From Alphaproteobacteria bacterium casp-alpha6 (lineage in GTDB: Bacteria > Pseudomonadota > Alphaproteobacteria > Rhodobacterales > Rhodobacteraceae), in NCBI GenBank assembly GCA_001510135.1, contig LFER01000009.1, forward strand, positions 37,806 through 101,805: a stretch of DNA of 64,000 nt, written 5' to 3'. The translations under genes were made by a program, and so were the position numbers. Each line of letters starts with the position of its first letter. The first letter of the stretch is position 1. A model generated the notes under the pieces. That model did not search any database. It had not been told where the DNA came from and was given only the letters and a program-made list of their open reading frames with translations. Of the stretch, positions 1-64,000 are shown piece after piece.

Positions 1-812
1 AAGGGGTCGTCGTGGCGATGACGGTGGCTGAGGCTGAAACCGCTATAGACACGATGTTTGCAGGCGAATTCGGCTCAGCTGGCGCAGAAGTTGTGATCGA
101 AGAATTTATGGAGGGCGAAGAAGCTTCTCTTTTCGTGCTTTGCGATGGAATGACCGCGCTGCCCGTGGGCACGGCACAGGATCACAAACGCGCTTTTGAT
201 GGCGATACTGGCCCCAACACAGGGGGTATGGGGGCCTACTCCCCTGCCCCAATCCTTGATCCAGTGACGCTGAACAAAGCCATGGAAGAGATCGTTTACC
301 CCACGCTCAAGGAATTAAATGCGCGCAAGATACCCTATCAGGGGGTGCTCTATGTGGGGCTGATGATCAAAGAAGGTCAGCCAAGGCTCGTGGAATATAA
401 CGTCCGTTTTGGCGATCCGGAATGTCAGGTCCTGATGATGCGCCTTGGCGCGCAAGCCTTTGACCTCATCGAGGCCACGGCGCGCGGACGGCTTGCAGGG
501 GCGCAAGTGAACTGGGCTGATGATCATGCGCTGAGTATTGTGATGGCGACAAAAGGGTATCCGGGAAACTACGCCAAAGGCAGCGTGATCAACGGACTTG
601 ATCACTTGCCCGAAACGTCAAAATCGATGTGTTTCCATGCCGGCACGACACAAACCGAAACTGCAATTACCGCGACCGGAGGACGGGTTTTGAACATTAC
701 TGCACGCGCTGAAAGCCTGCGCGCTGCGCGCGAGGCGGCCTATTCTGCGGCAGATCAGGTGGATTGGCCCGAAGGGTTCTTCAGGACCGACATTGGGTGG
801 CGGGCGCTTTGA
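1..812 (+). CDS. purD: Phosphoribosylamine--glycine ligase, C-terminal part (window edge)
   Basis: PurD joins glycine to phosphoribosylamine with ATP in the second step of purine synthesis, in the cytosol. The open frame enters from the left edge (frame of base 3), so the N-terminal part is outside the window and the track's GTG at 12 is internal. About 269 C-terminal residues are present of a family usually near 420. Visible are the ATP-grasp stretch 'QDHKRAFDGDTGPNTGGMGA' and the PurD signature 'RFGDPECQ'. The frame ends cleanly in TGA. The next gene runs the other way. Identity is secure; only the start is missing. Confidence 0.95.
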   Translation, partial: GVVVAMTVAEAETAIDTMFAGEFGSAGAEVVIEEFMEGEEASLFVLCDGMTALPVGTAQDHKRAFDGDTGPNTGGMGAYSPAPILDPVTLNKAMEEIVYPTLKELNARKIPYQGVLYVGLMIKEGQPRLVEYNVRFGDPECQVLMMRLGAQAFDLIEATARGRLAGAQVNWADDHALSIVMATKGYPGNYAKGSVINGLDHLPETSKSMCFHAGTTQTETAITATGGRVLNITARAESLRAAREAAYSAADQVDWPEGFFRTDIGWRAL

Positions 813-841
813 TTTTCAAAGCAAATCCGGTTTAACAGATA

Positions 842-1315
<474 letters not shown>

Positions 1316-1317
1316 CT

Positions 1318-1692
1318 ATGATGCCTCAAAGATATCCCTATCCCCCAAGCGCCTGCCCTGCAGAACGCCTTCACTACGTTCCCGAGGGAACACGGATCAC
1401 TGTTGCGGGACTTGTCATTTTACGGCAGCGCCCAGGCACGGCAAAGGGCGTGGTTTTTATCACGCTGGAAGATGAAACCGGCATTGTGAATGTGATTGTC
1501 TGGCGCAATTTGTTCGAACAGTTTCGCCGTGCAGTGATTTCAGGTCGGCTGCTGCGTATCACAGGCCGCCTACAACGTGGATCGGGTGTGACACATGTGC
1601 TCGCCGAAAAGATTGAAGATATATCTGCCCTTTTGGATCAACTGACTCAACCCAGACAAGGAACAATTGTCAGCGGGGCGAATTACGAGTAG
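1318..1692 (+). CDS. Stand-alone DnaE2/ImuC-type C-terminal OB-fold protein (possible dnaE2 remnant)
   Basis: This 124-residue protein matches the end of the error-prone polymerase DnaE2 (ImuC): 'GTRITVAGLVILRQRPGTAK' followed by 'FITLEDETGIVNVIVW' is the hallmark of its C-terminal nucleic-acid-binding OB domain. A full DnaE2 has about 1,000-1,100 residues; no polymerase, PHP or finger domain is encoded upstream, where the ferredoxin runs in the other direction. The frame is intact with two adjacent ATGs (1318, 1321). The SOS box just upstream fits the LexA control of imuA-imuB-dnaE2 cassettes. It is either a deletion remnant that kept its promoter, or a domesticated single-domain DNA-damage protein. 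Family call is firm; function is inference. Confidence 0.8.
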   Translation: MMPQRYPYPPSACPAERLHYVPEGTRITVAGLVILRQRPGTAKGVVFITLEDETGIVNVIVWRNLFEQFRRAVISGRLLRITGRLQRGSGVTHVLAEKIEDISALLDQLTQPRQGTIVSGANYE

Positions 1693-1721
1693 ACCTTTAT
1701 CATTGGTAAGGGATAGAAAAT

Positions 1722-2210
1722 TTGAAACAGATCACGCTTTGTTTTTTCATCGACAGTCTTGTCTTGGCGGGATGTGGCGCATCTACAGGATTGCTGAAGG
1801 GGCGCGACAGAGGCAGTCAACCAAAACCAGATACCTTCTGTGAACAGAGCTTTATCAAACCCACCATTTATACAACAAAAGTGGAAAAGCAGCGAATCAA
1901 AGATCCCACATTTGATTTCAACGGAACGCTTCTTTCCCCTGCCGCATATCAGACCTTGGCAGTCGACCAGATTACTGAGAAAAAACAAACCGTCTCTTTC
2001 CGCGCAATTTGTGAAAACGATCTTACTGCGGAGTTTATTCTTGGCCTGCAACAGGGACTTTCAGCGAGGGGATTTTTTGATGACCGGCTCACAGGGTCAA
2101 TGGATACTGAAACCCGCAGAGCGATCAAAGCGTTTCAACTCGAACAGGGAATTTTAAGCGACTGGCCCTCTTGGGAAACAGCACGCATGCTGGGGCTAGA
2201 ACCGCTTTAG
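1722..2210 (+). CDS. Lipoprotein with peptidoglycan-binding domain
   Basis: Predicted lipoprotein of 162 residues. The signal peptide ends in a lipobox 'VLAGC', with Cys18 the likely lipidated residue. Residues about 108-160 ('LQQGLSARGFFDDRLTGSMD' and 'TRRAIKAFQLEQGI') look like a PG_binding_1 repeat, which suggests an envelope protein touching the cell wall. The start is TTG at 1722 with a GGTAAGGGA-like ribosome site before it; no in-frame ATG would keep the signal peptide. It follows the OB-fold gene by 29 bases, so both may share the SOS promoter. The middle (residues 30-105) is not recognised. Confidence 0.7.
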   Translation: MKQITLCFFIDSLVLAGCGASTGLLKGRDRGSQPKPDTFCEQSFIKPTIYTTKVEKQRIKDPTFDFNGTLLSPAAYQTLAVDQITEKKQTVSFRAICENDLTAEFILGLQQGLSARGFFDDRLTGSMDTETRRAIKAFQLEQGILSDWPSWETARMLGLEPL

Positions 2211-2262
2211 GTGTCTGAAACTGCATAAAAAAGCGGATTTAGCACGCCGCAAATCAGCGTAA

Positions 2263-2297
2263 AAGCGGTTACAAAGATCTTCACTTTGTAACCGCTT
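2263..2297 (-). terminator. Rho-independent terminator between convergent genes
   Basis: A perfect 14-bp inverted repeat (AAGCGGTTACAAAG / CTTTGTAACCGCTT) encloses a 7-base loop just past the stop of degQ. Read on the minus strand it is followed by TTTTACGC, so it mainly ends the hflK-hflC-DUF2065-degQ transcript. It may also block plus-strand readthrough from the lipoprotein gene. Confidence 0.8.
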
Positions 2298-2308
2298 CAT
2301 GTTGTGAC

Positions 2309-3712
2309 CTACTTAATTTCCACCACCACAAATCTGGGTTGACCGTCACGACGCACGAGCAGAAGAATGGTGCTGCGTCCAGCCTCTTTTGTCGCCTCAA
2401 GGCGCGCTTTGAATGCCTCAACAGTTTCAACCGTTTCTTGCCCCGCATCGGTGATGATATCACCTTCGCGAATGTCTTTGGCATAAGCATCAGAGCTTTC
2501 ATCAACACCGACAACCAGCAGACCCTTTGCAGTTTCTGGGAGAGATTTTTCCTCTCTCAACGCATCGTCGATTTCCAACAGCATCAGTCCGACAACTCCT
2601 TCTGGTGCGGGCGCCGGTTGTTCTTGGGGCAAAGAAGTTATGTTTTCAGGACGTTGCCCCAAAACAACATCAAGGGTTTTCCGTCTGCCATTGCGCAAAA
2701 CAACGACTTTCACCGTTGACCCCACGGGCGCTTTGCCAACAAGGCGCACGAGCTCTCCGGCGTCCGCGACGTCTTTACCGTCAAAAAGGATAATAACATC
2801 AGCAACTTCAATGCCTGCGGCATCTGCTGGACCACCCGAACTGATCTCGGAAATGATCGCCCCTGCTGCCTCATCCATTCCAAGCGTTTGTGCAATCTCT
2901 TCCGTCACAGGACCGATGGTCACGCCAAGCCAACCACGGCGCACTTCGCCAAAATCTTTGAGCTGCGCAACAACGGGACCCACAACGTTCGAAGACATCG
3001 AAAACCCAATCCCTATGGATCCGCCCGTCGGAGACAGAATTGCAGTATTCACTCCGATGACCTCCCCATCCATATTGAAAAGAGGACCGCCGGAGTTTCC
3101 ACGGTTAATCGCGGCATCAGTCTGTATGTAGTCATCATAGCTTCCGGAAAGCGTACGGTTACGCGCTGAAATAATCCCCGCGGATACAGAAAACCCTTGT
3201 CCCAGCGGGTTACCGATGGCCATCACCCAGTCCCCGACACGGGCCAGATCACTGTCGCCAAATTTCACGAACGGCAAGGGTTCATCCGTTTCGATTTTCA
3301 AGAGGGCTATGTCGATATTCTTATCAATTCCCACAACCTTGGCTGAATATTCGCTCAAATCCGGAAATTCGACAAGAATCTCATCGGCCCCCTCAATGAC
3401 ATGGTTATTTGTCACAACATAACCATCTTCTGAAACAACAAAGCCAGATCCCAAAGCCGACGTATTTCGAGGACCGCGTCTGTTTGGATTGCGTTCATTG
3501 AAATCTCGAAACAGGTCTTCGAATGGGCTGCCCTCGGGAACAATGCCTCTGGGCGCCATGTTTTCAGCCACTTTTGTCGAGGTTGTGATATTTACAACCG
3601 ACGGGCTTGTTAGCTCTACCAGATCAGCAAAGCTTTCCGGTGCCGAGCGGGCTGTAGCACTTATCGACTGAAGCGCAAAAATAAGTGGAATTAGCAACGC
3701 CAAAAAGGGCAT
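2309..3712 (-). CDS. degQ: Do-family (DegP/DegQ) periplasmic serine endopeptidase
   Basis: Periplasmic protease and chaperone that degrades misfolded envelope proteins. From the N-terminus: a signal peptide ('MPFLALLIPLIFALQSISATA'), a trypsin-like domain with catalytic His ('NNHVIEGAD'), Asp ('NIDIALLKIE') and Ser ('RGNSGGPL'), then two PDZ domains. The track ORF starts at 3781, but the ATG at 3712 has AAAGGG eight bases ahead and begins directly with the signal peptide, so I prefer it (467 residues). It lies downstream of hflK-hflC-DUF2065 on the same strand, a common alphaproteobacterial order linking it to membrane protein quality control. Confidence 0.93.
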   Translation of the reverse strand: MPFLALLIPLIFALQSISATARSAPESFADLVELTSPSVVNITTSTKVAENMAPRGIVPEGSPFEDLFRDFNERNPNRRGPRNTSALGSGFVVSEDGYVVTNNHVIEGADEILVEFPDLSEYSAKVVGIDKNIDIALLKIETDEPLPFVKFGDSDLARVGDWVMAIGNPLGQGFSVSAGIISARNRTLSGSYDDYIQTDAAINRGNSGGPLFNMDGEVIGVNTAILSPTGGSIGIGFSMSSNVVGPVVAQLKDFGEVRRGWLGVTIGPVTEEIAQTLGMDEAAGAIISEISSGGPADAAGIEVADVIILFDGKDVADAGELVRLVGKAPVGSTVKVVVLRNGRRKTLDVVLGQRPENITSLPQEQPAPAPEGVVGLMLLEIDDALREEKSLPETAKGLLVVGVDESSDAYAKDIREGDIITDAGQETVETVEAFKARLEATKEAGRSTILLLVRRDGQPRFVVVEIK

Positions 3713-3916
3713 TTTGGGCACCCTTTTATAGGATATCTGCCCCTTAGGAGCTGGCGACGCGATTGCAGGTACATGAAACATTTAGAGGACACTCCTGTGA
3801 AAATGTGCGCAACTTTTGCGCTGTATTCATGAGTACGAAGTAGGTTCTCGACTATTTACTGGCAAGAGGGCAGACATATTTCTGACTTCTTTGTGATTAT
3901 TTTTGAAGCTTAGAAA

Positions 3917-4114
3917 TCAGGTCATGTATTTGCTTACAACAAGCAGAATGACGGCACCAAGCAACGCAGTCATCCCCCCGAACCGACGTCTTGCACTCAG
4001 TGGAAGGTCTTCAAGCTGTTTCAGCATGCTTTCAACAAGAAAAGGGGCCAGTGCATAGACCAGCCCCTCAATCACGAGGACAAGACCGAGGCCCCAAAGC
4101 AGCGCCTCAATCAT
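3917..4114 (-). CDS. DUF2065 (YjeT-like) small membrane protein
   Basis: Sixty-five residues with two hydrophobic segments (about 5-27 and 46-62) separated by a polar loop containing 'LPLSARRRFGG', the pattern of the DUF2065 family. Its start overlaps the hflC stop by four bases (ATGA), so translation is probably coupled. The family regularly sits next to hflKC and is thought to accompany that complex, but its biochemical role is not established. Confidence 0.85.
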   Translation of the reverse strand: MIEALLWGLGLVLVIEGLVYALAPFLVESMLKQLEDLPLSARRRFGGMTALLGAVILLVVSKYMT

Positions 4115-4995
4115 TCTAATCCCACGTTGGATCTTAGATAGTTGAAGAATTCAGAGTCCGGAGACATCACCATTGTCGAATTCTGCCCCTTGAGTGAATT
4201 TCGATAGGCCGACAACGATCTGTAAAACTCAAAAAATTCTGGGTCAGATCCATAAGCTTGGGCAAAAATTGCATTTCGCTTGGCATCCGCAAGACCACGG
4301 ATAATTTCGGATTCTCGCTGCGCCTCTGAGACGATTTCAACCTGTGTTCTGTCTGCAGAAGCGCGCACCTTTTGAGCTTCTTCATTACCGCGGGCGATTT
4401 CATCTGCAGCCTCGCGTTCCCGTTCAGCCCGCATTCTTGCAAAGGTTGCATCGAGGTTTTGACGTGGAAGATCAGTGCGTTTCAGGCGCACATCGATGAC
4501 TTCAATGCCCATTTTAAGTGCCTCTGTGATCGCACCTTCCCGAATGCGCAGCATCAGGGCGGCACGGTCCGAAGACAGAATGTCGTTTGATGCAACGGAA
4601 CCAAGGATAGCCCGTGTTTGCGAACCTAAAATCCGGTCAAGACGATCGCCCGCCACACTAATTGAGGCATCCCCAGAAGCACCTGTGACTTCGCGGAACT
4701 TGTTAACATCGATAATTCGATACCGAGCAAACGCATCAACGACAAGTCGGCGATCATCTGAAGGTGTCACCTCAAACGGGTCAATGTCACGGCTCAGGAT
4801 CCGGTCATCATACCTTACAACTGATTGAAGGAATGGTATTTTGAATGACAGCCCCGGCTCTTCCTTGGTCGCAACAACCCGACCAAACTGAAGCACCAGA
4901 ACCTTTTCGCGTTCGTCAACGATGTAAACGGATGAAAAAACCAGAGCGCTCAACAAAACAGCGGCACCGAAAAGCACATTAATTGAGCGCATCAT
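4111..4995 (-). CDS. hflC: HflC, SPFH-domain membrane protein of the HflKC complex
   Basis: Inner-membrane protein of 294 residues with one N-terminal transmembrane segment (about 5-24), then an SPFH/band-7 domain facing the periplasm and a coiled-coil stretch ('ARMRAEREREAADEIARGN'). With HflK it forms a large cage around FtsH and tunes that protease's choice of membrane substrates. It overlaps hflK by four bases at its start and DUF2065 by four at its end, so the three genes form a tight operon. Length is typical. Confidence 0.95.
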   Translation of the reverse strand: MMRSINVLFGAAVLLSALVFSSVYIVDEREKVLVLQFGRVVATKEEPGLSFKIPFLQSVVRYDDRILSRDIDPFEVTPSDDRRLVVDAFARYRIIDVNKFREVTGASGDASISVAGDRLDRILGSQTRAILGSVASNDILSSDRAALMLRIREGAITEALKMGIEVIDVRLKRTDLPRQNLDATFARMRAEREREAADEIARGNEEAQKVRASADRTQVEIVSEAQRESEIIRGLADAKRNAIFAQAYGSDPEFFEFYRSLSAYRNSLKGQNSTMVMSPDSEFFNYLRSNVGLE

Positions 4996-6122
4996 TTTGC
5001 CTCCTTCGTAAGCTGATTTAACGGCAAATAAGGTACGATACCTGCTCCGCCGATGCCGTCGTCAATGATCACTTTGTCAAGACCACCCAAGACTTCTTCC
5101 ATCGTCTCGATATAAAGCCTCTTGCGTGTCACTTCAGGAGCTTTGGTGTACTCTTCCAAGACTGCAATAAAACGGCTTGCTTCACCGGTGGCTTCGTTCA
5201 CCACACGTGCACGGTATCCCTCGGCCTCTTCCAACATCTGGGCTGATTCCCCGCGGGCCTGTGCAAGAACACGGTTCGCATAGGCATCGGATTCTTTAAC
5301 CAAACGATCTCGTTGCTGTTCGGCGGCTTGAACCGCACGAAACGCATCAATCACCTCATCCGGTGGATCAGCCTTTTCAAAGTTCACGCGCACGACGTTC
5401 ACACCACTGTTATAACTGTCCAGAGTCACTTGAATTAATTCGCGCAAACGATCCGCAATGATACCACGATCGCGGTTCAAGACAGGCGCCAGATCGGACT
5501 GCGCGATGATCTCACGCATAGCGGATTCGGCCACGGCGCGAATGGTTTTACGCGGTTCGCGCAGATTGAATAGAAATCTGGCCGGGTCGGAAACGTTCCA
5601 AACCACCTGAAAATCGATATCTACGATATTTTCGTCACCGGTGAGCATTAATCCCTCATCGCCCATCGTACGACCGACCCCGATATCTTCGGTTTGTTCG
5701 CGATCTACAGGAATAATTTCGTAGGTAACAAAAGGCCAAGGCGCAAAATTCAATCCTTCTTCGCCCGTTTCAGAGTATTTTCCTAAAAACAATTCGACCG
5801 ATTTTTCGTAGTTCTGCACCTGATAGAAGCTGGAAAAAGCCCAGTATAGCGCCGCAATGACAGCAACACCCAAAAACGCTCCACGACCAAAACGTGGTCC
5901 CTCTCCGGGCTCTCTGCCACCGCCTTGACCAGAACCGCCGCGACCGCCCATCAACACCTGAAGCTGTTCACGGCCTTTCTTCAGCATATCATCTAATTCG
6001 GGGGGCACCTGCCCGCCACCGGACCCTCCCGGTCGTCTTGATCCGTTGTTGGAAGACCCGCGATCATTATCATCGTTGCTTCCTCCACCGCCGCCCCATG
6101 GACCGCCATTGTTCCCTGTCAT
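4992..6122 (-). CDS. hflK: HflK, SPFH-domain membrane protein of the HflKC complex
   Basis: Partner of HflC, 376 residues. The N-terminal 80 residues are rich in Gly, Asn and Asp ('MTGNNGGPWGGGGGSNDDND'), as in other HflK proteins, and are followed by one transmembrane segment (about 84-102), the SPFH domain and a coiled coil ('QARGESAQMLEEAEGYRARV'). It is first in the hflK-hflC-DUF2065-degQ run; about 100 non-coding bases separate it from gor upstream, where the promoter should lie. Confidence 0.95.
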   Translation of the reverse strand: MTGNNGGPWGGGGGSNDDNDRGSSNNGSRRPGGSGGGQVPPELDDMLKKGREQLQVLMGGRGGSGQGGGREPGEGPRFGRGAFLGVAVIAALYWAFSSFYQVQNYEKSVELFLGKYSETGEEGLNFAPWPFVTYEIIPVDREQTEDIGVGRTMGDEGLMLTGDENIVDIDFQVVWNVSDPARFLFNLREPRKTIRAVAESAMREIIAQSDLAPVLNRDRGIIADRLRELIQVTLDSYNSGVNVVRVNFEKADPPDEVIDAFRAVQAAEQQRDRLVKESDAYANRVLAQARGESAQMLEEAEGYRARVVNEATGEASRFIAVLEEYTKAPEVTRKRLYIETMEEVLGGLDKVIIDDGIGGAGIVPYLPLNQLTKEAK

Positions 6123-6227
6123 TTACTCGTATTCCCCTTATCGGCCACGACAACGCGCTGGCCATTGAAATTTTCAGTCATTCAGAAACCCTTTGATATC
6201 TTTGAATTGGGTATGGTTCAACATAAG

Positions 6228-7586
6228 TCAAGTCCTACGCGTCGGTGTGCGCATCGTAACCAGTTCTTCTGATATGGTCGGATGCACTGCCATTGTGCGG
6301 TCCAAGTCTTCCTTTGTGGCGCCCATTTTAATGGCAACCCCCAGCAGCTGTATCATTTCGCCTGCCTGAGGGGCGATGATATGTGCGCCCAGAATTTTAC
6401 AGGTTTTTGCCGATACAATCAGCTTAAGGAGCGAAGCATCATCCTTTCCCGCAAAATAATGGCGCATCACGCGGAATTTTTCGCTGTAGACTTCGATTGG
6501 TTCCTGCGCCGCGGCCTCTTCTTCCGTAAGACCCACCGTCCCCATTTCCGGCTGAGTGAATACCGCCGTGGGGATCAATTCGTGGTCGACCGGAGTCGGT
6601 TGACCACGAAACACTGTGTCAATGAAACACATCGCTTCTCGGATCGCGACGGGCGTCAAATTGACCCTGTCCGTCACATCGCCCAGCGCATAAATCGAAG
6701 GCACGCTGGACTGTGAATAGGCATCAACCATTATTTCGCCTTTGGCACCAAGCGCGACTGCGACGTCCTCTGAAATCAGACCTGCTGTGTTTGGAGCGCG
6801 CCCTGTAGCAAACATGACGGCCTCAACCTCCACCTGGTCACCATTGGTGTTGGTGATGCGCAAACCGTCAGTCGTTTTTTCGATCTTGGAGACATTCGTG
6901 CCTGACTGCAGATCAACACCGCGCTTGCGCATTTCATCAGCGACGATACCACGCGCCTCATTATCAAAACCGCGTAGAATTTGATCAGCGCGGAAATATT
7001 GCGTGGTTTTCACCCCAAGTCCATTCATGATCCCAGCAAATTCGCAAGCAATATAACCCCCACCAACAATCAAAATCGATTTGGGAAGCGATTTGAAATG
7101 AAACATGTCGTTTGAGGTCAGCGCATGCTCGATGCCCTTAATTTGAGGCAAGACCGGCGATCCACCGACCGCGATCAATATGGTTTGTGCTGTCTTTTGC
7201 TGACCATCGGCCAACTCAATTTTGTGGGGACCAACCACTTTTGCGCGCTGATGAAAGGTTGTGACGCCGGAGCGCTCTAAAAGCCCGCGATAAACATTTT
7301 CAAGCCGATCGAGTTCAACGTCCAATTTCCCGTGGAACATATCCCAGTCAAACTGCGCCTCTTGAATGTCCCAACCATATCCGCGCGCTTCGGGTATCGC
7401 ATGGGACACTTCGCTTGCAAAGACCATCAATTTTTTTGGCACACATCCGCGAATAACACAGGTACCGCCGTATCTATCTTCTTCAGCAAGCGCCACGCGC
7501 GCATCTGTTTGCGAAGCGGTCATGCGCGCGGCGCGCACACCACCCGAACCACCACCAATCACGAATAGGTCATAATCAAATTGCAT
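6228..7586 (-). CDS. gor: Glutathione-disulfide reductase
   Basis: Cytosolic flavoenzyme that reduces oxidised glutathione with NADPH. The 452 residues show the FAD-binding 'GGGSGGVRAARM' near residue 11, the redox-active pair Cys43/Cys48 in 'GGTCVIRGCVPKKLM', an NADPH fold ('LIVGGGYIACEFAG') and the C-terminal catalytic His in 'HPTISEELV'. It follows rpiA with a two-base gap, so the two are co-transcribed, which fits a supply of NADPH from pentose phosphates. A glutathione transferase lies divergently across the gap beyond rpiA. Confidence 0.95.
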   Translation of the reverse strand: MQFDYDLFVIGGGSGGVRAARMTASQTDARVALAEEDRYGGTCVIRGCVPKKLMVFASEVSHAIPEARGYGWDIQEAQFDWDMFHGKLDVELDRLENVYRGLLERSGVTTFHQRAKVVGPHKIELADGQQKTAQTILIAVGGSPVLPQIKGIEHALTSNDMFHFKSLPKSILIVGGGYIACEFAGIMNGLGVKTTQYFRADQILRGFDNEARGIVADEMRKRGVDLQSGTNVSKIEKTTDGLRITNTNGDQVEVEAVMFATGRAPNTAGLISEDVAVALGAKGEIMVDAYSQSSVPSIYALGDVTDRVNLTPVAIREAMCFIDTVFRGQPTPVDHELIPTAVFTQPEMGTVGLTEEEAAAQEPIEVYSEKFRVMRHYFAGKDDASLLKLIVSAKTCKILGAHIIAPQAGEMIQLLGVAIKMGATKEDLDRTMAVHPTISEELVTMRTPTRRT

Positions 7587-7588
7587 TT

Positions 7589-8371
7589 TCAGTCCCCGAT
7601 ATCGGAAAACAGGTTTTCGACATTATCAGCGCGAGAAGACGTCAAAGCCCCTTCCACAAGGCTGCGGGTCTCAGAGCTGCCGTCTTCATAACCAATAATT
7701 ACGGTTTCACACATATTGAGGAATAACCCATTTTCAACCACCCCCGGAATATCATTCAGGGTCTGGGACAAAACTGCAGGATCCAAGACTGTATCTAAAT
7801 GCAGGTCAAAAATATGATTGCCTTCATCTGTCACAAATGCTTTGCCGTTCCTCTCACGAAGAACGGGCTTTGCTGTTTGATAACCGAGGTCCAGCAAAGC
7901 CCGCTCTATGAGGGTACTTGAGGAGTCCATTCCAAACGGAATTACTTCTACAGGCAAGGGGAATTTTCCCAAAGTTGCGACATCTTTCGTAATATCTGCG
8001 ATCACGATCATTTGATCACTGGCACGGGCGACGATTTTTTCCCGAAGCAAGGCCCCACCGCCCCCCTTGATCAAATTGAAATTTCCATCAAATTCGTCCG
8101 CACCATCAATGGTGATATCAAGCCAGCCCAACTCATCCAAGCTTTGAATTTTAATGCCAAGTTCCGTGGCCAGCGTCGCGGTTTGGACTGAAGTCGCCGC
8201 TGCTTGGATACGAAGACCGTCGTTTTGCACCATTTCCGCGAGGTGTTTGACCAGCCAAGCCGCCGTGCTTCCCGTCCCCAAACCAACCTTCATACCGTCT
8301 TTTACAAAAACGGTGGCGGCTTTGGCTGCGCTAAATTTTCCTTGCTCCGCCCCAGAAAGTGTTTGAGACAT
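7589..8371 (-). CDS. rpiA: Ribose-5-phosphate isomerase A
   Basis: Interconverts ribose 5-phosphate and ribulose 5-phosphate in the pentose phosphate pathway. The 260-residue protein shows the phosphate-binding 'VGLGTGSTAAWLVKHL' near residue 30, 'TIDGADEFD' and 'IKGGGGALLREKI', all diagnostic of RpiA. It is slightly longer than the usual 220-235 residues because of a C-terminal tail. The ATG at 8371 follows an AGGAG site. It is first in an operon with gor and divergent from the GST gene. Confidence 0.95.
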   Translation of the reverse strand: MSQTLSGAEQGKFSAAKAATVFVKDGMKVGLGTGSTAAWLVKHLAEMVQNDGLRIQAAATSVQTATLATELGIKIQSLDELGWLDITIDGADEFDGNFNLIKGGGGALLREKIVARASDQMIVIADITKDVATLGKFPLPVEVIPFGMDSSSTLIERALLDLGYQTAKPVLRERNGKAFVTDEGNHIFDLHLDTVLDPAVLSQTLNDIPGVVENGLFLNMCETVIIGYEDGSSETRSLVEGALTSSRADNVENLFSDIGD

Positions 8372-8554
8372 TTCGTGCTCCTCTTGTTTGTGCCCTTATA
8401 GGCACAAACATCAAGATGTGCGAGAGCGACAGGGAGAAATTTTCACCACCTGACGCGATATTTTGATCCTTTGATTTTCCTTGGATGACTGTATTCTTAA
8501 ATGACCTGTCGTTTTTCTAAATCCTTTCATAAATCAAACCTGTATAAGCCACAC

Positions 8555-9256
8555 ATGACCTATATTCTTCACTATGCACCAGATAACGCGTCTCTTATTG
8601 TGCGCCTCGCTCTTTTGGAGCTCGGCTTGCCTTTTAAGACACGTCTGGTCGAACGAAGAACGCATGCCCAACGCAGTCCAGAATATTTGAAATTAAATCC
8701 GAATGGACGTATTCCAGTACTGGAAACGCCACAGGCTACAATCTTTGAAACGGGAGCGATCCTGCTTTGGCTCGCTGATACGCATAATGCTTTGGCTCCT
8801 GGGATCAACACCCCCCAAAGAGGCACGTTTTTGAAATGGCTGTTTTGGCTGTCGAACACACTTCACCCCACTTTGCGGATGCTTTTTTATCCTGAAACCT
8901 ACCTTGACCATGGCACAGCAGAGATGGTGAATAACCTTCGTGCGGCTCAAAAAAAGTCTCTTTTGAATTTGATCACGCTGCTCGAGACTACCGTGAGCCG
9001 ACAGGATAAATGGATATTGAATTCCTCTCCAAACATTTTCCAGATCTACCTCGCGGTCTGTTTGCGCTGGATGGCACTTTACCCGACGGGGCATACTGGC
9101 TGGTTTGATTTGAAGACTTGGCCGGATCTGTTGACGCTCTGCCGCAATATAGAAACGCGCCAAAGTGCACTAAGTGCATCGCAATCTGAAGGTCTTGGAG
9201 CCACCATTTTTTCACACCCAACCTTGCCCAATCCGCCTGAAGGAAGCCCACTCTGA
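8555..9256 (+). CDS. Glutathione S-transferase family protein
   Basis: A 233-residue protein with an N-terminal thioredoxin-like domain ('ILHYAPDNASLIVRLALLEL', then 'NPNGRIPVLE' holding the cis-Pro, and 'ETGAILLWLAD' for binding the gamma-glutamyl group) and a helical C-terminal domain. The track starts at 8501, but the ATG at 8555 matches the usual family start. Its stop shares a base with the sdaA start (TGATG), so the two genes are translationally coupled. The substrate cannot be told from the sequence. Confidence 0.85.
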   Translation: MTYILHYAPDNASLIVRLALLELGLPFKTRLVERRTHAQRSPEYLKLNPNGRIPVLETPQATIFETGAILLWLADTHNALAPGINTPQRGTFLKWLFWLSNTLHPTLRMLFYPETYLDHGTAEMVNNLRAAQKKSLLNLITLLETTVSRQDKWILNSSPNIFQIYLAVCLRWMALYPTGHTGWFDLKTWPDLLTLCRNIETRQSALSASQSEGLGATIFSHPTLPNPPEGSPL

Positions 9257-10629
9257 TGTTTTTATCTGTCTTTGATATCTTCAAGATCGGCATTGGTCCC
9301 TCCTCATCTCATACGATGGGTCCGATGGTGGCCGCCGCGCGCTTTCTTGATCTGATGCGTGCGTCTCCCTTTACATTTGCAGGCGTGAAGGCGCGCTTGC
9401 ATGGATCACTGGCCTTTACAGGTGTGGGCCATGGAACCGACCGCGCGACCATCCTTGGACTGGCAGGATTTGATCCAGAAACCTACGACCACGAACGCGC
9501 CGAAGCAGCCCTTGATGAGATCAGAGCAAGCCATACCATCACAGTAACGGGTCTACCGGTGCTGAAATTTGATCTAAAAAATGATATGCAGTTCGATTTT
9601 GGCCCGAATTTACCTTTGCATGCCAATGGGATGGTTTTGATGGCTACAGACAGCCAAGATGATGTCGTTCTGCAGGAAACATATTATTCGGTGGGCGGAG
9701 GATTTGTTCTAAGCGAAGCCGAAATGGATGCACCCCCCGCGGACACAAGTGTACATGGTGTCCCCTATCCCTTTAAAACGGCCCAAGAAATGCTTCAGAT
9801 GGCCGAAACATCGGGCAAATCAATCGCACAGATGAAACGTGAAAACGAACTGAGCCAAATCGAACACGACACGCTTGGTTCCGGTCTATCACGCATTTGG
9901 CAAGTAATGTCTGACTGCATAGATCGCGGATTGGCGCGCGATGGTATCTTGCCGGGTGGTTTGAATGTGAGGCGGCGCGCCAAGGGCATTCACGACGCAC
10001 TCATTGCAGAACGCGGGATGAACCTTGCCCCACCCCACACAATCAACGATTGGATGAGCGTTTATGCAATGGCCGTAAACGAAGAAAACGCCGCCGGCGG
10101 TCAAGTCGTCACCGCCCCTACGAATGGTGCCGCAGGTGTTTTGCCTGCGGTACTTCGCTATTACCTTGACCATGTGCCCGGCGCGACAAGCCAAAGAATC
10201 GAGGATTTTCTTTTGACTGCGGCAGCCATTGGCGGATTGGTGAAATCCAACGCCTCAATCAGTGGCGCGGAGGCAGGATGCCAAGCCGAAGTCGGAAGCG
10301 CCAGCGCCATGGCCGCAGCCGGGCTTTGCGCAGCCCTCGGAGGCAGTGCCGCACAGATCGAAAATGCAGCCGAAATTGCTTTGGAACATCATCTTGGCAT
10401 GACCTGCGATCCGGTCAAAGGGTTGGTTCAGGTGCCGTGTATCGAACGAAATGGATTAGGCGCTGTGAAAGCAGTGTCCGCAGCAAGCCTCGCGCTTCGC
10501 GGGGATGGAGAACATCTGGTTCCCTTGGATGCCTGCATTGAGACCCTGCGCCAGACCGGTCAGGATATGAGCCACAAGTACAAAGAAACGTCTCTGGGTG
10601 GTTTGGCTGTGAATGTCCCCAATTGCTAA
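9256..10629 (+). CDS. sdaA: L-serine ammonia-lyase, single-chain 4Fe-4S type
   Basis: Deaminates L-serine to pyruvate and ammonia. The 457-residue chain carries both halves of the family: an N-terminal beta domain opening with 'FKIGIGPSSSHTMGPM' and a C-terminal alpha domain with the cysteines for a labile 4Fe-4S cluster ('SGAEAGCQAEVGSASAM' and 'TCDPVKGLVQVPC'). Length is that of E. coli SdaA. Its first base overlaps the GST stop. Its tail overlaps the convergent thiN gene by four bases. Confidence 0.95.
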   Translation: MFLSVFDIFKIGIGPSSSHTMGPMVAAARFLDLMRASPFTFAGVKARLHGSLAFTGVGHGTDRATILGLAGFDPETYDHERAEAALDEIRASHTITVTGLPVLKFDLKNDMQFDFGPNLPLHANGMVLMATDSQDDVVLQETYYSVGGGFVLSEAEMDAPPADTSVHGVPYPFKTAQEMLQMAETSGKSIAQMKRENELSQIEHDTLGSGLSRIWQVMSDCIDRGLARDGILPGGLNVRRRAKGIHDALIAERGMNLAPPHTINDWMSVYAMAVNEENAAGGQVVTAPTNGAAGVLPAVLRYYLDHVPGATSQRIEDFLLTAAAIGGLVKSNASISGAEAGCQAEVGSASAMAAAGLCAALGGSAAQIENAAEIALEHHLGMTCDPVKGLVQVPCIERNGLGAVKAVSAASLALRGDGEHLVPLDACIETLRQTGQDMSHKYKETSLGGLAVNVPNC

Positions 10630-11324
10630 GCCAAACACTGCGTGCGCCTAGGCGGCCATTTCGGTGCATTCAAAAGTGCATCAAAGACCGTATCGAAATA
10701 AGCAACCGGAAGAATTGCAATCATCTTTGGACCATCCGGAATAAGCCTTATGGGTCCGGTCGATTTGTTTGAGGTTCCAATCTGGCCGTCAGGTGCAAAC
10801 GTCAGGCCCGATGTCGACCAAAAGAGACCCTCGGACTCAATCTTGCCCTCTGCCATCGGAAAGATTGACACGCGCACATCCGGATCAAGAGCCATCGAAA
10901 ATTCCGGCGGAATAACAAATATAAGGTCTTCTTCCCCAAGCAATAAACAGCGTTTATGCGGATAACGCACAAGAACTGTCTGGACCGCCATTTGATGATC
11001 CACTCGCGCCCCCAAAAATCCCACACCGATCAGCGCCGGCGCTTCTACACGCATCAGACATTTTTCAAAATCAGTACTGTCCTGTTCCGCAACCGGATGA
11101 AAATGGTCGGCTGGAATTTTCGCTGACATAAACGGATCAATCGAATCCATGTCCCCGATTACAGCAAGCGGTATTTGACCATCTGCGATTAATGCAGAGC
11201 CCCCCCCATCAGCCCCTACGGATTGTGGTGCCCGGTCAAGCGCCATTTTCAATAATTTTTTGTCAAATTTTGCACCACCAACCAGAGTAATCGGTTCTTT
11301 TTCAACAACGAGTGCTTTCTCCAT
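10626..11324 (-). CDS. thiN: Thiamine pyrophosphokinase
   Basis: Transfers pyrophosphate from ATP to thiamine to make the cofactor TPP. The 232-residue protein shows 'ITLVGGAKFDKKLL', 'SVGADGGGSALIADG' and the metal-binding 'IGDMDSID', then 'QDSTDFEKCL', a standard TPK pattern. I place the start at the second ATG of the track ORF (11324), from which the conserved N-terminus begins within 12 residues. It stands alone on the minus strand and is convergent with sdaA by a four-base overlap. No thiamine riboswitch was recognised upstream. Confidence 0.88.
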   Translation of the reverse strand: MEKALVVEKEPITLVGGAKFDKKLLKMALDRAPQSVGADGGGSALIADGQIPLAVIGDMDSIDPFMSAKIPADHFHPVAEQDSTDFEKCLMRVEAPALIGVGFLGARVDHQMAVQTVLVRYPHKRCLLLGEEDLIFVIPPEFSMALDPDVRVSIFPMAEGKIESEGLFWSTSGLTFAPDGQIGTSNKSTGPIRLIPDGPKMIAILPVAYFDTVFDALLNAPKWPPRRTQCLA

Positions 11325-11462
11325 TGTAAAAATTTTCCTCAAATAAGGCATAACGCCTTAATATCGCCACGATATGATACGATTTTAGGCAAAGATTCGT
11401 TCCTTTTTATAACTAGTCCAGTTTTGACCCATATCAGATCATTTTCGAAGGCTCAGGTAAAT

Positions 11463-13505
11463 ATGGCTGCGAAAAACAAAGTTTTAACAGTGTCATATGG
11501 CACCTTCTCCTGCACGTTGCAGGGGTTTGATGATTCATTCGAAATGATGAAGATCATCGCAGAGTACTTTCAGCAACTGACGCGAGAGGATCGGTTTTTT
11601 GGCGCCGAACCACCAGTATTGGACGCAAATACCATGCGGGAATTTGCATTAACACATGGCATGTCGGCCGTTCCTGCCGACGGGTCGGGGACAAATGTGG
11701 TTTTTACCAAAACCCCAACCTCAGAAGACACAACACGGGATGAGTTTGCCGATGAGGAACCTAAACAGTCACAGGTGCAGCCCACATCTCTTTCAGAACG
11801 CTTTGAACGCCTAAAATTGGTCACCGACCGTGCGGCCAATAGCGAGTATTACGAAGACAATCATCCGCGCAGCATGCCGGTTGATGAGGGGAGCAAGAGC
11901 ACGTTTGAGCAGGCCTTTCAGCAAGGTGATATGGCTGCGAAGACCCCGACAGGTGATGAGAGCCATCAATCGCAAAAAACCGCTGTTGAAGGCGAACTGC
12001 CGCCCCAAAAACAGATTGCTCAAGCCTCAGAATCGCAAAAACAGTCAATTGACCCCGTGCAAGAGAACACGACAGAAGAAGCTACGACTGAGATGGAAGA
12101 AGTCGGTGAAGAGGCGCGCGAACATGCCCCTGAACCCGAGCTGAGCGATGCGGTGAGTGACGGACACAACACGACAGAGGACCAAGTAAATGCGCCGGTT
12201 GTGGAAGATAAGGCCGACGAAGGCGATGATCCGGTTCAATCCAATTCACCAGTGCCAGCTCAAAATACACATCCAAACGAGACAGACATTAATGACGATA
12301 TAATCAAGAATGACGTTGACAAAGAGGTGACCCCCGCGCCCGAACCAAATGAAAAGGACCTAGAGACCACAGAAAAAGTTTCGGCATTTCAAAACCAGAT
12401 TCCAGCAACATCTGAAGATGATATAATCGAGCAGGACTTGGCAGATTTTTTAGACGCCCCGCTTGAAGAAGAGCGAGCCACCAGTCCCACTACACAGAAA
12501 AAACAGCCGGTTATTGCCGTCGTGAAGGTAAAACGCAATCCGGAGGCTCAGGGTTCTCAGGAGGCGAGTGACCAGCTGGACGATACAGATCTGCAGGCCT
12601 TTTGGGATGCCCCGACAAAGGACAGCTTTGACGTCTCTTCTGATGAACGCATCCCACAGGACAATTCCGAGACGCAAGACGAAACTGAATTCGACGAGCT
12701 AGACGGTGATGCATCACACTTACTTGACGACCTCGACGCTTGGCTCGACACATTGGCCGATCACGACACGTTGACACTTTTGCATCCGGAACCCTCTTCA
12801 GAAGAGGAAGAGAAAGAGAAAGAGGTTCCAATGGCACCTGAGGTAGCCGGGTTGGAAAAAAAGGGGCTGTCTCAAGCCATGAATTTTTCTGAAGGCGGAG
12901 AACTTCCTAGATTGCTTCGCAAGGCTGACGAACAAATGTCTGAACCGGAAAACAGCCGCCGCCGGAATGCGCTGGCCCATCTGAGAGCTGCTGTCATGTC
13001 CACTCTGGCAGATAAAGCAGCGGGTCTGAATACAGGAAAACATGGTAATGATTCTGTCGCGTATGAAAATGATCTGGTTCAAGCTTTCTCCAACGAAGCT
13101 TCCGCGACAGGCGAAAGGTCCGCCGCACCCAAAGCTCCGCCGCTCCAACTCGTGGCAGAACAGCGGGTAGATTTGGACATACCCCTAACAACCCGCGCGA
13201 CAGCACCTGCAGAGATCTTTGAGAGTTTTTCTGACTACGCAGAGGCAGTTGGGGCGCATTCGCTCGAACAAAAACTCGAAGCAGCCGCGAGTTTCCTTCA
13301 AAATGTTAAAGGCATGGAAAAATTCTCACGCCCCCAACTGATGGGAACCGTCAGACAGGAAAATCCAGATGGATTTTCCCGTGAACGCGGGCTGCAAACC
13401 TTTGGACAGCTCTTGCGCAGCGGAAAAATTGTTCGCGTTGAAGAGGGATATTTCGAAATGTCCGACGATATTGGATACACCATAAATGAGAAAAAGGCTG
13501 GATAA
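11463..13505 (+). CDS. Large acidic, mostly disordered Rhodobacteraceae-type protein
   Basis: A 680-residue protein of unknown function. Residues 1-60 form a conserved-looking module ('KVLTVSYGTFSCTLQGFDD', then 'IAEYFQQLTREDRFFGAEPP') that I associate with a Rhodobacteraceae family, sometimes labelled CheA-like without good reason. Residues about 90-480 are very rich in Glu, Asp, Gln and Pro and look disordered. The last 75 residues ('ASFLQNVKGMEKFSRPQL' to 'GKIVRVEEGYFEM') look folded, possibly a winged helix. No transmembrane segment or signal peptide is present. The start is the ATG at 11463 behind AGG; the upstream ATG at 11424 is less likely. It stands alone between thiN and DUF2842. 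Confidence 0.65.
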   Translation: MAAKNKVLTVSYGTFSCTLQGFDDSFEMMKIIAEYFQQLTREDRFFGAEPPVLDANTMREFALTHGMSAVPADGSGTNVVFTKTPTSEDTTRDEFADEEPKQSQVQPTSLSERFERLKLVTDRAANSEYYEDNHPRSMPVDEGSKSTFEQAFQQGDMAAKTPTGDESHQSQKTAVEGELPPQKQIAQASESQKQSIDPVQENTTEEATTEMEEVGEEAREHAPEPELSDAVSDGHNTTEDQVNAPVVEDKADEGDDPVQSNSPVPAQNTHPNETDINDDIIKNDVDKEVTPAPEPNEKDLETTEKVSAFQNQIPATSEDDIIEQDLADFLDAPLEEERATSPTTQKKQPVIAVVKVKRNPEAQGSQEASDQLDDTDLQAFWDAPTKDSFDVSSDERIPQDNSETQDETEFDELDGDASHLLDDLDAWLDTLADHDTLTLLHPEPSSEEEEKEKEVPMAPEVAGLEKKGLSQAMNFSEGGELPRLLRKADEQMSEPENSRRRNALAHLRAAVMSTLADKAAGLNTGKHGNDSVAYENDLVQAFSNEASATGERSAAPKAPPLQLVAEQRVDLDIPLTTRATAPAEIFESFSDYAEAVGAHSLEQKLEAAASFLQNVKGMEKFSRPQLMGTVRQENPDGFSRERGLQTFGQLLRSGKIVRVEEGYFEMSDDIGYTINEKKAG

Positions 13506-13617
13506 GCCTGATCAAGTCGACTTCGCAAAATTCAGCGGATGGCTCATAAAAACCCAGCTTGTGCTGAACCACTGGCAGGAGGTTTGACGATCTATCCTTT
13601 CGGCTGACATCCCCCTT

Positions 13618-13842
13618 TTAGGGATTATCTTGGTCAGGGTCATTTTGGCCGACACCGCGAAAAACATATTTAAACGGCAAGGCCCATAAAATTCCCAGCG
13701 CAATATAAATGAATAACTCCAATAAGATTGATGGGCGTTCAAAAAGCGACAAAATACTGATGCTTGCCACGATATAAACCGGAAGCCCTATCAAAAGAAT
13801 GACCAAAGACCAACGTCTGCGTGCTTTGTAACTAAGCGCCAT
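13618..13842 (-). CDS. DUF2842 small membrane protein
   Basis: Seventy-four residues with two transmembrane segments (about 11-30 and 38-58), ending in 'ILWALPFKYVFRGVGQNDPD', typical of the alphaproteobacterial DUF2842 family. The function is unknown. It lies on the minus strand just downstream of purA (33-base gap) and may be read through from it. The convergent acidic-protein gene ends 112 bases away. Confidence 0.8.
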   Translation of the reverse strand: MALSYKARRRWSLVILLIGLPVYIVASISILSLFERPSILLELFIYIALGILWALPFKYVFRGVGQNDPDQDNP

Positions 13843-13874
13843 TTCTCTGCCTCACTTATGTTTCTTGAAACCGG

Positions 13875-15167
13875 TCAATCTGCAAAGGGATCTTTCACAA
13901 GAATTGTGTCTTCCCGCTCCGGAGAAGTAGAGACAAGCGCCACAGGGCATTCGATCAATTCTTCGATGCGGCGGACATATTTTACCGCATTGGCCGGAAG
14001 GGCAGCCCAGCTGCGCGCGCCCTCCGTACTTTCCGACCAGCCGTCCATCTCTTCGTATATTGGGACACAGCGCGCTTGTTGATCTGCGGCAAAGGGCAAA
14101 TAATCAAGCTTTTCGCCGTCCAACTCATAGCCGACACAGATTTTAAGCGTTTCAAACCCATCCAGAACGTCCAATTTCGTCAACGCAATCCCATTGACAC
14201 CAGAGGTCGCGCAGGTTTGCCGCACAAGGGCCGCGTCAAACCAGCCACAGCGCCGTTTGCGCCCTGTCACCACACCAAATTCATGGCCCCGTTCACCCAA
14301 TCTCTGCCCTATTTCGTCTTGAAGTTCCGTTGGAAAGGGACCTTCACCAACGCGCGTCGTGTAAGCCTTTACTATGGCAAGCACAAAATCAATAGCCCCG
14401 GGTCCAAGGCCGGATCCTGTCGCGGCCTGACCCGCAATCACATTGGATGAGGTCACAAAGGGATAGGTGCCAAAATCGATGTCCAAAAGGCTTCCTTGTG
14501 CACCTTCAAAAAGAATACGACTTCCGGATTTGCGTTTTTCTGCCAGCACTTTCCAGACGGGTGCTGCGAATTGTAAAACCGATGGCGCGATGTCTTTGAG
14601 CTTTTGCAAAAGTGCGTCTCGATCCACTTCGGCCAGCCCCAATCCCTTGCGCAGCGTATTGTGATGGGCCAGAAGCCGATCAACACGGGTTTCAAGCGTT
14701 TGCGCATCGGCGAGATCGGCGACCCGAATGGCCCGACGGCCCACTTTGTCTTCATAGGCAGGGCCGATACCACGGCCGGTTGTGCCGATTTTTGCCACCG
14801 AATTCTGGCTTTCACGGGTGTGATCCAATTCAGAATGCACCGGCAAAATGAGCGGTGTGTTTTCGGCGATCATCAAATTTTCGGAGGAAATCGTCACCCC
14901 CTGATCCCGGAGTTTTGCAATCTCTGTTTCCAGATGCCAAGGATCAAGAACCACCCCATTGCCAATCACCGACAGCTTTCCGCCACGTACAATGCCGGAT
15001 GGCAAAAGGGACAATTTATATACCTTTTTATCTATGACCAATGTGTGACCGGCATTGTGTCCGCCTTGAAAGCGTACGATGACATCAGCGCGTTCGCTGA
15101 GCCAATCCACCAATTTGCCTTTTCCTTCGTCACCCCACTGGGCGCCTACGACGACGACATTTGCCAT
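13875..15167 (-). CDS. purA: Adenylosuccinate synthetase
   Basis: Commits IMP to AMP synthesis by joining aspartate with GTP. The 430 residues begin with the GTP-binding '[20 protein letters not shown]' and contain the catalytic '[12 protein letters not shown]', '[14 protein letters not shown]' and the C-terminal '[14 protein letters not shown]'. The track ORF extends 18 residues upstream, but the family start is 'MANVVVVG' at 15167. A long antisense ORF (14604-15206) is a shadow. With purD at the window's left edge, this is the second purine gene here, though not linked to it. Confidence 0.96.
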
Positions 15168-15256
15168 TTCGGCCCTTTCACTTCGCTCAAACCCGCGTTG
15201 ATATAGCGAAGACTTCTCCAAGAGGGAAGTTTGAAAGTGAGAAGTTTTTAGGTTTT

Positions 15257-15574
15257 TTAGTCAATTGAGACAGGTGAGCCATGGGGCGTGGAAAGATAGG
15301 CCTCTGTCCATGCTTCTTTCAGCACGCGCATTTCATCCGTTTGTGCCAGCCCGCGCCCTGATAAAAAGCCTTCCAGCGCGTCAAGCCACGCCAGAAAATA
15401 GTCTTCCCCCCCGTTTAACGAGCGCGCTACTCCATGGATTTTCAACGTTGCACCAAATTTCTCTGCCCATTCCGGCCAAGAAAAATACCCCTGTTCATTC
15501 AGCGAGACGGTTAGAGCAAAAAGCTGTGCATGCCATGGCTGTTCAAAAACTGGGTCTGGGGGCGATGACGTCAT
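15257..15574 (-). CDS. Nitrile hydratase accessory (activator) protein
   Basis: Small accessory protein (105 residues) that loads the metal into nitrile hydratase in related systems. It is recognised by '[20 protein letters not shown]' and '[12 protein letters not shown]', shared with the beta-subunit N-terminal fold. The track ORF starts at 15598, but the ATG at 15574 overlaps the nthB stop as ATGA, the same coupling as between nthA and nthB, so I choose it. It is third in the nthA-nthB-activator operon. Confidence 0.85.
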
Positions 15575-16248
15575 AAGGGCGCCAAGTAACTTTGCCAAAG
15601 ATCTAACATGACCAGATCCTTGGGGCCGTCGGGATGTTTCCAGAGTTCATTGGCTTTGAAGGCAACAGTGTAGAGCGGTTCCGGCGCTTCTCCGGCTTGG
15701 TGGGCATTTGTATCCGGAAAAACGTGATTTCCATGTATTGCAACAATCTGACCTGTTTTTCCGCCGGCATATATAGGCAATCGCGTGTGCCCACCTGGAA
15801 CAGTGGTGTTTCCTGCAGGATGCGTTTTTACCAAATCCCCAACGGCAAATAATGCCTTTGGCCCAACGTCTCGCTCAGTTGGTCCGCCTTTGGATAATCG
15901 CGCTGGAACATCCTCTGCCTTTATCACTCTGGCCAAAAGCGCTTCAGCGGCAGTATTGGTGCTGCCGTTCTCAAGCTCATCCCTTGACACAACCCCTTTT
16001 TCCACCAGCAAATTTGCTAATCCAGCAAGCCATTTTTCATAATAAGAAAAGCGCATATAATCGTTAGGACTAAGGCTTTCGCGCATATGACGGCCTTCGT
16101 CCAGCGTCCATTGCCCAAGAAACCCAGAGGCAAGCGTAAGGGCAAGAGCGCGCCCATGCCATTCTTCTTTGAAAACAGGTTCCTGCCCAAAATCAGGTGT
16201 TACTGCCCCATCACCAAAGCGCCCCCCCATATCATGGATTCTGCTCAT
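15571..16248 (-). CDS. nthB: Nitrile hydratase beta subunit
   Basis: Second subunit of the alpha-beta enzyme that hydrates nitriles to amides. The 225 residues begin '[16 protein letters not shown]', the standard start of the family, and end with an SH3-like barrel ('[20 protein letters not shown]', then '[12 protein letters not shown]'). It overlaps nthA and the activator gene by four bases each, so all three are coupled. Length is typical of cobalt-type enzymes. Confidence 0.93.
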
Positions 16249-16865
16249 TGGGGCACCTCTACCAGTGCTGTTCCAATCATACTGTCGCGGCTGACAATGC
16301 TGGCAAGCGCATCTTCTGACCAGCCTTCGGTACCTAAGGGTCGTTGCGGTATCACCAAATACCGGATCTCAGCGGTGGAGTCCCAGACCCGTACCTCTTT
16401 GTCCTCGTTCAACTGAACACCAAATTCCGCCAGAACTTTACGTGGCTCCCGTACAGCGCGGGAGCGATACGCATCCGATTTATACCAACTTGGAGGAATG
16501 CCCAGCAACGGCCAAGGATAACAACTGCACAACGTACAGACCACCAGATTATGAACTGCCTCTGTGTTTTGAACGGCAACAAGATGTTCCCCCTGACGCC
16601 CGTAAAACCCTAATTCCAGCGCAGTTGCCGTGGCATCAGACATCAATTTTGCCATAAAATCTGGATCAGACCATGCTTTGGCCACGAGGCGCGCGCCATT
16701 CTGAGGTCCTATCTTGTTTTCATAGGTATCAATGATCGCGTCCAGCGTTTTTGGATCGATCAAACCTTTTTGAACCAGAAGCGTTTCGAGCGCCTTTACA
16801 CGCAACGCTGGATCAGATGGTAATACGCTGTGAGCGTGATCATGGTCGAGACTATCATGGGGCAT
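16245..16865 (-). CDS. nthA: Nitrile hydratase alpha subunit, cobalt type
   Basis: Metal-binding subunit (206 residues). The claw motif '[15 protein letters not shown]' places the ligands at Cys110, Cys113 and Cys115; the Thr after the first Cys is the mark of cobalt enzymes (iron enzymes have Ser). The N-terminal helical arm and '[19 protein letters not shown]' are normal. It is first in the operon and divergent from secG. No amidase, nitrilase or cobalt transporter gene lies in the window, so the amide product must be handled elsewhere or released. Confidence 0.94.
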
Positions 16866-16936
16866 AAAATGTACCTTTACACACAGAGAAAATAACTTGC
16901 CTCTCGCCGCTACAGGAAATTCGTCCGCATTGGCTC

Positions 16937-16965
16937 TTGCCCCTGCGGAGAAACTCTCTTATCTA
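16937..16965 (+). promoter_or_regulatory. Likely sigma-70 promoter of secG
   Basis: TTGCCC and TATCTA are separated by 17 bases, with the secG ATG 29 bases further on. The -35 element is a good match and the -10 a fair one for alphaproteobacterial housekeeping promoters. Called by eye only. Confidence 0.45.
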
Positions 16966-16994
16966 ACGGTGCATCTAATTTACCGCGGGGTCAA

Positions 16995-17363
16995 ATGGAA
17001 AACGTCGTCTTAACGGTTCATCTTTTGCTTGCACTAGGGCTTATTGGTGTTGTTCTTCTTCAGCGTTCTGAAGGGGGCGGTCTTGGACTTGGCGGTGGCG
17101 GTGGTGGCGGCGGCATCATGTCAGGAAGAAGCGCTGCCTCCGCGTTATCAAAGGTAACTTGGATATTGGCTGTGGCGTTTATTATCACCTCTCTGGGTCT
17201 CACCGTGCTCGCGGCACGGAACTCAGCCGGCAGTTCGGTTGTGGACCGCATTGGCATCCCTGAGACAGCGGAAGAGAACCTGTTGGCGCCTCTTGGCGAT
17301 TCCGAATCTTTGTTGCCACCCACTGAGAACAGTGATTCTCCCCTCGTTCCTAGTGCGGACTAG
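16995..17363 (+). CDS. secG: Preprotein translocase subunit SecG
   Basis: Small inner-membrane subunit of the SecYEG channel, 122 residues. It has two transmembrane segments (about 3-22 and 50-72) joined by the family's Gly-rich loop ('GGGLGLGGGGGGGGIMSGR'), here with a run of Gly codons that gives a low-complexity DNA tract. The C-terminal tail is acidic and Pro/Ser-rich as in other alphaproteobacterial SecG proteins. It precedes pyrG, a frequent gene order in this group. Confidence 0.93.
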   Translation: MENVVLTVHLLLALGLIGVVLLQRSEGGGLGLGGGGGGGGIMSGRSAASALSKVTWILAVAFIITSLGLTVLAARNSAGSSVVDRIGIPETAEENLLAPLGDSESLLPPTENSDSPLVPSAD

Positions 17364-17531
17364 CCCACTATCGATTGCGGATATACTAAAGGACACAACA
17401 AAATCTTGCGTTTATGTTGCAAAATTATTGCGAATCCTTTATTTGTTAACCCCCGTGAAGTTGTGAAATTTTGAACCACAATAAACTGTAATGAGGGCGA
17501 TTTCGCTCGCTTCGTGGGAGTTCCGCAGACA

Positions 17532-19175
17532 TTGGCTAGATTTATATTCATCACCGGCGGCGTTGTGTCTTCTTTGGGAAAGGGACTGGCTTCAGCCGCC
17601 CTTGGCGCTTTGTTACAGGCGCGGGGATATTCTGTAAGGCTGCGAAAGCTTGACCCCTACCTCAACGTTGATCCGGGCACAATGAGCCCGTTTGAACACG
17701 GAGAGGTCTTTGTCACAGATGACGGTGCGGAAACCGATCTTGATCTGGGGCATTATGAACGTTTCACCGGCGTGGCCGCGCGCCAGACAGATTCGATTTC
17801 ATCAGGTCGCATTTATTCAACTGTGCTCGAAAAAGAACGTCGTGGTGATTATTTGGGCAAAACCATCCAAGTGATCCCTCATGTAACTAACGAGATTAAA
17901 GATTTTATCGCGATCGGAGAGGATGAAGTTGATTTTATGCTCTGTGAAATCGGGGGAACTGTCGGGGACATAGAGGGGCTACCGTTCTTTGAAGCCATAC
18001 GTCAATTTTCCCAAGACAAACCAAGAGGCCAATGTATATTTGTGCACTTGACCCTGCTGCCCTACATCAAAGCCAGCGGAGAATTAAAAACAAAACCGAC
18101 ACAGCATAGCGTCAAAGAATTGCGATCTATCGGTCTAGCACCCGATATCCTTGTCTGTCGTTCAGAGGGCCCAATTCCGCTCAAAGAGCGCGAAAAACTG
18201 GCGCTGTTTTGTAATGTGCGCGCCGAGAGCGTGATCGCGGCACAAGACCTTAAATCCATATACGAGGCCCCCCTTGCCTATCACAAAGAAGGACTGGATC
18301 AGGCTGTTTTGGACGCGTTTCAAATTTCCCCCGCGCCCAAACCTGATCTGAGCCGTTGGGAAGATGTAGCGGATCGAATTTACAACCCAGAAGGTCAAGT
18401 CAACGTTGCGATTGTCGGTAAATATACCCAACTCGAAGATGCCTATAAATCCATCGCAGAGGCGCTCACCCATGGTGGCATGGCCAACCGTGTGCGTGTC
18501 AATGTGGAATGGGTGGACGCGGAAATTTTCGAACGCGAAGACGTGGCCCCTCATTTACAAGGATTTCATGCAATCCTTGTGCCCGGAGGGTTTGGAGAGC
18601 GCGGCACGGAAGGAAAAATAAAGGCAGCAACATTTGCCCGCGAACATAATATCCCTTATTTCGGGATATGTCTGGGCATGCAAATGGCCGTTATTGAGGC
18701 GGCGCGCAATATGTTGGGGATGAAAGACGCGGGTTCTGAGGAATTTGACCATGAGTCGGGCAAACGCCGCTTTGAACCGGTGGTCTACCATCTGAAGGAA
18801 TGGGTGCAAGGCAATCATAAAGTGTCTCGTGATGTGGGTGATGACAAAGGTGGCACGATGCGCCTTGGCGCTTACGATGCGACGCTTTTGGAAGGCTCCA
18901 AAGTCTTTGACGTGTACGGGACATGTGCCATTGATGAACGGCACCGTCATCGCTATGAAGTGGATATAAAGTATAAAGAAAAGCTGGAAAATGCCGGTTT
19001 GACATTTTCAGGCATGTCTCCGGATGGTCGCCTGCCCGAAATCGTAGAACTTAACAATCATCCTTGGTATATCGGCGTACAATTCCATCCAGAACTTAAG
19101 TCCAAACCTTTTGAACCACATCCGTTGTTCAAGGATTTTATTCGCGCCGCCAAAGACGTCTCGCGTCTCGTGTAA
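17532..19175 (+). CDS. pyrG: CTP synthase
   Basis: Aminates UTP to CTP with glutamine and ATP. The synthetase domain starts '[20 protein letters not shown]' and is followed by a glutamine amidotransferase domain with the nucleophile in '[13 protein letters not shown]' and the His/Glu pair in '[12 protein letters not shown]'. The track begins at a GTG (17514); I prefer the TTG at 17532, which gives the family's 'MARFIF' start and the common 547-residue length, with GGGAG about 11 bases ahead. About 168 bases separate it from secG. Confidence 0.95.
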
Positions 19176-19239
19176 GATAACTATGATCCTGTGCGTCCTG
19201 CGTAAAACACTGCACAGAGCTAAATTATAGGAGAATAAC

Positions 19240-19527
19240 ATGCCTAAAGCCTATTGGGTGGCCCATGTGGACGTTAAAGATCCGGCAGCCTACGAAAACT
19301 ACAAAGCCGCCAATGCTGTCGCATTTGCCAAATATGGCGCCAAATTTATCGTGCGCGGAGGCAAACAGGAGATCCGCGAAGGACAGAGCCGCGCACGCAC
19401 CGTCGTTCTGGAGTTTCAGGATTACGACACAGCCATGGCCTGTTACAACAGCCCCGAATATCAGAAAGCACTGGCGATCCGCAAAGATATCTCCACTGGG
19501 GATCTGGTGATTGTGGAAGGAATGTGA
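19240..19527 (+). CDS. DUF1330 domain protein
   Basis: A 95-residue protein of the dimeric alpha/beta-barrel (ferredoxin-like) type. 'KAYWVAHVDVKDPAAYENYK' and 'VVLEFQDYDTAMACYNSPEY' are the family's hallmarks. A strong ribosome site (TAGGAG) precedes the ATG. Function in this family is largely unknown. Its stop overlaps or closely precedes the TerB-like gene, so the two and the PhnD-like gene form a small operon. Confidence 0.88.
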   Translation: MPKAYWVAHVDVKDPAAYENYKAANAVAFAKYGAKFIVRGGKQEIREGQSRARTVVLEFQDYDTAMACYNSPEYQKALAIRKDISTGDLVIVEGM

Positions 19528-19535
19528 GCCCAACG

Positions 19536-19973
19536 ATGTTTGCCAATTTATTAAAAACACTTCTAGGACCTCAGGCGGAAGAGCTCGCACCCAGCGACGC
19601 CCGCGTTGCGATTGCCGCACTGCTGGTACGGGTGGCGCGCTCCGACAATGATTACGCTGCTGCAGAAATCGCAAAAATTGATCGGGTTCTGTCAGCCCGT
19701 TTTGGGATTGATCCGCATCAAGCTCAGGATTTGCGAGCTGAGGGGGAAATTCTTGAAAAGGAGGCTCCTGACACCGTTCGCTTCACCCGTGCAATTAAGG
19801 ATGCCGTTCCGTATGTGGATCGGGTGGGCGTTATTGAGGCACTCTGGCAAATCGCGCTGGCCGATGGGGAACGCGACGCAGAAGAAGATGCATTGTTGCG
19901 CCTTGTCACGAATTTATTGGGTGTTTCCGACGTGGAAAGCGCAGCCGCCAGAAAACGGGTGAGCGGCACGTGA
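19536..19973 (+). CDS. TerB-like (tellurite-resistance TerB family) cytosolic protein
   Basis: About 145 residues of helical, metal-binding TerB-like fold: 'ALLVRVARSDNDYAAAEIAK' and 'ALWQIALADGERDAEEDALL' are the two repeated acidic helices seen in the family. A GTG at 19524 overlaps the DUF1330 stop and gives four more residues; I prefer the ATG at 19536 ('MFANLLKTLLG') because related proteins begin there. The gene overlaps the next by four bases (GTGA). No other ter gene is present, so a role in tellurite resistance is not implied. Confidence 0.75.
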   Translation: MFANLLKTLLGPQAEELAPSDARVAIAALLVRVARSDNDYAAAEIAKIDRVLSARFGIDPHQAQDLRAEGEILEKEAPDTVRFTRAIKDAVPYVDRVGVIEALWQIALADGERDAEEDALLRLVTNLLGVSDVESAAARKRVSGT

Positions 19974-20701
19974 TTGCAACCCTTCCCATGTATGACCGCG
20001 CAGAAACAGCGGCTCATAATGATATATTTTGGTCGGCAATTAAAACGGCGCTTGGCTTTGGGCCTGACCGGCTATCGCGCACAGAGAATCTTTGGTCGCT
20101 GTGGCAAAACGAGGATCTCGTTTTCGCTCAAACCTGCGGCTTGCCCTACCGTAAATACCTTTTCGACAAAGTTCACTACGTTGCTACACCCGATTATGGG
20201 CTTCATGGATGCCCGCCGGGATATTATAATAGCCTGTTTATTTCATACGAAAATCAGGAATTGAGCAAAGCTGCTCGGGGTACATTCGCGTTTAATGAAA
20301 CGCTCTCACAATCGGGTTGGGCAGGCCCTATGTGTCATCTGGACACATTAAATCTAAGCCCAAAGGCTGTCGTGAAAACGGGAAGCCACGTCAATTCGGC
20401 GCGTGCTGTGGCAGAAAAACAGGCCGACTTTGCCGCGATTGATGCGCAGAGCTGGCGCATGATCCAAACACATGATCCATTTGCCAAATCGCTCTTGGTT
20501 ATCGGCGAAACCGCTCCCGTTCCGGGCTTGCCGTTTATCTGTGGAAAGAAACTTGATCCTGATGCCGTCTGTGCCGCAATCGAAACTGCGATTCTCAATC
20601 TTGAGGAGAAGACCAGAGAAGCGCTTTCTTTGAAAGGTGTAGTCCGGATTGATCCCCAAAGATATTTAGAGATGCCGACTCCCAGACGAGGGTTTGAATA
20701 G
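19970..20701 (+). CDS. PhnD-like phosphate/phosphonate-binding-fold protein without signal peptide
   Basis: A 243-residue protein of the PhnD/SBP family: 'IATLPMYDRAETAAHNDIFW' at the N-terminus, 'LVFAQTCGLPYRKYL' and 'KQADFAAIDAQSWRMI' are typical. Unlike true transport receptors it starts directly with the first beta-strand and has no signal peptide, which suggests a cytosolic ligand-binding protein. The GTG start overlaps the TerB-like stop. No phosphonate transporter or C-P lyase gene is in the window. The ligand is unknown. Confidence 0.75.
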   Translation: MIATLPMYDRAETAAHNDIFWSAIKTALGFGPDRLSRTENLWSLWQNEDLVFAQTCGLPYRKYLFDKVHYVATPDYGLHGCPPGYYNSLFISYENQELSKAARGTFAFNETLSQSGWAGPMCHLDTLNLSPKAVVKTGSHVNSARAVAEKQADFAAIDAQSWRMIQTHDPFAKSLLVIGETAPVPGLPFICGKKLDPDAVCAAIETAILNLEEKTREALSLKGVVRIDPQRYLEMPTPRRGFE

Positions 20702-20721
20702 ACGCGATTTAGACATGATTT

Positions 20722-20745
20722 TGCAAAATTTGATCAAATTTTGCA
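20722..20745. promoter_or_regulatory. Perfect 24-bp palindrome, putative operator of the ABC-puu operon
   Basis: The half-site TGCAAAATTTGA is followed at once by its exact reverse complement, giving 24 bp of perfect dyad symmetry with a TGATCA core. It ends two bases before a candidate -35 box (20748) and 69 bases before the first gene of the importer/polyamine operon. The core resembles operators of GntR/FadR-like regulators, but no such regulator gene is in the window. Confidence 0.6.
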
Positions 20746-20747
20746 GT

Positions 20748-20775
20748 TTGCACATTGCCTTGGTGGATTTATAAG
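20748..20775 (+). promoter_or_regulatory. Candidate promoter of the ABC-puu operon
   Basis: TTGCAC and TATAAG are spaced by 16 bases, about 40 bases before the GTG start at 20814. The perfect palindrome abuts the -35 element on its upstream side, a position that could serve an activator or a repressor. Called by eye only. Confidence 0.4.
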
Positions 20776-20813
20776 ACCTAAACTCTCGATATCTTATAAC
20801 TGAAGAGTCCCAC

Positions 20814-21590
20814 GTGCCCGACACAGACCCCGTAATTTCGATCGAAGACCTGCACAAGTCCTACGGCGCGCTTGATGTGCTCAATGGTGTGAGCCTGAGT
20901 GCAAAACGGGGCGAAGTCGTATCTCTTATCGGCTCTTCGGGATCGGGGAAATCGACTCTCTTGCGCTGCGCCAATCTTCTGGAATCCCCGCAACAGGGCG
21001 AAATCCTGTTCAAAGGCGAACCCGTCCGATGGACGGGAACAGGAACAGCACGCCGTCCGGCGGATGCGGCACAGGTCTTGCGCATTCGCACCAATCTTTC
21101 GATGGTGTTTCAGCAGTTTAACCTCTGGTCCCATATGACCATCCTGCAAAATGTAATGGAAGCGCCTGTCAGTGTGCTAGGGCATCCAAAAGAAGATACG
21201 AAACGCGCGGCGCTGGCCTATCTTGAAAAGGTCGGCATTGCAGAAAAGGCTGATGCCTATCCCGCGCATCTTTCCGGTGGACAACAACAACGCGCCGCAA
21301 TTGCGCGCGCGCTGTGCATGGAACCGGAAGCGCTTTTATTTGATGAACCCACTTCTGCGCTTGACCCGGAACTGGAACAAGAGGTGGTGCAGGTCATCAA
21401 AAGCCTTGCCAAAGAGGGGCGAACCATGCTGATAGTCACCCATGACATGCGCCTTGCATGGGATGTGTCAGACCATGTGGTCTTTTTGCACCAAGGTTTG
21501 ATTGAGGAAGAAGGCGCACCAGACGAGGTATTTGGGCATCCAAAATCTGAACGGTTACAACAATTCCTGAAATCCACACTGGCCGCATGA
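20814..21590 (+). CDS. Amino-acid/polyamine-type ABC transporter ATP-binding protein (HisP-like)
   Basis: ATPase of a polar-amino-acid-type importer, 258 residues. Walker A 'GSSGSGKSTLLRCANLLES', signature 'LSGGQQQRAAIARAL', Walker B 'ALLFDEPTSALDPE' and the switch His in 'LIVTHDM' are all intact. The insert 'VRWTGTGTARRPADAAQVLR' is like that of HisP/OccP proteins. The start is GTG at 20814. It leads an operon with its binding protein, two permeases and gamma-glutamylation genes, so the substrate may be a diamine, polyamine or basic amino acid. Confidence 0.92.
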   Translation: MPDTDPVISIEDLHKSYGALDVLNGVSLSAKRGEVVSLIGSSGSGKSTLLRCANLLESPQQGEILFKGEPVRWTGTGTARRPADAAQVLRIRTNLSMVFQQFNLWSHMTILQNVMEAPVSVLGHPKEDTKRAALAYLEKVGIAEKADAYPAHLSGGQQQRAAIARALCMEPEALLFDEPTSALDPELEQEVVQVIKSLAKEGRTMLIVTHDMRLAWDVSDHVVFLHQGLIEEEGAPDEVFGHPKSERLQQFLKSTLAA

Positions 21591-21625
21591 ACCGGCCGGC
21601 ATTTCCAACCCAAGGGAGTAAACTG

Positions 21626-22339
21626 ATGAAAAAACTCTTACTGACTACTACGGCACTCGTCCTGACAGCAAGTCTTGGCTTTGCTGACGTCATTCGCATG
21701 GGAACAGAGGGCGCTTACCCTCCGTACAACTTTATTAATGATAAAGGCGAAGTTGACGGATTTGAACGCGAGCTTGGAGATGAGCTTTGCAAACGCGCAG
21801 GGCTGACCTGTGAATGGGTTACAAATGACTGGGATACGATCATTCCAAACCTTGTCTCTGGAAACTACGACACAATCATTGCCGGTATGTCCATCACGGC
21901 AGAACGCGATGAAGTTATCGATTTCACAAGCAGCTACACACAGCCTGATCCCTCAGCCTATCTTGCATTGTCGGCTGATGTGGATCTTGCAGGAGGTGTA
22001 ATTGCGGCGCAGTCCAACACCATCCAAGCAGCACATATAGCCTCTACCGGTGCAACTCTGGTGGAATTCCCGACCCCCGAGGAAACCATCTCGGCTGTAC
22101 GCAACGGCGAAGCGGATGCAGTTTTGGCAGATAAAACATATCTTGCACCGATTGCCGCAGAAAACGCCGATCTGGTCTTTGCGGGCGGCGATATTATGCT
22201 GGGTGGCGGTGTCGGCATGGGCATCCGCGAAAGCGATACAGAGCTGAAAGCCAAGTTTTCAGCAGCCATTGACGCAATGAAGGCAGATGGATCGCTGAAT
22301 GCACTGATCGTAAAATGGGAAATTGGTGCAACATTTTAA
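21626..22339 (+). CDS. Periplasmic solute-binding protein, polar amino acid type (SBP family 3)
   Basis: Receptor of the importer, 237 residues. It has a Sec signal peptide ('MKKLLLTTTALVLTASLGFA') followed by 'IRMGTEGAYPPYNFINDKGE' and 'GFERELGDELCKRAGLTCEW', the standard pattern for lysine/arginine/ornithine/histidine or opine receptors. The track ORF starts at 21587, overlapping the ATPase stop; the ATG at 21626 behind AAGGGAG gives the clean signal peptide. A terminator-like hairpin follows, likely giving more receptor than permease mRNA. Confidence 0.92.
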   Translation: MKKLLLTTTALVLTASLGFADVIRMGTEGAYPPYNFINDKGEVDGFERELGDELCKRAGLTCEWVTNDWDTIIPNLVSGNYDTIIAGMSITAERDEVIDFTSSYTQPDPSAYLALSADVDLAGGVIAAQSNTIQAAHIASTGATLVEFPTPEETISAVRNGEADAVLADKTYLAPIAAENADLVFAGGDIMLGGGVGMGIRESDTELKAKFSAAIDAMKADGSLNALIVKWEIGATF

Positions 22340-22348
22340 ATAACGAAG

Positions 22349-22385
22349 CCGGGCAGAGCAAAACTGTGCCCTGCCCGGTATTTTT
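22349..22385 (+). terminator. Intra-operon terminator/attenuator after the binding-protein gene
   Basis: CCGGGCAG and CTGCCCGG form an 8-bp GC stem, extended by a further GCA/TGC pairing towards the loop, followed by TATTTTT. It lies between the receptor and the first permease gene. Such partial terminators are a common way to make receptor in excess over membrane subunits. Confidence 0.75.
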
Positions 22386-22458
22386 CTTGTAAGAGCATAA
22401 GAGGTCGCTCATTTTTTCTTTCTGTTCAGAGCCAGAAACGCTTGGTAGCTTTCAATGG

Positions 22459-23295
22459 TTGCTGTGTTATCTGACCACAATAAAACACTCAGAGCTTTAT
22501 AAATCTGTTTTTGTTGTGTTGCTGTTGTTGGCAATTACTGCGCCGGTCTCTTTGATATTCGGATTTGGCGGTGCGATGGCCGCACGGTCTCGCATCTGGG
22601 TGATCAATGGACTGGGCCGGTTCTACATCGCCATCGTACGCGGTGTGCCCGACATTGCATTTTTCATGTTTTTTGTGATTGCTTTGGATCAGCTTCTGGA
22701 ATGGGTCCGCCACCACGCTTTTTGCCCAGATTGGAGCGATGCAATCTGGCAGGGCAATGATTTTGTGGTCTGTACAGAGGCCAAATTGCCGCTGAGTTCA
22801 GCGCCACAATGGGTGCATGATTCTTATAGTTTCGCCTTGGCGGTATTGACGTTTTCAATTGTTTTTGGAGCCTTTGCATCAAATGTTCTTTTTGGCGCGA
22901 TGCGCGCCGTGCCCGTGGCGCAGATCGAAACTGGCGAAGCTTACGGGATGACGCGCCGACAAACCTTTTGGCGGATTATTGTGCCGCAAATGTGGGTCTA
23001 TGCTTTACCAGGACTAAGTAATCTTTGGATGATCCTTATAAAAGCAACGCCACTTCTGTTTCTTTTGGGGATCGAAGATATCGTCTACTGGGCACGTGAA
23101 CTGGGGGGATCAAAAACATCTAAATTTACCTCCTACCCCCACGGAGACTGGCGGATCTGGTATTTTTTGGGGCTTTTGGTCTTTTACCTAGCTTTTACTC
23201 GGATCTCGGAAATTTTTCTCGACCGGCTCATGGCGCGCCTCACATTCGGTCAGGCCATAGCCGGTGGAGAAGCGCAGCGCAGGGGTGACGCATGA
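22459..23295 (+). CDS. ABC transporter permease (HisQ-like); start uncertain
   Basis: Inner-membrane permease with several hydrophobic segments and the EAA-type loop 'ETGAYG'-like region ('QIETGEAYGMTRRQTFWRII'). The track begins at a TTG (22459) with no ribosome site. The frame stays open upstream, coding 'FCSEPETLGSFQWL' back to 22393, and an ATT at 22411 has AGAGG six bases ahead. The true protein may therefore begin at the rare start ATT, about 16 residues earlier. A 45-residue hydrophilic insert after the second membrane segment is unusual for HisQ. Its stop overlaps the next permease start. Confidence 0.82.
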   Translation: MLCYLTTIKHSELYKSVFVVLLLLAITAPVSLIFGFGGAMAARSRIWVINGLGRFYIAIVRGVPDIAFFMFFVIALDQLLEWVRHHAFCPDWSDAIWQGNDFVVCTEAKLPLSSAPQWVHDSYSFALAVLTFSIVFGAFASNVLFGAMRAVPVAQIETGEAYGMTRRQTFWRIIVPQMWVYALPGLSNLWMILIKATPLLFLLGIEDIVYWARELGGSKTSKFTSYPHGDWRIWYFLGLLVFYLAFTRISEIFLDRLMARLTFGQAIAGGEAQRRGDA

Positions 23296-24098
23296 GCTGC
23301 TGGGACATCATTGCAGATTACGGGTTGCGGTCGATCGGAATAGGTGAGCGGCTGCTGCCACGTAAGGATTTTACGCTTTGCCACCAAGTGACTCTTATTG
23401 GTTCTGGCATGATATGGAACATCTATTTTGGCACTTTGGCGCTTTTAGGTGGTTTCTTTTTCTCTATGGCTCTGGCTTTGGGCAAAGCATCAAGCCATTC
23501 TCTTCTGTCGCGATTGTCAAATTGGTTCATTTTTATTTTTCGCGGTTCCCCGCTCTTCATCCAGTTTTTCTTTGCCTATTTCGGCTTTGTAAGTCTGAAA
23601 GGCACGTTCACCATCTTTACCCCACTTTCCTCTGCATGGCTTGGGGCGTTGTTCGTTTTGTTTTGCAATACTGCCGCCTATGCGGGAGAGATCTTTTACG
23701 GCGCACTCAAAGCGATCCCAAGAGGCGATATCGAAGCCGCAGATGCCTACGGGCTATCGGGGTGGGCACGGTTTCGCAAAATCACATGGCCCACCATGTT
23801 GCGCCTTGGATGGCCTGCCTACACGAATGAAGCGATATTTCTGTTTCACGCTACAACGCTCGTTTATTTTTCGGCATTTCCCACGTGGCAGCAACGCGGG
23901 GACGCGCTTTATTACGCGCGCTACTTTGCCGATAAAACCTTTAATCCTTTTGTGCCTTACCCAATTTTGGCCGGATACTTTATCATACTCACGTTGATCG
24001 TGATTTGGATTTTTGGCTTTATGAACCGAAGATTGAACAGTCACCTGCCCCAAGATCAGCGCACAGGGTTAAAGTTGCGCTTTAACTTTATTCGTTAG
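23292..24098 (+). CDS. ABC transporter permease (HisM-like)
   Basis: Second membrane subunit of the importer, 268 residues, with multiple transmembrane segments and the EAA loop 'GDIEAADAYGLSGWARFRKI' that contacts the ATPase. 'FRGSPLFIQFFFAYFGF' is the classic HisM/GlnP motif. It overlaps the upstream permease by four bases (ATGA). The 100 bases after it carry no recognised signal before the amidotransferase gene, which is probably in the same transcript. Confidence 0.9.
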   Translation: MSCWDIIADYGLRSIGIGERLLPRKDFTLCHQVTLIGSGMIWNIYFGTLALLGGFFFSMALALGKASSHSLLSRLSNWFIFIFRGSPLFIQFFFAYFGFVSLKGTFTIFTPLSSAWLGALFVLFCNTAAYAGEIFYGALKAIPRGDIEAADAYGLSGWARFRKITWPTMLRLGWPAYTNEAIFLFHATTLVYFSAFPTWQQRGDALYYARYFADKTFNPFVPYPILAGYFIILTLIVIWIFGFMNRRLNSHLPQDQRTGLKLRFNFIR

Positions 24099-24201
24099 CT
24101 TTGAGCCCGGGATTTCAAAAGATGCAAAGACGAAAATCAAAAGCACCTCGGAATAAAAACGGTCAATGTTGTGTGGTTTCCCAATGCCTCATGAGGATCA
24201 A

Positions 24202-24888
24202 ATGAAAATAGGAATATTACAAGCCGGACACGCGCCAGATGTGATGATTTCGAAGACCGGAGATTATGGCGAGCTGTTCCAGCAATTCCTCGCAGGAGAG
24301 GGCTTTGACTTTACCGTCTATAGCGTGGTGGATATGGAATTTCCCGCCTCAGCCGAAGAAGCCGAAGGATGGCTCATCACCGGATCGCGCCATGGAGTCT
24401 ATGAAGCACATGATTTCATTCCCCCCCTAGAAACACTCATAAGGGATATTCATGCGCGACGCCTTCCGCTGGCAGGGATTTGTTTCGGGCATCAAATTAT
24501 TGCCCAAGCGCTTGGTGGAAAGGTGGAAAAATATGACGGTGGCTGGTCTGTAGGACATACAGAATATACGTTTGAAGGTCAGACCACGACGCTTAACGCC
24601 TGGCATCAAGATCAGGTGACACTCCCCCCTGCCGATGCTGTGGCAACCGGGTCCAGCCCGTTTTGCAAATTTGCGTTTTTAGAATACGGCGACCATATAT
24701 TTAGCGTTCAGGCCCATCCTGAATTTAACAGTGATTTTGTGGAGGGGCTGATTGATTTTCGCGGTAAAGGCGTTGTGCCAGACCCGCTTTTGAAAGAAGC
24801 CCGAAGCAAACTCCCGCTCAGCAACGACAGCGACCGTATTCGACAAAAAATTGTGACCCTTTTTCAATCTGCAATGGTGAATGTATGA
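24202..24888 (+). CDS. Class I glutamine amidotransferase-like protein (GuaA N-domain type)
   Basis: A 228-residue triad amidotransferase. The nucleophile is in 'PLAGICFGHQIIAQALGG', and the His/Glu pair in 'VQAHPEFNSDFVE'. It resembles stand-alone GMP-synthase-like amidotransferases rather than PuuD. Placed before puuA, it might hydrolyse gamma-glutamyl intermediates in the manner of PuuD, but this is inference from context. The ATG at 24202 has GAGGAT ahead; the track's earlier ATG is less likely. Its stop overlaps puuA by four bases. Confidence 0.85.
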   Translation: MKIGILQAGHAPDVMISKTGDYGELFQQFLAGEGFDFTVYSVVDMEFPASAEEAEGWLITGSRHGVYEAHDFIPPLETLIRDIHARRLPLAGICFGHQIIAQALGGKVEKYDGGWSVGHTEYTFEGQTTTLNAWHQDQVTLPPADAVATGSSPFCKFAFLEYGDHIFSVQAHPEFNSDFVEGLIDFRGKGVVPDPLLKEARSKLPLSNDSDRIRQKIVTLFQSAMVNV

Positions 24889-26258
24889 CCCAATGGCCCG
24901 AAATTTATGAAAAGCTCCCTCAACGCGCAAAGGATTATCTTGAGGGGCGTAAGCTTGACGAAGTTGAATGTATTATTGCCGATATTCCTGGAATTGCCCG
25001 TGGCAAAGCGGTTCCTGCAGCGAAATTTGCAAAACAAACTTCATTTTATCTACCGGATTCCATTTTCTTTCAGTCCATCACTGGGGATTGGAGTGCGGCA
25101 GACGAAGAAGACGAATTCATCGAACGCGACATGATCCTTATTCCCGATTATACGACAGCCACAGCCGCGCCATGGACGGCCGCATCTGATTGGACGTTGC
25201 AGGTGATCCATGATGCCTACGACCGCAAAGGCAACCCCATTCCTTACGCACCACGCAATGTGCTGAAAAAGATTGTAAATCTCTTCCACGAAATGGGGTT
25301 AAAGCCGATTGTCGCCCCTGAAATGGAATTTTTCCTAGTGGGGCGAAATGTTGACCCATCTCAACCCATTGAAGCGATGATCGGTCGCTCAGGCCGGCCA
25401 GCAGCGGCCCGTCAGGCATACTCTATGACCGCCATTGATGAATTTGGCGCAGTGATTGATGACATTTATGATTTCGCCGAAGCCCAAGGTTTTGAAATTG
25501 ATGGGATCACGCACGAAGGTGGTGCGGGGCAGCTTGAGATCAACTTGCGCCATGGCGATCCGGTCAAGCTTGCAGATGAGGTATTTTACTTCAAACGACT
25601 GATCCGTGAGGCGGCGTTAAGGCACAATTGTTTTGCAACCTTCATGGCGAAACCCATTGAAAACGAACCGGGTAGCGCCATGCATATCCACCATTCTCTC
25701 ATTGACATGGAAACCGGAAAGAACGCATTTTCCGGCCCTCAGGGTGGGGAAACCGAACTGTTCTTTAACTTTATCGGTGGGCTTCAGAAATATATTCCCT
25801 CTGCGATTGCTCTGCTGGCGCCTTATGTGAATTCATACCGGCGATATGTGAAAGAATATTCCGCTCCGATCAACCTGTCTTGGGCGCGCGACAATAGAAC
25901 TGCAGGCATCCGCGTACCAATTTCTGGCCCAGAAGCAAAGCGGGTGGAAAACCGGTTGGCCGGGATGGACTGCAACCCCTATATCGGGATCGCTGCATCG
26001 CTGGCCTGCGGGTATCTGGGCATAAAAGAGGAACTGCGCCCTTCCAAACGCCAAAAAGGCGAACCGGATGAGGATGAAAATCAAATCCCGCGTATTATGG
26101 GGGATGCCTTGGATTTGTTTGATGAGGCAGACAAGCTACACGCACTTTTGGGGGAAGATTTTTCACGGGTCTATTCGACGATCAAACGCTCTGAATATGA
26201 CGAGTTTTTGCAAGTCATTTCTCCTTGGGAACGCGAGCACCTTTTGACAAACGTGTGA
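24885..26258 (+). CDS. puuA: Glutamine-synthetase-family ligase, gamma-glutamylputrescine synthetase-like
   Basis: 457 residues of the type I glutamine synthetase fold: 'EMEFFLVGR', 'THEGGAGQLEINLRHGD', 'MAKPIENEPGSAMHIHHSL' (ATP site), and 'DNRTAGIRVPISGPEAKRVE'. It groups by length and motif with PuuA-type enzymes that glutamylate amines rather than with GlnA. In the Puu route it attaches glutamate to putrescine or a related amine brought in by the importer. It overlaps the amidotransferase and is followed four bases later by the oxidase gene. The exact amine is not determined. Confidence 0.85.
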   Translation: MTQWPEIYEKLPQRAKDYLEGRKLDEVECIIADIPGIARGKAVPAAKFAKQTSFYLPDSIFFQSITGDWSAADEEDEFIERDMILIPDYTTATAAPWTAASDWTLQVIHDAYDRKGNPIPYAPRNVLKKIVNLFHEMGLKPIVAPEMEFFLVGRNVDPSQPIEAMIGRSGRPAAARQAYSMTAIDEFGAVIDDIYDFAEAQGFEIDGITHEGGAGQLEINLRHGDPVKLADEVFYFKRLIREAALRHNCFATFMAKPIENEPGSAMHIHHSLIDMETGKNAFSGPQGGETELFFNFIGGLQKYIPSAIALLAPYVNSYRRYVKEYSAPINLSWARDNRTAGIRVPISGPEAKRVENRLAGMDCNPYIGIAASLACGYLGIKEELRPSKRQKGEPDEDENQIPRIMGDALDLFDEADKLHALLGEDFSRVYSTIKRSEYDEFLQVISPWEREHLLTNV

Positions 26259-26262
26259 CCAG

Positions 26263-27567
26263 ATGAATCTTCTTTATGCGAACGATGAAAAGGGAGCCTA
26301 CCCTGCCAGTTGGTATGCTGCGACCTGTGAGTTTTTGGTGCCCTGTCCTGCCGTTGAAGGCGAAAAGACAGCTGATGTTTGTGTGATCGGAGCCGGATTC
26401 ACGGGGCTGTCGGCGGCGTTGCATCTGGCAAAAACGGGACTTAGCGTCATCGTGCTTGACGCGCAGCGCATAGGCTTTGGGGCTTCTGGGCGCAATGGAG
26501 GACAGTTGGGCAGCGGTCAACGCATAGACCAGCGTGATTTGCTTCAGATGTTTGGTGAAGACAGCGCAAGGCGCCTTTGGGAATTGGGCGAAGAAAGCAA
26601 AGCCACAGTGGTTTCCCTTATAAGGGAACATAAAATTGACTGCGCTTTAAAACCCGGAATTGCGCATTTTGGATTTCATGACAAAGATATGCACGACATT
26701 CATGATGAGGCAGAGTTTCTTGCCAAATCCTACGGTTATTCGCAATACCATCCACTAAGCGAAGAGGAGGGTCAAACCCTCTGCCCCTCCCCCGTCTATA
26801 AAGGGGGGGGCATTGACAGGGGCGGTTACCATCTGCATCCTCTTCGCCTTGTCCTTGGGCTTGCAAAGGCCGCACAAGCAGCTGGGGTAAAGATTTATGA
26901 AAATAGTGAGGTCACGGCAGTAGATGAGGGTGCCAAAACCCGCGTTAAAACAGCCAAAGGGACCGTCATTTGCGAAAGAACCATACTGGCCTGTAACGGA
27001 TATTTGGGCAAATTAAATGCCTCTGTTGCGGGACGGGTGATGCCGATCAATAATTTTATCGTGGCAACCGAACCTCTTGGAGATGAGGGCATGCGCGTAT
27101 TGCGCGAGGATATTGCCGTGTCAGATACCAAATTCGTGGTGAATTATTTCCGCAAGTCCGAAGATGGTAGATTGCTTTTCGGGGGTGGCGAAAATTACAG
27201 TTACGCATTTCCCAAAGACATTGCCGCTACTGTACGCAAACCCATGCTCGAGATATTTCCCCACCTCAAAGACGTCCGTATCGACTATGCTTGGGGGGGT
27301 ACTCTGGCCATTACCATGCGCCGTTTACCCTTTTTCAAAAAACTGGGCCCGTCCGTCTACAGCGCTTCGGGGTATTCGGGGCATGGCGTTGGCATGGCCA
27401 TTTTGGCAGGCAAGCTCATCAGCCAAGCTATTCATGGCGACAGCAAGGGATTTGACACATTCGCCAAACTCCCGACTATGCCGTTTCCGGGCGGGCCAAG
27501 GATGCGTTTCCCGCTGCTGGTTTTGGCGATGACGTGGTATAGTTTACGCGACCGTCTCGGGATCTGA
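26263..27567 (+). CDS. puuB: FAD-dependent oxidoreductase, gamma-glutamylputrescine oxidase-like
   Basis: A 434-residue DAO-family flavoprotein. The FAD dinucleotide motif 'VCVIGAGFTGLSAALHLAKT' is at about residue 40 and 'GASGRNGGQLGSGQRIDQR' follows, both typical of PuuB/OrdL enzymes. The C-terminal 'YSASGYSGHGVGMAILAGKL' is also characteristic. It would oxidise the gamma-glutamyl amine to an aldehyde. It is the last gene of the operon and converges on phaR with a five-base gap. No PuuC aldehyde dehydrogenase gene follows. Confidence 0.87.
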   Translation: MNLLYANDEKGAYPASWYAATCEFLVPCPAVEGEKTADVCVIGAGFTGLSAALHLAKTGLSVIVLDAQRIGFGASGRNGGQLGSGQRIDQRDLLQMFGEDSARRLWELGEESKATVVSLIREHKIDCALKPGIAHFGFHDKDMHDIHDEAEFLAKSYGYSQYHPLSEEEGQTLCPSPVYKGGGIDRGGYHLHPLRLVLGLAKAAQAAGVKIYENSEVTAVDEGAKTRVKTAKGTVICERTILACNGYLGKLNASVAGRVMPINNFIVATEPLGDEGMRVLREDIAVSDTKFVVNYFRKSEDGRLLFGGGENYSYAFPKDIAATVRKPMLEIFPHLKDVRIDYAWGGTLAITMRRLPFFKKLGPSVYSASGYSGHGVGMAILAGKLISQAIHGDSKGFDTFAKLPTMPFPGGPRMRFPLLVLAMTWYSLRDRLGI

Positions 27568-27572
27568 TCGGA

Positions 27573-28148
27573 TTATCTTTCCAGCTTATTGAGTTGCTCT
27601 TGCAAAGCAGACAGTTGTGATTTGATTTCAGACAAATCATCTTTGGGCGTGACTGTTTCTGGTGTTTTGCTCTCTGTCGAAGTCGTACTGGGTTTTGCAC
27701 CAAAGCCGCTGGTCATCGCTTTGAAAAACGCCTCTTGTTGGGCAGTGATCGCATCAAACCCGGGTATCTTGGCCATCGGGTTTATAGATTCCATATTTTG
27801 CATAAGCTGGGTTTGTCCCGCACGCATCATGTCAAAGGACATCGACAGGAATTCCGGTACAATGCTGGTCGCTTGTGTTGTATAAGAACGCACCAGATCC
27901 GTTAGAACGTTAACTGGAAGGACATTGTCCCCGCGACTTTCGTGATCTGCAATGATCTGTAAAAGATACTGACGTGTGAGGTCATCACCTGATTTCAAGT
28001 CAATAATCTGAACATCGCGGCCCTCACGGATGAACCCTGCTATATCTTCGAGCGTGACGTAATCGCTCGTTTCAGTATTATAGAGACGACGGCTTGCATA
28101 TCTTTTGACAAGCAATGGCTTTTGTTCTGTCGACACGGTTTCCTCCAT
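27573..28148 (-). CDS. phaR: Polyhydroxyalkanoate synthesis repressor PhaR
   Basis: A 191-residue regulator that binds DNA and PHA granules and represses phasin and its own gene. The N-terminal DNA-binding module 'LLVKRYASRRLYNTETSDYV' and 'EGRDVQIIDLKSGDDLTRQ' is the conserved PHB_acc_N domain; the C-terminal part holds 'QQEAFFKAMTSGFG' and a short coiled coil. The start is the ATG at 28148, not the track's ATG at 28232. A dyad site lies immediately upstream, which fits autoregulation. The phasin gene is upstream on the same strand, separated by a terminator. Confidence 0.93.
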   Translation of the reverse strand: MEETVSTEQKPLLVKRYASRRLYNTETSDYVTLEDIAGFIREGRDVQIIDLKSGDDLTRQYLLQIIADHESRGDNVLPVNVLTDLVRSYTTQATSIVPEFLSMSFDMMRAGQTQLMQNMESINPMAKIPGFDAITAQQEAFFKAMTSGFGAKPSTTSTESKTPETVTPKDDLSEIKSQLSALQEQLNKLER

Positions 28149-28150
28149 GA

Positions 28151-28169
28151 TATGCAGCACTGCAGCATA
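28151..28169. promoter_or_regulatory. Probable PhaR autoregulatory site
   Basis: TATGCAGCACTGCAGCATA, with ATGC/GCAT arms around a TGC/GCA-rich core, lies directly before the phaR start. It shares the GCAG and CTGC words of the PhaR sites around phaC but with a different spacing, so it is a weaker match. Confidence 0.45.
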
Positions 28170-28194
28170 GTTTACGCTGTTGCGGCGAAAAAGA

Positions 28195-28220
28195 AAAGAG
28201 TGCGCCAAAGCGCACTCTTT
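28195..28220 (-). terminator. Terminator of the phasin gene
   Basis: AAAGAGTGCGC and GCGCACTCTTT form a perfect 11-bp stem with a four-base loop. On the minus strand it is followed by TCTTTTTC, so it ends the phasin transcript 34 bases past the stop and before phaR. Confidence 0.85.
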
Positions 28221-28253
28221 CCCAGCAATCAATTCAGTAATTTGGGAGGAAAA

Positions 28254-28697
28254 CTACTTGGAGGCTGCTTTTTTTGCTACATTGGTGACTTCGCTCGCAG
28301 CTTTTTTAACAGCAGCGCTTGCTTCTTCTGTCGCCTCTTTACCAGCTGCCATGAACAGCTCAACTGCATCCATTTGAGCTTTCTTTGCAACTTCTGCATA
28401 AGCCGCGATATTTTCGGCTGCCACTTCTGCTTGCGCAGATGTAAAATCTGTTACTGCTTTTGCATAATCTGCTGGCTCTGCTTTCGCTTTTGCGATGTCG
28501 CCCATTTTGGACAATGTATCTGTTGTCCATTTATTTGCGATTTCCGCGTTTTTGCTAACAGCTGTCAAAGCAACTGTTGCAAATTTTTCATTCAGGCTTG
28601 CGCCATTTTTAAACGCGGTTTCAAAGGTCGTTGTATCCATTGGGAATGCACCCATGAAATCTTTGAATATTGCGGTCATATCGGTTGTTGATGCCAT
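28254..28697 (-). CDS. phaP: Phasin family protein
   Basis: Small granule-coating protein of 147 residues, all helical and rich in Ala and Lys, with 'FKNGASLNEKFATVALTAVS' and 'AEVAAENIAAYAEVAKKAQM' as in Phasin_2 proteins. It covers PHB granules and limits their size. It ends in 'TNVAKKAASK', like many phasins. Two CTGC-N3-GCAG sites stand upstream of its start, so PhaR repression is likely. It has its own terminator. Confidence 0.9.
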   Translation of the reverse strand: MASTTDMTAIFKDFMGAFPMDTTTFETAFKNGASLNEKFATVALTAVSKNAEIANKWTTDTLSKMGDIAKAKAEPADYAKAVTDFTSAQAEVAAENIAAYAEVAKKAQMDAVELFMAAGKEATEEASAAVKKAASEVTNVAKKAASK

Positions 28698-28758
28698 TTT
28701 GAGTGTCCTTAACTGTGCTAAGTGTAGCGGAATTCAATTTCTGGATTGTATATAGATG

Positions 28759-28796
28759 CTGCACCGCAGCATTGCAAGTATTTTTCTGCACTGCAG
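28759..28796. promoter_or_regulatory. Two PhaR operator candidates between phaC and the phasin gene
   Basis: CTGC-ACC-GCAG (28759-28769) and CTGC-ACT-GCAG (28786-28796) lie 27 bases apart upstream of the phasin start and just past the phaC stop. CTGC-rich palindromes of this kind are PhaR targets in Rhodobacter and Paracoccus. The same 4-3-4 pattern recurs in the phaC/phaZ gap. Confidence 0.65.
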
Positions 28797-28800
28797 CAAA

Positions 28801-30603
28801 TTATTTATTCTGGACGTTTGAACGCACTCGAACATATGTCCCGGGAGCATCTGAGATTGGTTTGAAAGCATCACTGCCGACAGGACCCGCCGGCTTTTTA
28901 GGACCCGCGTGGCTGGCAAGCCAAGTGCCCCAGTCTTCCCACCAACTGCCGGGCACAAATGTCGCCTGTTGCAACCATTCTTCCGGAGACAGCGTCAGAT
29001 CAGCATTGGTGTAATGCCCATATTTCTTTTTATTTGGCGGATTAACAATGCCTGCGATATGCCCTGATTGAGACATGATAAAGCGTTTAGAGCGGCTTCC
29101 CATTTTCTGAACGCCTCGGAAGCTGTCCTTCCAAGGCGCTATATGGTCCGTTTCGCATCCAATGGCGCATAGCGGCACGTCAACGTCGCGAAGGCGCACG
29201 ATGGTATCAAAGATCGGAAATCCTTCATTTGCGAACCGATCACTTTGACACAAACCGCGCAAATATTGTACGGCCATGGCGCCAGGTAAATTCGTGCCAT
29301 CCCCATTCCAATATAATAGATCGAACGCGGGCGGCGTGTTGCCAAGCATGTAACTCTCAATCGCAGGTCTATAAATCAGATCGTTAGAGCGTAAAAAGCT
29401 GAAAGTGCGCGCCATAACATAGCTCTTAAGGATGCCTTTCTTTTCCACTTCCTGCTCGATGCCATCAATAAAATCATTTTGGAGGAAGGGAAGGAAATCG
29501 CCCTGCTGGGAAAAATCCGTAAGAGTTGTGAAAAATGTAGCTGCCGAAACTGGATTTTCTTCACGCTGCTTCAAAAGGGCAAGCGTCAAGGCAAGCGTCG
29601 TGCCGCCAATACAGTATCCCACCGCGTTCACCTTTTCAGATCCGGCAATGGTGCGGGCAGTTTCAAACGCCGTCAGATAGCCGTGCGCTATGTAATCTTC
29701 GAGTGCGATTTTGTCGTAGCTTTCATCTGGGTTCACCCATGAGACAACAAAAACATTAAATCCCTGATCAACCGCCCATTTGATGAAACTGTTTTGTTCT
29801 TTCAGATCCAAAATATAGAATTTGTTGATCCATGGTGGAAAGATGATGAGAGGTATATCATACACTTCTTTTGTGCTGGGCGCATATTGGATGAGTTCAT
29901 GCATGTGGTTTCGAAACACCACTTTTCCGGGTGTGGTGGCAATATTTTCCCCCAAAGAAAATGCATCTTCATCAGCGAGGCGTACGATCAATTCGCCTTC
30001 GTTTGCCTCCATGTCCGAGATCAGGTTTTCCAACCCGTCAATCAAGGATTGACCTTGAGTTTCCACTGCCTTTTCAAGGGCTTCTGGATTGGTGCCCAAA
30101 AAATTGGTCGGCGCCATCATATCAATGACCTGATCCGTAAAATACCGCAGCCGGCGGGTCTGAGTATCATCAAGACCATCCAGTTGGTTGATCGCATCCC
30201 GCATTGCTTTGGAGTTTAGCAAATATTGGTCTTTTACAAAGGTGAAATACGGATTTGTGCTCCACAAAGGGTGGATGAACCGTCTATCTTTGACGGGTTC
30301 CGCTGCCTCAGTTTTTCCACCTTGGGCGGTCAGGTTAGTCTGCAGGTCAATAAATTCTTTGACAGATTCCCCCCAATAAGACACCTGTTGTGCCATAAAT
30401 TTCGCGGGATCATTGGCATAAGCCTGCCAGAATGCCCCTGCCGCTTTGACGTAAAGATCACTACCAGGTGCATTGATGGCGGTATTCACTTCTTTCTTCT
30501 CGCTGATTGCCGCGATAAAACGGGCCGAGAGGTCTTCCAACTTGGACAGGTTTTGGGCCAGTTCAGAGGAATTTTCTGAGTTTAATGCGTCACCGGTTGT
30601 CAT
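28801..30603 (-). CDS. phaC: Class I poly(3-hydroxyalkanoate) synthase
   Basis: Polymerises 3-hydroxybutyryl-CoA to PHB on granules. The 600-residue protein has the PhaC N-domain ('WGESVKEFIDLQ') and an alpha/beta-hydrolase core with the nucleophile Cys331 in 'GYCIGG', the lipase-like box of synthases. 'IIFPPWINKFYILDLKEQNS' and 'SQSGHIAGIVNPPNKKKYGH' are also diagnostic, the latter with the catalytic His. Length fits class I. It is divergent from phaZ with one CTGC-N3-GCAG site in between. phaAB thiolase and reductase genes are not in the window. Confidence 0.96.
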   Translation of the reverse strand: MTTGDALNSENSSELAQNLSKLEDLSARFIAAISEKKEVNTAINAPGSDLYVKAAGAFWQAYANDPAKFMAQQVSYWGESVKEFIDLQTNLTAQGGKTEAAEPVKDRRFIHPLWSTNPYFTFVKDQYLLNSKAMRDAINQLDGLDDTQTRRLRYFTDQVIDMMAPTNFLGTNPEALEKAVETQGQSLIDGLENLISDMEANEGELIVRLADEDAFSLGENIATTPGKVVFRNHMHELIQYAPSTKEVYDIPLIIFPPWINKFYILDLKEQNSFIKWAVDQGFNVFVVSWVNPDESYDKIALEDYIAHGYLTAFETARTIAGSEKVNAVGYCIGGTTLALTLALLKQREENPVSAATFFTTLTDFSQQGDFLPFLQNDFIDGIEQEVEKKGILKSYVMARTFSFLRSNDLIYRPAIESYMLGNTPPAFDLLYWNGDGTNLPGAMAVQYLRGLCQSDRFANEGFPIFDTIVRLRDVDVPLCAIGCETDHIAPWKDSFRGVQKMGSRSKRFIMSQSGHIAGIVNPPNKKKYGHYTNADLTLSPEEWLQQATFVPGSWWEDWGTWLASHAGPKKPAGPVGSDAFKPISDAPGTYVRVRSNVQNK

Positions 30604-30627
30604 TTGAATATAATCCGAGTATCTTTG

Positions 30628-30638
30628 CTGCTATGCAG
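30628..30638. promoter_or_regulatory. PhaR operator candidate between phaC and phaZ
   Basis: CTGC-TAT-GCAG sits 25 bases upstream of the phaC start and about 85 bases before phaZ, with TTGCT/AGCAA flanks extending the symmetry. It has the same spacing as the two sites upstream of the phasin gene. Confidence 0.6.
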
Positions 30639-30722
30639 CATAGCAAGCTATCTCGTTAAGTCCAAGCGCATAAATAAAGGCTGAACCGGACATAGCTTCG
30701 CCGGAAACTGACGGAGACAAAC

Positions 30723-31952
30723 ATGCGCTATATGGCAAGTTATGATTTGATGGAAACGTTGCGCAACACCAATCAATGGATGGGTGCGACAGCACAGGCT
30801 TTTGCGTCCTACCCCGCATTTTCCATGCTCCCCAATCCGGCTCTGCAATGGACTGCAGCCTGGGGCCAAGTGACAGAGCGGAGCTTTCAGCGAATGGTCA
30901 TAAAGCCCGACTGGGGGATTGACAGTCTCGCATGCGACGACGGAAGGGATCACCTTGTTGAAGTACACCCCGTGCTTAAGCGCCCCTTTGGAGACCTCAT
31001 TCATTTCAATGTCATGGGCCGTGCCATTCAAAAGCGGCGGGTTTTGTTGGTTGCGCCAATGTCCGGTCATTATGCGACGCTTTTGCGCTCTACCGTCAAA
31101 AGCCTCATCCCAGATTGCGAGGTTTATGTCACAGACTGGCATAATGCGCGGGATATTCCTGTGTCTGCGGGAAAGTTTGATATCGAAGATTACACCCAGT
31201 ATCTCATCGATTTCATGCGAACCTTGGGGCCTGACCTTCACGTGATTGCAGTCTGCCAGCCTGTGCCCTTGACGCTCGCTGCGACGGCAATTCTCGCAAA
31301 AGAAGACCGAGCCGCCCAGCCTAAAACGCTGACGCTCATGGGGGGCCCAGTCGACCCTGACGCCAACCCGACGGATGTCACCGACTTTGGCCACCGTGTC
31401 ACAATGGGGCAATTGGAACAAACCCTAATCCAGAGAGTCGGTTACAAATATGCGGGCGTGGGGCGCAAGGTGTATCCGGGCCTTCTTCAGCTTTCTTCTT
31501 TTATGTCGATGAACGCTGAAAAACACATACGTGCCTTTTCGGATCAAATTATCCATACTGCACAGGGTAAGGCGTCAGACCACGACAAGCACAACAAATT
31601 CTATGATGAATATCTCGCCGTCATGGATATGACGGCAGAATTTTACCTGTCCACGGTCGAGCGTCTTTTCAAGAACCGGGAAATTGCGCAAAACAAATTC
31701 GTATTTAAAGGCACCCTTGTGGACTTTGCCGATATTACCGATGTGCCAATCAAAATCGTTGAAGGTGGTCAGGATGACATTTCAGCGCCAGGCCAATGCG
31801 CTGCAGCCTTGGCACTTTGTAGTGGTTTGGCTGACAGCAAAAAAGCAATCCACGTTGAACCGGACGCTGGTCATTATGGTATTTTTGCCGGAAGCAGTTG
31901 GCGAAACAATATTCGCCCGCTGGTCTTGGATTTTATTGCCTCAAATAGCTAG
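30723..31952 (+). CDS. phaZ: Intracellular polyhydroxyalkanoate depolymerase
   Basis: Breaks down stored PHB for reuse of the carbon. The 409-residue protein is of the PhaZ1 type: the nucleophile is a cysteine, Cys178 in 'VIAVCQPVPLTLAATA', and the family motifs 'MSGHYATLLRSTVKSLIPDC' and 'GGQDDISAPGQ' are present. There is no signal peptide, as expected for granule-bound enzymes. It is divergent from phaC and shares its regulatory gap. Confidence 0.93.
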   Translation: MRYMASYDLMETLRNTNQWMGATAQAFASYPAFSMLPNPALQWTAAWGQVTERSFQRMVIKPDWGIDSLACDDGRDHLVEVHPVLKRPFGDLIHFNVMGRAIQKRRVLLVAPMSGHYATLLRSTVKSLIPDCEVYVTDWHNARDIPVSAGKFDIEDYTQYLIDFMRTLGPDLHVIAVCQPVPLTLAATAILAKEDRAAQPKTLTLMGGPVDPDANPTDVTDFGHRVTMGQLEQTLIQRVGYKYAGVGRKVYPGLLQLSSFMSMNAEKHIRAFSDQIIHTAQGKASDHDKHNKFYDEYLAVMDMTAEFYLSTVERLFKNREIAQNKFVFKGTLVDFADITDVPIKIVEGGQDDISAPGQCAAALALCSGLADSKKAIHVEPDAGHYGIFAGSSWRNNIRPLVLDFIASNS

Positions 31953-31961
31953 CCTGCCCCG

Positions 31962-32144
31962 TTACTGGGACATAACAGCTCCGGCGCCGTGATCAAAATT
32001 GTCGTTTCTTGGTTGAAAAATAATTGTCGAACTGCCCAACACCACAAAAAAGGTGAGCAGACTTGAAAGCATCATGACTGTGATCTGGTTCACAGAGCGG
32101 CCCCTAGCTTTCCGCCCAATATAAAGCACGGTTTTTAAAACCAA
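31962..32144 (-). CDS. Possible small single-pass membrane protein
   Basis: A 60-residue frame starting at TTG, with a basic N-terminus ('GRKARGRSVNQ'), one clear hydrophobic segment ('MMLSSLLTFFVVLGSSTIIF') and a polar tail. It lies alone between phaZ and rpoH in a 397-base gap. The charge and membrane pattern looks protein-like, but there is no strong ribosome site and I do not recognise the family. It could equally be a chance ORF. Confidence 0.25.
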   Translation of the reverse strand: MVLKTVLYIGRKARGRSVNQITVMMLSSLLTFFVVLGSSTIIFQPRNDNFDHGAGAVMSQ

Positions 32145-32281
32145 TGCAGCAATTCAAACAGACCAGAATAAGAAAATTAGTATACATATTAAACGTTTGC
32201 GCCATTTTTATGGAACTGGATTCCCCGCAATGAAGCAGCGAAAAGCCTATATTCTTGAGCAGGAAGCTACAAAGACATAAC

Positions 32282-32313
32282 CGCTTCATCGATCAGAAAA
32301 GAAAGATGAAGCG
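32282..32313 (-). terminator. Weak hairpin after rpoH
   Basis: CGCTTCATC and GATGAAGCG can form a 9-bp stem around a 14-base loop, 37 bases past the rpoH stop. A T-run is lacking, so this may only be an mRNA 3' end protector. Confidence 0.35.
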
Positions 32314-32349
32314 ATTTAGCACAAACGACCGGAGACGTTTACAGCGGCA

Positions 32350-33249
32350 CTAAACCGCTTCCAAAAGACCCTTTTTGCCGGCAAGATCACGCATTTTATT
32401 TTGTAATTTTTCAAATGCCCTGACTTCGATCTGGCGCACGCGTTCACGGCTGACACCGTATTCTTCACTTAGCTCTTCGAGCGTTATCACCGCTTCAGAA
32501 AGGCGCCGCTTTGTCAGGATGTCCTGTTCGCGTTCATTCAAGACGCTCATCGCCTCTGCAAGAAGCTCTTTGCGCGTTTCAAGCTCATCGCGATATTCAT
32601 AATCGCCCGCCTGATCAGCATCTGTATCTTCCAGCCAATCCTGCCATTCCATAGAGCTTTCACCATCCGACGAACCCACCATTGCATTCAGCGACGCATC
32701 CCCGCCAGAGAGGCGGCGGTTCATCATAACAACTTCTTCCTCCGTCACTCCAAGATCCGTTGCGATTTGCTTCACCTTTTCAGGATGAAGGTCTCCATCC
32801 TCCAAAGCGCCAATGCGTGATTTTGCTTTACGAAGATTAAAAAACAGCTTTTTCTGTGCGCTCGTTGTACCCATTTTGACAAGCGACCAGCTACGCAGGA
32901 TATATTCTTGAATGCTCGCACGGATCCACCACATGGCATAGGTGGCCAAACGAAACCCTTTTTCAGGATCAAAGCGCTTCACTGCCTTCATCAATCCAAC
33001 ATTGGCTTCGGAAATCACTTCGGATTGGGGCAATCCATATCCACGATAGCCCATGGCGATTTTAGCCGCCAGACGCAGGTGAGATGTCACCATTTTATGG
33101 GCGGCTTCTGTATCTTGTTCTTCGACCCAGCGCTTTGCCAACATGTATTCTTCTTCAGGCTCAAGCATAGGAAACTTACGGATTTCCTGCATGTATCTGC
33201 TTAACCCGCTTTCGGGACTTGGGGCTGGAAGGTTTGCGTAATTACTCAT
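32350..33249 (-). CDS. rpoH: Heat-shock sigma factor RpoH (sigma-32)
   Basis: A 299-residue sigma factor of RNA polymerase that directs heat-shock gene expression. The RpoH box 'QKKLFFNLRKAKSR' is near residue 132; regions 2 ('FRLATYAMWWIRASIQEYIL') and 4 ('LSEEYGVSRERVRQIEVRAF') are intact. Alphaproteobacteria often carry two RpoH copies; only one is in this window. The ATG is preceded by GAGGGG. A CTTG-N17-CCTAGGT element upstream resembles an RpoH-type promoter. Confidence 0.95.
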   Translation of the reverse strand: MSNYANLPAPSPESGLSRYMQEIRKFPMLEPEEEYMLAKRWVEEQDTEAAHKMVTSHLRLAAKIAMGYRGYGLPQSEVISEANVGLMKAVKRFDPEKGFRLATYAMWWIRASIQEYILRSWSLVKMGTTSAQKKLFFNLRKAKSRIGALEDGDLHPEKVKQIATDLGVTEEEVVMMNRRLSGGDASLNAMVGSSDGESSMEWQDWLEDTDADQAGDYEYRDELETRKELLAEAMSVLNEREQDILTKRRLSEAVITLEELSEEYGVSRERVRQIEVRAFEKLQNKMRDLAGKKGLLEAV

Positions 33250-33282
33250 GTCATCCCCTCAATGTTTTGCATGTTAACATTT

Positions 33283-33310
33283 ACCTAGGCATCCGCCAGA
33301 GTATTTCAAG
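33283..33310 (-). promoter_or_regulatory. Possible sigma-32-type promoter of rpoH
   Basis: On the minus strand CTTGAAA begins an element with CCTAGGT exactly 17 bases after CTTG, close to the alphaproteobacterial RpoH consensus (CTTG-N17-CYTATNT). It also contains a poor sigma-70 match. A palindrome ATGTTAACAT lies just downstream at 33270-33279. Confidence 0.4.
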
Positions 33311-33355
33311 TGGTAGCATTAAGATATGATAAATTCTGACCTGTAAAAGCCCTTT

Positions 33356-34390
33356 TCACGCATTTGTGTTATGCAGATCGTGCATAAGTGACGCCATGTC
33401 CTGCGGCATTTCCACCTCAAAACGCATACTCTCATCCGTATTGGGATGCACAAAGCCTAAGACTGCCGCATGCAGGGCCTGACGTGGAAACGCTGCAAGC
33501 TTTTCAAAGGTGTCAAAGCCAAAGGCGGTTTTTGCAATCTTTCGCGCCCGTCCATATACGGGATCGCCGATCAATCCATGACCAATATGGGCCATATGTG
33601 CGCGTATCTGATGCGTGCGCCCAGTTTCAAGCCAGCACGAAACCAGCGCTACGGCATCTGGGTTTCCAAATCTGCCATCGACCCTTAGGCGCGTCACCGC
33701 ATGACGGCCCCCTTCAAAAATAACCGCCTGCCGTTGACGGTCGGTTTTATGGCGGGCAAGCTGTGTAGTGATTTTCACAATTGCACCGGCTTCAAAACTG
33801 ACACCGCGCAGGCCTTTTAACCGCGGTTCGCTGGTATCCGGCACTCCATAGCAAAGCGCCTTGTAAAGACGTTCCACCGAATGATCTGCAAATTGCTTTG
33901 CTAACGCATGGTGTGCCTTGTCATTTTTGGCAACCACCAACAAGCCACTGGTGTCTTTATCAATGCGATGCACTATACCCGGGCGTTTTTCACCCCCAAT
34001 CCCAGAAAGGCTGTCGCGACAATGATACAAAAGCGCATTGACCAGCGTCCCTGAAGGAGATCCGGGTGCCGGATGTACCACCATTCCTGCAGGTTTATTC
34101 ACGACAATCACATCACTATCCTCGTGGACGACGCATAGAGGTATGTTTTCAGGTATGGTATCGACCTCTTTGGCACTTTCAATTGTGATGCGCACCAAGG
34201 CGCCTTCTGGCACCTTTGCTTTGACATTGGTCTCAACTAACCCATCCACGCGCACTTGACCCGCCTCTATCATGCGTGCCAATTGGGTGCGCGACAGATC
34301 CGCGGCCTCTGGCGCATCGCGAAAAAGGGCTTTATCAAGGCGATTGGGCGGATTTTGCTCAATAGTGAATTCGACTTGGGATTGTGTCAT
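33356..34390 (-). CDS. rluD: Large-subunit pseudouridine synthase, RluD-like
   Basis: Isomerises uridines in RNA, most likely in 23S rRNA helix 69. The 344 residues have an N-terminal S4 RNA-binding domain ('SRTQLARMIEAGQVRVDGLV') and a catalytic domain with the Asp in 'IVHRIDKDTSGLLVVAKND'. 'VVNKPAGMVVHPAPG' is typical of RluA/RluD proteins. Its start codon overlaps that of the divergent DUF6476 gene by two bases, leaving no room for promoters between the starts. Confidence 0.9.
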   Translation of the reverse strand: MTQSQVEFTIEQNPPNRLDKALFRDAPEAADLSRTQLARMIEAGQVRVDGLVETNVKAKVPEGALVRITIESAKEVDTIPENIPLCVVHEDSDVIVVNKPAGMVVHPAPGSPSGTLVNALLYHCRDSLSGIGGEKRPGIVHRIDKDTSGLLVVAKNDKAHHALAKQFADHSVERLYKALCYGVPDTSEPRLKGLRGVSFEAGAIVKITTQLARHKTDRQRQAVIFEGGRHAVTRLRVDGRFGNPDAVALVSCWLETGRTHQIRAHMAHIGHGLIGDPVYGRARKIAKTAFGFDTFEKLAAFPRQALHAAVLGFVHPNTDESMRFEVEMPQDMASLMHDLHNTNA

Positions 34391-34694
34391 GTCAGACCCT
34401 GATCAAACGGACCTGAACGTACCGCAGCTTACCTTTCTGCGCCGTTTGGTCACTATTCTCACCCTGACCATGATCGGCGGGATTATAACGTTGGTTACGC
34501 TGATTTTCCTACGCTTTCAAGATCGACCTGCATCTTTGACCTTGCCAAACAGCATCACACTCCCTCAAGGGAATACTCCGGTGGCCTTTACAAAAGGCGC
34601 AGGATGGTACGCAGTCGTCACCAGCAGCAACCAGATTTTGATTTATGATCCGAACGGGGCACTTCTGCAAACCATCGAAGTGGTAACGCCTTAA
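34389..34694 (+). CDS. DUF6476-like small membrane protein
   Basis: A 101-residue protein with one transmembrane segment (about 22-44) and a small outer domain ending 'NQILIYDPNGALLQTIEV', as in a Rhodobacteraceae family I know as DUF6476. Function is unknown. The track ORF starts at 34272, inside rluD; the ATG at 34389 begins the recognisable protein and overlaps the rluD start codon. It converges on thyX with a nine-base gap. Confidence 0.7.
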   Translation: MSDPDQTDLNVPQLTFLRRLVTILTLTMIGGIITLVTLIFLRFQDRPASLTLPNSITLPQGNTPVAFTKGAGWYAVVTSSNQILIYDPNGALLQTIEVVTP

Positions 34695-34703
34695 TCCGCA
34701 GGG

Positions 34704-35612
34704 TCATTTTCCAATCACAGCTTCAAATTCGCGCCATTCACCTTTGCTCATGCCAGAGCTTTCTTGGGTAACAGTTTCGCCCACCAACATCCGCCGGATG
34801 CAGCTTAGCGCCTTAGAGGATAGTGTCGCCCCCCCCATCCGATAATCTTCAAAGGCGCTGTAGGCAAAAGGCACCCAATCAGACACGATTTTGCACATTT
34901 CCTCTGCATAGACCCGGATTTCATATTGTGCATGGCTGTCGGCACGCAGTCGCAAAAAATGAAGCAAATTGTGCAAATCCACTTTCCAGTACCACTGGGT
35001 GTAGATATTGGCAGGAAGGTTCATCCGCGCCAATTCGCGAGCAAGCCCCTGTTGGCCCTCATCAGAAATCATTTCTTCGTAGTGATCATAGCAGCGTGAC
35101 GCATCGTCGCGCAGGTATCTTAGCACACGTTCTGCTTCTTCGCCGCTAAGGGCAGCACCACGTCCCTGATTATTGACCACGGATTGAGCTGCCAGAGCGT
35201 CTTCTGCAGGGATATAGAATTCGCGATCAAGAATTGAGTAACGCGCCGAATATTCGTTAACATTTGCGGTCCGGTGGCGGATCCACTGACGGGCAACAAA
35301 AACCGGTAGCTTCACGTGCAATTTTATCTCGCACATTTCAAATGGCGTCGAGTGCCAATGGCGCATCAAATAACGAATCAATCCTTCGTCATTTTGAACA
35401 GATTTTGTGCCCTTTCCATAGCTAACCCGCGCCGCCTGACAGATGGCGGCGTCATCGCCCATGTAATCGATCACACGCACGAACCCATGGTCCAACACCG
35501 GATAGGCCGTGTAAAGATGGCTCTCCATCCCAGGACTGACAGCACGCAAAGTAGCCTGAGAATGGCGACGCTGCTCTTCAATTTCGGCAGCTTGCTCGGG
35601 CGAAAGGGGCAT
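34704..35612 (-). CDS. thyX: Flavin-dependent thymidylate synthase ThyX
   Basis: Makes dTMP from dUMP using methylene-tetrahydrofolate, FAD and NADPH. The 302-residue protein contains the ThyX signature '[15 protein letters not shown]', with Arg112-His113-Arg114 and Ser122 in the required RHR-x7-S spacing, and '[20 protein letters not shown]' just before it. It is monocistronic on the minus strand. The alternative enzyme ThyA is not seen here. Slightly longer than many ThyX proteins because of both tails. Confidence 0.95.
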
Positions 35613-35828
35613 GAGAGAATCCTTTTCAATTATTCTTTTCCACCACTATATCTTGATGCCCAGCGCATGCAAACCGCTACATCCGTATAGAGGAAGTGAT
35701 GCATCTAGGTTACAGCCGTCCTCAAGGGGTCACAGCTTCTGGCTTTCACAAAACATCTTTGCCATTTGACATGGCGCAGTGCACGTGGCTTACTTTGACG
35801 CGACCAATCCTAGAGGAAAAATTCTACC

Positions 35829-36257
35829 ATGGCGCTTCGTTATCTTCATACAATGGTTCGGGTCCAAAATCTGGAAACATCCATCGCATTTTACAAACTG
35901 CTTGGCCTAAAGGAAACACGCAGGCATGAAAGCGAACAGGGACGATTTACTCTGGTCTTTCTTGCGCCTGAAGGGCAGGAAGACTGTCCTGTAGAACTGA
36001 CCTATAATTGGGATGGGGATGACGGTTTGCCAAGCGATAGCCGCCACTTTGGTCACCTCGCTTACGAAGTGGATAATATCTATGACACTTGCAAGCACTT
36101 ATCGGAAAATGGTGTCGTGATTAACCGTCCACCCAGAGATGGGCGCATGGCATTTGTTCGATCTCCAGACAATGTATCAATAGAACTTTTGCAAAAAGGT
36201 GGATCGCTTGATCCAGCAGAGCCTTGGCTTTCCATGGGAAATACCGGTCATTGGTGA
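35829..36257 (+). CDS. gloA: Lactoylglutathione lyase (glyoxalase I)
   Basis: Converts the methylglyoxal-glutathione adduct to lactoylglutathione. The 142 residues show the vicinal-oxygen-chelate fold with 'LRYLHTMVRVQNLETSIAFY', 'ELTYNWD' and 'FVRSPDNVSIELLQKG', carrying the metal His and Glu residues. It is monocistronic with a ribosome site (AGAGG) before the ATG. Two hairpins downstream probably end the transcript. With gor and GST it shows active glutathione use. Confidence 0.93.
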   Translation: MALRYLHTMVRVQNLETSIAFYKLLGLKETRRHESEQGRFTLVFLAPEGQEDCPVELTYNWDGDDGLPSDSRHFGHLAYEVDNIYDTCKHLSENGVVINRPPRDGRMAFVRSPDNVSIELLQKGGSLDPAEPWLSMGNTGHW

Positions 36258-36293
36258 GCAAAAAACAAAAATGAAGGGATATCCCAGGTGCAA

Positions 36294-36331
36294 AACTGCC
36301 TTCTGGCAGTTCACCGTTCCTACGTGAACGG
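36294..36331 (+). terminator. Tandem hairpins between gloA and the MarR-type gene
   Basis: AACTGCC/GGCAGTT (7 bp, 4-base loop) is followed by CCGTTC/GAACGG (6 bp). They lie between convergent genes and are followed by a short TATATTT tract. Likely a bidirectional transcript end. Confidence 0.55.
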
Positions 36332-36372
36332 GTATATTTCAGATGACGCAATCCGCAGTCCTGCGTTCAGCA

Positions 36373-36870
36373 TTAGTAAATGTAGCGGATCTGATCGGTC
36401 CAATAACGTTCAACACGTTTCAGCGTCGCGGAAATATGGTCAATGGATGAGCCATCCAAAATTTCCTGCGTGATCAAACCTTCGGCATGCCTAGCAAACA
36501 AACGAGCAACAGCCTGACGAATTTCGCGACCTTTTTGTGTCAGTTTAACCCGCACAGATCGACGATCAATTTCACACCGCTGATGGTGCATATACCCCAT
36601 ATCCACCAGTTTTTTAAGGTTATAACTGACGTTGCTTCCCTGATAATATCCACGCGATTTCAACTCACCCGCGGTCACTTCATTATCCCCTATGTTGAAC
36701 AGGAGAAGCGCCTGCACCGCATTTAGTTCCAGATGGCCCAAGCGTTCAAACTCATCCGTGATGACATCAAGCAGCAAACGATGAAGCCGTTCTACAGACG
36801 ACAAAGCGTCCAAATAATTGGCCATATATTTCGTCTGCTGGTCAGTACCAAACGTATTTTCTACATTCAT
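36373..36870 (-). CDS. MarR-family winged-helix transcriptional regulator
   Basis: A 165-residue regulator. The winged helix is visible as 'EVTAGELKSRGYYQGSNVSY' and the wing 'QRCEIDRRSVRVKLTQKG', with dimerising helices at both ends. It resembles the LdtR-type branch of alphaproteobacterial MarR proteins, which control cell-wall or osmotic-stress genes. The ATG at 36870 is preferred over the track's 36891. The gene stands alone; no target gene is adjacent on the same strand. Confidence 0.82.
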   Translation of the reverse strand: MNVENTFGTDQQTKYMANYLDALSSVERLHRLLLDVITDEFERLGHLELNAVQALLLFNIGDNEVTAGELKSRGYYQGSNVSYNLKKLVDMGYMHHQRCEIDRRSVRVKLTQKGREIRQAVARLFARHAEGLITQEILDGSSIDHISATLKRVERYWTDQIRYIY

Positions 36871-36938
36871 AACAATCTCCAACAAAAACACTTTTCGGTT
36901 TTTGCAGGAAAAAACCCAAAAATACGTTAAGCTTAAAA

Positions 36939-37223
36939 TTATCCATGTTTGTGATGTAGATAGGTTTTTATTAGATTTATCATTTTTCTATGCTGTGAAG
37001 GGACATCGGTTTGTCCTGAAATCCACTGGTAGAGATCCTGATCATTTTCGTCCAGCAGAGCCTCGTATTCGTCTAATGTCCCATTATCTAAGTCAGATAA
37101 AGACATCGCGAAAAAGCCTTCCAGTATAATATCCATTTCCTTTGTACCCCGACGCATGGAACGCATACGCAGTCTTTTTTCCCGGATGTCGCGGGGCTCT
37201 TTCGAAGAACTTTGTTTCATCAT
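36939..37223 (-). CDS. sdhE: Succinate dehydrogenase assembly factor SdhE (FAD assembly factor)
   Basis: A 94-residue protein that promotes covalent flavinylation of SdhA. The conserved 'MRRGTKEMDIILEGFF' and 'YEALLDENDQDLYQWISGQT' motifs are clear. Its start overlaps the stop of the XRE regulator gene as ATGA, so the two are translationally coupled. The sdh operon is not in the window. Start may be either of the two adjacent ATGs (37223 or 37220). Confidence 0.9.
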   Translation of the reverse strand: MMKQSSSKEPRDIREKRLRMRSMRRGTKEMDIILEGFFAMSLSDLDNGTLDEYEALLDENDQDLYQWISGQTDVPSQHRKMINLIKTYLHHKHG

Positions 37224-37618
37224 TGGGTATCAGACCCAAGCACCTCTCGGAGGCGTTTTTCAATAGCACCCAAGCGATCAGAGGATTGTTTGAATTGGGC
37301 TCTGAGACTGCGCAATTCCAAGAAGAGGTCATTTGCATCTTGCAGGCGCATATTGATTTTGTCCGGCGGGTCTATTCCTTCACCTTCTCCGTTTAAGAGC
37401 CACATGATAGAAACGTTCAAGAGCCCCGCTAACATCGACAGCCGGTTTGCACGAGGTTCAGAAAGATCCTGTTCCCAAGCTTTGAGCGTCGATAGCTTGA
37501 CGCCGAGATTTTTCGCAAGCTGAGCCTGCGTCATACCGCTGGCCTCACGCGCCCCTGCAAGACGGTCGCCAAAGGTTGCGGCTTCTTCGGCGTACCAATT
37601 GATTTCCTGTTTTTCCAT
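37220..37618 (-). CDS. XRE-family helix-turn-helix regulator
   Basis: A 132-residue regulator. The HTH spans about residues 18-72 ('GMTQAQLAKNLGVKLSTLKA' and 'LSMLAGLLNVSIMWLLNGEG'), followed by a coiled coil ('ELRSLRAQFKQSSDRLGAIE'). It is first in a two-gene operon with sdhE. Upstream lie two direct GTTTACTT repeats 11 bases apart, a plausible autoregulatory site. Confidence 0.85.
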   Translation of the reverse strand: MEKQEINWYAEEAATFGDRLAGAREASGMTQAQLAKNLGVKLSTLKAWEQDLSEPRANRLSMLAGLLNVSIMWLLNGEGEGIDPPDKINMRLQDANDLFLELRSLRAQFKQSSDRLGAIEKRLREVLGSDTQ

Positions 37619-37633
37619 CGCGCTTTCTTTTCA

Positions 37634-38903
<1,270 letters not shown>

Positions 38904-38910
38904 TGGTGGA

Positions 38911-40272
38911 TCAGGCAGCTTTCGCATGTAATTTGCGATAAAGGATCAAAAACCGCCCGATCAATCCAAATGAGGCACAGGCAAGGCCAATGGCAAGCCC
39001 CGCCCAGAGCCCGACGCCGCCCCATTCCAGCGTAAATGCCAGCCAATAGGCAACAGGAATTCCTATTATCCAGTAGCTGACAATGGCCATTCCCATTGGT
39101 ACTGAGGTGTCCTGAATTCCGCGCAGCATTCCAAGTGCCATAACCTGCGCTGCATCCACTGTGGAAAACAGGGCCGCCATAAACAAAAGCAATGTCCCAT
39201 AGATCAAGATCTCGTCCAGCTCGGGGGCCATGGGGTCGACATAAAGCGATACCAAAAATTCAGGCATGCTAAGAAACAAAAGCACTGTCAGCGCAACAAT
39301 CACAGCAGAAGCACATGAGGCGACAATCGTACTGCGCTTTAAATCAGAAAGTCTGTTGGCCCCAAAGGCATGCCCCACCTGAATTGTTGCCGCACTGGAC
39401 AGGCCGACATGAATGACAAAGGTCAGACTCGTTATGCTCAACGCAATACCGTGCGCCGCCACCGCGACCGTTCCAAGCCACCCCATCATAAGCGTCGACG
39501 CCGAAAATAACCCCGCTTCAGCAAGAGAAGTGACAGAAATTGGAAGCCCCAGCTTGGTCACGGTTCTCATGGACGCCCAATCTGGCCGCCAAATACGTTG
39601 AAAGAGTGCCTGTTCGGGGAGCTTAATGGCGGCATAAATGCAAAGACAAATAGCCATTAAGCTATTCACCAGAAATGACGCAATAGCAGACCCCTCTACG
39701 CCAAGCTCTGGCACTCCAAGCTTTCCAAAGATCAAGACATAATTCAGCGGGATATTGACAATGAACCCGATAATCGTGGTCAACAACGCAAATCGCATCA
39801 ATTCCTGCGCGGAAAGATAAGATTTCAAAACCAAAACAATAAGAGCCGGTACCATTGCAAAGCCGACGATCGACAAATAACGGCTCGCCAATTGTGCAAG
39901 TTCTGCTGGTTGACGGATTATCACCAACAATGGTTCTGAGTAGATAAACGCAGGTAGGACTGCAGCCGCATATGCGATCGACAACCACAGACCCATGCGT
40001 GTGACCCTCCGCGCCTCCGTAATAGCGTCACGCGCAACGGCACTTGCCACGAGAGGCATGATTGCCATCCCAAAGCCACCCCCAACGATAAAAATAACAA
40101 AGAAGACAGTATGCCCCAAGACGCCAGCCGCCAGCGCTTCAACCGAGTACCAGCCCAACATGATGCTATCGGTCACACCAATTCCCATAAGCGCCAGCTG
40201 GCTCAAGATCAGTGGTCCACCAAGGCGCAGCATAGAGCGAAAAGAGCCAAGATAAGGCACAATCCAATTCAT
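38911..40272 (-). CDS. MATE-family multidrug efflux transporter
   Basis: Inner-membrane exporter of 453 residues with about 12 hydrophobic segments. 'RLGGPLILSQLALMGIGVTD' at the N-terminus and 'QVGHAFGANRLSDLKR' in the middle are typical of NorM-like proteins, which expel cationic drugs with Na+ or H+. It is transcribed away from parE; the 435-base gap between the two starts holds a structured element. Confidence 0.9.
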   Translation of the reverse strand: MNWIVPYLGSFRSMLRLGGPLILSQLALMGIGVTDSIMLGWYSVEALAAGVLGHTVFFVIFIVGGGFGMAIMPLVASAVARDAITEARRVTRMGLWLSIAYAAAVLPAFIYSEPLLVIIRQPAELAQLASRYLSIVGFAMVPALIVLVLKSYLSAQELMRFALLTTIIGFIVNIPLNYVLIFGKLGVPELGVEGSAIASFLVNSLMAICLCIYAAIKLPEQALFQRIWRPDWASMRTVTKLGLPISVTSLAEAGLFSASTLMMGWLGTVAVAAHGIALSITSLTFVIHVGLSSAATIQVGHAFGANRLSDLKRSTIVASCASAVIVALTVLLFLSMPEFLVSLYVDPMAPELDEILIYGTLLLFMAALFSTVDAAQVMALGMLRGIQDTSVPMGMAIVSYWIIGIPVAYWLAFTLEWGGVGLWAGLAIGLACASFGLIGRFLILYRKLHAKAA

Positions 40273-40371
40273 TTAAATTTCCTTATCTCGAAGTCCATTT
40301 GCACCTAGAACAAAAAGTTTCCTGTATCAATTCAAGAAAAAACTCGCACATCAAACAGGTATAGTGATTAT

Positions 40372-40445
40372 TTTCTGGCAGCCCAGGCAGATTGGGGTGG
40401 GGGATTATAGTCTGCCTGGGCGCCGCTCCCTCCCATTGCCAGAAA
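40372..40445. ncRNA. Extended stem-loop element in the MATE/parE gap (possible structured RNA)
   Basis: TTTCTGGCA-GCCCAGGCAGA runs without a break on the left; on the right TCTGCCTGGGC (perfect 11-bp inner stem), a 15-base C-rich bulge, then TGCCAGAAA (perfect 9-bp outer stem). The apical loop is G-rich (GGGGTGGGGG) and could pair with the bulge (CTCCCTCCC) as a pseudoknot. Both flanking genes start outward from here, so it is not a normal terminator. It may be a small RNA, a 5' leader element of either gene, or a palindromic repeat. Strand is undetermined and no known Rfam family was recognised. Confidence 0.45.
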
Positions 40446-40617
40446 GTGTGCAAACGGGATGAGATCTGGGTATTCCGTCAGCTTGATGATTTAAAAGCAC
40501 TCAACTTGAAATTCCACGTCTCAGGTACAAAGGTTCAGTTTTTGAATTATAGTATTAAAATAATTCTCTATTCATTTTAAATTGCATTTTTTTCAGCGGA
40601 GTTCAAGCGCTCTGCAT

Positions 40618-40641
40618 ACCTTATACAAAAAAGTATAAGGT
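40618..40641 (+). terminator. Hairpin with pyrimidine tail upstream of parE
   Basis: ACCTTATAC and GTATAAGGT form a perfect 9-bp stem with a six-A loop, followed by TGTTTCTTCTCTTTCCCTTT, 66 bases before the parE ATG. It could end a small RNA transcribed from the structured element, or act as an attenuator in the parE leader. The stem is AT-rich, so it is a weak terminator. Confidence 0.4.
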
Positions 40642-40707
40642 GTTTCTTCTCTTTCCCTTTGTTCCGACAACTGGCATAATCATAGAAATAAAAAAGAGCA
40701 GGCAAAA

Positions 40708-42663
40708 ATGGGTGATTTACTAAGTAACGTCGCTGAAAATAACTATGATGCAAATTCGATCGAAGTTCTGGAAGGCCTAGAACCTGTCAGAAAGCGTCCC
40801 GGCATGTATATTGGTGGAACGGACGAACGCGCTTTGCATCATCTTGTTGCAGAAGTTCTAGACAACTCTATGGACGAAGCGGTCGCTGGTTTTGCCACGC
40901 GCATTGAAGTGGAACTGCACGAAGATTATGCCATCACAATCCGTGATAACGGTCGGGGCATTCCCATTGATCCTCACCCGAAATTCCCTGGAAAATCTGC
41001 GCTCGAAGTGATTTTTTGCACCCTCCATGCGGGTGGTAAATTTGGCGGAGACGCCTATCAGACGTCAGGCGGCCTTCACGGCGTGGGCGCGTCGGTTGTG
41101 AACGCGCTTTCTGACAGTTTGGTGGTGCAGGTCGCTAAAAATAAAGAACTTTATGAACAACGGTTTTCGCGCGGACTGCCGTTAGGCGGTTTGGAAAAAC
41201 TTGGCCCAACGCAAAACCGGCGCGGTACCTCCGTAACATTTCATGCAGACAGCGAAATTTTTGGTGCACATCAATTTAAACCTGCTCGGCTCTTTAAATC
41301 GATCCGTTCCAAAGCCTATTTGTTCAGTGGTGTTGAAATTCGCTGGAAATCAGCCATCGATGACGGGCAGACCCCAACGCTTGCCAGTTTTCATTTTCCA
41401 GGCGGTCTGAGCGATTACCTTAATGAAACTCTTAACGGGGTGACAACCTATTCCGAAAAACCGTTCCGCGGGACGGTCGATTTCCAAGAACGGTTTCAAA
41501 CAGCGGGGAAAGTTGAATGGGCCATTAACTGGACGCCCTCGCGCGATGGATTCGTCCAATCCTATTGTAACACCGTTCCCACACCCGAAGGCGGCACTCA
41601 CGAAGTGGGGTTCTGGGCAGCAATCCTCAAAGGGATCCGCGGGTATGGGGAATTGGTAAACAATAAAAAATCCAAGGATATTTCCCGCGAAGATCTGATG
41701 TCAGGGGGCTGCGCATTGGTCAGCTGTTTCATCCGCGAACCTGAATTTGTGGGCCAGACGAAAGACCGATTGGCCACTGTGGAAGCCCAAAGGCTTGTCG
41801 AAAACGCCGTGAGGGACCATTTTGACAATTGGCTTGCCGCGGATACAAAATCCGCCGGTGCTATTCTTGATTTCCTTGTTCTTCGTGCCGAAGAACGGAT
41901 GCGACGGCGTCTTGAAAAGGAAACACAGCGTAAAACGGCAACCAAACGGCTCCGTTTGCCGGGCAAATTAGTTGACTGTTCCGCCACTTCCCGAGACGGT
42001 ACCGAGATTTTTCTCGTAGAAGGTGACAGTGCAGGCGGATCTGCAAAAATGGCACGTGAACGCAAAAACCAAGCATTGTTACCGCTACGCGGAAAGATTT
42101 TGAACGTATTGGGAGCGGCGAGTTCAAAGCTGAGCAGCAACCAAGAAATCGCAGATCTCGCTCAGGCCTTGGGCGTTGGGCTTGGAACACGCTTCAATTT
42201 GGATGACCTGAGATACGACAAGGTGATCATTATGACGGATGCGGATGTAGACGGAGCGCATATTGCATCGCTTTTGATGACGTTTTTCTTTACCCAGATG
42301 CGTCCCTTAATTGACGCGGGTCATCTCTATCTTGCCTGCCCGCCCCTATACCGCCTGACGCAAGGCGCCAATCGGGTTTATTGTCTGGACGAAAAAGAAC
42401 GGGAATACTGGTTTGAAAAAGGGCTCGGCGGTAAGGGTAAAATAGATGTCAGCCGCTTTAAGGGCTTGGGCGAAATGAACGCGAAAGACCTCAAAGAAAC
42501 GACGATGGACCCAAAGACCAGAAAGTTAATCCGGGTGAGTATAGACGAAGATGAACCCGGCGAAACTGGCGATTTGGTTGAACGATTGATGGGTAAAAAG
42601 CCAGAATTACGGTTTCAATATATCCAAGAAAACGCAAAATTTGTCGAAGAACTAGACGTCTAA
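40708..42663 (+). CDS. parE: DNA topoisomerase IV subunit B
   Basis: ATPase subunit of the enzyme that separates replicated chromosomes. The 651-residue protein shows the GHKL ATP site ('EVLDNSMDEAVAGFATRIEV', 'LHAGGKFGGDAYQTSGGLHG'), a transducer domain and the TOPRIM motifs 'EGDSAGGSAKMARERKNQAL' and 'DADVDGAHIASLLMTFFF'. The short C-terminal part and length match ParE rather than GyrB, which is usually about 800 residues. ParC is not in the window. It is monocistronic. Confidence 0.94.
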   Translation: MGDLLSNVAENNYDANSIEVLEGLEPVRKRPGMYIGGTDERALHHLVAEVLDNSMDEAVAGFATRIEVELHEDYAITIRDNGRGIPIDPHPKFPGKSALEVIFCTLHAGGKFGGDAYQTSGGLHGVGASVVNALSDSLVVQVAKNKELYEQRFSRGLPLGGLEKLGPTQNRRGTSVTFHADSEIFGAHQFKPARLFKSIRSKAYLFSGVEIRWKSAIDDGQTPTLASFHFPGGLSDYLNETLNGVTTYSEKPFRGTVDFQERFQTAGKVEWAINWTPSRDGFVQSYCNTVPTPEGGTHEVGFWAAILKGIRGYGELVNNKKSKDISREDLMSGGCALVSCFIREPEFVGQTKDRLATVEAQRLVENAVRDHFDNWLAADTKSAGAILDFLVLRAEERMRRRLEKETQRKTATKRLRLPGKLVDCSATSRDGTEIFLVEGDSAGGSAKMARERKNQALLPLRGKILNVLGAASSKLSSNQEIADLAQALGVGLGTRFNLDDLRYDKVIIMTDADVDGAHIASLLMTFFFTQMRPLIDAGHLYLACPPLYRLTQGANRVYCLDEKEREYWFEKGLGGKGKIDVSRFKGLGEMNAKDLKETTMDPKTRKLIRVSIDEDEPGETGDLVERLMGKKPELRFQYIQENAKFVEELDV

Positions 42664-42773
42664 AGCAGACCGGCACTCAATCTGATACAATAAATGTCAA
42701 ATAGAAATTAAGATTTCCTGCTCAAGCCCCCCAAATCGAATCGATGAGATATCCCCGACAATAGATCGGACTG

Positions 42774-42818
42774 CAGTCATTTTGCCATTACTGGCCGCTT
42801 AAAAAGCCTAAATGACTG
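42774..42818 (+). terminator. Inverted repeat after parE
   Basis: CAGTCATTT and AAATGACTG (perfect 9 bp) enclose 27 bases and are followed by a T-rich stretch (GTTGTTTCTTTTTTGG) that has its own TTGTTTC/GAAACAA stem. The region lies 110 bases past the parE stop and may end its transcript. The rest of the 347-base gap (42664-43010) shows no other feature. Confidence 0.45.
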
Positions 42819-43010
42819 GGCACGTTGTTTCTTTTTTGGAAACAAAGAGGCCAGAAAGATGCGCTTTTTATATCAATTTTCCGGTAATTTTTACAAAATG
42901 ATGAAATTTCTTGACCATTACTTTTGTTAGTATGTAAACCACCTCTTGCGTCTTAACTTATCATTACGGATATTTTAATATGAGTCGCATGACTTTCGGG
43001 AAGGGATCAC

Positions 43011-43601
43011 ATGTTGGCAGTTTTGATAGGGCTCGAGTTATTGGGGTCGGCATTTGTAGGGTTTGCTCAACCGGAAAACTCAAATCTGCCTCCTGAAACG
43101 GAAGCGGATAATGAGCCAGCCCGACCAAATGAACCAATTATCGTTGAATGCCCAATTGATGAAAGTGGGATTGGTGAAAAATCGCAACAAGAACCCAAAA
43201 CATCTAAGCTTTCCACCGCTGACACGTCAGAAACAGCTTTTGAAGCAACATCCGGTGAAAATGTGATATTAGGGTCTTTGGAAACTATGCCGGTTTCAGC
43301 AGCGAATTGACACGAAGTCATGGGTGTTGAGGTTGGTGAGCTTCGGTTCGAGGGATCTTCAGAAACCGGTTTTAGGATACAATCCGCGCCTCTGGGATTT
43401 AAGGAATGTGGCGCGCCCGACTTGCCAATTGAACCGCAACCACCATTTGTTTCGACAAATTTTACCAGCAACCCAGCGGGTTGCATGGAGGCAGAGACTT
43501 CAGATGTTGGGATGTCATCTACAGACCAGCCCTTCACTCTAAGCGCTTATGACCCGTGGACAGTTGCGGATTTCTGGAGTGATAAAGGGACGCAGATCTG
43601 A
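43011..43601 (+). pseudogene. Frame-interrupted unknown gene (two same-frame ORFs split by TGA)
   Basis: An ATG with a strong AAGGGA site starts a 99-codon frame whose N-terminus is hydrophobic ('MLAVLIGLELLGSAFVGFA') and then acidic, Pro-rich and polar. It ends at TGA (43308). The same frame resumes three codons later at ATG 43320 and runs 93 codons to another TGA. The simplest reading is one ancestral gene of about 197 codons broken by a nonsense mutation; the N-terminus recalls membrane-anchored or secreted Roseobacter proteins. A 156-codon antisense ORF covers the same bases. No family was recognised. Confidence 0.4.
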
Positions 43602-43697
43602 CATACCAGTGACTTGGAATTTAGCGACTGATATAAAATGCAAACGAGGGCCAAAAGCTTTGCCTGATCGGGAAGAAAGCGTGGTTTTCAATAATGT

Positions 43698-44585
43698 TTA
43701 CTGGTTTCTGGGCGCGCTGATCCAATGCAAAATATGGGCAGCAACCTTTTCGGGGACCTGGTGGTGCAACCAATGATCCGCATCGGGAATGGTGAGTATG
43801 GTCAGATCATCACAAAGATCCCTTAAACCGTCATAGCTTTTTGGCAAAAGGGCCGTGTCATTTTCCCCCCAGAGCAGCAAATGGGGCATAGAAATACGCA
43901 TGCTTGCCGCATGCATGTCTGGAAACTTTTGGGGAATGTTTTCAGGCTTTGGCACAAGGAGCGCGGTAGCGCGATACCAATGGACCATCGTGCGCACACC
44001 TTGGACATCTTTCCATGCAGATTTGTAGCGATCCAATCGCGCGTCTCTCATCCATCCCATGTCCATGGATTGGGAAAACATCGCAATCAATCGCACAAAA
44101 CTATTTTCCGCGAGAATTGTTTCGGACCCCTCACGTCGTAACCAAGGGATATATTGGGAGGCTGCATTTTGTGCTTCATCTTCCAGCAAAGCCCTTTGAA
44201 AAGGAATGGGATGCACCCCGTTCATAATAACAAGCTTTGAGACCAGATCAGGATGTGCAATGGCCAAAGCATAGGCAGCAGCGGCCCCCCAATCATGTCC
44301 CAAAACCATCACTGGCCCCCAAAAATTATCGATAATCCCCTTTAGATCCTCCACCAAATAACCAATTTTATAGTCTTCGACATTCTCTGGCGCATAACTT
44401 TGTCCATAACCACGCTGATCAGGAGCAAAACAATAAAACCTGTCCTTTAGAATATCCGCCAGGTCCTCCCAAGCGCCGGAATATTCAGGAAATCCATGGA
44501 GCATCAAAATTATGGGGTTCTCAGGCGCCCCCCATTTTCTGACCAAAAACTGATTCCCGTTAACTTTGACAAATTGAGTCATCAT
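43698..44585 (-). CDS. Alpha/beta hydrolase, epoxide hydrolase/dehalogenase type
   Basis: A 295-residue hydrolase with an Asp nucleophile, Asp98 in 'VLGHDWGAAAAYALA', the oxyanion-loop motif 'LHGFPEYSGAW' (30-40) typical of epoxide hydrolases, and the catalytic His in 'IPDADHWLHHQVPEKV'. The Asp nucleophile excludes ordinary esterases. Substrate is unknown. It is divergent from the PaaI-like thioesterase, with 76 bases between the starts. Confidence 0.85.
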   Translation of the reverse strand: MMTQFVKVNGNQFLVRKWGAPENPIILMLHGFPEYSGAWEDLADILKDRFYCFAPDQRGYGQSYAPENVEDYKIGYLVEDLKGIIDNFWGPVMVLGHDWGAAAAYALAIAHPDLVSKLVIMNGVHPIPFQRALLEDEAQNAASQYIPWLRREGSETILAENSFVRLIAMFSQSMDMGWMRDARLDRYKSAWKDVQGVRTMVHWYRATALLVPKPENIPQKFPDMHAASMRISMPHLLLWGENDTALLPKSYDGLRDLCDDLTILTIPDADHWLHHQVPEKVAAHILHWISAPRNQ

Positions 44586-44661
44586 ATGGCTTTCCTCCGC
44601 GTGCGCGCTCGCTTAGGGTAATAAGATATTTGATTGGTGACCAATACCGAAGGATATCGCA

Positions 44662-45078
44662 ATGACAGTCGCACTTACGCTTACAATTGCACAAGAATTT
44701 CTTGAGGGAAATTTTGCCCCATGGATTTTAGACCTGAAGCCAAAATTGATAGACTGCTCAAATGGATTTGCACGTATCGATATCCCTATTACGCCTCACA
44801 TTGAACGTGTCGGCCACATCGTTTGCGGTCAAGCGATGGGCGCATTAGCCGATACAACTATGGTCTTTGCCTGTTTTGCGCATATGGATAAATTGGTCCC
44901 AGTTGCCACGACAACCCTTGATACACAGTTTCTACGACCTGCATCTGGCGATATTCTCAGCTGCCGCGCCAAGGTGGAACGCGCCGGCAAAGCCTTGTTT
45001 TTCCTAAGCGCAGAGCTTGTAACAATGCCAAGCGAAAAAGTGGTCGCGAAATCCACGGCCACTTTTTACTTACCCTAA
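44662..45078 (+). CDS. PaaI-family hotdog thioesterase
   Basis: A 138-residue hotdog-fold protein: 'GHIVCGQAMGALADTTMVFA' is the core helix and 'VATTTLDTQFLRPASGDILS' the following strand, as in PaaI/YbgC-like acyl-CoA thioesterases. The substrate is not evident. It is monocistronic; the next gene is convergent, six bases away. Confidence 0.85.
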   Translation: MTVALTLTIAQEFLEGNFAPWILDLKPKLIDCSNGFARIDIPITPHIERVGHIVCGQAMGALADTTMVFACFAHMDKLVPVATTTLDTQFLRPASGDILSCRAKVERAGKALFFLSAELVTMPSEKVVAKSTATFYLP

Positions 45079-45084
45079 GGGGGA

Positions 45085-45531
45085 TTAATGGCAGCTTTTG
45101 CCAAGCGCTTTGAGACGCCAGTAATTATAGGGCAGCGGGGTCAAAAAGCCTGCCAAAAGCATGATAGGTACCACCCACCACGTCAGCATGGCCCCGCCGG
45201 TCAACAACACGTCCACAACATTCATCGCGGCTTCCATTGAAACCATTGAAATAATGGACATTCCGATCGCCGTATTGAAAGCGAGCTTTAGACTCATTTG
45301 ACGCGACAGAATAAACGTCTCAAGCGCAATAGAGGTCAACAAACCATTTATGATAGCAAGGGTCATTATTGCCAAAGTCGGCCAAGGAATGCCGGTAAAC
45401 TGAAAGAACGCAATCGTTCCAAAATCGCCGATAGAGCACCCAAGCAAACACCACATCGTGTTTTTTGACGCCCTGCGCCACGTATGACGACATTTCCAGT
45501 TGATTGATAAGTTTTGGGCCAGAGCAGTCAT
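45085..45531 (-). CDS. DUF4396 membrane protein, probably copper-responsive
   Basis: About 148 residues with four hydrophobic segments and a Cys/His-containing N-terminus ('NWKCRHTWRRASKNTMWCLL'). 'GCSIGDFGTIAFFQF' and 'WWVVPIMLLAGFLTPLPYNY' are typical of the DUF4396 family. The start is ATG at 45531 (a GTG at 45540 is possible). It reads from the MerR-type promoter shared with cueR, so copper should induce it. The conserved Met, Cys and His residues fit a copper-handling role, but this is inference from regulation. Confidence 0.8.
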   Translation of the reverse strand: MTALAQNLSINWKCRHTWRRASKNTMWCLLGCSIGDFGTIAFFQFTGIPWPTLAIMTLAIINGLLTSIALETFILSRQMSLKLAFNTAIGMSIISMVSMEAAMNVVDVLLTGGAMLTWWVVPIMLLAGFLTPLPYNYWRLKALGKSCH

Positions 45532-45562
45532 GTCATGCACCTTGTTTGTAAATCACAACGCC

Positions 45563-45593
45563 CATATAGTCCTTCCAGTAACTGGAAGGTCAA
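45563..45593 (-). promoter_or_regulatory. CueR-type operator and promoter of the DUF4396 gene
   Basis: On the minus strand TTGACC and TATATG are spaced by exactly 19 bases, the overlong spacer of MerR-activated promoters. Within it lies a palindrome, CCTTCCAG-TAA-CTGGAAGG (45571-45589), matching the CueR operator form. It is 32 bases from the DUF4396 ATG and covers the cueR promoter region on the other strand. Confidence 0.85.
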
Positions 45594-45603
45594 GGGTGAA
45601 TTC

Positions 45604-45993
45604 ATGAAAATCTCTGACGCCGCTTTAAAAGTTGGTCTGCCTGTAAAAACTATCCGATATTATTCCGATATCGGCCTTGTGACTCCCACAGGGCGCAGTG
45701 CCGCAGGATACCGCGATTACGACCACTCTGCGCTGAAAAAGCTGGTCTTTATCCGACGCGCAAGGGAGTTTGGATTTTCGATCGACGAATGCCGCGATCT
45801 TTTGGACCTGTATGAAGATCAAAATCGTTCAAGCGCTGATGTGAAACATCTGGCAAGCTTACGCTTGCGCGACATCGAACAAAAACAAAAAGAGCTGCAG
45901 CTTTTGCACGATGAACTGTCCCATCTTGTCCAAAGCTGCAAAGGCGACGGCCGTCCAGACTGCCCAATTCTGTCAAACTTTGCGCAGGTTTGA
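45604..45993 (+). CDS. cueR: Copper-sensing MerR-family regulator CueR
   Basis: A 129-residue activator that senses Cu(I). The MerR helix-turn-helix ('ISDAALKVGLPVKTIRYYSD') is followed by a dimer coiled coil and the metal loop 'CKGDGRPDC' with Cys112 and Cys120, the same positions as in E. coli CueR. The track ORF begins at 45514, but the protein starts at ATG 45604. It is divergent from DUF4396 and overlaps no copA-like gene; no copper ATPase is in the window. Confidence 0.92.
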   Translation: MKISDAALKVGLPVKTIRYYSDIGLVTPTGRSAAGYRDYDHSALKKLVFIRRAREFGFSIDECRDLLDLYEDQNRSSADVKHLASLRLRDIEQKQKELQLLHDELSHLVQSCKGDGRPDCPILSNFAQV

Positions 45994-46024
45994 TAAACTT
46001 CGCACGTCAGGCGACATTTTCCTG

Positions 46025-46053
46025 TTGACCTCCCTTCGCCTCACTTGTAGTCA
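46025..46053 (+). promoter_or_regulatory. Candidate promoter of the tRNA-Tyr gene
   Basis: TTGACC and TAGTCA are 17 bases apart, about 30 bases before the tRNA. The -35 is near perfect, the -10 moderate. Called by eye. Confidence 0.4.
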
Positions 46054-46082
46054 CTCGATCACTCTTTTGATGAAAGAGCCGT

Positions 46083-46166
46083 GGGCGACAGGCCGCAAGG
46101 TGTGGCAGGGGACTGTAACTCCCTCGCGGAGACGCACGCTTGGTTCGATTCCAAGGTCGCCCACCA
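46083..46166 (+). tRNA. tRNA-Tyr (GTA), class II with long variable arm
   Basis: Acceptor stem GGGCGAC/GTCGCCC, discriminator A and encoded CCA; anticodon arm GGGGA-CTGTAAC-TCCCT with anticodon GTA; variable arm of about 12 bases; T arm CTTGG-TTCGATT-CCAAG. The D arm is odd: position 8 is A instead of the near-universal U, and the base expected to be A14 is C, so the usual 8-14 pair is lost. It may be a clade-specific form of tRNA-Tyr or a diverged copy. The tRNA is alone, with no other tRNA nearby. Confidence 0.85.
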
Positions 46167-46269
46167 CTTCAACCTTAATTTAGAATATCATCTTCCCGAA
46201 TGCGTGTAGTTAAGCCAGCGCGTCAGAAAAAGGTCTGATTTTGGTTGCGGAAAATTTGAGGAAGACTCT

Positions 46270-47259
46270 TTACGCTTTGCCCTGCTCAGCGAGGCCTGTC
46301 GCCAGATCCCATAGTGTGTCTGGGACCTCTACAGCATGAGCAGGCGTTTTATATTGCCCGGGCATACGTGCGCCTTCGTCTAAGGCAACGGCCTCTGCGA
46401 CTTGCGCCAAGCGCTCATAAAAGGCCTGACCTGCGGCGGGATCAATCAGTATATAGAACTGACCAAGGTCATGCGGGGGACCTTCAGGCGCTTTCAAAGG
46501 CTTCACATCACGCGACACAACGCCACCCGTCATGCCCGCGCTCAAAAGCTCTGCCATAAGCCCAAAGCCCCACCCCTTATAGCCCCCCATAGAGACGAGG
46601 GAGCCCTGAAGCGCTGCCTCGGGATCGGTGGTCGGTTTCCCATCTTTGTCAACAGCCCATCCTTCTGGAATGCGTTCTCCGACAGCTTTGGCCATGGTAA
46701 TTTTCCCCAAAGCGACCGTGGTCGTGGACTGGTCAAATTGCATAGCAACGCCACCTTTTCCGTCGGGAACAGAAAAGGCGATAGGATTGGTCCCAATGGC
46801 ACGGGTTTTTCCACCAGGGGGCGCAACAATGGGGGACGCATTGGTGAAACCAATACCGATCAATCCTTGGCATGCGATTTGTTCCGTAAAATAGCCCAGT
46901 GAAGTACACGTGTGGGCGTGCCCGACAGACAAAGTTGCAACCCCAGATTTTCGGGCTTGCACCAACGCCTTTGGCAAAGCCTTTGCAAAGGCCGGTTGCG
47001 CAAAGCCGAATTTTGCATCCACAAATATTGTCGCCTCTTTTGGCTTGGACACCACAGGTTCAACAGCGCCAGACACGCGCCCAGTGATGAGCTGCTGGCA
47101 GTAGCTTTCTAAATAATAAAGTCCACAGATGCGGTTTCCCACACTTTCTGATTTTGCCACGGCGTCGGCCACGTGATCCGCAATCCATTCTTGGGCGCCA
47201 TGGCGCATCAACGCAGTTTTGGAAACATCAAAGATCTGTTTGATCGCTATCTCTGCCAT
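46270..47259 (-). CDS. Ldh-family (malate/L-sulfolactate-type) NAD(P)-dependent oxidoreductase
   Basis: A 329-residue enzyme of the type 2 malate/L-lactate dehydrogenase family, which includes Delta1-piperideine-2-carboxylate and ureidoglycolate enzymes. 'SVGHAHTCTSLGYFTEQIA' holds the catalytic His, and 'TNASPIVAPPGGKTRAIGTN' and 'GGYKGWGFGLMAELLSAGM' are typical. It precedes the phosphatase gene upstream on the same strand (nine-base gap). The family is common in amino acid catabolism; the substrate cannot be fixed from sequence. Confidence 0.85.
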   Translation of the reverse strand: MAEIAIKQIFDVSKTALMRHGAQEWIADHVADAVAKSESVGNRICGLYYLESYCQQLITGRVSGAVEPVVSKPKEATIFVDAKFGFAQPAFAKALPKALVQARKSGVATLSVGHAHTCTSLGYFTEQIACQGLIGIGFTNASPIVAPPGGKTRAIGTNPIAFSVPDGKGGVAMQFDQSTTTVALGKITMAKAVGERIPEGWAVDKDGKPTTDPEAALQGSLVSMGGYKGWGFGLMAELLSAGMTGGVVSRDVKPLKAPEGPPHDLGQFYILIDPAAGQAFYERLAQVAEAVALDEGARMPGQYKTPAHAVEVPDTLWDLATGLAEQGKA

Positions 47260-47268
47260 TCGTACCTC

Positions 47269-48006
47269 TCACTGCGGCGCCGGTGCCGCCAAATTTGCCT
47301 GCCTCATGCTTTCAAGCGTCTCAGCCAGAGGACGGCGTTTTTCAAAAGCTTCCTGCAGAGTTTCAGGATCATATTCGCTGTTTACCCAATCCAGAAACGC
47401 AATGTTGCCGTGATTGAGGCGTTCTTCAAAGGTCCAAAGGAAATAATCCAACACCCCTGTGGCCGTAAAATCCACATGCACATGCCGGAACGACAGCTGT
47501 TTCATCGCCTCCTGAACAGAGGCTCCTTCATAGACCATCAAATATATTGCAGAGACCAGCCCCGCGCGATCGGCGCCGGATTTGCAATGGAACAACAACG
47601 GTTTTTCCATTTTTCCAAGGCAATCCACTATAGCATTTATATCTTCGCTCTGGGGCGCGTTTCGTGCATTAAGTTTTATGTTTTCAAGCCGCATACCAAG
47701 TTTTTGACATATTCGTTCTTCGTATTGGTAATGTGCGTAAACATCCCAGCCACGCAGGTTCAAAACCGACCGCAACCCCTTTGCGTGATAAGAAATAAAC
47801 CGCCACTCGGTGGGCTGATTGGATCGAAAAACGCCCGGCGCGATTTCTTTATGATTGGTCCAAAACACCCGCAAAAAAGCATGATCAAACAAATGGTAAT
47901 GGATGCGCGCCCAAAAACGTCCTGACGGTGTCTCTAAATCCTTGCCAAACGCGCGGCGCAGTTTGCTGTCCAGCATTTTTATGTAGTCATAGGATTTTTT
48001 AAGCAT
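47269..48006 (-). CDS. Tyrosine/dual-specificity phosphatase-like protein
   Basis: A 245-residue protein with the PTP signature His140-Cys141-x5-Arg147 ('LLFHCKSGADRAG') and 'GVFRSNQPTEWRFISYHAKG' upstream, as in bacterial PTP/DSP proteins. The general-acid Asp and substrate are uncertain; members act on phosphoproteins, phosphoinositides or nucleotides. It is first in a two-gene unit with the Ldh-family gene and divergent from the AGXT-type aminotransferase. Confidence 0.82.
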   Translation of the reverse strand: MLKKSYDYIKMLDSKLRRAFGKDLETPSGRFWARIHYHLFDHAFLRVFWTNHKEIAPGVFRSNQPTEWRFISYHAKGLRSVLNLRGWDVYAHYQYEERICQKLGMRLENIKLNARNAPQSEDINAIVDCLGKMEKPLLFHCKSGADRAGLVSAIYLMVYEGASVQEAMKQLSFRHVHVDFTATGVLDYFLWTFEERLNHGNIAFLDWVNSEYDPETLQEAFEKRRPLAETLESMRQANLAAPAPQ

Positions 48007-48128
48007 TTTGCTCTGCCGCCTCTTACGTAGGCAGGTCTAGAGGTTTGTCGCGCCTATGGCAAGCAACACAGACGATTGACCTCGCTCAGAAAAGGAATAG
48101 GAATGACGCATCCCAAAGGAGTTTGAGC

Positions 48129-49331
48129 ATGTCACTTTCAAGCGGTCGTTCGTATTTGGCCATTCCCGGCCCATCTGTGATCCCTGATGAGGTTTTGCGC
48201 GCCATGCATCGCCCCTCTCCGAATATTTACGAGGGGGAACTGATCGAAATTACCAAAAGTGTCATTCCAGACCTCAAATATGTTGCAAAAACAGCGGGAA
48301 ATGTAGCGATCTACATCGCAAATGGTCATGGTGCTTGGGAAGCCGCACTTGCAAATATCGTGGAAGCAGGGGAGCAAGTACTGGTTGCCGCGACAGGTCG
48401 CTTTGCCCATGGCTGGGCAGAAATGGCGCACCGGCTGGGAGTGGGCTCTGAGATTATCGAATTTGGGAATCAGTCGCCGTTGGAGGCAGGCGCAATAGAA
48501 GACGCTTTGCGCCGGGATAAAGACAAAAAGATCAAAGCCGTTTTGATCACGCATGTAGACACATCAACCTCGGTCAAAAATGACGTGGCGGCTGTGCGAC
48601 ACGCAATAGACAACGAAGACCACCCTGCTCTTTTGGCCGTTGATTGCATCGCCTCGCTTGGCTGTGACGATTTTGAAATGGACGCTTGGGGCGTGGATGT
48701 CATGGTGGCGGGATGTCAGAAAGGATTGATGGTGCCACCGGGGCTTAGCTTTGTCTATTTCAGCGACAAAGCCAAAGACGGCCAAAAGAGGCTGTCGCGC
48801 GTCAGTTCCTATTGGGATTGGGCCCCGCGTATCGCGCCAGAACTTTACTACGAATATTTCTGTGGAACGGCACCGGCCCATCACATTTACGGGCTGAGGC
48901 AAGCCTTGGATATGATCAAAAGCGAGGGACTGGAAGCGATATTCCAACGCCATCAAACGCTCGCAAACGCCATCTGGGCAGCTGTTGACTGCTGGGGAAG
49001 CAATGACGGAACGATGAAAATGAACATTTCAAACCCCGATCATCGCTCCCACGCGGTGACAGCTTTGTCCATTGGCGCGCCTGATGGTACGCGCCTAAGG
49101 CGGTGGGTTGAACAAAACGCAGGCCTGACCTTGGGAATCGGATTAGGAATGAATTCTGAGGCCGACCCGCGCGCGGACGGATTTTTTCGTATTGGGCATA
49201 TGGGCCATGTCAATGCACAGATGATCATGGGGTTGATCGGAACGATCGAAACCGCCCTTTGTGCCCTCAATATCCCCCATGGTCGGGGTGCGACAGACGC
49301 CGCTGCATTAAAGCTCGCTTCAGTTTTCTAG
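48129..49331 (+). CDS. Class V aminotransferase, alanine/serine--glyoxylate type
   Basis: PLP enzyme of 400 residues. 'YLAIPGPSVIPDEVLRAMHR' at the start, 'AVDCIASLGCDDFEMDAWGV' (PLP-binding Asp region) and the Lys in 'GCQKGLMVPPGLSFVYFSD' are typical of AGXT/SgaA proteins. Possible roles are glyoxylate disposal, the serine cycle or purine degradation. The ATG at 48129 is preferred over the track's 48045. Its end overlaps the convergent aminotransferase by 12 bases. Confidence 0.87.
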   Translation: MSLSSGRSYLAIPGPSVIPDEVLRAMHRPSPNIYEGELIEITKSVIPDLKYVAKTAGNVAIYIANGHGAWEAALANIVEAGEQVLVAATGRFAHGWAEMAHRLGVGSEIIEFGNQSPLEAGAIEDALRRDKDKKIKAVLITHVDTSTSVKNDVAAVRHAIDNEDHPALLAVDCIASLGCDDFEMDAWGVDVMVAGCQKGLMVPPGLSFVYFSDKAKDGQKRLSRVSSYWDWAPRIAPELYYEYFCGTAPAHHIYGLRQALDMIKSEGLEAIFQRHQTLANAIWAAVDCWGSNDGTMKMNISNPDHRSHAVTALSIGAPDGTRLRRWVEQNAGLTLGIGLGMNSEADPRADGFFRIGHMGHVNAQMIMGLIGTIETALCALNIPHGRGATDAAALKLASVF

Positions 49332-50432
49332 GCGCGCGGCATCGAGAGCTTTGGGAAGGATCTTTGCGAAAAGGTCCAAATCGGCTTTGGGTCCTGCGCT
49401 GACGCGAATACAGCGATCTTGAGGCGCAACAAAGGGCATACGAACAAAAATACCTTCCCGTACAAGATTTGCCAAAACCGCCTTTGCAAATCCTCCATCC
49501 CGCCCACAGTCTATGGAAACAAAGTTTGTGGCGGACGCAATAATGCTCAGACCGTTTTGGGCAGCAATTTCACCAATACGCGCGCGCGCCTCGGAAACCT
49601 CATCACGCAGATGGCTTACCCACTGCTGATCTGAAAGGGCCGCAATCGCACCGATCTGTGCGACACGGTTCATCCCAAAATGATTGCGGATCTTTTCAAA
49701 TTGAGAAATCAGCGCGACTGGCCCGAAAGCATACCCGACGCGCGCACCGGCCATTCCATAGCCTTTGGAAAAAGTCCTAAAACGGATCACATTGTCAAAA
49801 AGCAATTTTGAATTGGGCGCAATTCCGTCGGGGGCAAATTCGATATATGCCTCATCCAAGGCCAAAAGACAGGTCTTGGGCAGGCGCTCAATAAAGGCTT
49901 CAATCGCTTGCGCATCATGGATCGTTCCCATTGGATTGTCAGGATTCGCCAAATAGACAAGCCGGGCGCCTGTGTGTTCAACGCAAGCCAGCAGACCTTC
50001 CAAATCTTCATGATCCTCACGATAAGGAACTTTGTGCAAAACACCACCATATCCGACAATATGGTAATTAAAGGTCGGATAGGCTCCGTCAGAGGTAACC
50101 ACCGGATCACCCTGTTGCACCATCATGCGTGCCAAATATCCAAGGAGCCCGTCGATCCCTTCGCCCACCACAATATTTTCCGCAGCAAGGCCAAGATGAT
50201 CTGCCAATGCATTTCGCAAATCAAATGAGGTCGGATCACCGTATTTCCAAATCTCGCTCGTCGCCTCCTGCATTGCGCGGATCGCTTTGGGAGAGGGGCC
50301 AAAAATATTCTCATTGGCACCAAGGCGTGCCGCAAATTCTGCGCCACGTTGACGTTCCTGTGTTTCAGGCCCGACAAAGGGAACTGTTGCCGGAAGGTCA
50401 TCTAAAAGGGGTGTAAATCTAATCTTAGTCAT
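49320..50432 (-). CDS. Class I/II aminotransferase, histidinol-phosphate aminotransferase-like
   Basis: A 370-residue PLP enzyme of the HisC fold: 'RLGANENIFGPSPKAIRAMQ', 'LANPDNPMGTIHDAQAIEAF', 'DEAYIEF' and the PLP lysine in 'RTFSKGYGMAGARVGYAFGP'. It is not among other his genes, so it may serve aromatic or other amino acids rather than histidine synthesis. The ORF is followed tail-to-tail by the AGXT-type gene. Confidence 0.85.
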   Translation of the reverse strand: MTKIRFTPLLDDLPATVPFVGPETQERQRGAEFAARLGANENIFGPSPKAIRAMQEATSEIWKYGDPTSFDLRNALADHLGLAAENIVVGEGIDGLLGYLARMMVQQGDPVVTSDGAYPTFNYHIVGYGGVLHKVPYREDHEDLEGLLACVEHTGARLVYLANPDNPMGTIHDAQAIEAFIERLPKTCLLALDEAYIEFAPDGIAPNSKLLFDNVIRFRTFSKGYGMAGARVGYAFGPVALISQFEKIRNHFGMNRVAQIGAIAALSDQQWVSHLRDEVSEARARIGEIAAQNGLSIIASATNFVSIDCGRDGGFAKAVLANLVREGIFVRMPFVAPQDRCIRVSAGPKADLDLFAKILPKALDAARLEN

Positions 50433-50590
50433 AGTTGCGATCCTAAGATTAAATTTTAAATTTAGGCAAGCGGGTTTCCCCTCTTACTCTGGCATTTTCA
50501 TTCTTATGGTTTTATATCTCAGAAGTCCGGTTTCGGCTTGACGCAATGTCTTTGAACCACAAGGCCTTGCAAAGGATTAAAGGAACACAC

Positions 50591-51877
50591 GTGTCAAACA
50601 GCAGCCGCCCCTTTGCCCCTTTTGAATGGATGATCGCTTGGCGCTACCTCAGATCACGACGAAGCGAGGGCGGGGTCAGTGTCATGACATGGATCAGCCT
50701 TGTTGGGATCACATTGGCGGTCTTTGCGTTGATTGCGACTTTGGCGGTGCGCAGTGGATTTCGTTCAGAATTTGTCGGGATCATACTCGGGGCAAATGCC
50801 CATGTATCCATATATCAAATCCCAACGACCAACGAATTTGGCCGTCTAGACAGAAAAATCTATAATTATGCGGAAATGGCGGAAGCCGTCAAAGCTGTAA
50901 AAGGCGTCACGCGCGCAGCCCCCGTGATAAAAAGCCAAGTAATGGCCACCTACAACGGCAATCGTGCGGGTGTTCAAGTGATCGGGCTTGCTGAAAAAGA
51001 CCTCATGACCCTGCCCCGCATCGCCAATCCCGAGCGCGCCTTGGGAAATATCTCTGATTTTGCGCAAGGCATAGCGATTGGATCAGGCGTTGCGCGGGAT
51101 CTCAATGCGACCGTTGGGGATAAAATAAAACTGATTTCTCCGGATGGGTTGAAAACTGCGTTCGGGACAAGCCCGAGAGTCAAGACTTATGAGATTGTCT
51201 ATGTCTTTACGGCGGGCCGATATGACATAGACAAAACGCGCATTTACATGCCCTTTGGCGAGGCACAAAACTATTTCAACCGGATGGAAGCTGCCGATGA
51301 AATTGAAGTGATGGTGCAGGACCCAGAGAATATCGAAAGCCTGAATGACGCATTGTTTGAGGCTGCCGGTGGACGCACGCAGCTTTGGACTTGGAAAGAC
51401 GCATCCGGAGCCTATCTGCGCGCGCTCACGATTGAGGACAATGTGATGTTGATTATCATGGGTATTTTGGTCCTGATCGCGACGATGAACATCGTGTCGG
51501 GGCTGATCATGCTTGTCAAAAACAAAGGGCGCGATATCGGCATCCTGCGGACCATTGGATTAAGTGAAGGCGCGGTCATGCGCATATTCTTTATCTGCGG
51601 GGCGTTTACCGGTGTGATCGGCACGGTTCTTGGAACCCTTTTGGGATGCCTCTTTGCGATTTATGTAGATCCGATTTTTGCTTTTATAAATGTGATATCC
51701 GGCGGCGATGTCTGGGACCCAACCATACGCGGTATTTATTCCATACCCGCGGAATTGAAATTTGATGATGTCGCCTTCGCTGTGATTTTGTCTTTGGCTC
51801 TGAGTTTTGGCGTGACCCTGTTCCCCGCAAGACGCGCCGCGCGGCTAAACCCCGTTGAGGCACTGCGCTATGAATGA
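50591..51877 (+). CDS. lolC: Lipoprotein-releasing ABC permease LolC/LolE
   Basis: Inner-membrane subunit that extracts lipoproteins for transfer to LolA. The 428 residues have one N-terminal membrane segment, a large periplasmic domain (about 55-280) and three C-terminal segments; 'FEWMIAWRYLRSRRSEGGVS' is the family's start signature. The GTG at 50591 has AAAGGA ahead and is a better start than the track's ATG at 50546. Alphaproteobacteria usually carry one such LolC/E gene. It overlaps lolD by eight bases. Confidence 0.92.
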   Translation: MSNSSRPFAPFEWMIAWRYLRSRRSEGGVSVMTWISLVGITLAVFALIATLAVRSGFRSEFVGIILGANAHVSIYQIPTTNEFGRLDRKIYNYAEMAEAVKAVKGVTRAAPVIKSQVMATYNGNRAGVQVIGLAEKDLMTLPRIANPERALGNISDFAQGIAIGSGVARDLNATVGDKIKLISPDGLKTAFGTSPRVKTYEIVYVFTAGRYDIDKTRIYMPFGEAQNYFNRMEAADEIEVMVQDPENIESLNDALFEAAGGRTQLWTWKDASGAYLRALTIEDNVMLIIMGILVLIATMNIVSGLIMLVKNKGRDIGILRTIGLSEGAVMRIFFICGAFTGVIGTVLGTLLGCLFAIYVDPIFAFINVISGGDVWDPTIRGIYSIPAELKFDDVAFAVILSLALSFGVTLFPARRAARLNPVEALRYE

Positions 51878-52559
51878 GTTTGTGCTGGAATTAAAAGGGT
51901 TGCATAAAACCTACAATAGCGGGAAACCAAACCAGATTGATGTCCTGTCAAATGCAGAACTTTCTTTGAAAGAAGGCGAAGTTGTCGCGCTCGTAGCACC
52001 GTCAGGCGCAGGAAAATCCACTTTGCTCCATATCGCCGGTTTATTGGACACGCCTGACAGCGGGGATGTTATTCTCAAAGGCGAAATGCTCAACGTTAAA
52101 AGCGATGCGCGCCGCACAATCATCAGACGCCGCGACATTGGCTTTATCTATCAGTTCCATCATTTGCTGCCGGAATTCAGTGCGGCAGAGAATATCATGA
52201 TCCCCCAGATGGCAGATGGTATCGCGCGCTCCAAAGCCTATGACCGCGCAGGAGAGCTGCTTTCAAAGGTGGGATTGGGAAGCCGTGTCAAGCACCGCCC
52301 TGCGGAGCTGTCTGGAGGGGAGCAACAAAGAGTTGCATTTTGTCGAGCCTTAGCCAATCGACCAAGCATTTTGTTGGCGGATGAGCCAACCGGAAATCTG
52401 GATCAAACGACGTCCCATCAAGTTTTTGATACGTTATTGTCGATTGTTCGGGAAACGCGTCTCTCAGCCCTGATCGCCACGCATAACCCTGACATTGCAG
52501 AGCGTATGGACAGAACCATCCGCCTCAGCGAAGGTCGCCTTATCAACGCCTTAAAATAA
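51870..52559 (+). CDS. lolD: Lipoprotein-releasing ATPase LolD
   Basis: ATPase of the Lol exporter, 229 residues, with Walker A 'APSGAGKSTLLHIAGLLDTP', signature 'LSGGEQQRVAFCRALA' and Walker B 'LLADEPTGNLDQ'. It starts at ATG 51870 inside the lolC end. It converges on the glycosyltransferase gene seven bases later. Confidence 0.94.
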   Translation: MNEFVLELKGLHKTYNSGKPNQIDVLSNAELSLKEGEVVALVAPSGAGKSTLLHIAGLLDTPDSGDVILKGEMLNVKSDARRTIIRRRDIGFIYQFHHLLPEFSAAENIMIPQMADGIARSKAYDRAGELLSKVGLGSRVKHRPAELSGGEQQRVAFCRALANRPSILLADEPTGNLDQTTSHQVFDTLLSIVRETRLSALIATHNPDIAERMDRTIRLSEGRLINALK

Positions 52560-52565
52560 GGCGTG

Positions 52566-53249
52566 TTAAGGTTGGTCATATTCCTGTGCAAGTTGGCTGG
52601 GCGAAGCACCCAAAAAATAACGCAATAAACGCCAAATATTTTTAGCTCCCTGGCGCAACCATCCCTCTCTTTCATAACGCGTGGCACTGGTGGTGAGCAG
52701 TATAGGCAATGGACTGAGGCGTCCTTTCAGTTTTTGGACCGTCGCAACATCTTCCATGAGGGGGAGATCCACATATCCCCCCAAAGAAGCCAAAGTCGTC
52801 CGGTTGACCAAAAGCCCCTGATCGCCATAGGGCAGCCCCAAAAGACGTGCCCGCCGGTTCGCCCATCCTGCCGTCAAACGCGCCATAGGATGATCACTGT
52901 TGAATTTTAAGTTAAAATACCATGCTGTCGCAGGGTCTGTGAGATAACGTTCAAACCCCTCACTCCACCCAGAACCCAGCACACTATCTGCATGAAGGAT
53001 GAGCACCCAATCCCCTTTAGCAACAGATATTCCCTGCCGGATTTGCCCCCCGCGCCCCTTTGCACAATGTTCAACATGGCAGCCGACCTTTTCCACCAGA
53101 TCCACTGTCGCATCACGCGACCCCCCATCAGCAACAATGACCTCTCGAATAATAGCGGCATCTAACCCTTCAAAGAGGCTTGAAAGTATCGTGGGAAGCG
53201 CACTTTGCGCGTTCAAAGTCGGAATTATTACTGAGACAGGAGCACGCAA
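52566..53249 (-). CDS. Family 2 glycosyltransferase, TIGR04283 type
   Basis: A 227-residue GT-A transferase: 'VSVIIPTLNAQSALPTILSS', 'EVIVADGGSRDATVDLVEKV' and the DxD-like 'LILHADSVLGSGWSEGFERY'. 'GLPYGDQGLLVNRTTLASLG' is the TIGR04283 signature, a group linked elsewhere to arsenosugar synthesis. No arsenic gene (arsM, arsS) is nearby, so that role is not shown. It is divergent from ygfZ with 58 bases between starts. Confidence 0.85.
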   Translation of the reverse strand: MRAPVSVIIPTLNAQSALPTILSSLFEGLDAAIIREVIVADGGSRDATVDLVEKVGCHVEHCAKGRGGQIRQGISVAKGDWVLILHADSVLGSGWSEGFERYLTDPATAWYFNLKFNSDHPMARLTAGWANRRARLLGLPYGDQGLLVNRTTLASLGGYVDLPLMEDVATVQKLKGRLSPLPILLTTSATRYEREGWLRQGAKNIWRLLRYFLGASPSQLAQEYDQP

Positions 53250-53307
53250 GATCTTTATCCATCACAAAAGGCGCCATATATATCAGTCATGCTGGAAGGA
53301 AGGTCAA

Positions 53308-54063
53308 ATGAAAGAAAATTATAATGATCGCAAAGTATTCTGCCTGAGCGGTGCAGATGCAAAGGATTTTCTTCAGGATTTGATTACCAATGATATTGCC
53401 AAGGCTGAACAAGGGTTAAGTTATTCAGCCTTGCTAGGACCTCAGGGAAAATTCCTTTTTGATTTCTTCCTTTTTACAAAAGCAGAAGATATTTTTCTTG
53501 ATTGCGCAACAAATACCTCAGACGCACTCTGTCAGCGATTGATGATGTACCGCTTAAGACGCAAGGTTAGCATTGAGGCCACTAATCTTTTTGTAACATG
53601 TGGCCTTGGTCAGGCTCCCGCAGGTGCCATGGCTGACCCGCGGCATCCCGAGATGGGGTGGCGATTTTATGGGGAGCCTATTGAGGCAGAAACTGTCAAT
53701 TGGACAGCACAACGTATTCGACTTGGAATTCCAGAGGTCGGGGCTGAATTGCTCCCAGACAGCTATATCCTCGAAATGCGGTTTGAAGCTCTGAACGGTG
53801 TCGATTTTCGCAAAGGGTGTTACATCGGTCAGGAAATCACTGCACGTATGAAACATAAAACAGAGTTACGCAAAGGTCTTGCGCGCGCCACTTTGACCAA
53901 ACAGGTACCTCTTCACACTCCAATCACAGCGGATGGCAAAGAAATCGGCTTTACATGCTCTCAGGCCGAAGGGGATGCCCTTATTTACCTGAGATTTGAA
54001 AAAGCTAACGGCACCATAATGGCAAATGATGCGGTGCTGAGCAATATCAGCACCGATTTCTAA
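53308..54063 (+). CDS. ygfZ: Folate-binding protein YgfZ/GcvT-like
   Basis: Folate-dependent helper in Fe-S cluster protein maintenance, 251 residues. The hallmark 'GVDFRKGCYIGQEITARMKH' contains the redox Cys of the K-G-C-Y-x-G-Q motif. The track ORF starts 309 bases earlier (52999) inside the glycosyltransferase gene; the ATG at 53308 behind GGAAGGAAGG is clearly right. It converges on efp. Confidence 0.92.
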   Translation: MKENYNDRKVFCLSGADAKDFLQDLITNDIAKAEQGLSYSALLGPQGKFLFDFFLFTKAEDIFLDCATNTSDALCQRLMMYRLRRKVSIEATNLFVTCGLGQAPAGAMADPRHPEMGWRFYGEPIEAETVNWTAQRIRLGIPEVGAELLPDSYILEMRFEALNGVDFRKGCYIGQEITARMKHKTELRKGLARATLTKQVPLHTPITADGKEIGFTCSQAEGDALIYLRFEKANGTIMANDAVLSNISTDF

Positions 54064-54109
54064 AATCCGCAAAACCCTTAGATCACGGCTTTATGTTCAA
54101 AATAAGTGC

Positions 54110-54673
54110 CTAGGCGCGCTCAGAATATTCCATGGAATCAGTGTTGATGACGATGTCCTCGTCCTGCGCAATAAAGGGGGGCACCATCACTTTAACGCCA
54201 TTATCCAAGATCGCGGGCTTAAAGCTGTTTGCCGCAGTTTGGCCTTTCACAACAGGTTCTGTTTCTACAACTTTACATGTGACCTTTTGTGGCAGGGTGG
54301 CATTCAGCGCCTCTTCTTCGTAGAACTCCACAACAATTGTCATACCATCCTGAAGAAATGGGCGACGATCCCCAAGCAGTTCGGCAGGAAGCTGTACCTG
54401 TTCATAGGTTTCCGCATCCATGAAAATCAACATACCAGCGTCTTCGTAAAGGAACTGTTGATCTTTCTGCTCAAGGCGAACACGTTCCACCTTATCGGCG
54501 CTGCGGAAGCGTTCGTTCAGCTTCGATCCATTGCGCAAATTACGCATTTCCACCTGAGCAAAGGCCCCACCCTTCCCCGGTTTTACATGATCTACTTTTA
54601 CCGCAGCCCAAAGACCCCCGTCATGTTCTAGCACATTTCCAGGACGAATTTCATTTCCGTTAATTTTTGGCAT
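54110..54673 (-). CDS. efp: Translation elongation factor P
   Basis: Relieves ribosome stalling at polyproline. The 187 residues form three beta-barrel domains; the loop '[20 protein letters not shown]' carries the lysine (of KPGKGG) that is the usual modification site, and '[20 protein letters not shown]' ends domain III. No epmA/epmB gene is nearby, so the modification route is unknown. It is divergent from DUF6280 with a 213-base gap that contains TTTGCAT/ATGCAAA repeats. Confidence 0.95.
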
Positions 54674-54886
54674 AGTTTCCTCGGGGTGTTTTTCTTGATT
54701 ATTCTCTGGGCGTGCCTATATCCATAGCAAGACTCTTTTGCAAGCAACGTCAAAACTTGGACATTTAAATATTGATTTGCATAAATTGCATAGCAGATAT
54801 GCAAAAATGTGCTACCCGAATCAAAATTTTTAGTCCATAAGCGGCGTCACGCCTAAAGACAACTATAATAATAAAAGGACGACGAG

Positions 54887-55213
54887 ATGCGAGATTTCGT
54901 TGATGCAACCGCGTTCAACTGTGAGCAAGGCAATAGAGCCCGCAAGCTTTTTGCTGCGGTGGTTCTTGCCGCGCTTGATGATGCAATTGCTGATGACAAA
55001 AAATATGGAAATGGGCCTGAGCAGATCGCCCGTTGGGCACGTTCAAGAGACGGTCGCGAGGTTCTGTCCTGCGCGGGCATCGACCCAAATGAACGCGTTG
55101 TAGAAGGGTTGATGCTTTTTGTATCAAAAGGTGTTCGTACGTCTGTAGCCCTGTCACGGGAAGAATGTGAGCGTCGGCAAAATGCAGCTATTCAACAGGC
55201 AAAAGCAGCGTAA
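54887..55213 (+). CDS. DUF6280-like small protein
   Basis: A 108-residue cytosolic protein ('DATAFNCEQGNRARKLFAAV' and 'GIDPNERVVEGLMLFVSKGV') that I associate with the Rhodobacteraceae family DUF6280. It is helical, without membrane segments. Function is unknown. A ribosome site (AAAGGACGA) precedes the ATG, and a strong terminator follows. Confidence 0.75.
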   Translation: MRDFVDATAFNCEQGNRARKLFAAVVLAALDDAIADDKKYGNGPEQIARWARSRDGREVLSCAGIDPNERVVEGLMLFVSKGVRTSVALSREECERRQNAAIQQAKAA

Positions 55214-55230
55214 TAAAAACATCGCTTAGT

Positions 55231-55258
55231 AAAAATGCCCGCTTTGGTGGGCATTTTT
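55231..55258 (+). terminator. Strong rho-independent terminator after DUF6280
   Basis: AAAAATGCCC and GGGCATTTTT form a 10-bp stem with an 8-base loop and end in a run of six T. It also lies just past the end of the PopZ-like gene on the other strand, so it is probably bidirectional. Confidence 0.9.
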
Positions 55259-55263
55259 TGTAT

Positions 55264-55863
55264 TTATTCGCTTTTGTCCCGTGACAGTTTCGTCACGGCT
55301 GTCTCAATTTCCCTGTGCACCATACGGCGAATATTTGCAGTGATTTTTTCGCCCAAGACACCACGCAATTCGTCTCGAATAATGTCTGCAACCATTGGCC
55401 TTAGGGCCTCGTAGTCAACTGGAACAGACCGCACTGCGATTGGATCTTGATCTACTCCTGCTTCATAGGGCGCGTTATCGACGTGCTCAGATTTTTCTTC
55501 TGTAGTGTCCCCATGAAGATCACCATCAATTTCACTGAGGGCGGCATCAACAACCTCTTCCCAAGGAAGCCCTGTCACAGGCCGTCCCGCATAGTCGTCC
55601 TGTCCGGCCGTGTCGGGTTCCCAAGGGCCTTCAGTTTCTGTGATCATTTCCTCAAGTCGAGAAATTTTTTCTTCAAGAGTTTCGTTCAAAGGGGCATCAG
55701 ATACAGGTGGTTCCTCAGTAACACGCAATGACGGTGCCAAAATAAATTTTTCAGCTCCACCGACGATTACGGTTTCTGGTCCTTTCTCCTCTTCGTCAGA
55801 AACGATTTCTTTCAGAGAAGCGATAACATCCGATGCTTCAGAATTTTTGGGCGTATCATTCAT
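55264..55863 (-). CDS. PopZ/DUF2497-like protein, third gene of pcm-tolC-popZ
   Basis: A 199-residue acidic, mostly disordered protein with a short folded C-terminus ('PMVADIIRDELRGVLGEKIT' and 'NIRRMVHREIETAVTKLS'). Polar-organising PopZ proteins have this design: an acidic, proline-containing body and a C-terminal oligomerising helix pair, and they sit beside tolC and pcm in many alphaproteobacteria. The ATG at 55863 is the likely start; the track's upstream codon lies within tolC. If right, it would mark a cell pole and recruit proteins there. Sequence similarity is weak, so the call leans on architecture and gene order. Confidence 0.55.
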   Translation of the reverse strand: MNDTPKNSEASDVIASLKEIVSDEEEKGPETVIVGGAEKFILAPSLRVTEEPPVSDAPLNETLEEKISRLEEMITETEGPWEPDTAGQDDYAGRPVTGLPWEEVVDAALSEIDGDLHGDTTEEKSEHVDNAPYEAGVDQDPIAVRSVPVDYEALRPMVADIIRDELRGVLGEKITANIRRMVHREIETAVTKLSRDKSE

Positions 55864-55933
55864 AAAATGCCGTGCCTTTGCTCGATTTCGCACTTCATTG
55901 GCGGTTTTCTTAACTTGCCCCAGAGCCTTCCAG

Positions 55934-57361
55934 TTATTTCGAAATCGCCCTGAGAACTTTATCCAACTGTTTACCACGTTTGCTCAGCGCTGTCGGAGCC
56001 CCTTTGACAAGGTTGTAATATTCCAGCGGATCATATTTTTGAACTGGAAGGTTTAAATCGTCTACTGTCAGCTTACCCATTTGCGCCAATAGCCTATAGG
56101 CCGCGATTTGCTCATCTGCCTCTGCAGAAATAAGGCCGGCCTGTGCATCCAACAATTCTTGTTCTGCATTTAAGACATCGAGGGTTGTTCGTGCACCAAC
56201 TTTGGCTTCTTCGCGGACCCCTTCAAATGCGACGCGGGACGCTCTTATTTGTTCCTCACTTGCTTCGCGTCCCGATCTGGCCATTTGCAAAAGCGCAAAC
56301 GCACTGCCTGCCTCCTGCTCCAGCCTCAGCCGTGTTAAATGAAGAACGGAGCGCTGTGCATCCCGACGCGCCGTAGCCTGCCGCAGCAAAGCCGGAAGCC
56401 GACCGCCAGTATAAATTGGGCCTTCAGCGGAAAGACTGACGCTGCCAGAGCGCTGGAAATCATCAGCCTCTTGATCGGTATAATTGAGCGAAGAAGACAG
56501 AGACACCGTTGGATGATAGGCTCCTTCAGCACGTTTCATGTTATATTCAGCCTGTTTTATGTCATGTTGAACAGCGATAATATCAGGATGGTTTTGCACG
56601 GCTGATTTTTTTGATGCTGCAGCAGAGTTTGGTAATTTTGGCAATCGACCCGGCGCAGTGAGACCTTTGGGTGAAGACCCGACAGTTTGCTTATAGCTCT
56701 CTTCTGCCTGAGCGCGCTCTCCTTCAGCCACTGCCAGAGCGCTTACCGAAGCTGCAAGACGCGCCTCTGCAAGTGCCACATCCGTTTTCGTCACTTCGCC
56801 GACTTCAAAGCGATCTCTGGCCGCACGCAATTCTTCTTTTATAACCCTCAAATTGTTTTGGCGCAGTGTTACGGTTTTGCGAGAGCGCAAAACTTCCATG
56901 TAAGTACTGACTGTTGACAAAAGAACCTGTTGCTCAACCCCGACCAGCGTCTGCCGTGTCGACAGCACGGCTTCTTTAGCAGCTTCCAACGCATATTTAT
57001 TTCGGCCACCGTCGTAAAGGGTAAGGCTTGCCGTTAAACCAACGCTGGCAGTATTTGCCACCGTATCGGTTTTCTGACCACCAAATCCACCAGCATCGCT
57101 CAGTGCTTGGGTTTTGCGACGCGTGATATTTGACGTCCACCCCAAAACTCCGCTCATAGCAGAGGCCGCGACAGCGACATCTTCGTCTGCAGCACGCAAT
57201 AAGGCGCGGTTTTGTTCAAGCAAACCGCTACTGTTATAGGCTTTAACCATTGCCTCTCTTAAAGTGTCTGCATTCAAAAATTGGGGAATGGTCAGAAAAA
57301 CCGCTGCCGCAAAAACAGCAGATTTATTTGCAAATGATCTTTTCTTAATCACGTCAATCAT
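55934..57361 (-). CDS. tolC: TolC-family outer membrane efflux protein
   Basis: Outer membrane channel for type I secretion and drug efflux, 475 residues. The N-terminal signal peptide ('SAVFAAAVFLTIPQFLNA') precedes two similar helical repeats (about 38-230 and 250-430) with the TolC motifs 'GLTASLTLYDGGRNKYALEA' and 'SLSAEGPIYTGGRLPALLRQ'. It sits between pcm and the PopZ-like gene. No inner-membrane partner is adjacent, as is usual for a shared TolC. Confidence 0.93.
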   Translation of the reverse strand: MIDVIKKRSFANKSAVFAAAVFLTIPQFLNADTLREAMVKAYNSSGLLEQNRALLRAADEDVAVAASAMSGVLGWTSNITRRKTQALSDAGGFGGQKTDTVANTASVGLTASLTLYDGGRNKYALEAAKEAVLSTRQTLVGVEQQVLLSTVSTYMEVLRSRKTVTLRQNNLRVIKEELRAARDRFEVGEVTKTDVALAEARLAASVSALAVAEGERAQAEESYKQTVGSSPKGLTAPGRLPKLPNSAAASKKSAVQNHPDIIAVQHDIKQAEYNMKRAEGAYHPTVSLSSSLNYTDQEADDFQRSGSVSLSAEGPIYTGGRLPALLRQATARRDAQRSVLHLTRLRLEQEAGSAFALLQMARSGREASEEQIRASRVAFEGVREEAKVGARTTLDVLNAEQELLDAQAGLISAEADEQIAAYRLLAQMGKLTVDDLNLPVQKYDPLEYYNLVKGAPTALSKRGKQLDKVLRAISK

Positions 57362-57416
57362 CTTGAGACACCTTCGATGTTATAACGTCGCGAATGACGA
57401 ATGGTTTAGTCATTTC

Positions 57417-58070
57417 TCAAAATATAAATTCCTTTGCCTTACGGAACCCTTCGAGAAGGGGCAGAACAGCATTGAAGGCAAAGCGCCAAGTCAAACGACC
57501 ATCAAGCTTGTAGCCAATACGTGCATCTCCATGCATTCCGTTCGCAAAAATAACCCCTATGCGCCCACCATCTTTAAGTTGATCGACGATAGGTTGGGGG
57601 ATGACTTCGACAGCCCCTTGAATGAGTATAACATCGTATGGTCCGTGTTGCGCAGCGCCTTCTTGCAGCACACCTTCCAAAACACAGACATTATCAAGGC
57701 CCATTTCTTGAAAGGCTTCTTCGCTTTCACCAACGCGCGTTGCATCATCTTCAAGCGCCACCACCGCTTCGGCAAGGCGAGACAAAATTGCGGAGGAGTA
57801 TCCAAGACCTGACCCAATATCAAGTACGAGTTCATCCTGCGTAACATCTAACGCATCCAAAAGTTTGGCAAGAGTGCGAGGGTCCATAACAACCCGTCCG
57901 TTCCCGAGGGGCACGCTTTCCCCGATATAGGCGACTTCCCGTTTGTCACGGGGCACAAAAAGCTCTCTCGGTATTTTCAGCATGGCGTCCAAAACAGGAA
58001 ACTTTGTAACATCAGATGGGCGAATTTGTGTATCGACCATCACTTCGCGCAGGGTTGCAAAATCGCTCAT
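57417..58070 (-). CDS. pcm: Protein-L-isoaspartate O-methyltransferase family protein
   Basis: A 217-residue SAM-dependent methyltransferase. 'REVMVDTQIRPSDVTKFPVL' is the alphaproteobacterial Pcm start, and 'LVLDIGSGLGYSSAILSRLA' is the SAM-binding motif I; 'GPYDVILIQGAVEVIPQPIV' follows. The usual role is repair of aged aspartyl residues. It is first in the pcm-tolC-PopZ-like run. Confidence 0.88.
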   Translation of the reverse strand: MSDFATLREVMVDTQIRPSDVTKFPVLDAMLKIPRELFVPRDKREVAYIGESVPLGNGRVVMDPRTLAKLLDALDVTQDELVLDIGSGLGYSSAILSRLAEAVVALEDDATRVGESEEAFQEMGLDNVCVLEGVLQEGAAQHGPYDVILIQGAVEVIPQPIVDQLKDGGRIGVIFANGMHGDARIGYKLDGRLTWRFAFNAVLPLLEGFRKAKEFIF

Positions 58071-58780
58071 GATTTATCTCAGGTTATCCTTCGTTCAAGC
58101 TCCGTAGTGCCATATCTCACATCCATGAGCAACGTCAGATCGACTTGGCTTATGAATCCTTTTTCAACTTTGTTGCGTTTTTGGTCCCTAAATTTTACGC
58201 TTTGGCGGTCCCCCAGATTGTCAGAGCCAATTGCTAACAGGCGTGCAGATGTAGCTGGAAACATTGAATTAACACAAAACCAAAGGTCTAGAGTTGGAAA
58301 TAAGATCACCTAACCAGACCGAATGAAATAAAGTGATCATGGGATCCTTATCAAAAGACGGATCAGCATCATAACTCGCCCGTGGTTTTCTAATCGACGC
58401 AGAAACGAAGCAAAGACGCGAAAAATATCTCTGGGACGTCCCAAAATTCGAATCGCGCACCATCTTACATCCTGTTTTGTATTTGGCCTCAGGAGAAGTT
58501 AAGCCGTTTTAATGAACAGGTGACACTCTCACGCCAAGAAAGCAACGTGCACCAGTTTGAGAGGGTCTCTTTTTCAAATCAACTCATCCGCAACGTGCCG
58601 CCTAAAATGATAAAAAAGTGGCTGTCTTTTGGCCCAGTCGTTAGACATCTTTCAAAAAAACCCAGATCTCAAAGAAAAAAATCGCCGCCACATGCAACAT
58701 GATCGACCGACAACATTCTCATTTAACATGACAATTTTCAAACAAACCCATATTGTCACCCAAAGTCTAAGGAGAATTTT
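58071..58780. other. 710-base region without a supported gene
   Basis: Between divergent pcm and the acetylpolyamine hydrolase gene. Short ORFs on both strands have no ribosome site or recognisable family. A small palindrome (GGGACGTCCC) is at about 58433. It should hold the promoters of both flanking operons and could contain a decayed gene. Confidence 0.5.
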
Positions 58781-59800
58781 GTGAGAGCATTTTTTGATGA
58801 CCGTCAATGGGCGCATGACCCTAAACACTTTGTGTCGAGCGGACAACTCACCGCAAACCCTGAACAACCCAAACGAATTGAAATTCTGAGCCAAGGCGCA
58901 AAAGAGGCAAACTGTAAGTTTGAAACTCCAAAAGATTTCGGAATGGGGCCTATTTCAGATATTCACTCTCCGCGCTATCTGACGTTTCTCCAAACAGTTC
59001 ACACACGATGGCAGCGATCGGTACATAGCAAAAGCGAAGTTGTGCCCTCAATTCACCCGCTCTCACGTGGCGATAGCTACCCCGCATCAGCAATCGGTCA
59101 GGCGGGTTTTCATCAAGCTGACACGTCTTGTCCAATCGGAGCAGACACGTGGAAGTCTGCCTATTGGTCTGCCCAGTCAGCAATCAACCTTGGTGCGCAT
59201 ATGCTAGATGGGGATCAAAGCGGATATGCGCTTTGCAGACCTCCGGGACATCATGCCTTCGCAGAGGTTGCAGGGGGTTTTTGTTTTCTCAATAATTCTG
59301 CAATCCTTGCCCAATATCTCACAAAGCGTGGGGCTCGCATTGCCATCTTGGATGTCGATGTCCATCATGGAAATGGAACTCAAGGTATATTCTATGACCG
59401 TGACGATGTCTTCACAGTGTCACTGCATGCGGATCCATCGAGATTTTACCCCTTCTATTGGGGGCAGGCCAATGAGACCGGAAAAGGACGGGGCTCAGGA
59501 TTTAACCTCAACTTTCCTTTAGCGCGCAAAACAGGTGATGATGATTATCTGGTATACCTGAAAAGGGCACTGTCCCAAATCGAAACTTTTTGCCCTGATA
59601 TTATCGTTGTGGCTTTAGGTCTTGATGCAGCCGAAAGCGATCCGTTCGAAGGGTTGTCAATCACCACAAATGGGTTTTCCAGAATTGCCGCTTCAATCGC
59701 CAAATTGCGAAAGCCATTGGCAGTTGTTCAGGAGGGGGGATATCTGGGGCCAGACCTTGGAATGAACCTCCGCAGCTTCCTGGAGGCGCTTGAAGACTAG
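58781..59800 (+). CDS. Acetylpolyamine amidohydrolase-like (class II HDAC family) enzyme
   Basis: Removes acetyl groups from acetylated polyamines. The 339-residue protein has the deacetylase active site: His157-His158 in 'RPPGHHAFAEVAGGFCFLNN', the zinc ligands Asp193 and His195 in 'DVDVHHGNGTQGIFYDRDD', a third in 'ALGLDAAESDPFEG', and the terminal Tyr in 'VVQEGGYLG'. Length and residue numbering match APAH enzymes closely. The GTG start follows AAGGAG. The EamA gene follows 12 bases later. Confidence 0.88.
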   Translation: MRAFFDDRQWAHDPKHFVSSGQLTANPEQPKRIEILSQGAKEANCKFETPKDFGMGPISDIHSPRYLTFLQTVHTRWQRSVHSKSEVVPSIHPLSRGDSYPASAIGQAGFHQADTSCPIGADTWKSAYWSAQSAINLGAHMLDGDQSGYALCRPPGHHAFAEVAGGFCFLNNSAILAQYLTKRGARIAILDVDVHHGNGTQGIFYDRDDVFTVSLHADPSRFYPFYWGQANETGKGRGSGFNLNFPLARKTGDDDYLVYLKRALSQIETFCPDIIVVALGLDAAESDPFEGLSITTNGFSRIAASIAKLRKPLAVVQEGGYLGPDLGMNLRSFLEALED

Positions 59801-59812
59801 TTAGGATCGGTA

Positions 59813-60718
59813 TTGAGTGAAAATCAAAAAACCTTAAAGGCCATCGTGATCCTATTGGCGGGCTTATTGTGCTTTGACGTGATGATCCTTGAAGTTCGAT
59901 ATTTGTTAGCAAACTATTCAGCCCCTGAATTATCTGCCTACCGTAATGTATTTGGGATTTTGCCCAGCCTGTTGGTCATGCTTTACACAGGTGAGCTACA
60001 ATTTCAGAAAAAATCCCTCGCCCTGCGCCAATGGAAGCTTGCGTTTGTACGCGGCGCAATTGTCGCAGTGGCGCAATTGACGTTTTACAGCTCTGTAGGT
60101 TTTCTTGAGCTGGCTACAATATCGGTACTTGGTCATACCAGTGGGCTCTTCATGGTGCTTTTGTCTATTTTTCTCTTCAAAGAACGTGTTGGTAAATGGC
60201 GATGGGGTGCTCTGATCATCGGGTTCTGGGGAGCAATTTTAATCATCCAACCGGGTAGCGAAACCTTTAGCATAAGTGCACTTTTGCCATTGGTCGCCGC
60301 ATTTAGTTATGCGCTTTATTTAGTAAGCATGCGCTATTTTGACGACGACGCACCCAACGCATTGATTTATATATATGCCTCTTTTGCATCCGGCCTTGTA
60401 GCAACAGTTTTTGCCTTCTTCAGTGGAGATATTACCCCTGTTGCCAGCCTTAAAGATGGTTCTATGATTTTGCTTATGTCCATGGCAGGCGGTACTGGAA
60501 TGTTATTGATGATGTTCGCCTACCGAACGGCGCCGGCGTCAGCATTAGCACCCTTCGGTTATTTTGCGATCATAAGCGCATTTGTTTTTGGCTGGATCTT
60601 TTTTGGTGAGTTTCCTGTTGATAAACTGTTCCCCGGCGTGCTTTTGATTATTCTTGCCGGTGCAATCATCATCTGGCGCGAACACTATGTTCGCCAAAAG
60701 CAGGCAGAGACGGTTTAA
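59813..60718 (+). CDS. EamA/DMT-superfamily transporter
   Basis: Inner-membrane exporter-type protein, 301 residues, with about ten membrane segments in two EamA repeats. 'YLLANYSAPELSAYRNVFGI' and 'LATISVLGHTSGLFMVLLSI' mark the first repeat. The start is TTG at 59813. It follows the deacetylase gene closely and so may be co-expressed; its substrate is unknown, though a polyamine or amino acid would fit the neighbour. It converges on the flavin-binding gene. Confidence 0.85.
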   Translation: MSENQKTLKAIVILLAGLLCFDVMILEVRYLLANYSAPELSAYRNVFGILPSLLVMLYTGELQFQKKSLALRQWKLAFVRGAIVAVAQLTFYSSVGFLELATISVLGHTSGLFMVLLSIFLFKERVGKWRWGALIIGFWGAILIIQPGSETFSISALLPLVAAFSYALYLVSMRYFDDDAPNALIYIYASFASGLVATVFAFFSGDITPVASLKDGSMILLMSMAGGTGMLLMMFAYRTAPASALAPFGYFAIISAFVFGWIFFGEFPVDKLFPGVLLIILAGAIIIWREHYVRQKQAETV

Positions 60719-60743
60719 ATACTGGGCATTTGGGTTGATTTGG

Positions 60744-61292
60744 TCATGGCGATATCCATTTGCCAGACCAACTATCCTCCTTTTCGAAGACGGCTCGGAA
60801 ATGTTCTGCCTTGAGTGAAAGATAGTCTATCTTTGTGACATGACATTCCACGACGACGAATTTATCCTGCGAGGATAATGTTCTGTAATCGAAGGGGCCC
60901 GAAATCACGGCGCCAGTGGCGGGATGTTTTCCATAGGCGACCTGACTTGGAGAAGGCACTTGCCGCCAAAGCGCTTGACTTTCGGCATCCTGGCGCAGGT
61001 TCACCTCGACTGACAGACGCAACTGTATGGAAACAGTTTCGTTCCAGACAAGAATTTGCGCCTTGGGATTATGCCGAAGACTACGAAATTTCAACGAGTC
61101 CGCATCCGTATGGAATTGCAAAATCTGATGTTCTGGATCCACCGAACGGAGAACCACAACACATGCTTGGGGTTGGTCGTTGGTGTCAACGGTTGCAAGC
61201 GTGATGGTGCCCGAAGCGGTCTTGGTTGTGGCTATATCCGCCAACATATCCCATGTGTGGGTGAGCAGGTCGACATAAGCGGGGTGTTCCAT
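60744..61292 (-). CDS. Pyridoxamine 5'-phosphate oxidase-like FMN-binding protein
   Basis: A 182-residue split-barrel flavoprotein: 'ATTKTASGTITLATVDTNDQ' and 'ACVVVLRSVDPEHQILQFHT' resemble the FMN-binding core of PNPOx-like proteins, but the C-terminal substrate motif of true PdxH is absent. The ATG at 61292 behind AAAGAGG is preferred over the track's 61307. It lies 11 bases after bciA on the same strand and is probably co-transcribed. Confidence 0.8.
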   Translation of the reverse strand: MEHPAYVDLLTHTWDMLADIATTKTASGTITLATVDTNDQPQACVVVLRSVDPEHQILQFHTDADSLKFRSLRHNPKAQILVWNETVSIQLRLSVEVNLRQDAESQALWRQVPSPSQVAYGKHPATGAVISGPFDYRTLSSQDKFVVVECHVTKIDYLSLKAEHFRAVFEKEDSWSGKWISP

Positions 61293-61303
61293 AAAGACCT
61301 CTT

Positions 61304-62284
61304 TCAAAATAATTTATGGGCGCCAAGATCGTGATCCTGCAGTCCCGTTTCCAACACTATTTGATAAAAGGTTTCCAGCCTGTCCGATCCGAACTCCGGC
61401 GTCTTTTGGGGATTGTAGGTTTTGTTTTTTTCGTCCCAAAGCAACATCGATTCTGTTGCATAATAGTGCCCGATCCGCAGAAATTCCCGCGTATCCGCCA
61501 ATCGTTCGGAAAAAACTGAAAATGGTGCAAGAAGTCCATTAACAATTTGAAAAAACACGCTTGGAATTTTGCGCGTTTTCATCGGCTTACCAAGTAATCG
61601 AAACAAAATTTCGGCTTGTTCTTCAGAGGTTATCGCAGGTCCTGGCCCACCGATAGGGAGAACACGATTGAACCGGTCAGGATGATCAAGGCAATCACAA
61701 AGGAATTCTGCCAAATCTTCACCCGATATGGGTTTGCAGGCCGTACGATTACCGGTATCGAACATCATAAAGGCTTTTCCTCTTTTCACATTATCAATCT
61801 GACCCGCCAGCGATTTGAAATATGCTGTTGGGCGGACAATGGAATAAGGCACACCAGAAGCGATCAAGCTGTCTTCAAATGCGCGCTTCGCAAACTGAAA
61901 CTCCAGTCGCGGTTTTTGAACGCAAATCGCAGAAAGAAGAATAAAAGGTGCTGTGCTTATGTCTTGCGCGAGGCTCAGAAGGGATTGGTTGGCATCATAT
62001 TCAACTGCCCAAGCATCGCGTCGACCGCCTGTTTTACTGCCCAAACATGATACAATACTCGAGCATTCAGGAAGGCTATTTTTAAGGTCTGCAACCGCCT
62101 TGGCATCGCAAAGGTCCACAATGATTTGTTCAAAAAGCTCACTTTGTTCCTGAGCAGCCCTACGCCCCAAGCTGATCACACGATATCCCCGCGACATCAG
62201 TTCGCGTGCAACGTAACGTCCAATATATCCTGTCGTCCCGGCAAGCAGGACAGATTTACCATTAGGCATCTGTGCTGTATTCAT
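61304..62284 (-). CDS. bciA: Divinyl (bacterio)chlorophyllide 8-vinyl reductase, BciA type
   Basis: Reduces the C8 vinyl group in bacteriochlorophyll synthesis with NADPH. The 326-residue protein of the atypical SDR fold starts with 'VLLAGTTGYIGRYVARELMS', then has 'IVRPTAYFKSLAGQI', 'TACKPISGEDLAEFLCDCL' and ends with 'YYATESMLLWDE' and 'TPEFGSDRLE', all typical of BciA. It stands apart from any photosynthesis gene cluster in this window. It implies that the organism is, or recently was, phototrophic. Other NAD-binding reductases of this fold are possible but less similar. Confidence 0.82.
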   Translation of the reverse strand: MNTAQMPNGKSVLLAGTTGYIGRYVARELMSRGYRVISLGRRAAQEQSELFEQIIVDLCDAKAVADLKNSLPECSSIVSCLGSKTGGRRDAWAVEYDANQSLLSLAQDISTAPFILLSAICVQKPRLEFQFAKRAFEDSLIASGVPYSIVRPTAYFKSLAGQIDNVKRGKAFMMFDTGNRTACKPISGEDLAEFLCDCLDHPDRFNRVLPIGGPGPAITSEEQAEILFRLLGKPMKTRKIPSVFFQIVNGLLAPFSVFSERLADTREFLRIGHYYATESMLLWDEKNKTYNPQKTPEFGSDRLETFYQIVLETGLQDHDLGAHKLF

Positions 62285-62385
62285 CGTGAAAGCCGTTTTG
62301 ATGGCGTCTTTATAGATGTCATTTAACCACAGTTTTCAACAGCGCGCCACCAGAGGAAGATTGGCTTGCCTCCGTGCAGTCTTAG

Positions 62386-63102
62386 CTAAATGTCATCCTT
62401 GAAATCTGAAAGATGTGTTTTCAGCAATTTGAAGGCTTCGGATTTGATCTGGGACACACGCCCCGGCGTGATGTCCAGAACTTTTGCGATTTCGTAAATG
62501 TTCAATTCTTCAACGTAATAAAGTTGCAAAACTTGAGCCTGCTGCGTGGTGAGCGTTTTTAAAGCTTTAACAAGTGCTCCGCGAAGACTTTGGCTGTCAA
62601 TGATGCGCTCTGGCTCAATTCTTGGCGCTGCAAACACCATCGAATATTCGTCATATGATTGGCTCAGGCTTTCGGAAACATTTGCCTCAAACAGACGCAT
62701 CCAACTGTAATATTCGTCCATGGACAAACGCAAGGACGTCGCGATTTCTTCGTCGGTAGGATTACGCCCGTATTCTGCCGTGAGTTCAGCACGTTTGCCA
62801 TCAATCATCTGTTTGGCTTGGACGGTTGATCGGTTCAGGTTTCCACATCGGCGAATAAGATCCAATATTGAGCCCTTAATCCGAATGCTTGCGTAACTTT
62901 CGAAAGAAGCCCCTTCAACAGCAGAATATTTCTGTGCTGCATCCACCAGTCCTTCAAGACCGGATTGCAAAAGATCGTCCAGCTCTATGAAAGTCGAGAC
63001 TCGGGAATGCATTTTGTAAGCAATTCTACGAACCAAACCCTCATGCTTGAGAACAATCCTGTTCACATCTTTGGATTGCTCCTGATACCGCTGGTTTTTC
63101 AA
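62386..63102 (-). CDS. fliA: Flagellar sigma factor FliA (sigma-28)
   Basis: A 238-residue sigma factor for late flagellar genes. Regions 2 ('LVRRIAYKMHSRVSTFIELD'), 3 and 4 ('LYYVEELNIYEIAKVLDITP') match FliA. Its start overlaps the stop of the preceding FlhG-like gene by four bases, as flhG and fliA often do. No fliC, motAB or chemotaxis gene is in the window, so the cluster continues to the right. Confidence 0.9.
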   Translation of the reverse strand: MKNQRYQEQSKDVNRIVLKHEGLVRRIAYKMHSRVSTFIELDDLLQSGLEGLVDAAQKYSAVEGASFESYASIRIKGSILDLIRRCGNLNRSTVQAKQMIDGKRAELTAEYGRNPTDEEIATSLRLSMDEYYSWMRLFEANVSESLSQSYDEYSMVFAAPRIEPERIIDSQSLRGALVKALKTLTTQQAQVLQLYYVEELNIYEIAKVLDITPGRVSQIKSEAFKLLKTHLSDFKDDI

Positions 63103-63857
63103 TGCAAAGTCCCTTTAAACATTTCATTCATTATATTATGAGGGAACGATTGATAATTCAATTTTAATAATGATAGTGCAATACTTTGAAGACCAATCGT
63201 CTCTAATGTATTGTGATTATGTCCTTTTTTGTATTTTGGCAGATGACCAAGGAACGAGAATCGTTCCATATCAGGCGCCTCAATAAGGTTTTCAAATTGA
63301 CAATACATATCTAAAGCTTGCGATGCATGGGTTTCAGAATAAACCACAACGCCGAGCCGACAGTTTGGAAGGCGTTCAAGAGCAGATCTTGCAAAATTCA
63401 CCAAGTGGGAATTGGGCGTTACATAATTGTCCAACACCAGAACTGTATCGGTAATTGGAGCAAGGCGCGCTTCGCATAGAAAACTATCCTCAAGATCTGT
63501 ATCTATAACGATGAATTCATGAGCTTTACCTGAACCCACTTCATTGTTCTTTAAAGTGCATGACCAGTTAAAAACAGTTTTCCCTTGGTCAAGGGATGTC
63601 AGATTGTCACCGTTTATTAGACCATCTTTGACGAAATCAAAGTTTTCGCCAAATAGCTCACAAGACGATGGCGCCACGATCAAAGAGGCAAACACATAGG
63701 CCGCTTGAGATCTTTTATCCTTAATATTACGCATTTCTTTGCGATCAAGCACCTTTGCGGATCCGAAATGGACCTCCAAATGATCAACAAGTCGATGCGC
63801 TAGACGTTCTGTTTTGACCCGTTTTGTCGCGTCACAAATTGCAATGAGCTGTGTCAT
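63099..63857 (-). CDS. MinD/FlhG-like protein with degenerate P-loop
   Basis: A 252-residue protein upstream of fliA, at the place of FlhG, the ATPase that limits flagellar number. The overall pattern fits a MinD fold ('MTQLIAICDATKRVKTERLA' at strand 1 and 'EFIVIDTDLEDSFLCEARLA' at the usual DTxxG site). However, the Walker A signature GKGGVGKT is replaced by a DATKRVKT-like sequence lacking the glycines, so nucleotide binding is doubtful. Overlaps fliA by four bases. It could be a pseudo-ATPase regulator or an unrelated protein; the fold call is inference. Confidence 0.5.
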   Translation of the reverse strand: MTQLIAICDATKRVKTERLAHRLVDHLEVHFGSAKVLDRKEMRNIKDKRSQAAYVFASLIVAPSSCELFGENFDFVKDGLINGDNLTSLDQGKTVFNWSCTLKNNEVGSGKAHEFIVIDTDLEDSFLCEARLAPITDTVLVLDNYVTPNSHLVNFARSALERLPNCRLGVVVYSETHASQALDMYCQFENLIEAPDMERFSFLGHLPKYKKGHNHNTLETIGLQSIALSLLKLNYQSFPHNIMNEMFKGTLH

Positions 63858-63924
63858 TTCTATCTTGCCTTCATTCGGCGTGGGGGCTTTAGGAACCCGC
63901 TGCTTCTACTGCCTCAATTCAATC

Positions 63925-64000
63925 TTATCTGGTGAAACGCGAAACCATATCATTGTCTGCCTGAATGGCTTTGGAGGCCGCCGAAAACGCCTGCTGCGTA
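63925..64000 (-). CDS. C-terminal end of a flagellar rod/hook-family protein (window edge)
   Basis: The last 24 residues, 'QQAFSAASKAIQADNDMVSR', then FTR and a TAA stop. The pattern (A-x2-ANSKxIQxADEM-like) is that of the C-terminal D0 helix of flagellar axial proteins (FlgE, FlgF, FlgG or FlgK). The 5' part lies beyond the right edge. With FliA and the FlhG-like protein it marks the start of a flagellar cluster. Confidence 0.6.
   Translation of the reverse strand, partial: TQQAFSAASKAIQADNDMVSRFTR

Follow-up and report, generated by a model that had tools for sequence, protein, structure and literature searches.

A CueR-type promoter directed at a short DUF4396 membrane protein, a candidate substitute for the copper ATPase CopA in marine bacteria

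Our analysis of a 64,000-nucleotide stretch of the genome of Alphaproteobacteria bacterium casp-alpha6 (hereafter, the window) revealed a divergent gene pair in which a CueR-type promoter is directed at a gene encoding a short membrane protein of the DUF4396 family. The arrangement recurs in related loci, and short-type DUF4396 genes tend to occur in genomes with no detectable copper P1B-ATPase. Judged from sequence, the protein very probably has a role in copper handling, as an earlier note on this DNA had proposed; that proposal is supported by the association with CueR, copper-related neighbours, fusions to multicopper oxidases, CsoR-like regulators and the absence of CopA. We see about as much for as against the more specific reading, in which CueR controls DUF4396 as a protein of Cu(I) detoxification, most likely a small exporter that is not an ATPase and takes the place of CopA. 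Somewhat more tentatively, the short-type proteins may be small Cu(I) exporters of a new, non-ATPase family, which in many marine and related bacteria would have taken over from CopA as the target of CueR.

Genes and promoter of the window locus

The features discussed here are listed in Table 1. The window DUF4396 protein matched the PF14342 profile with 128.6 bits (gathering cut-off 27) over profile positions 1-141 of 141. The product has 148-151 aa, with translation starting either at the listed GTG (45540) or at the ATG at 45531 (148 aa); the latter is the likelier start because of a Shine-Dalgarno-like AAGG. The divergent regulator scored 150.1 bits against TIGR02044 (curated cut-off 147.4) and contains the Cu(I) loop CKGDGRPDC (C-X7-C) as well as the motif SSADVK, the serine of which we take to occupy the position of S77 in E. 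coli CueR.

Table 1. Coordinates of the features at the window locus and at related loci
Feature	Sequence	Coordinates	Strand	Remarks
-35 element TTGACC	window	45593-45588	minus	identical element in identical place in 53/93 related loci
Spacer between TTGACC and TATATG	window		minus	TTCCAGTTACTGGAAGGAC, 19 nt
CueR operator (predicted)	window	45570..45590	minus	ACCTTCCAGTTACTGGAAGGA, inside the 19-nt spacer
-10 element TATATG	window	45568-45563	minus	
Whole CueR-type promoter	window	45563-45593	minus	direction DUF4396
DUF4396 four-helix membrane protein gene	window	45085..45540	minus	PF14342 profile match
cueR, Cu(I)-responsive MerR-family regulator	window	45604..45993	plus	divergent from DUF4396; TIGR02044
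tRNA-Tyr (GTA)	window	46083-46166	plus	directly 3' of cueR; only tRNA of the window
CsoR-like gene	L119	617-889		beside DUF4396
CsoR-like gene	L123	1119-1412		beside DUF4396
CsoR-like gene	L122			beside DUF4396
CsoR-like gene	L074			beside DUF4396
Multicopper oxidase-DUF4396 fusion	L107	214-1914		long-type DUF4396
Multicopper oxidase-DUF4396 fusion	L115	1501-3123		long-type DUF4396
Viral short-type DUF4396 gene	L154	3998-4420		
Two small genes upstream of DUF4396	L075	4206-4463, 4488-4769		

The operator, an inverted repeat ACCTTCC-N7-GGAAGGA, differs by one mismatch from the perfect ACCTTCC-N7-GGAAGGT and lies inside the 19-nt spacer of a -35/-10 pair, as in CueR-type promoters; transcription is predicted to start about 7 nt downstream of TATATG, towards DUF4396. 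In shuffles of the window the number of operator matches with up to three mismatches expected by chance was 0, and an operator-pattern search of the 2.98-Mb genome returned this site as the only one with one mismatch at most. A chance palindrome was rejected on the grounds of these shuffles, the genome-wide uniqueness and the recurrence in related loci. A box serving cueR alone was also rejected, as the -35/-10 pair points at DUF4396 and this orientation is kept in relatives. The earlier description of a palindrome with an exact 19-base spacer pointing at DUF4396 thus held in every detail. The same note had stated that the promoter is not aimed at CopA, and this was confirmed, because no copper P1B-ATPase gene was found at E 0.001 or better in the window's genome (86% complete) by a search that gave a match in 14 of 14 control genomes.

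Association with CueR in related loci

Eighty close relatives of the window DUF4396 (72-87% identity) were collected from bacterial genomes and further ones by whole-genome searches; the survey set comprised 93 distinct loci with sufficient upstream sequence. The exact 19-nt-spacer promoter with CueR arms, aimed at DUF4396, was found in 53 of them, the same promoter test being positive in 2 of 4650 shuffled regions and, elsewhere in the same loci, in 6 of 4546 segments (0.13%). Spacers were 19 nt long in 57 loci and 21 nt long in 21, each of the other lengths (15-18, 20, 22 and 23 nt) occurring in no more than eight. A CueR homolog was adjacent and divergent in 58 of the 93 loci, with the loop pattern C-X-G-[DN]-X4-C (C-X7-C) in nearly all cases; ten loci had the box and no adjacent CueR, and eight of those genomes encode a strong CueR match elsewhere. 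The earlier note had suggested surveying DUF4396 genes for adjacent CueR boxes, and had regarded a lack of genomic association with CueR sites as evidence against its proposal; the survey turned out positive and the association strong.

In four loci (L074, L119, L122 and L123) a CsoR-like regulator (Trns_repr_metal) adjoins DUF4396 instead of CueR. The best NCBIfam match of these regulators is the copper repressor RicR, with scores below the RicR cut-off. Since regulators of both the CueR type and the CsoR-like type stand beside DUF4396, two unrelated types of metal sensor are attached to one gene. In L119, the CsoR-like gene beside DUF4396 is accompanied by genes for a cupredoxin and cytochrome c.

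The DUF4396 protein

Residues are numbered here from the GTG at 45540. In 80 short-type sequences (mostly about 65-85% identity), C31, C35, D39, M59, E74, M94, M99, M102, E103, M106, N107, D110, M127 and C150 are invariant, and C17, H19 and H151 nearly so. The motif containing C31 is retained in the long DUF4396 forms, as is P-x-N, and most of the short-type methionines are absent from them. The AlphaFold model (pLDDT 82.7, pTM 0.71) contains four membrane-length helices, and the invariant acids D39, E74, E103 and D110 fall in predicted helices. The ten lysines and arginines are confined to an N-terminal segment (preceding residue 27), a middle loop (80-85) and a C-terminal segment (beyond 141); this distribution fits a topology with both termini in the cytoplasm. 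A Foldseek comparison of the fold with the PDB gave a best E-value of 0.5 and no hit at 0.001 or lower, and the sequence had no match in the PDB. For DUF4396 we thus found neither an ATPase or transporter fold of a known kind nor a relative in the PDB that would directly support transport. The conserved candidate ligands are the basis on which the protein may be an exporter of Cu(I), a reading to which we give about equal weight for and against.

Neighbouring genes and fusions

Genes found at a distance of up to 4 kb from the 93 DUF4396 genes encode CopD (25 loci), CopC (24), cytochrome c (36), multicopper oxidase (22) and cupredoxin (6). Fifteen loci had no copper-related neighbour, some of them being short contigs or having flanks of 1.5 kb only. 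In two loci a complete multicopper oxidase is fused to a distant, long-type DUF4396; the fusions have a linker rich in Met and His and an additional predicted helix. This long subfamily has no BLAST similarity to the window protein; with such fusions in distant members, the copper-related character of the DUF4396 family extends beyond the CueR-linked branch. Six SAR116-like loci, exemplified by L075, share two small genes upstream of DUF4396; one of the two has a weak match, below the cut-off, to the nickel-responsive SCO4226 family.

The main alternative to export, which we regard as unlikely and yet the most serious of the competing readings, is that CueR induces DUF4396 as a buffer or membrane chaperone for Cu(I), which binds the ion in or at the membrane and hands it over to periplasmic proteins (multicopper oxidase, CopC or cupredoxin) or to oxidase assembly, with no uphill pumping. 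In its favour, the proteins encoded next to DUF4396 or fused to it are periplasmic copper proteins, DUF4396 carries many Cys and Met ligands for its small size, and CopA is retained in some genomes. However, most carrier genomes have no other copper P1B-ATPase to clear the cytoplasm (see below), and the invariant buried acids hint at ion translocation. It is improbable that DUF4396 is instead a redox partner which, together with a cytochrome c or multicopper oxidase encoded nearby, takes part in the oxidation of Cu(I) to Cu(II) at the membrane: a cytochrome c gene is often located directly downstream, and multicopper oxidase is both a neighbour and a fusion partner, but in at least 14 further loci, as in the window, CueR and DUF4396 stand alone, and the protein has no recognizable heme or quinone motif.

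Distribution relative to copper P1B-ATPases

To our knowledge, CopA-type P1B-ATPases are regarded as the near-universal route of cytoplasmic Cu(I) removal. In a sample of 159 genomes from the order, a copper P1B-ATPase was found in 156 and any DUF4396 match in 11. Two genomes of this sample that are 99-100% complete (G010 and G060) have neither, which suggests another, unexplained copper solution.

Among 50 genomes with a short-type DUF4396, 34 had no copper P1B-ATPase. In six of the remaining 16, including the isolate Amylibacter marinus, the sole P1B match adjoins FixG, FixH, FixS or FixO, which are cbb3-oxidase assembly or subunit genes, and was therefore taken for a CcoI-type assembly ATPase and not for CopA. 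Both DUF4396 and CopA are present in some genomes, e.g., those of Sneathiella and Maricaulis. The class sample comprised 387 Alphaproteobacteria genomes, the window's own included and the others selected for at least 90% completeness, with small oceanic genomes over-represented; P1B matches were absent from 32 of the 39 carriers of short-type DUF4396 (hand-counted from tables that list part of the genomes without a match, "short" being called by profile coverage and frame length) vs. 94 of the 348 other genomes, an odds ratio of 12 (Fisher P about 2e-11, the genomes in the test being related to one another). Genomes with long DUF4396 mostly retain P1B.

Loss of CopA accompanies small oceanic genomes, so the anti-association may partly reflect lifestyle. 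An explanation that goes further, and that we also consider improbable, is that streamlining of ocean-bacterial genomes accounts for the anti-association entirely, with DUF4396 as a minor accessory in copper tolerance. Many carriers do have genomes of 1.2-2.5 Mb, among them four complete ones of 1.2-1.4 Mb with short-type DUF4396 and no P1B (G232, G290, G381 and G456), and SAR11 is reported to have "completely eschewed" copA, which is present in 98% of Roseobacter genomes (PMC4771312). Against this, carriers with genomes of 2.8-4.5 Mb have no P1B either, and in eight families (f1, f24, f27, f69, f86, f88, f102 and f107) P1B is absent from the carriers, and DUF4396 from those relatives that are listed with a P1B match; further relatives outside the listing may have neither.

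Occurrence in bacteria, phages and the literature

Carriers of short-type DUF4396 are mostly bacteria from marine sources. A phylum-wide sample of 398 genomes gave only six with the short type, four of them strong matches; the type is therefore widespread and not common in cultured-type genomes. Spread by plasmids was not indicated, as a plasmid search gave only two distant DUF4396 proteins from Streptomyces.

Twelve viral contigs from IMG/VR (L154-L165) encode short-type DUF4396. The gene is located among those for a clamp loader, thymidylate synthase and PhoH in L154, next to tail tube genes in L156 and next to a DNA ligase gene in L163. Ten aligned viral copies, in which nearly all candidate ligands are conserved, all retain C31, C35, M94, M99, M102, E103, M106 and the C-terminal Cys-His, and none of the ten is preceded by a CueR box. 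The INPHARED phage collection yielded no match. Marine-type phage DUF4396 is likely an auxiliary copper gene, as the retained residues and the phage gene neighbourhoods suggest.

In the literature searched, a single paper mentions DUF4396, as a gene at the edge of an Acidihalobacter metal-resistance cluster (PMC7760498). Our literature search found no mention of PF14342 or IPR025509, no experimental work on DUF4396, and no description of it as a replacement of CopA.

Comparison with known systems

Like the E. coli-type CueR-copA regulon, the window locus combines a MerR-family Cu(I) sensor, a 19-nt-spacer promoter and an ACCTTCC-N7-GGAAGGT-type operator with a divergent regulator-target pair in a detoxification context. 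Unlike in that regulon, the target is not a P1B-ATPase but a four-helix protein of 148-151 aa without an ATPase domain, and CopA, CopZ and CueO are absent from the window locus. Novel here are the effector and the possibility that it has displaced CopA; the circuit itself has been described before.

The window protein is a clear member of PF14342, with which it shares the HC/WC-x2-GC/D-x2-G and P-x-N motifs; the CueR-linked short subfamily adds invariant Met and Cys residues and the C-terminal Cys-His, whereas the long subfamilies have extra helices or, in two cases, a multicopper oxidase domain. The CopC/CopD and multicopper oxidase genes of the pco/cop type often belong to the short-DUF4396 gene cluster; they have no sequence relationship to DUF4396 and are absent from the window locus. 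A further comparison is with EmrE and other SMR transporters, which are small four-helix inner-membrane proteins with buried acids. DUF4396 resembles them in size and plan only, since no homology was detected and DUF4396 has Cys/Met ligands and another conservation pattern.

Proposed mechanism

We propose that the locus acts as a two-gene copper-detoxification switch, with CueR occupying the 19-nt-spacer promoter. A rise in cytoplasmic Cu(I) would make CueR realign the promoter and thereby turn on the short-type DUF4396 gene, the product of which, a four-helix inner-membrane protein, would clear Cu(I) from the cytoplasm. Cu(I) binding, its transport and the outward direction are inferred: most likely, the ion would be taken up by the cytoplasmic ligands C17/H19 and C150-H151, pass to C31/C35 and then along the Met-rich third helix (M94, M99, M102 and M106), and leave into the periplasm. 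The buried acids D39, E74, E103 and D110 could couple this transport to protons, and the protein probably works as an oligomer. In richer loci, CopC/CopD, multicopper oxidase or cupredoxin may then deal with the copper in the periplasm. In these organisms, the role of CueR target would have passed from the CopA ATPase to DUF4396. It is very improbable that the protein imports copper or handles another metal, CueR control reflecting silver, gold or repression: the C-terminal Cys-His resembles what we take to be the cytosolic HCH of eukaryotic CTR1, and CueR is known to answer Ag(I) and Au(I) too, but a CueR 19-nt-spacer promoter is activated by excess Cu(I), which is at odds with import, and the neighbours are copper-resistance genes.

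Implications

Export by DUF4396, if true, could answer the question of how ocean bacteria without CopA shed cytoplasmic copper. The gene is carried by phages too, and its presence in marine phages suggests a role of copper handling in infection. For the family, the analysis adds a probable copper function to a small membrane protein whose modelled fold is unmatched among solved structures. DUF4396 offers a concrete candidate substitute for CopA, with about 150 residues, predicted control by a canonical copper sensor and invariant candidate copper ligands. As it occurs where the copper pump is missing, it may represent an unrecognized way of coping with copper.
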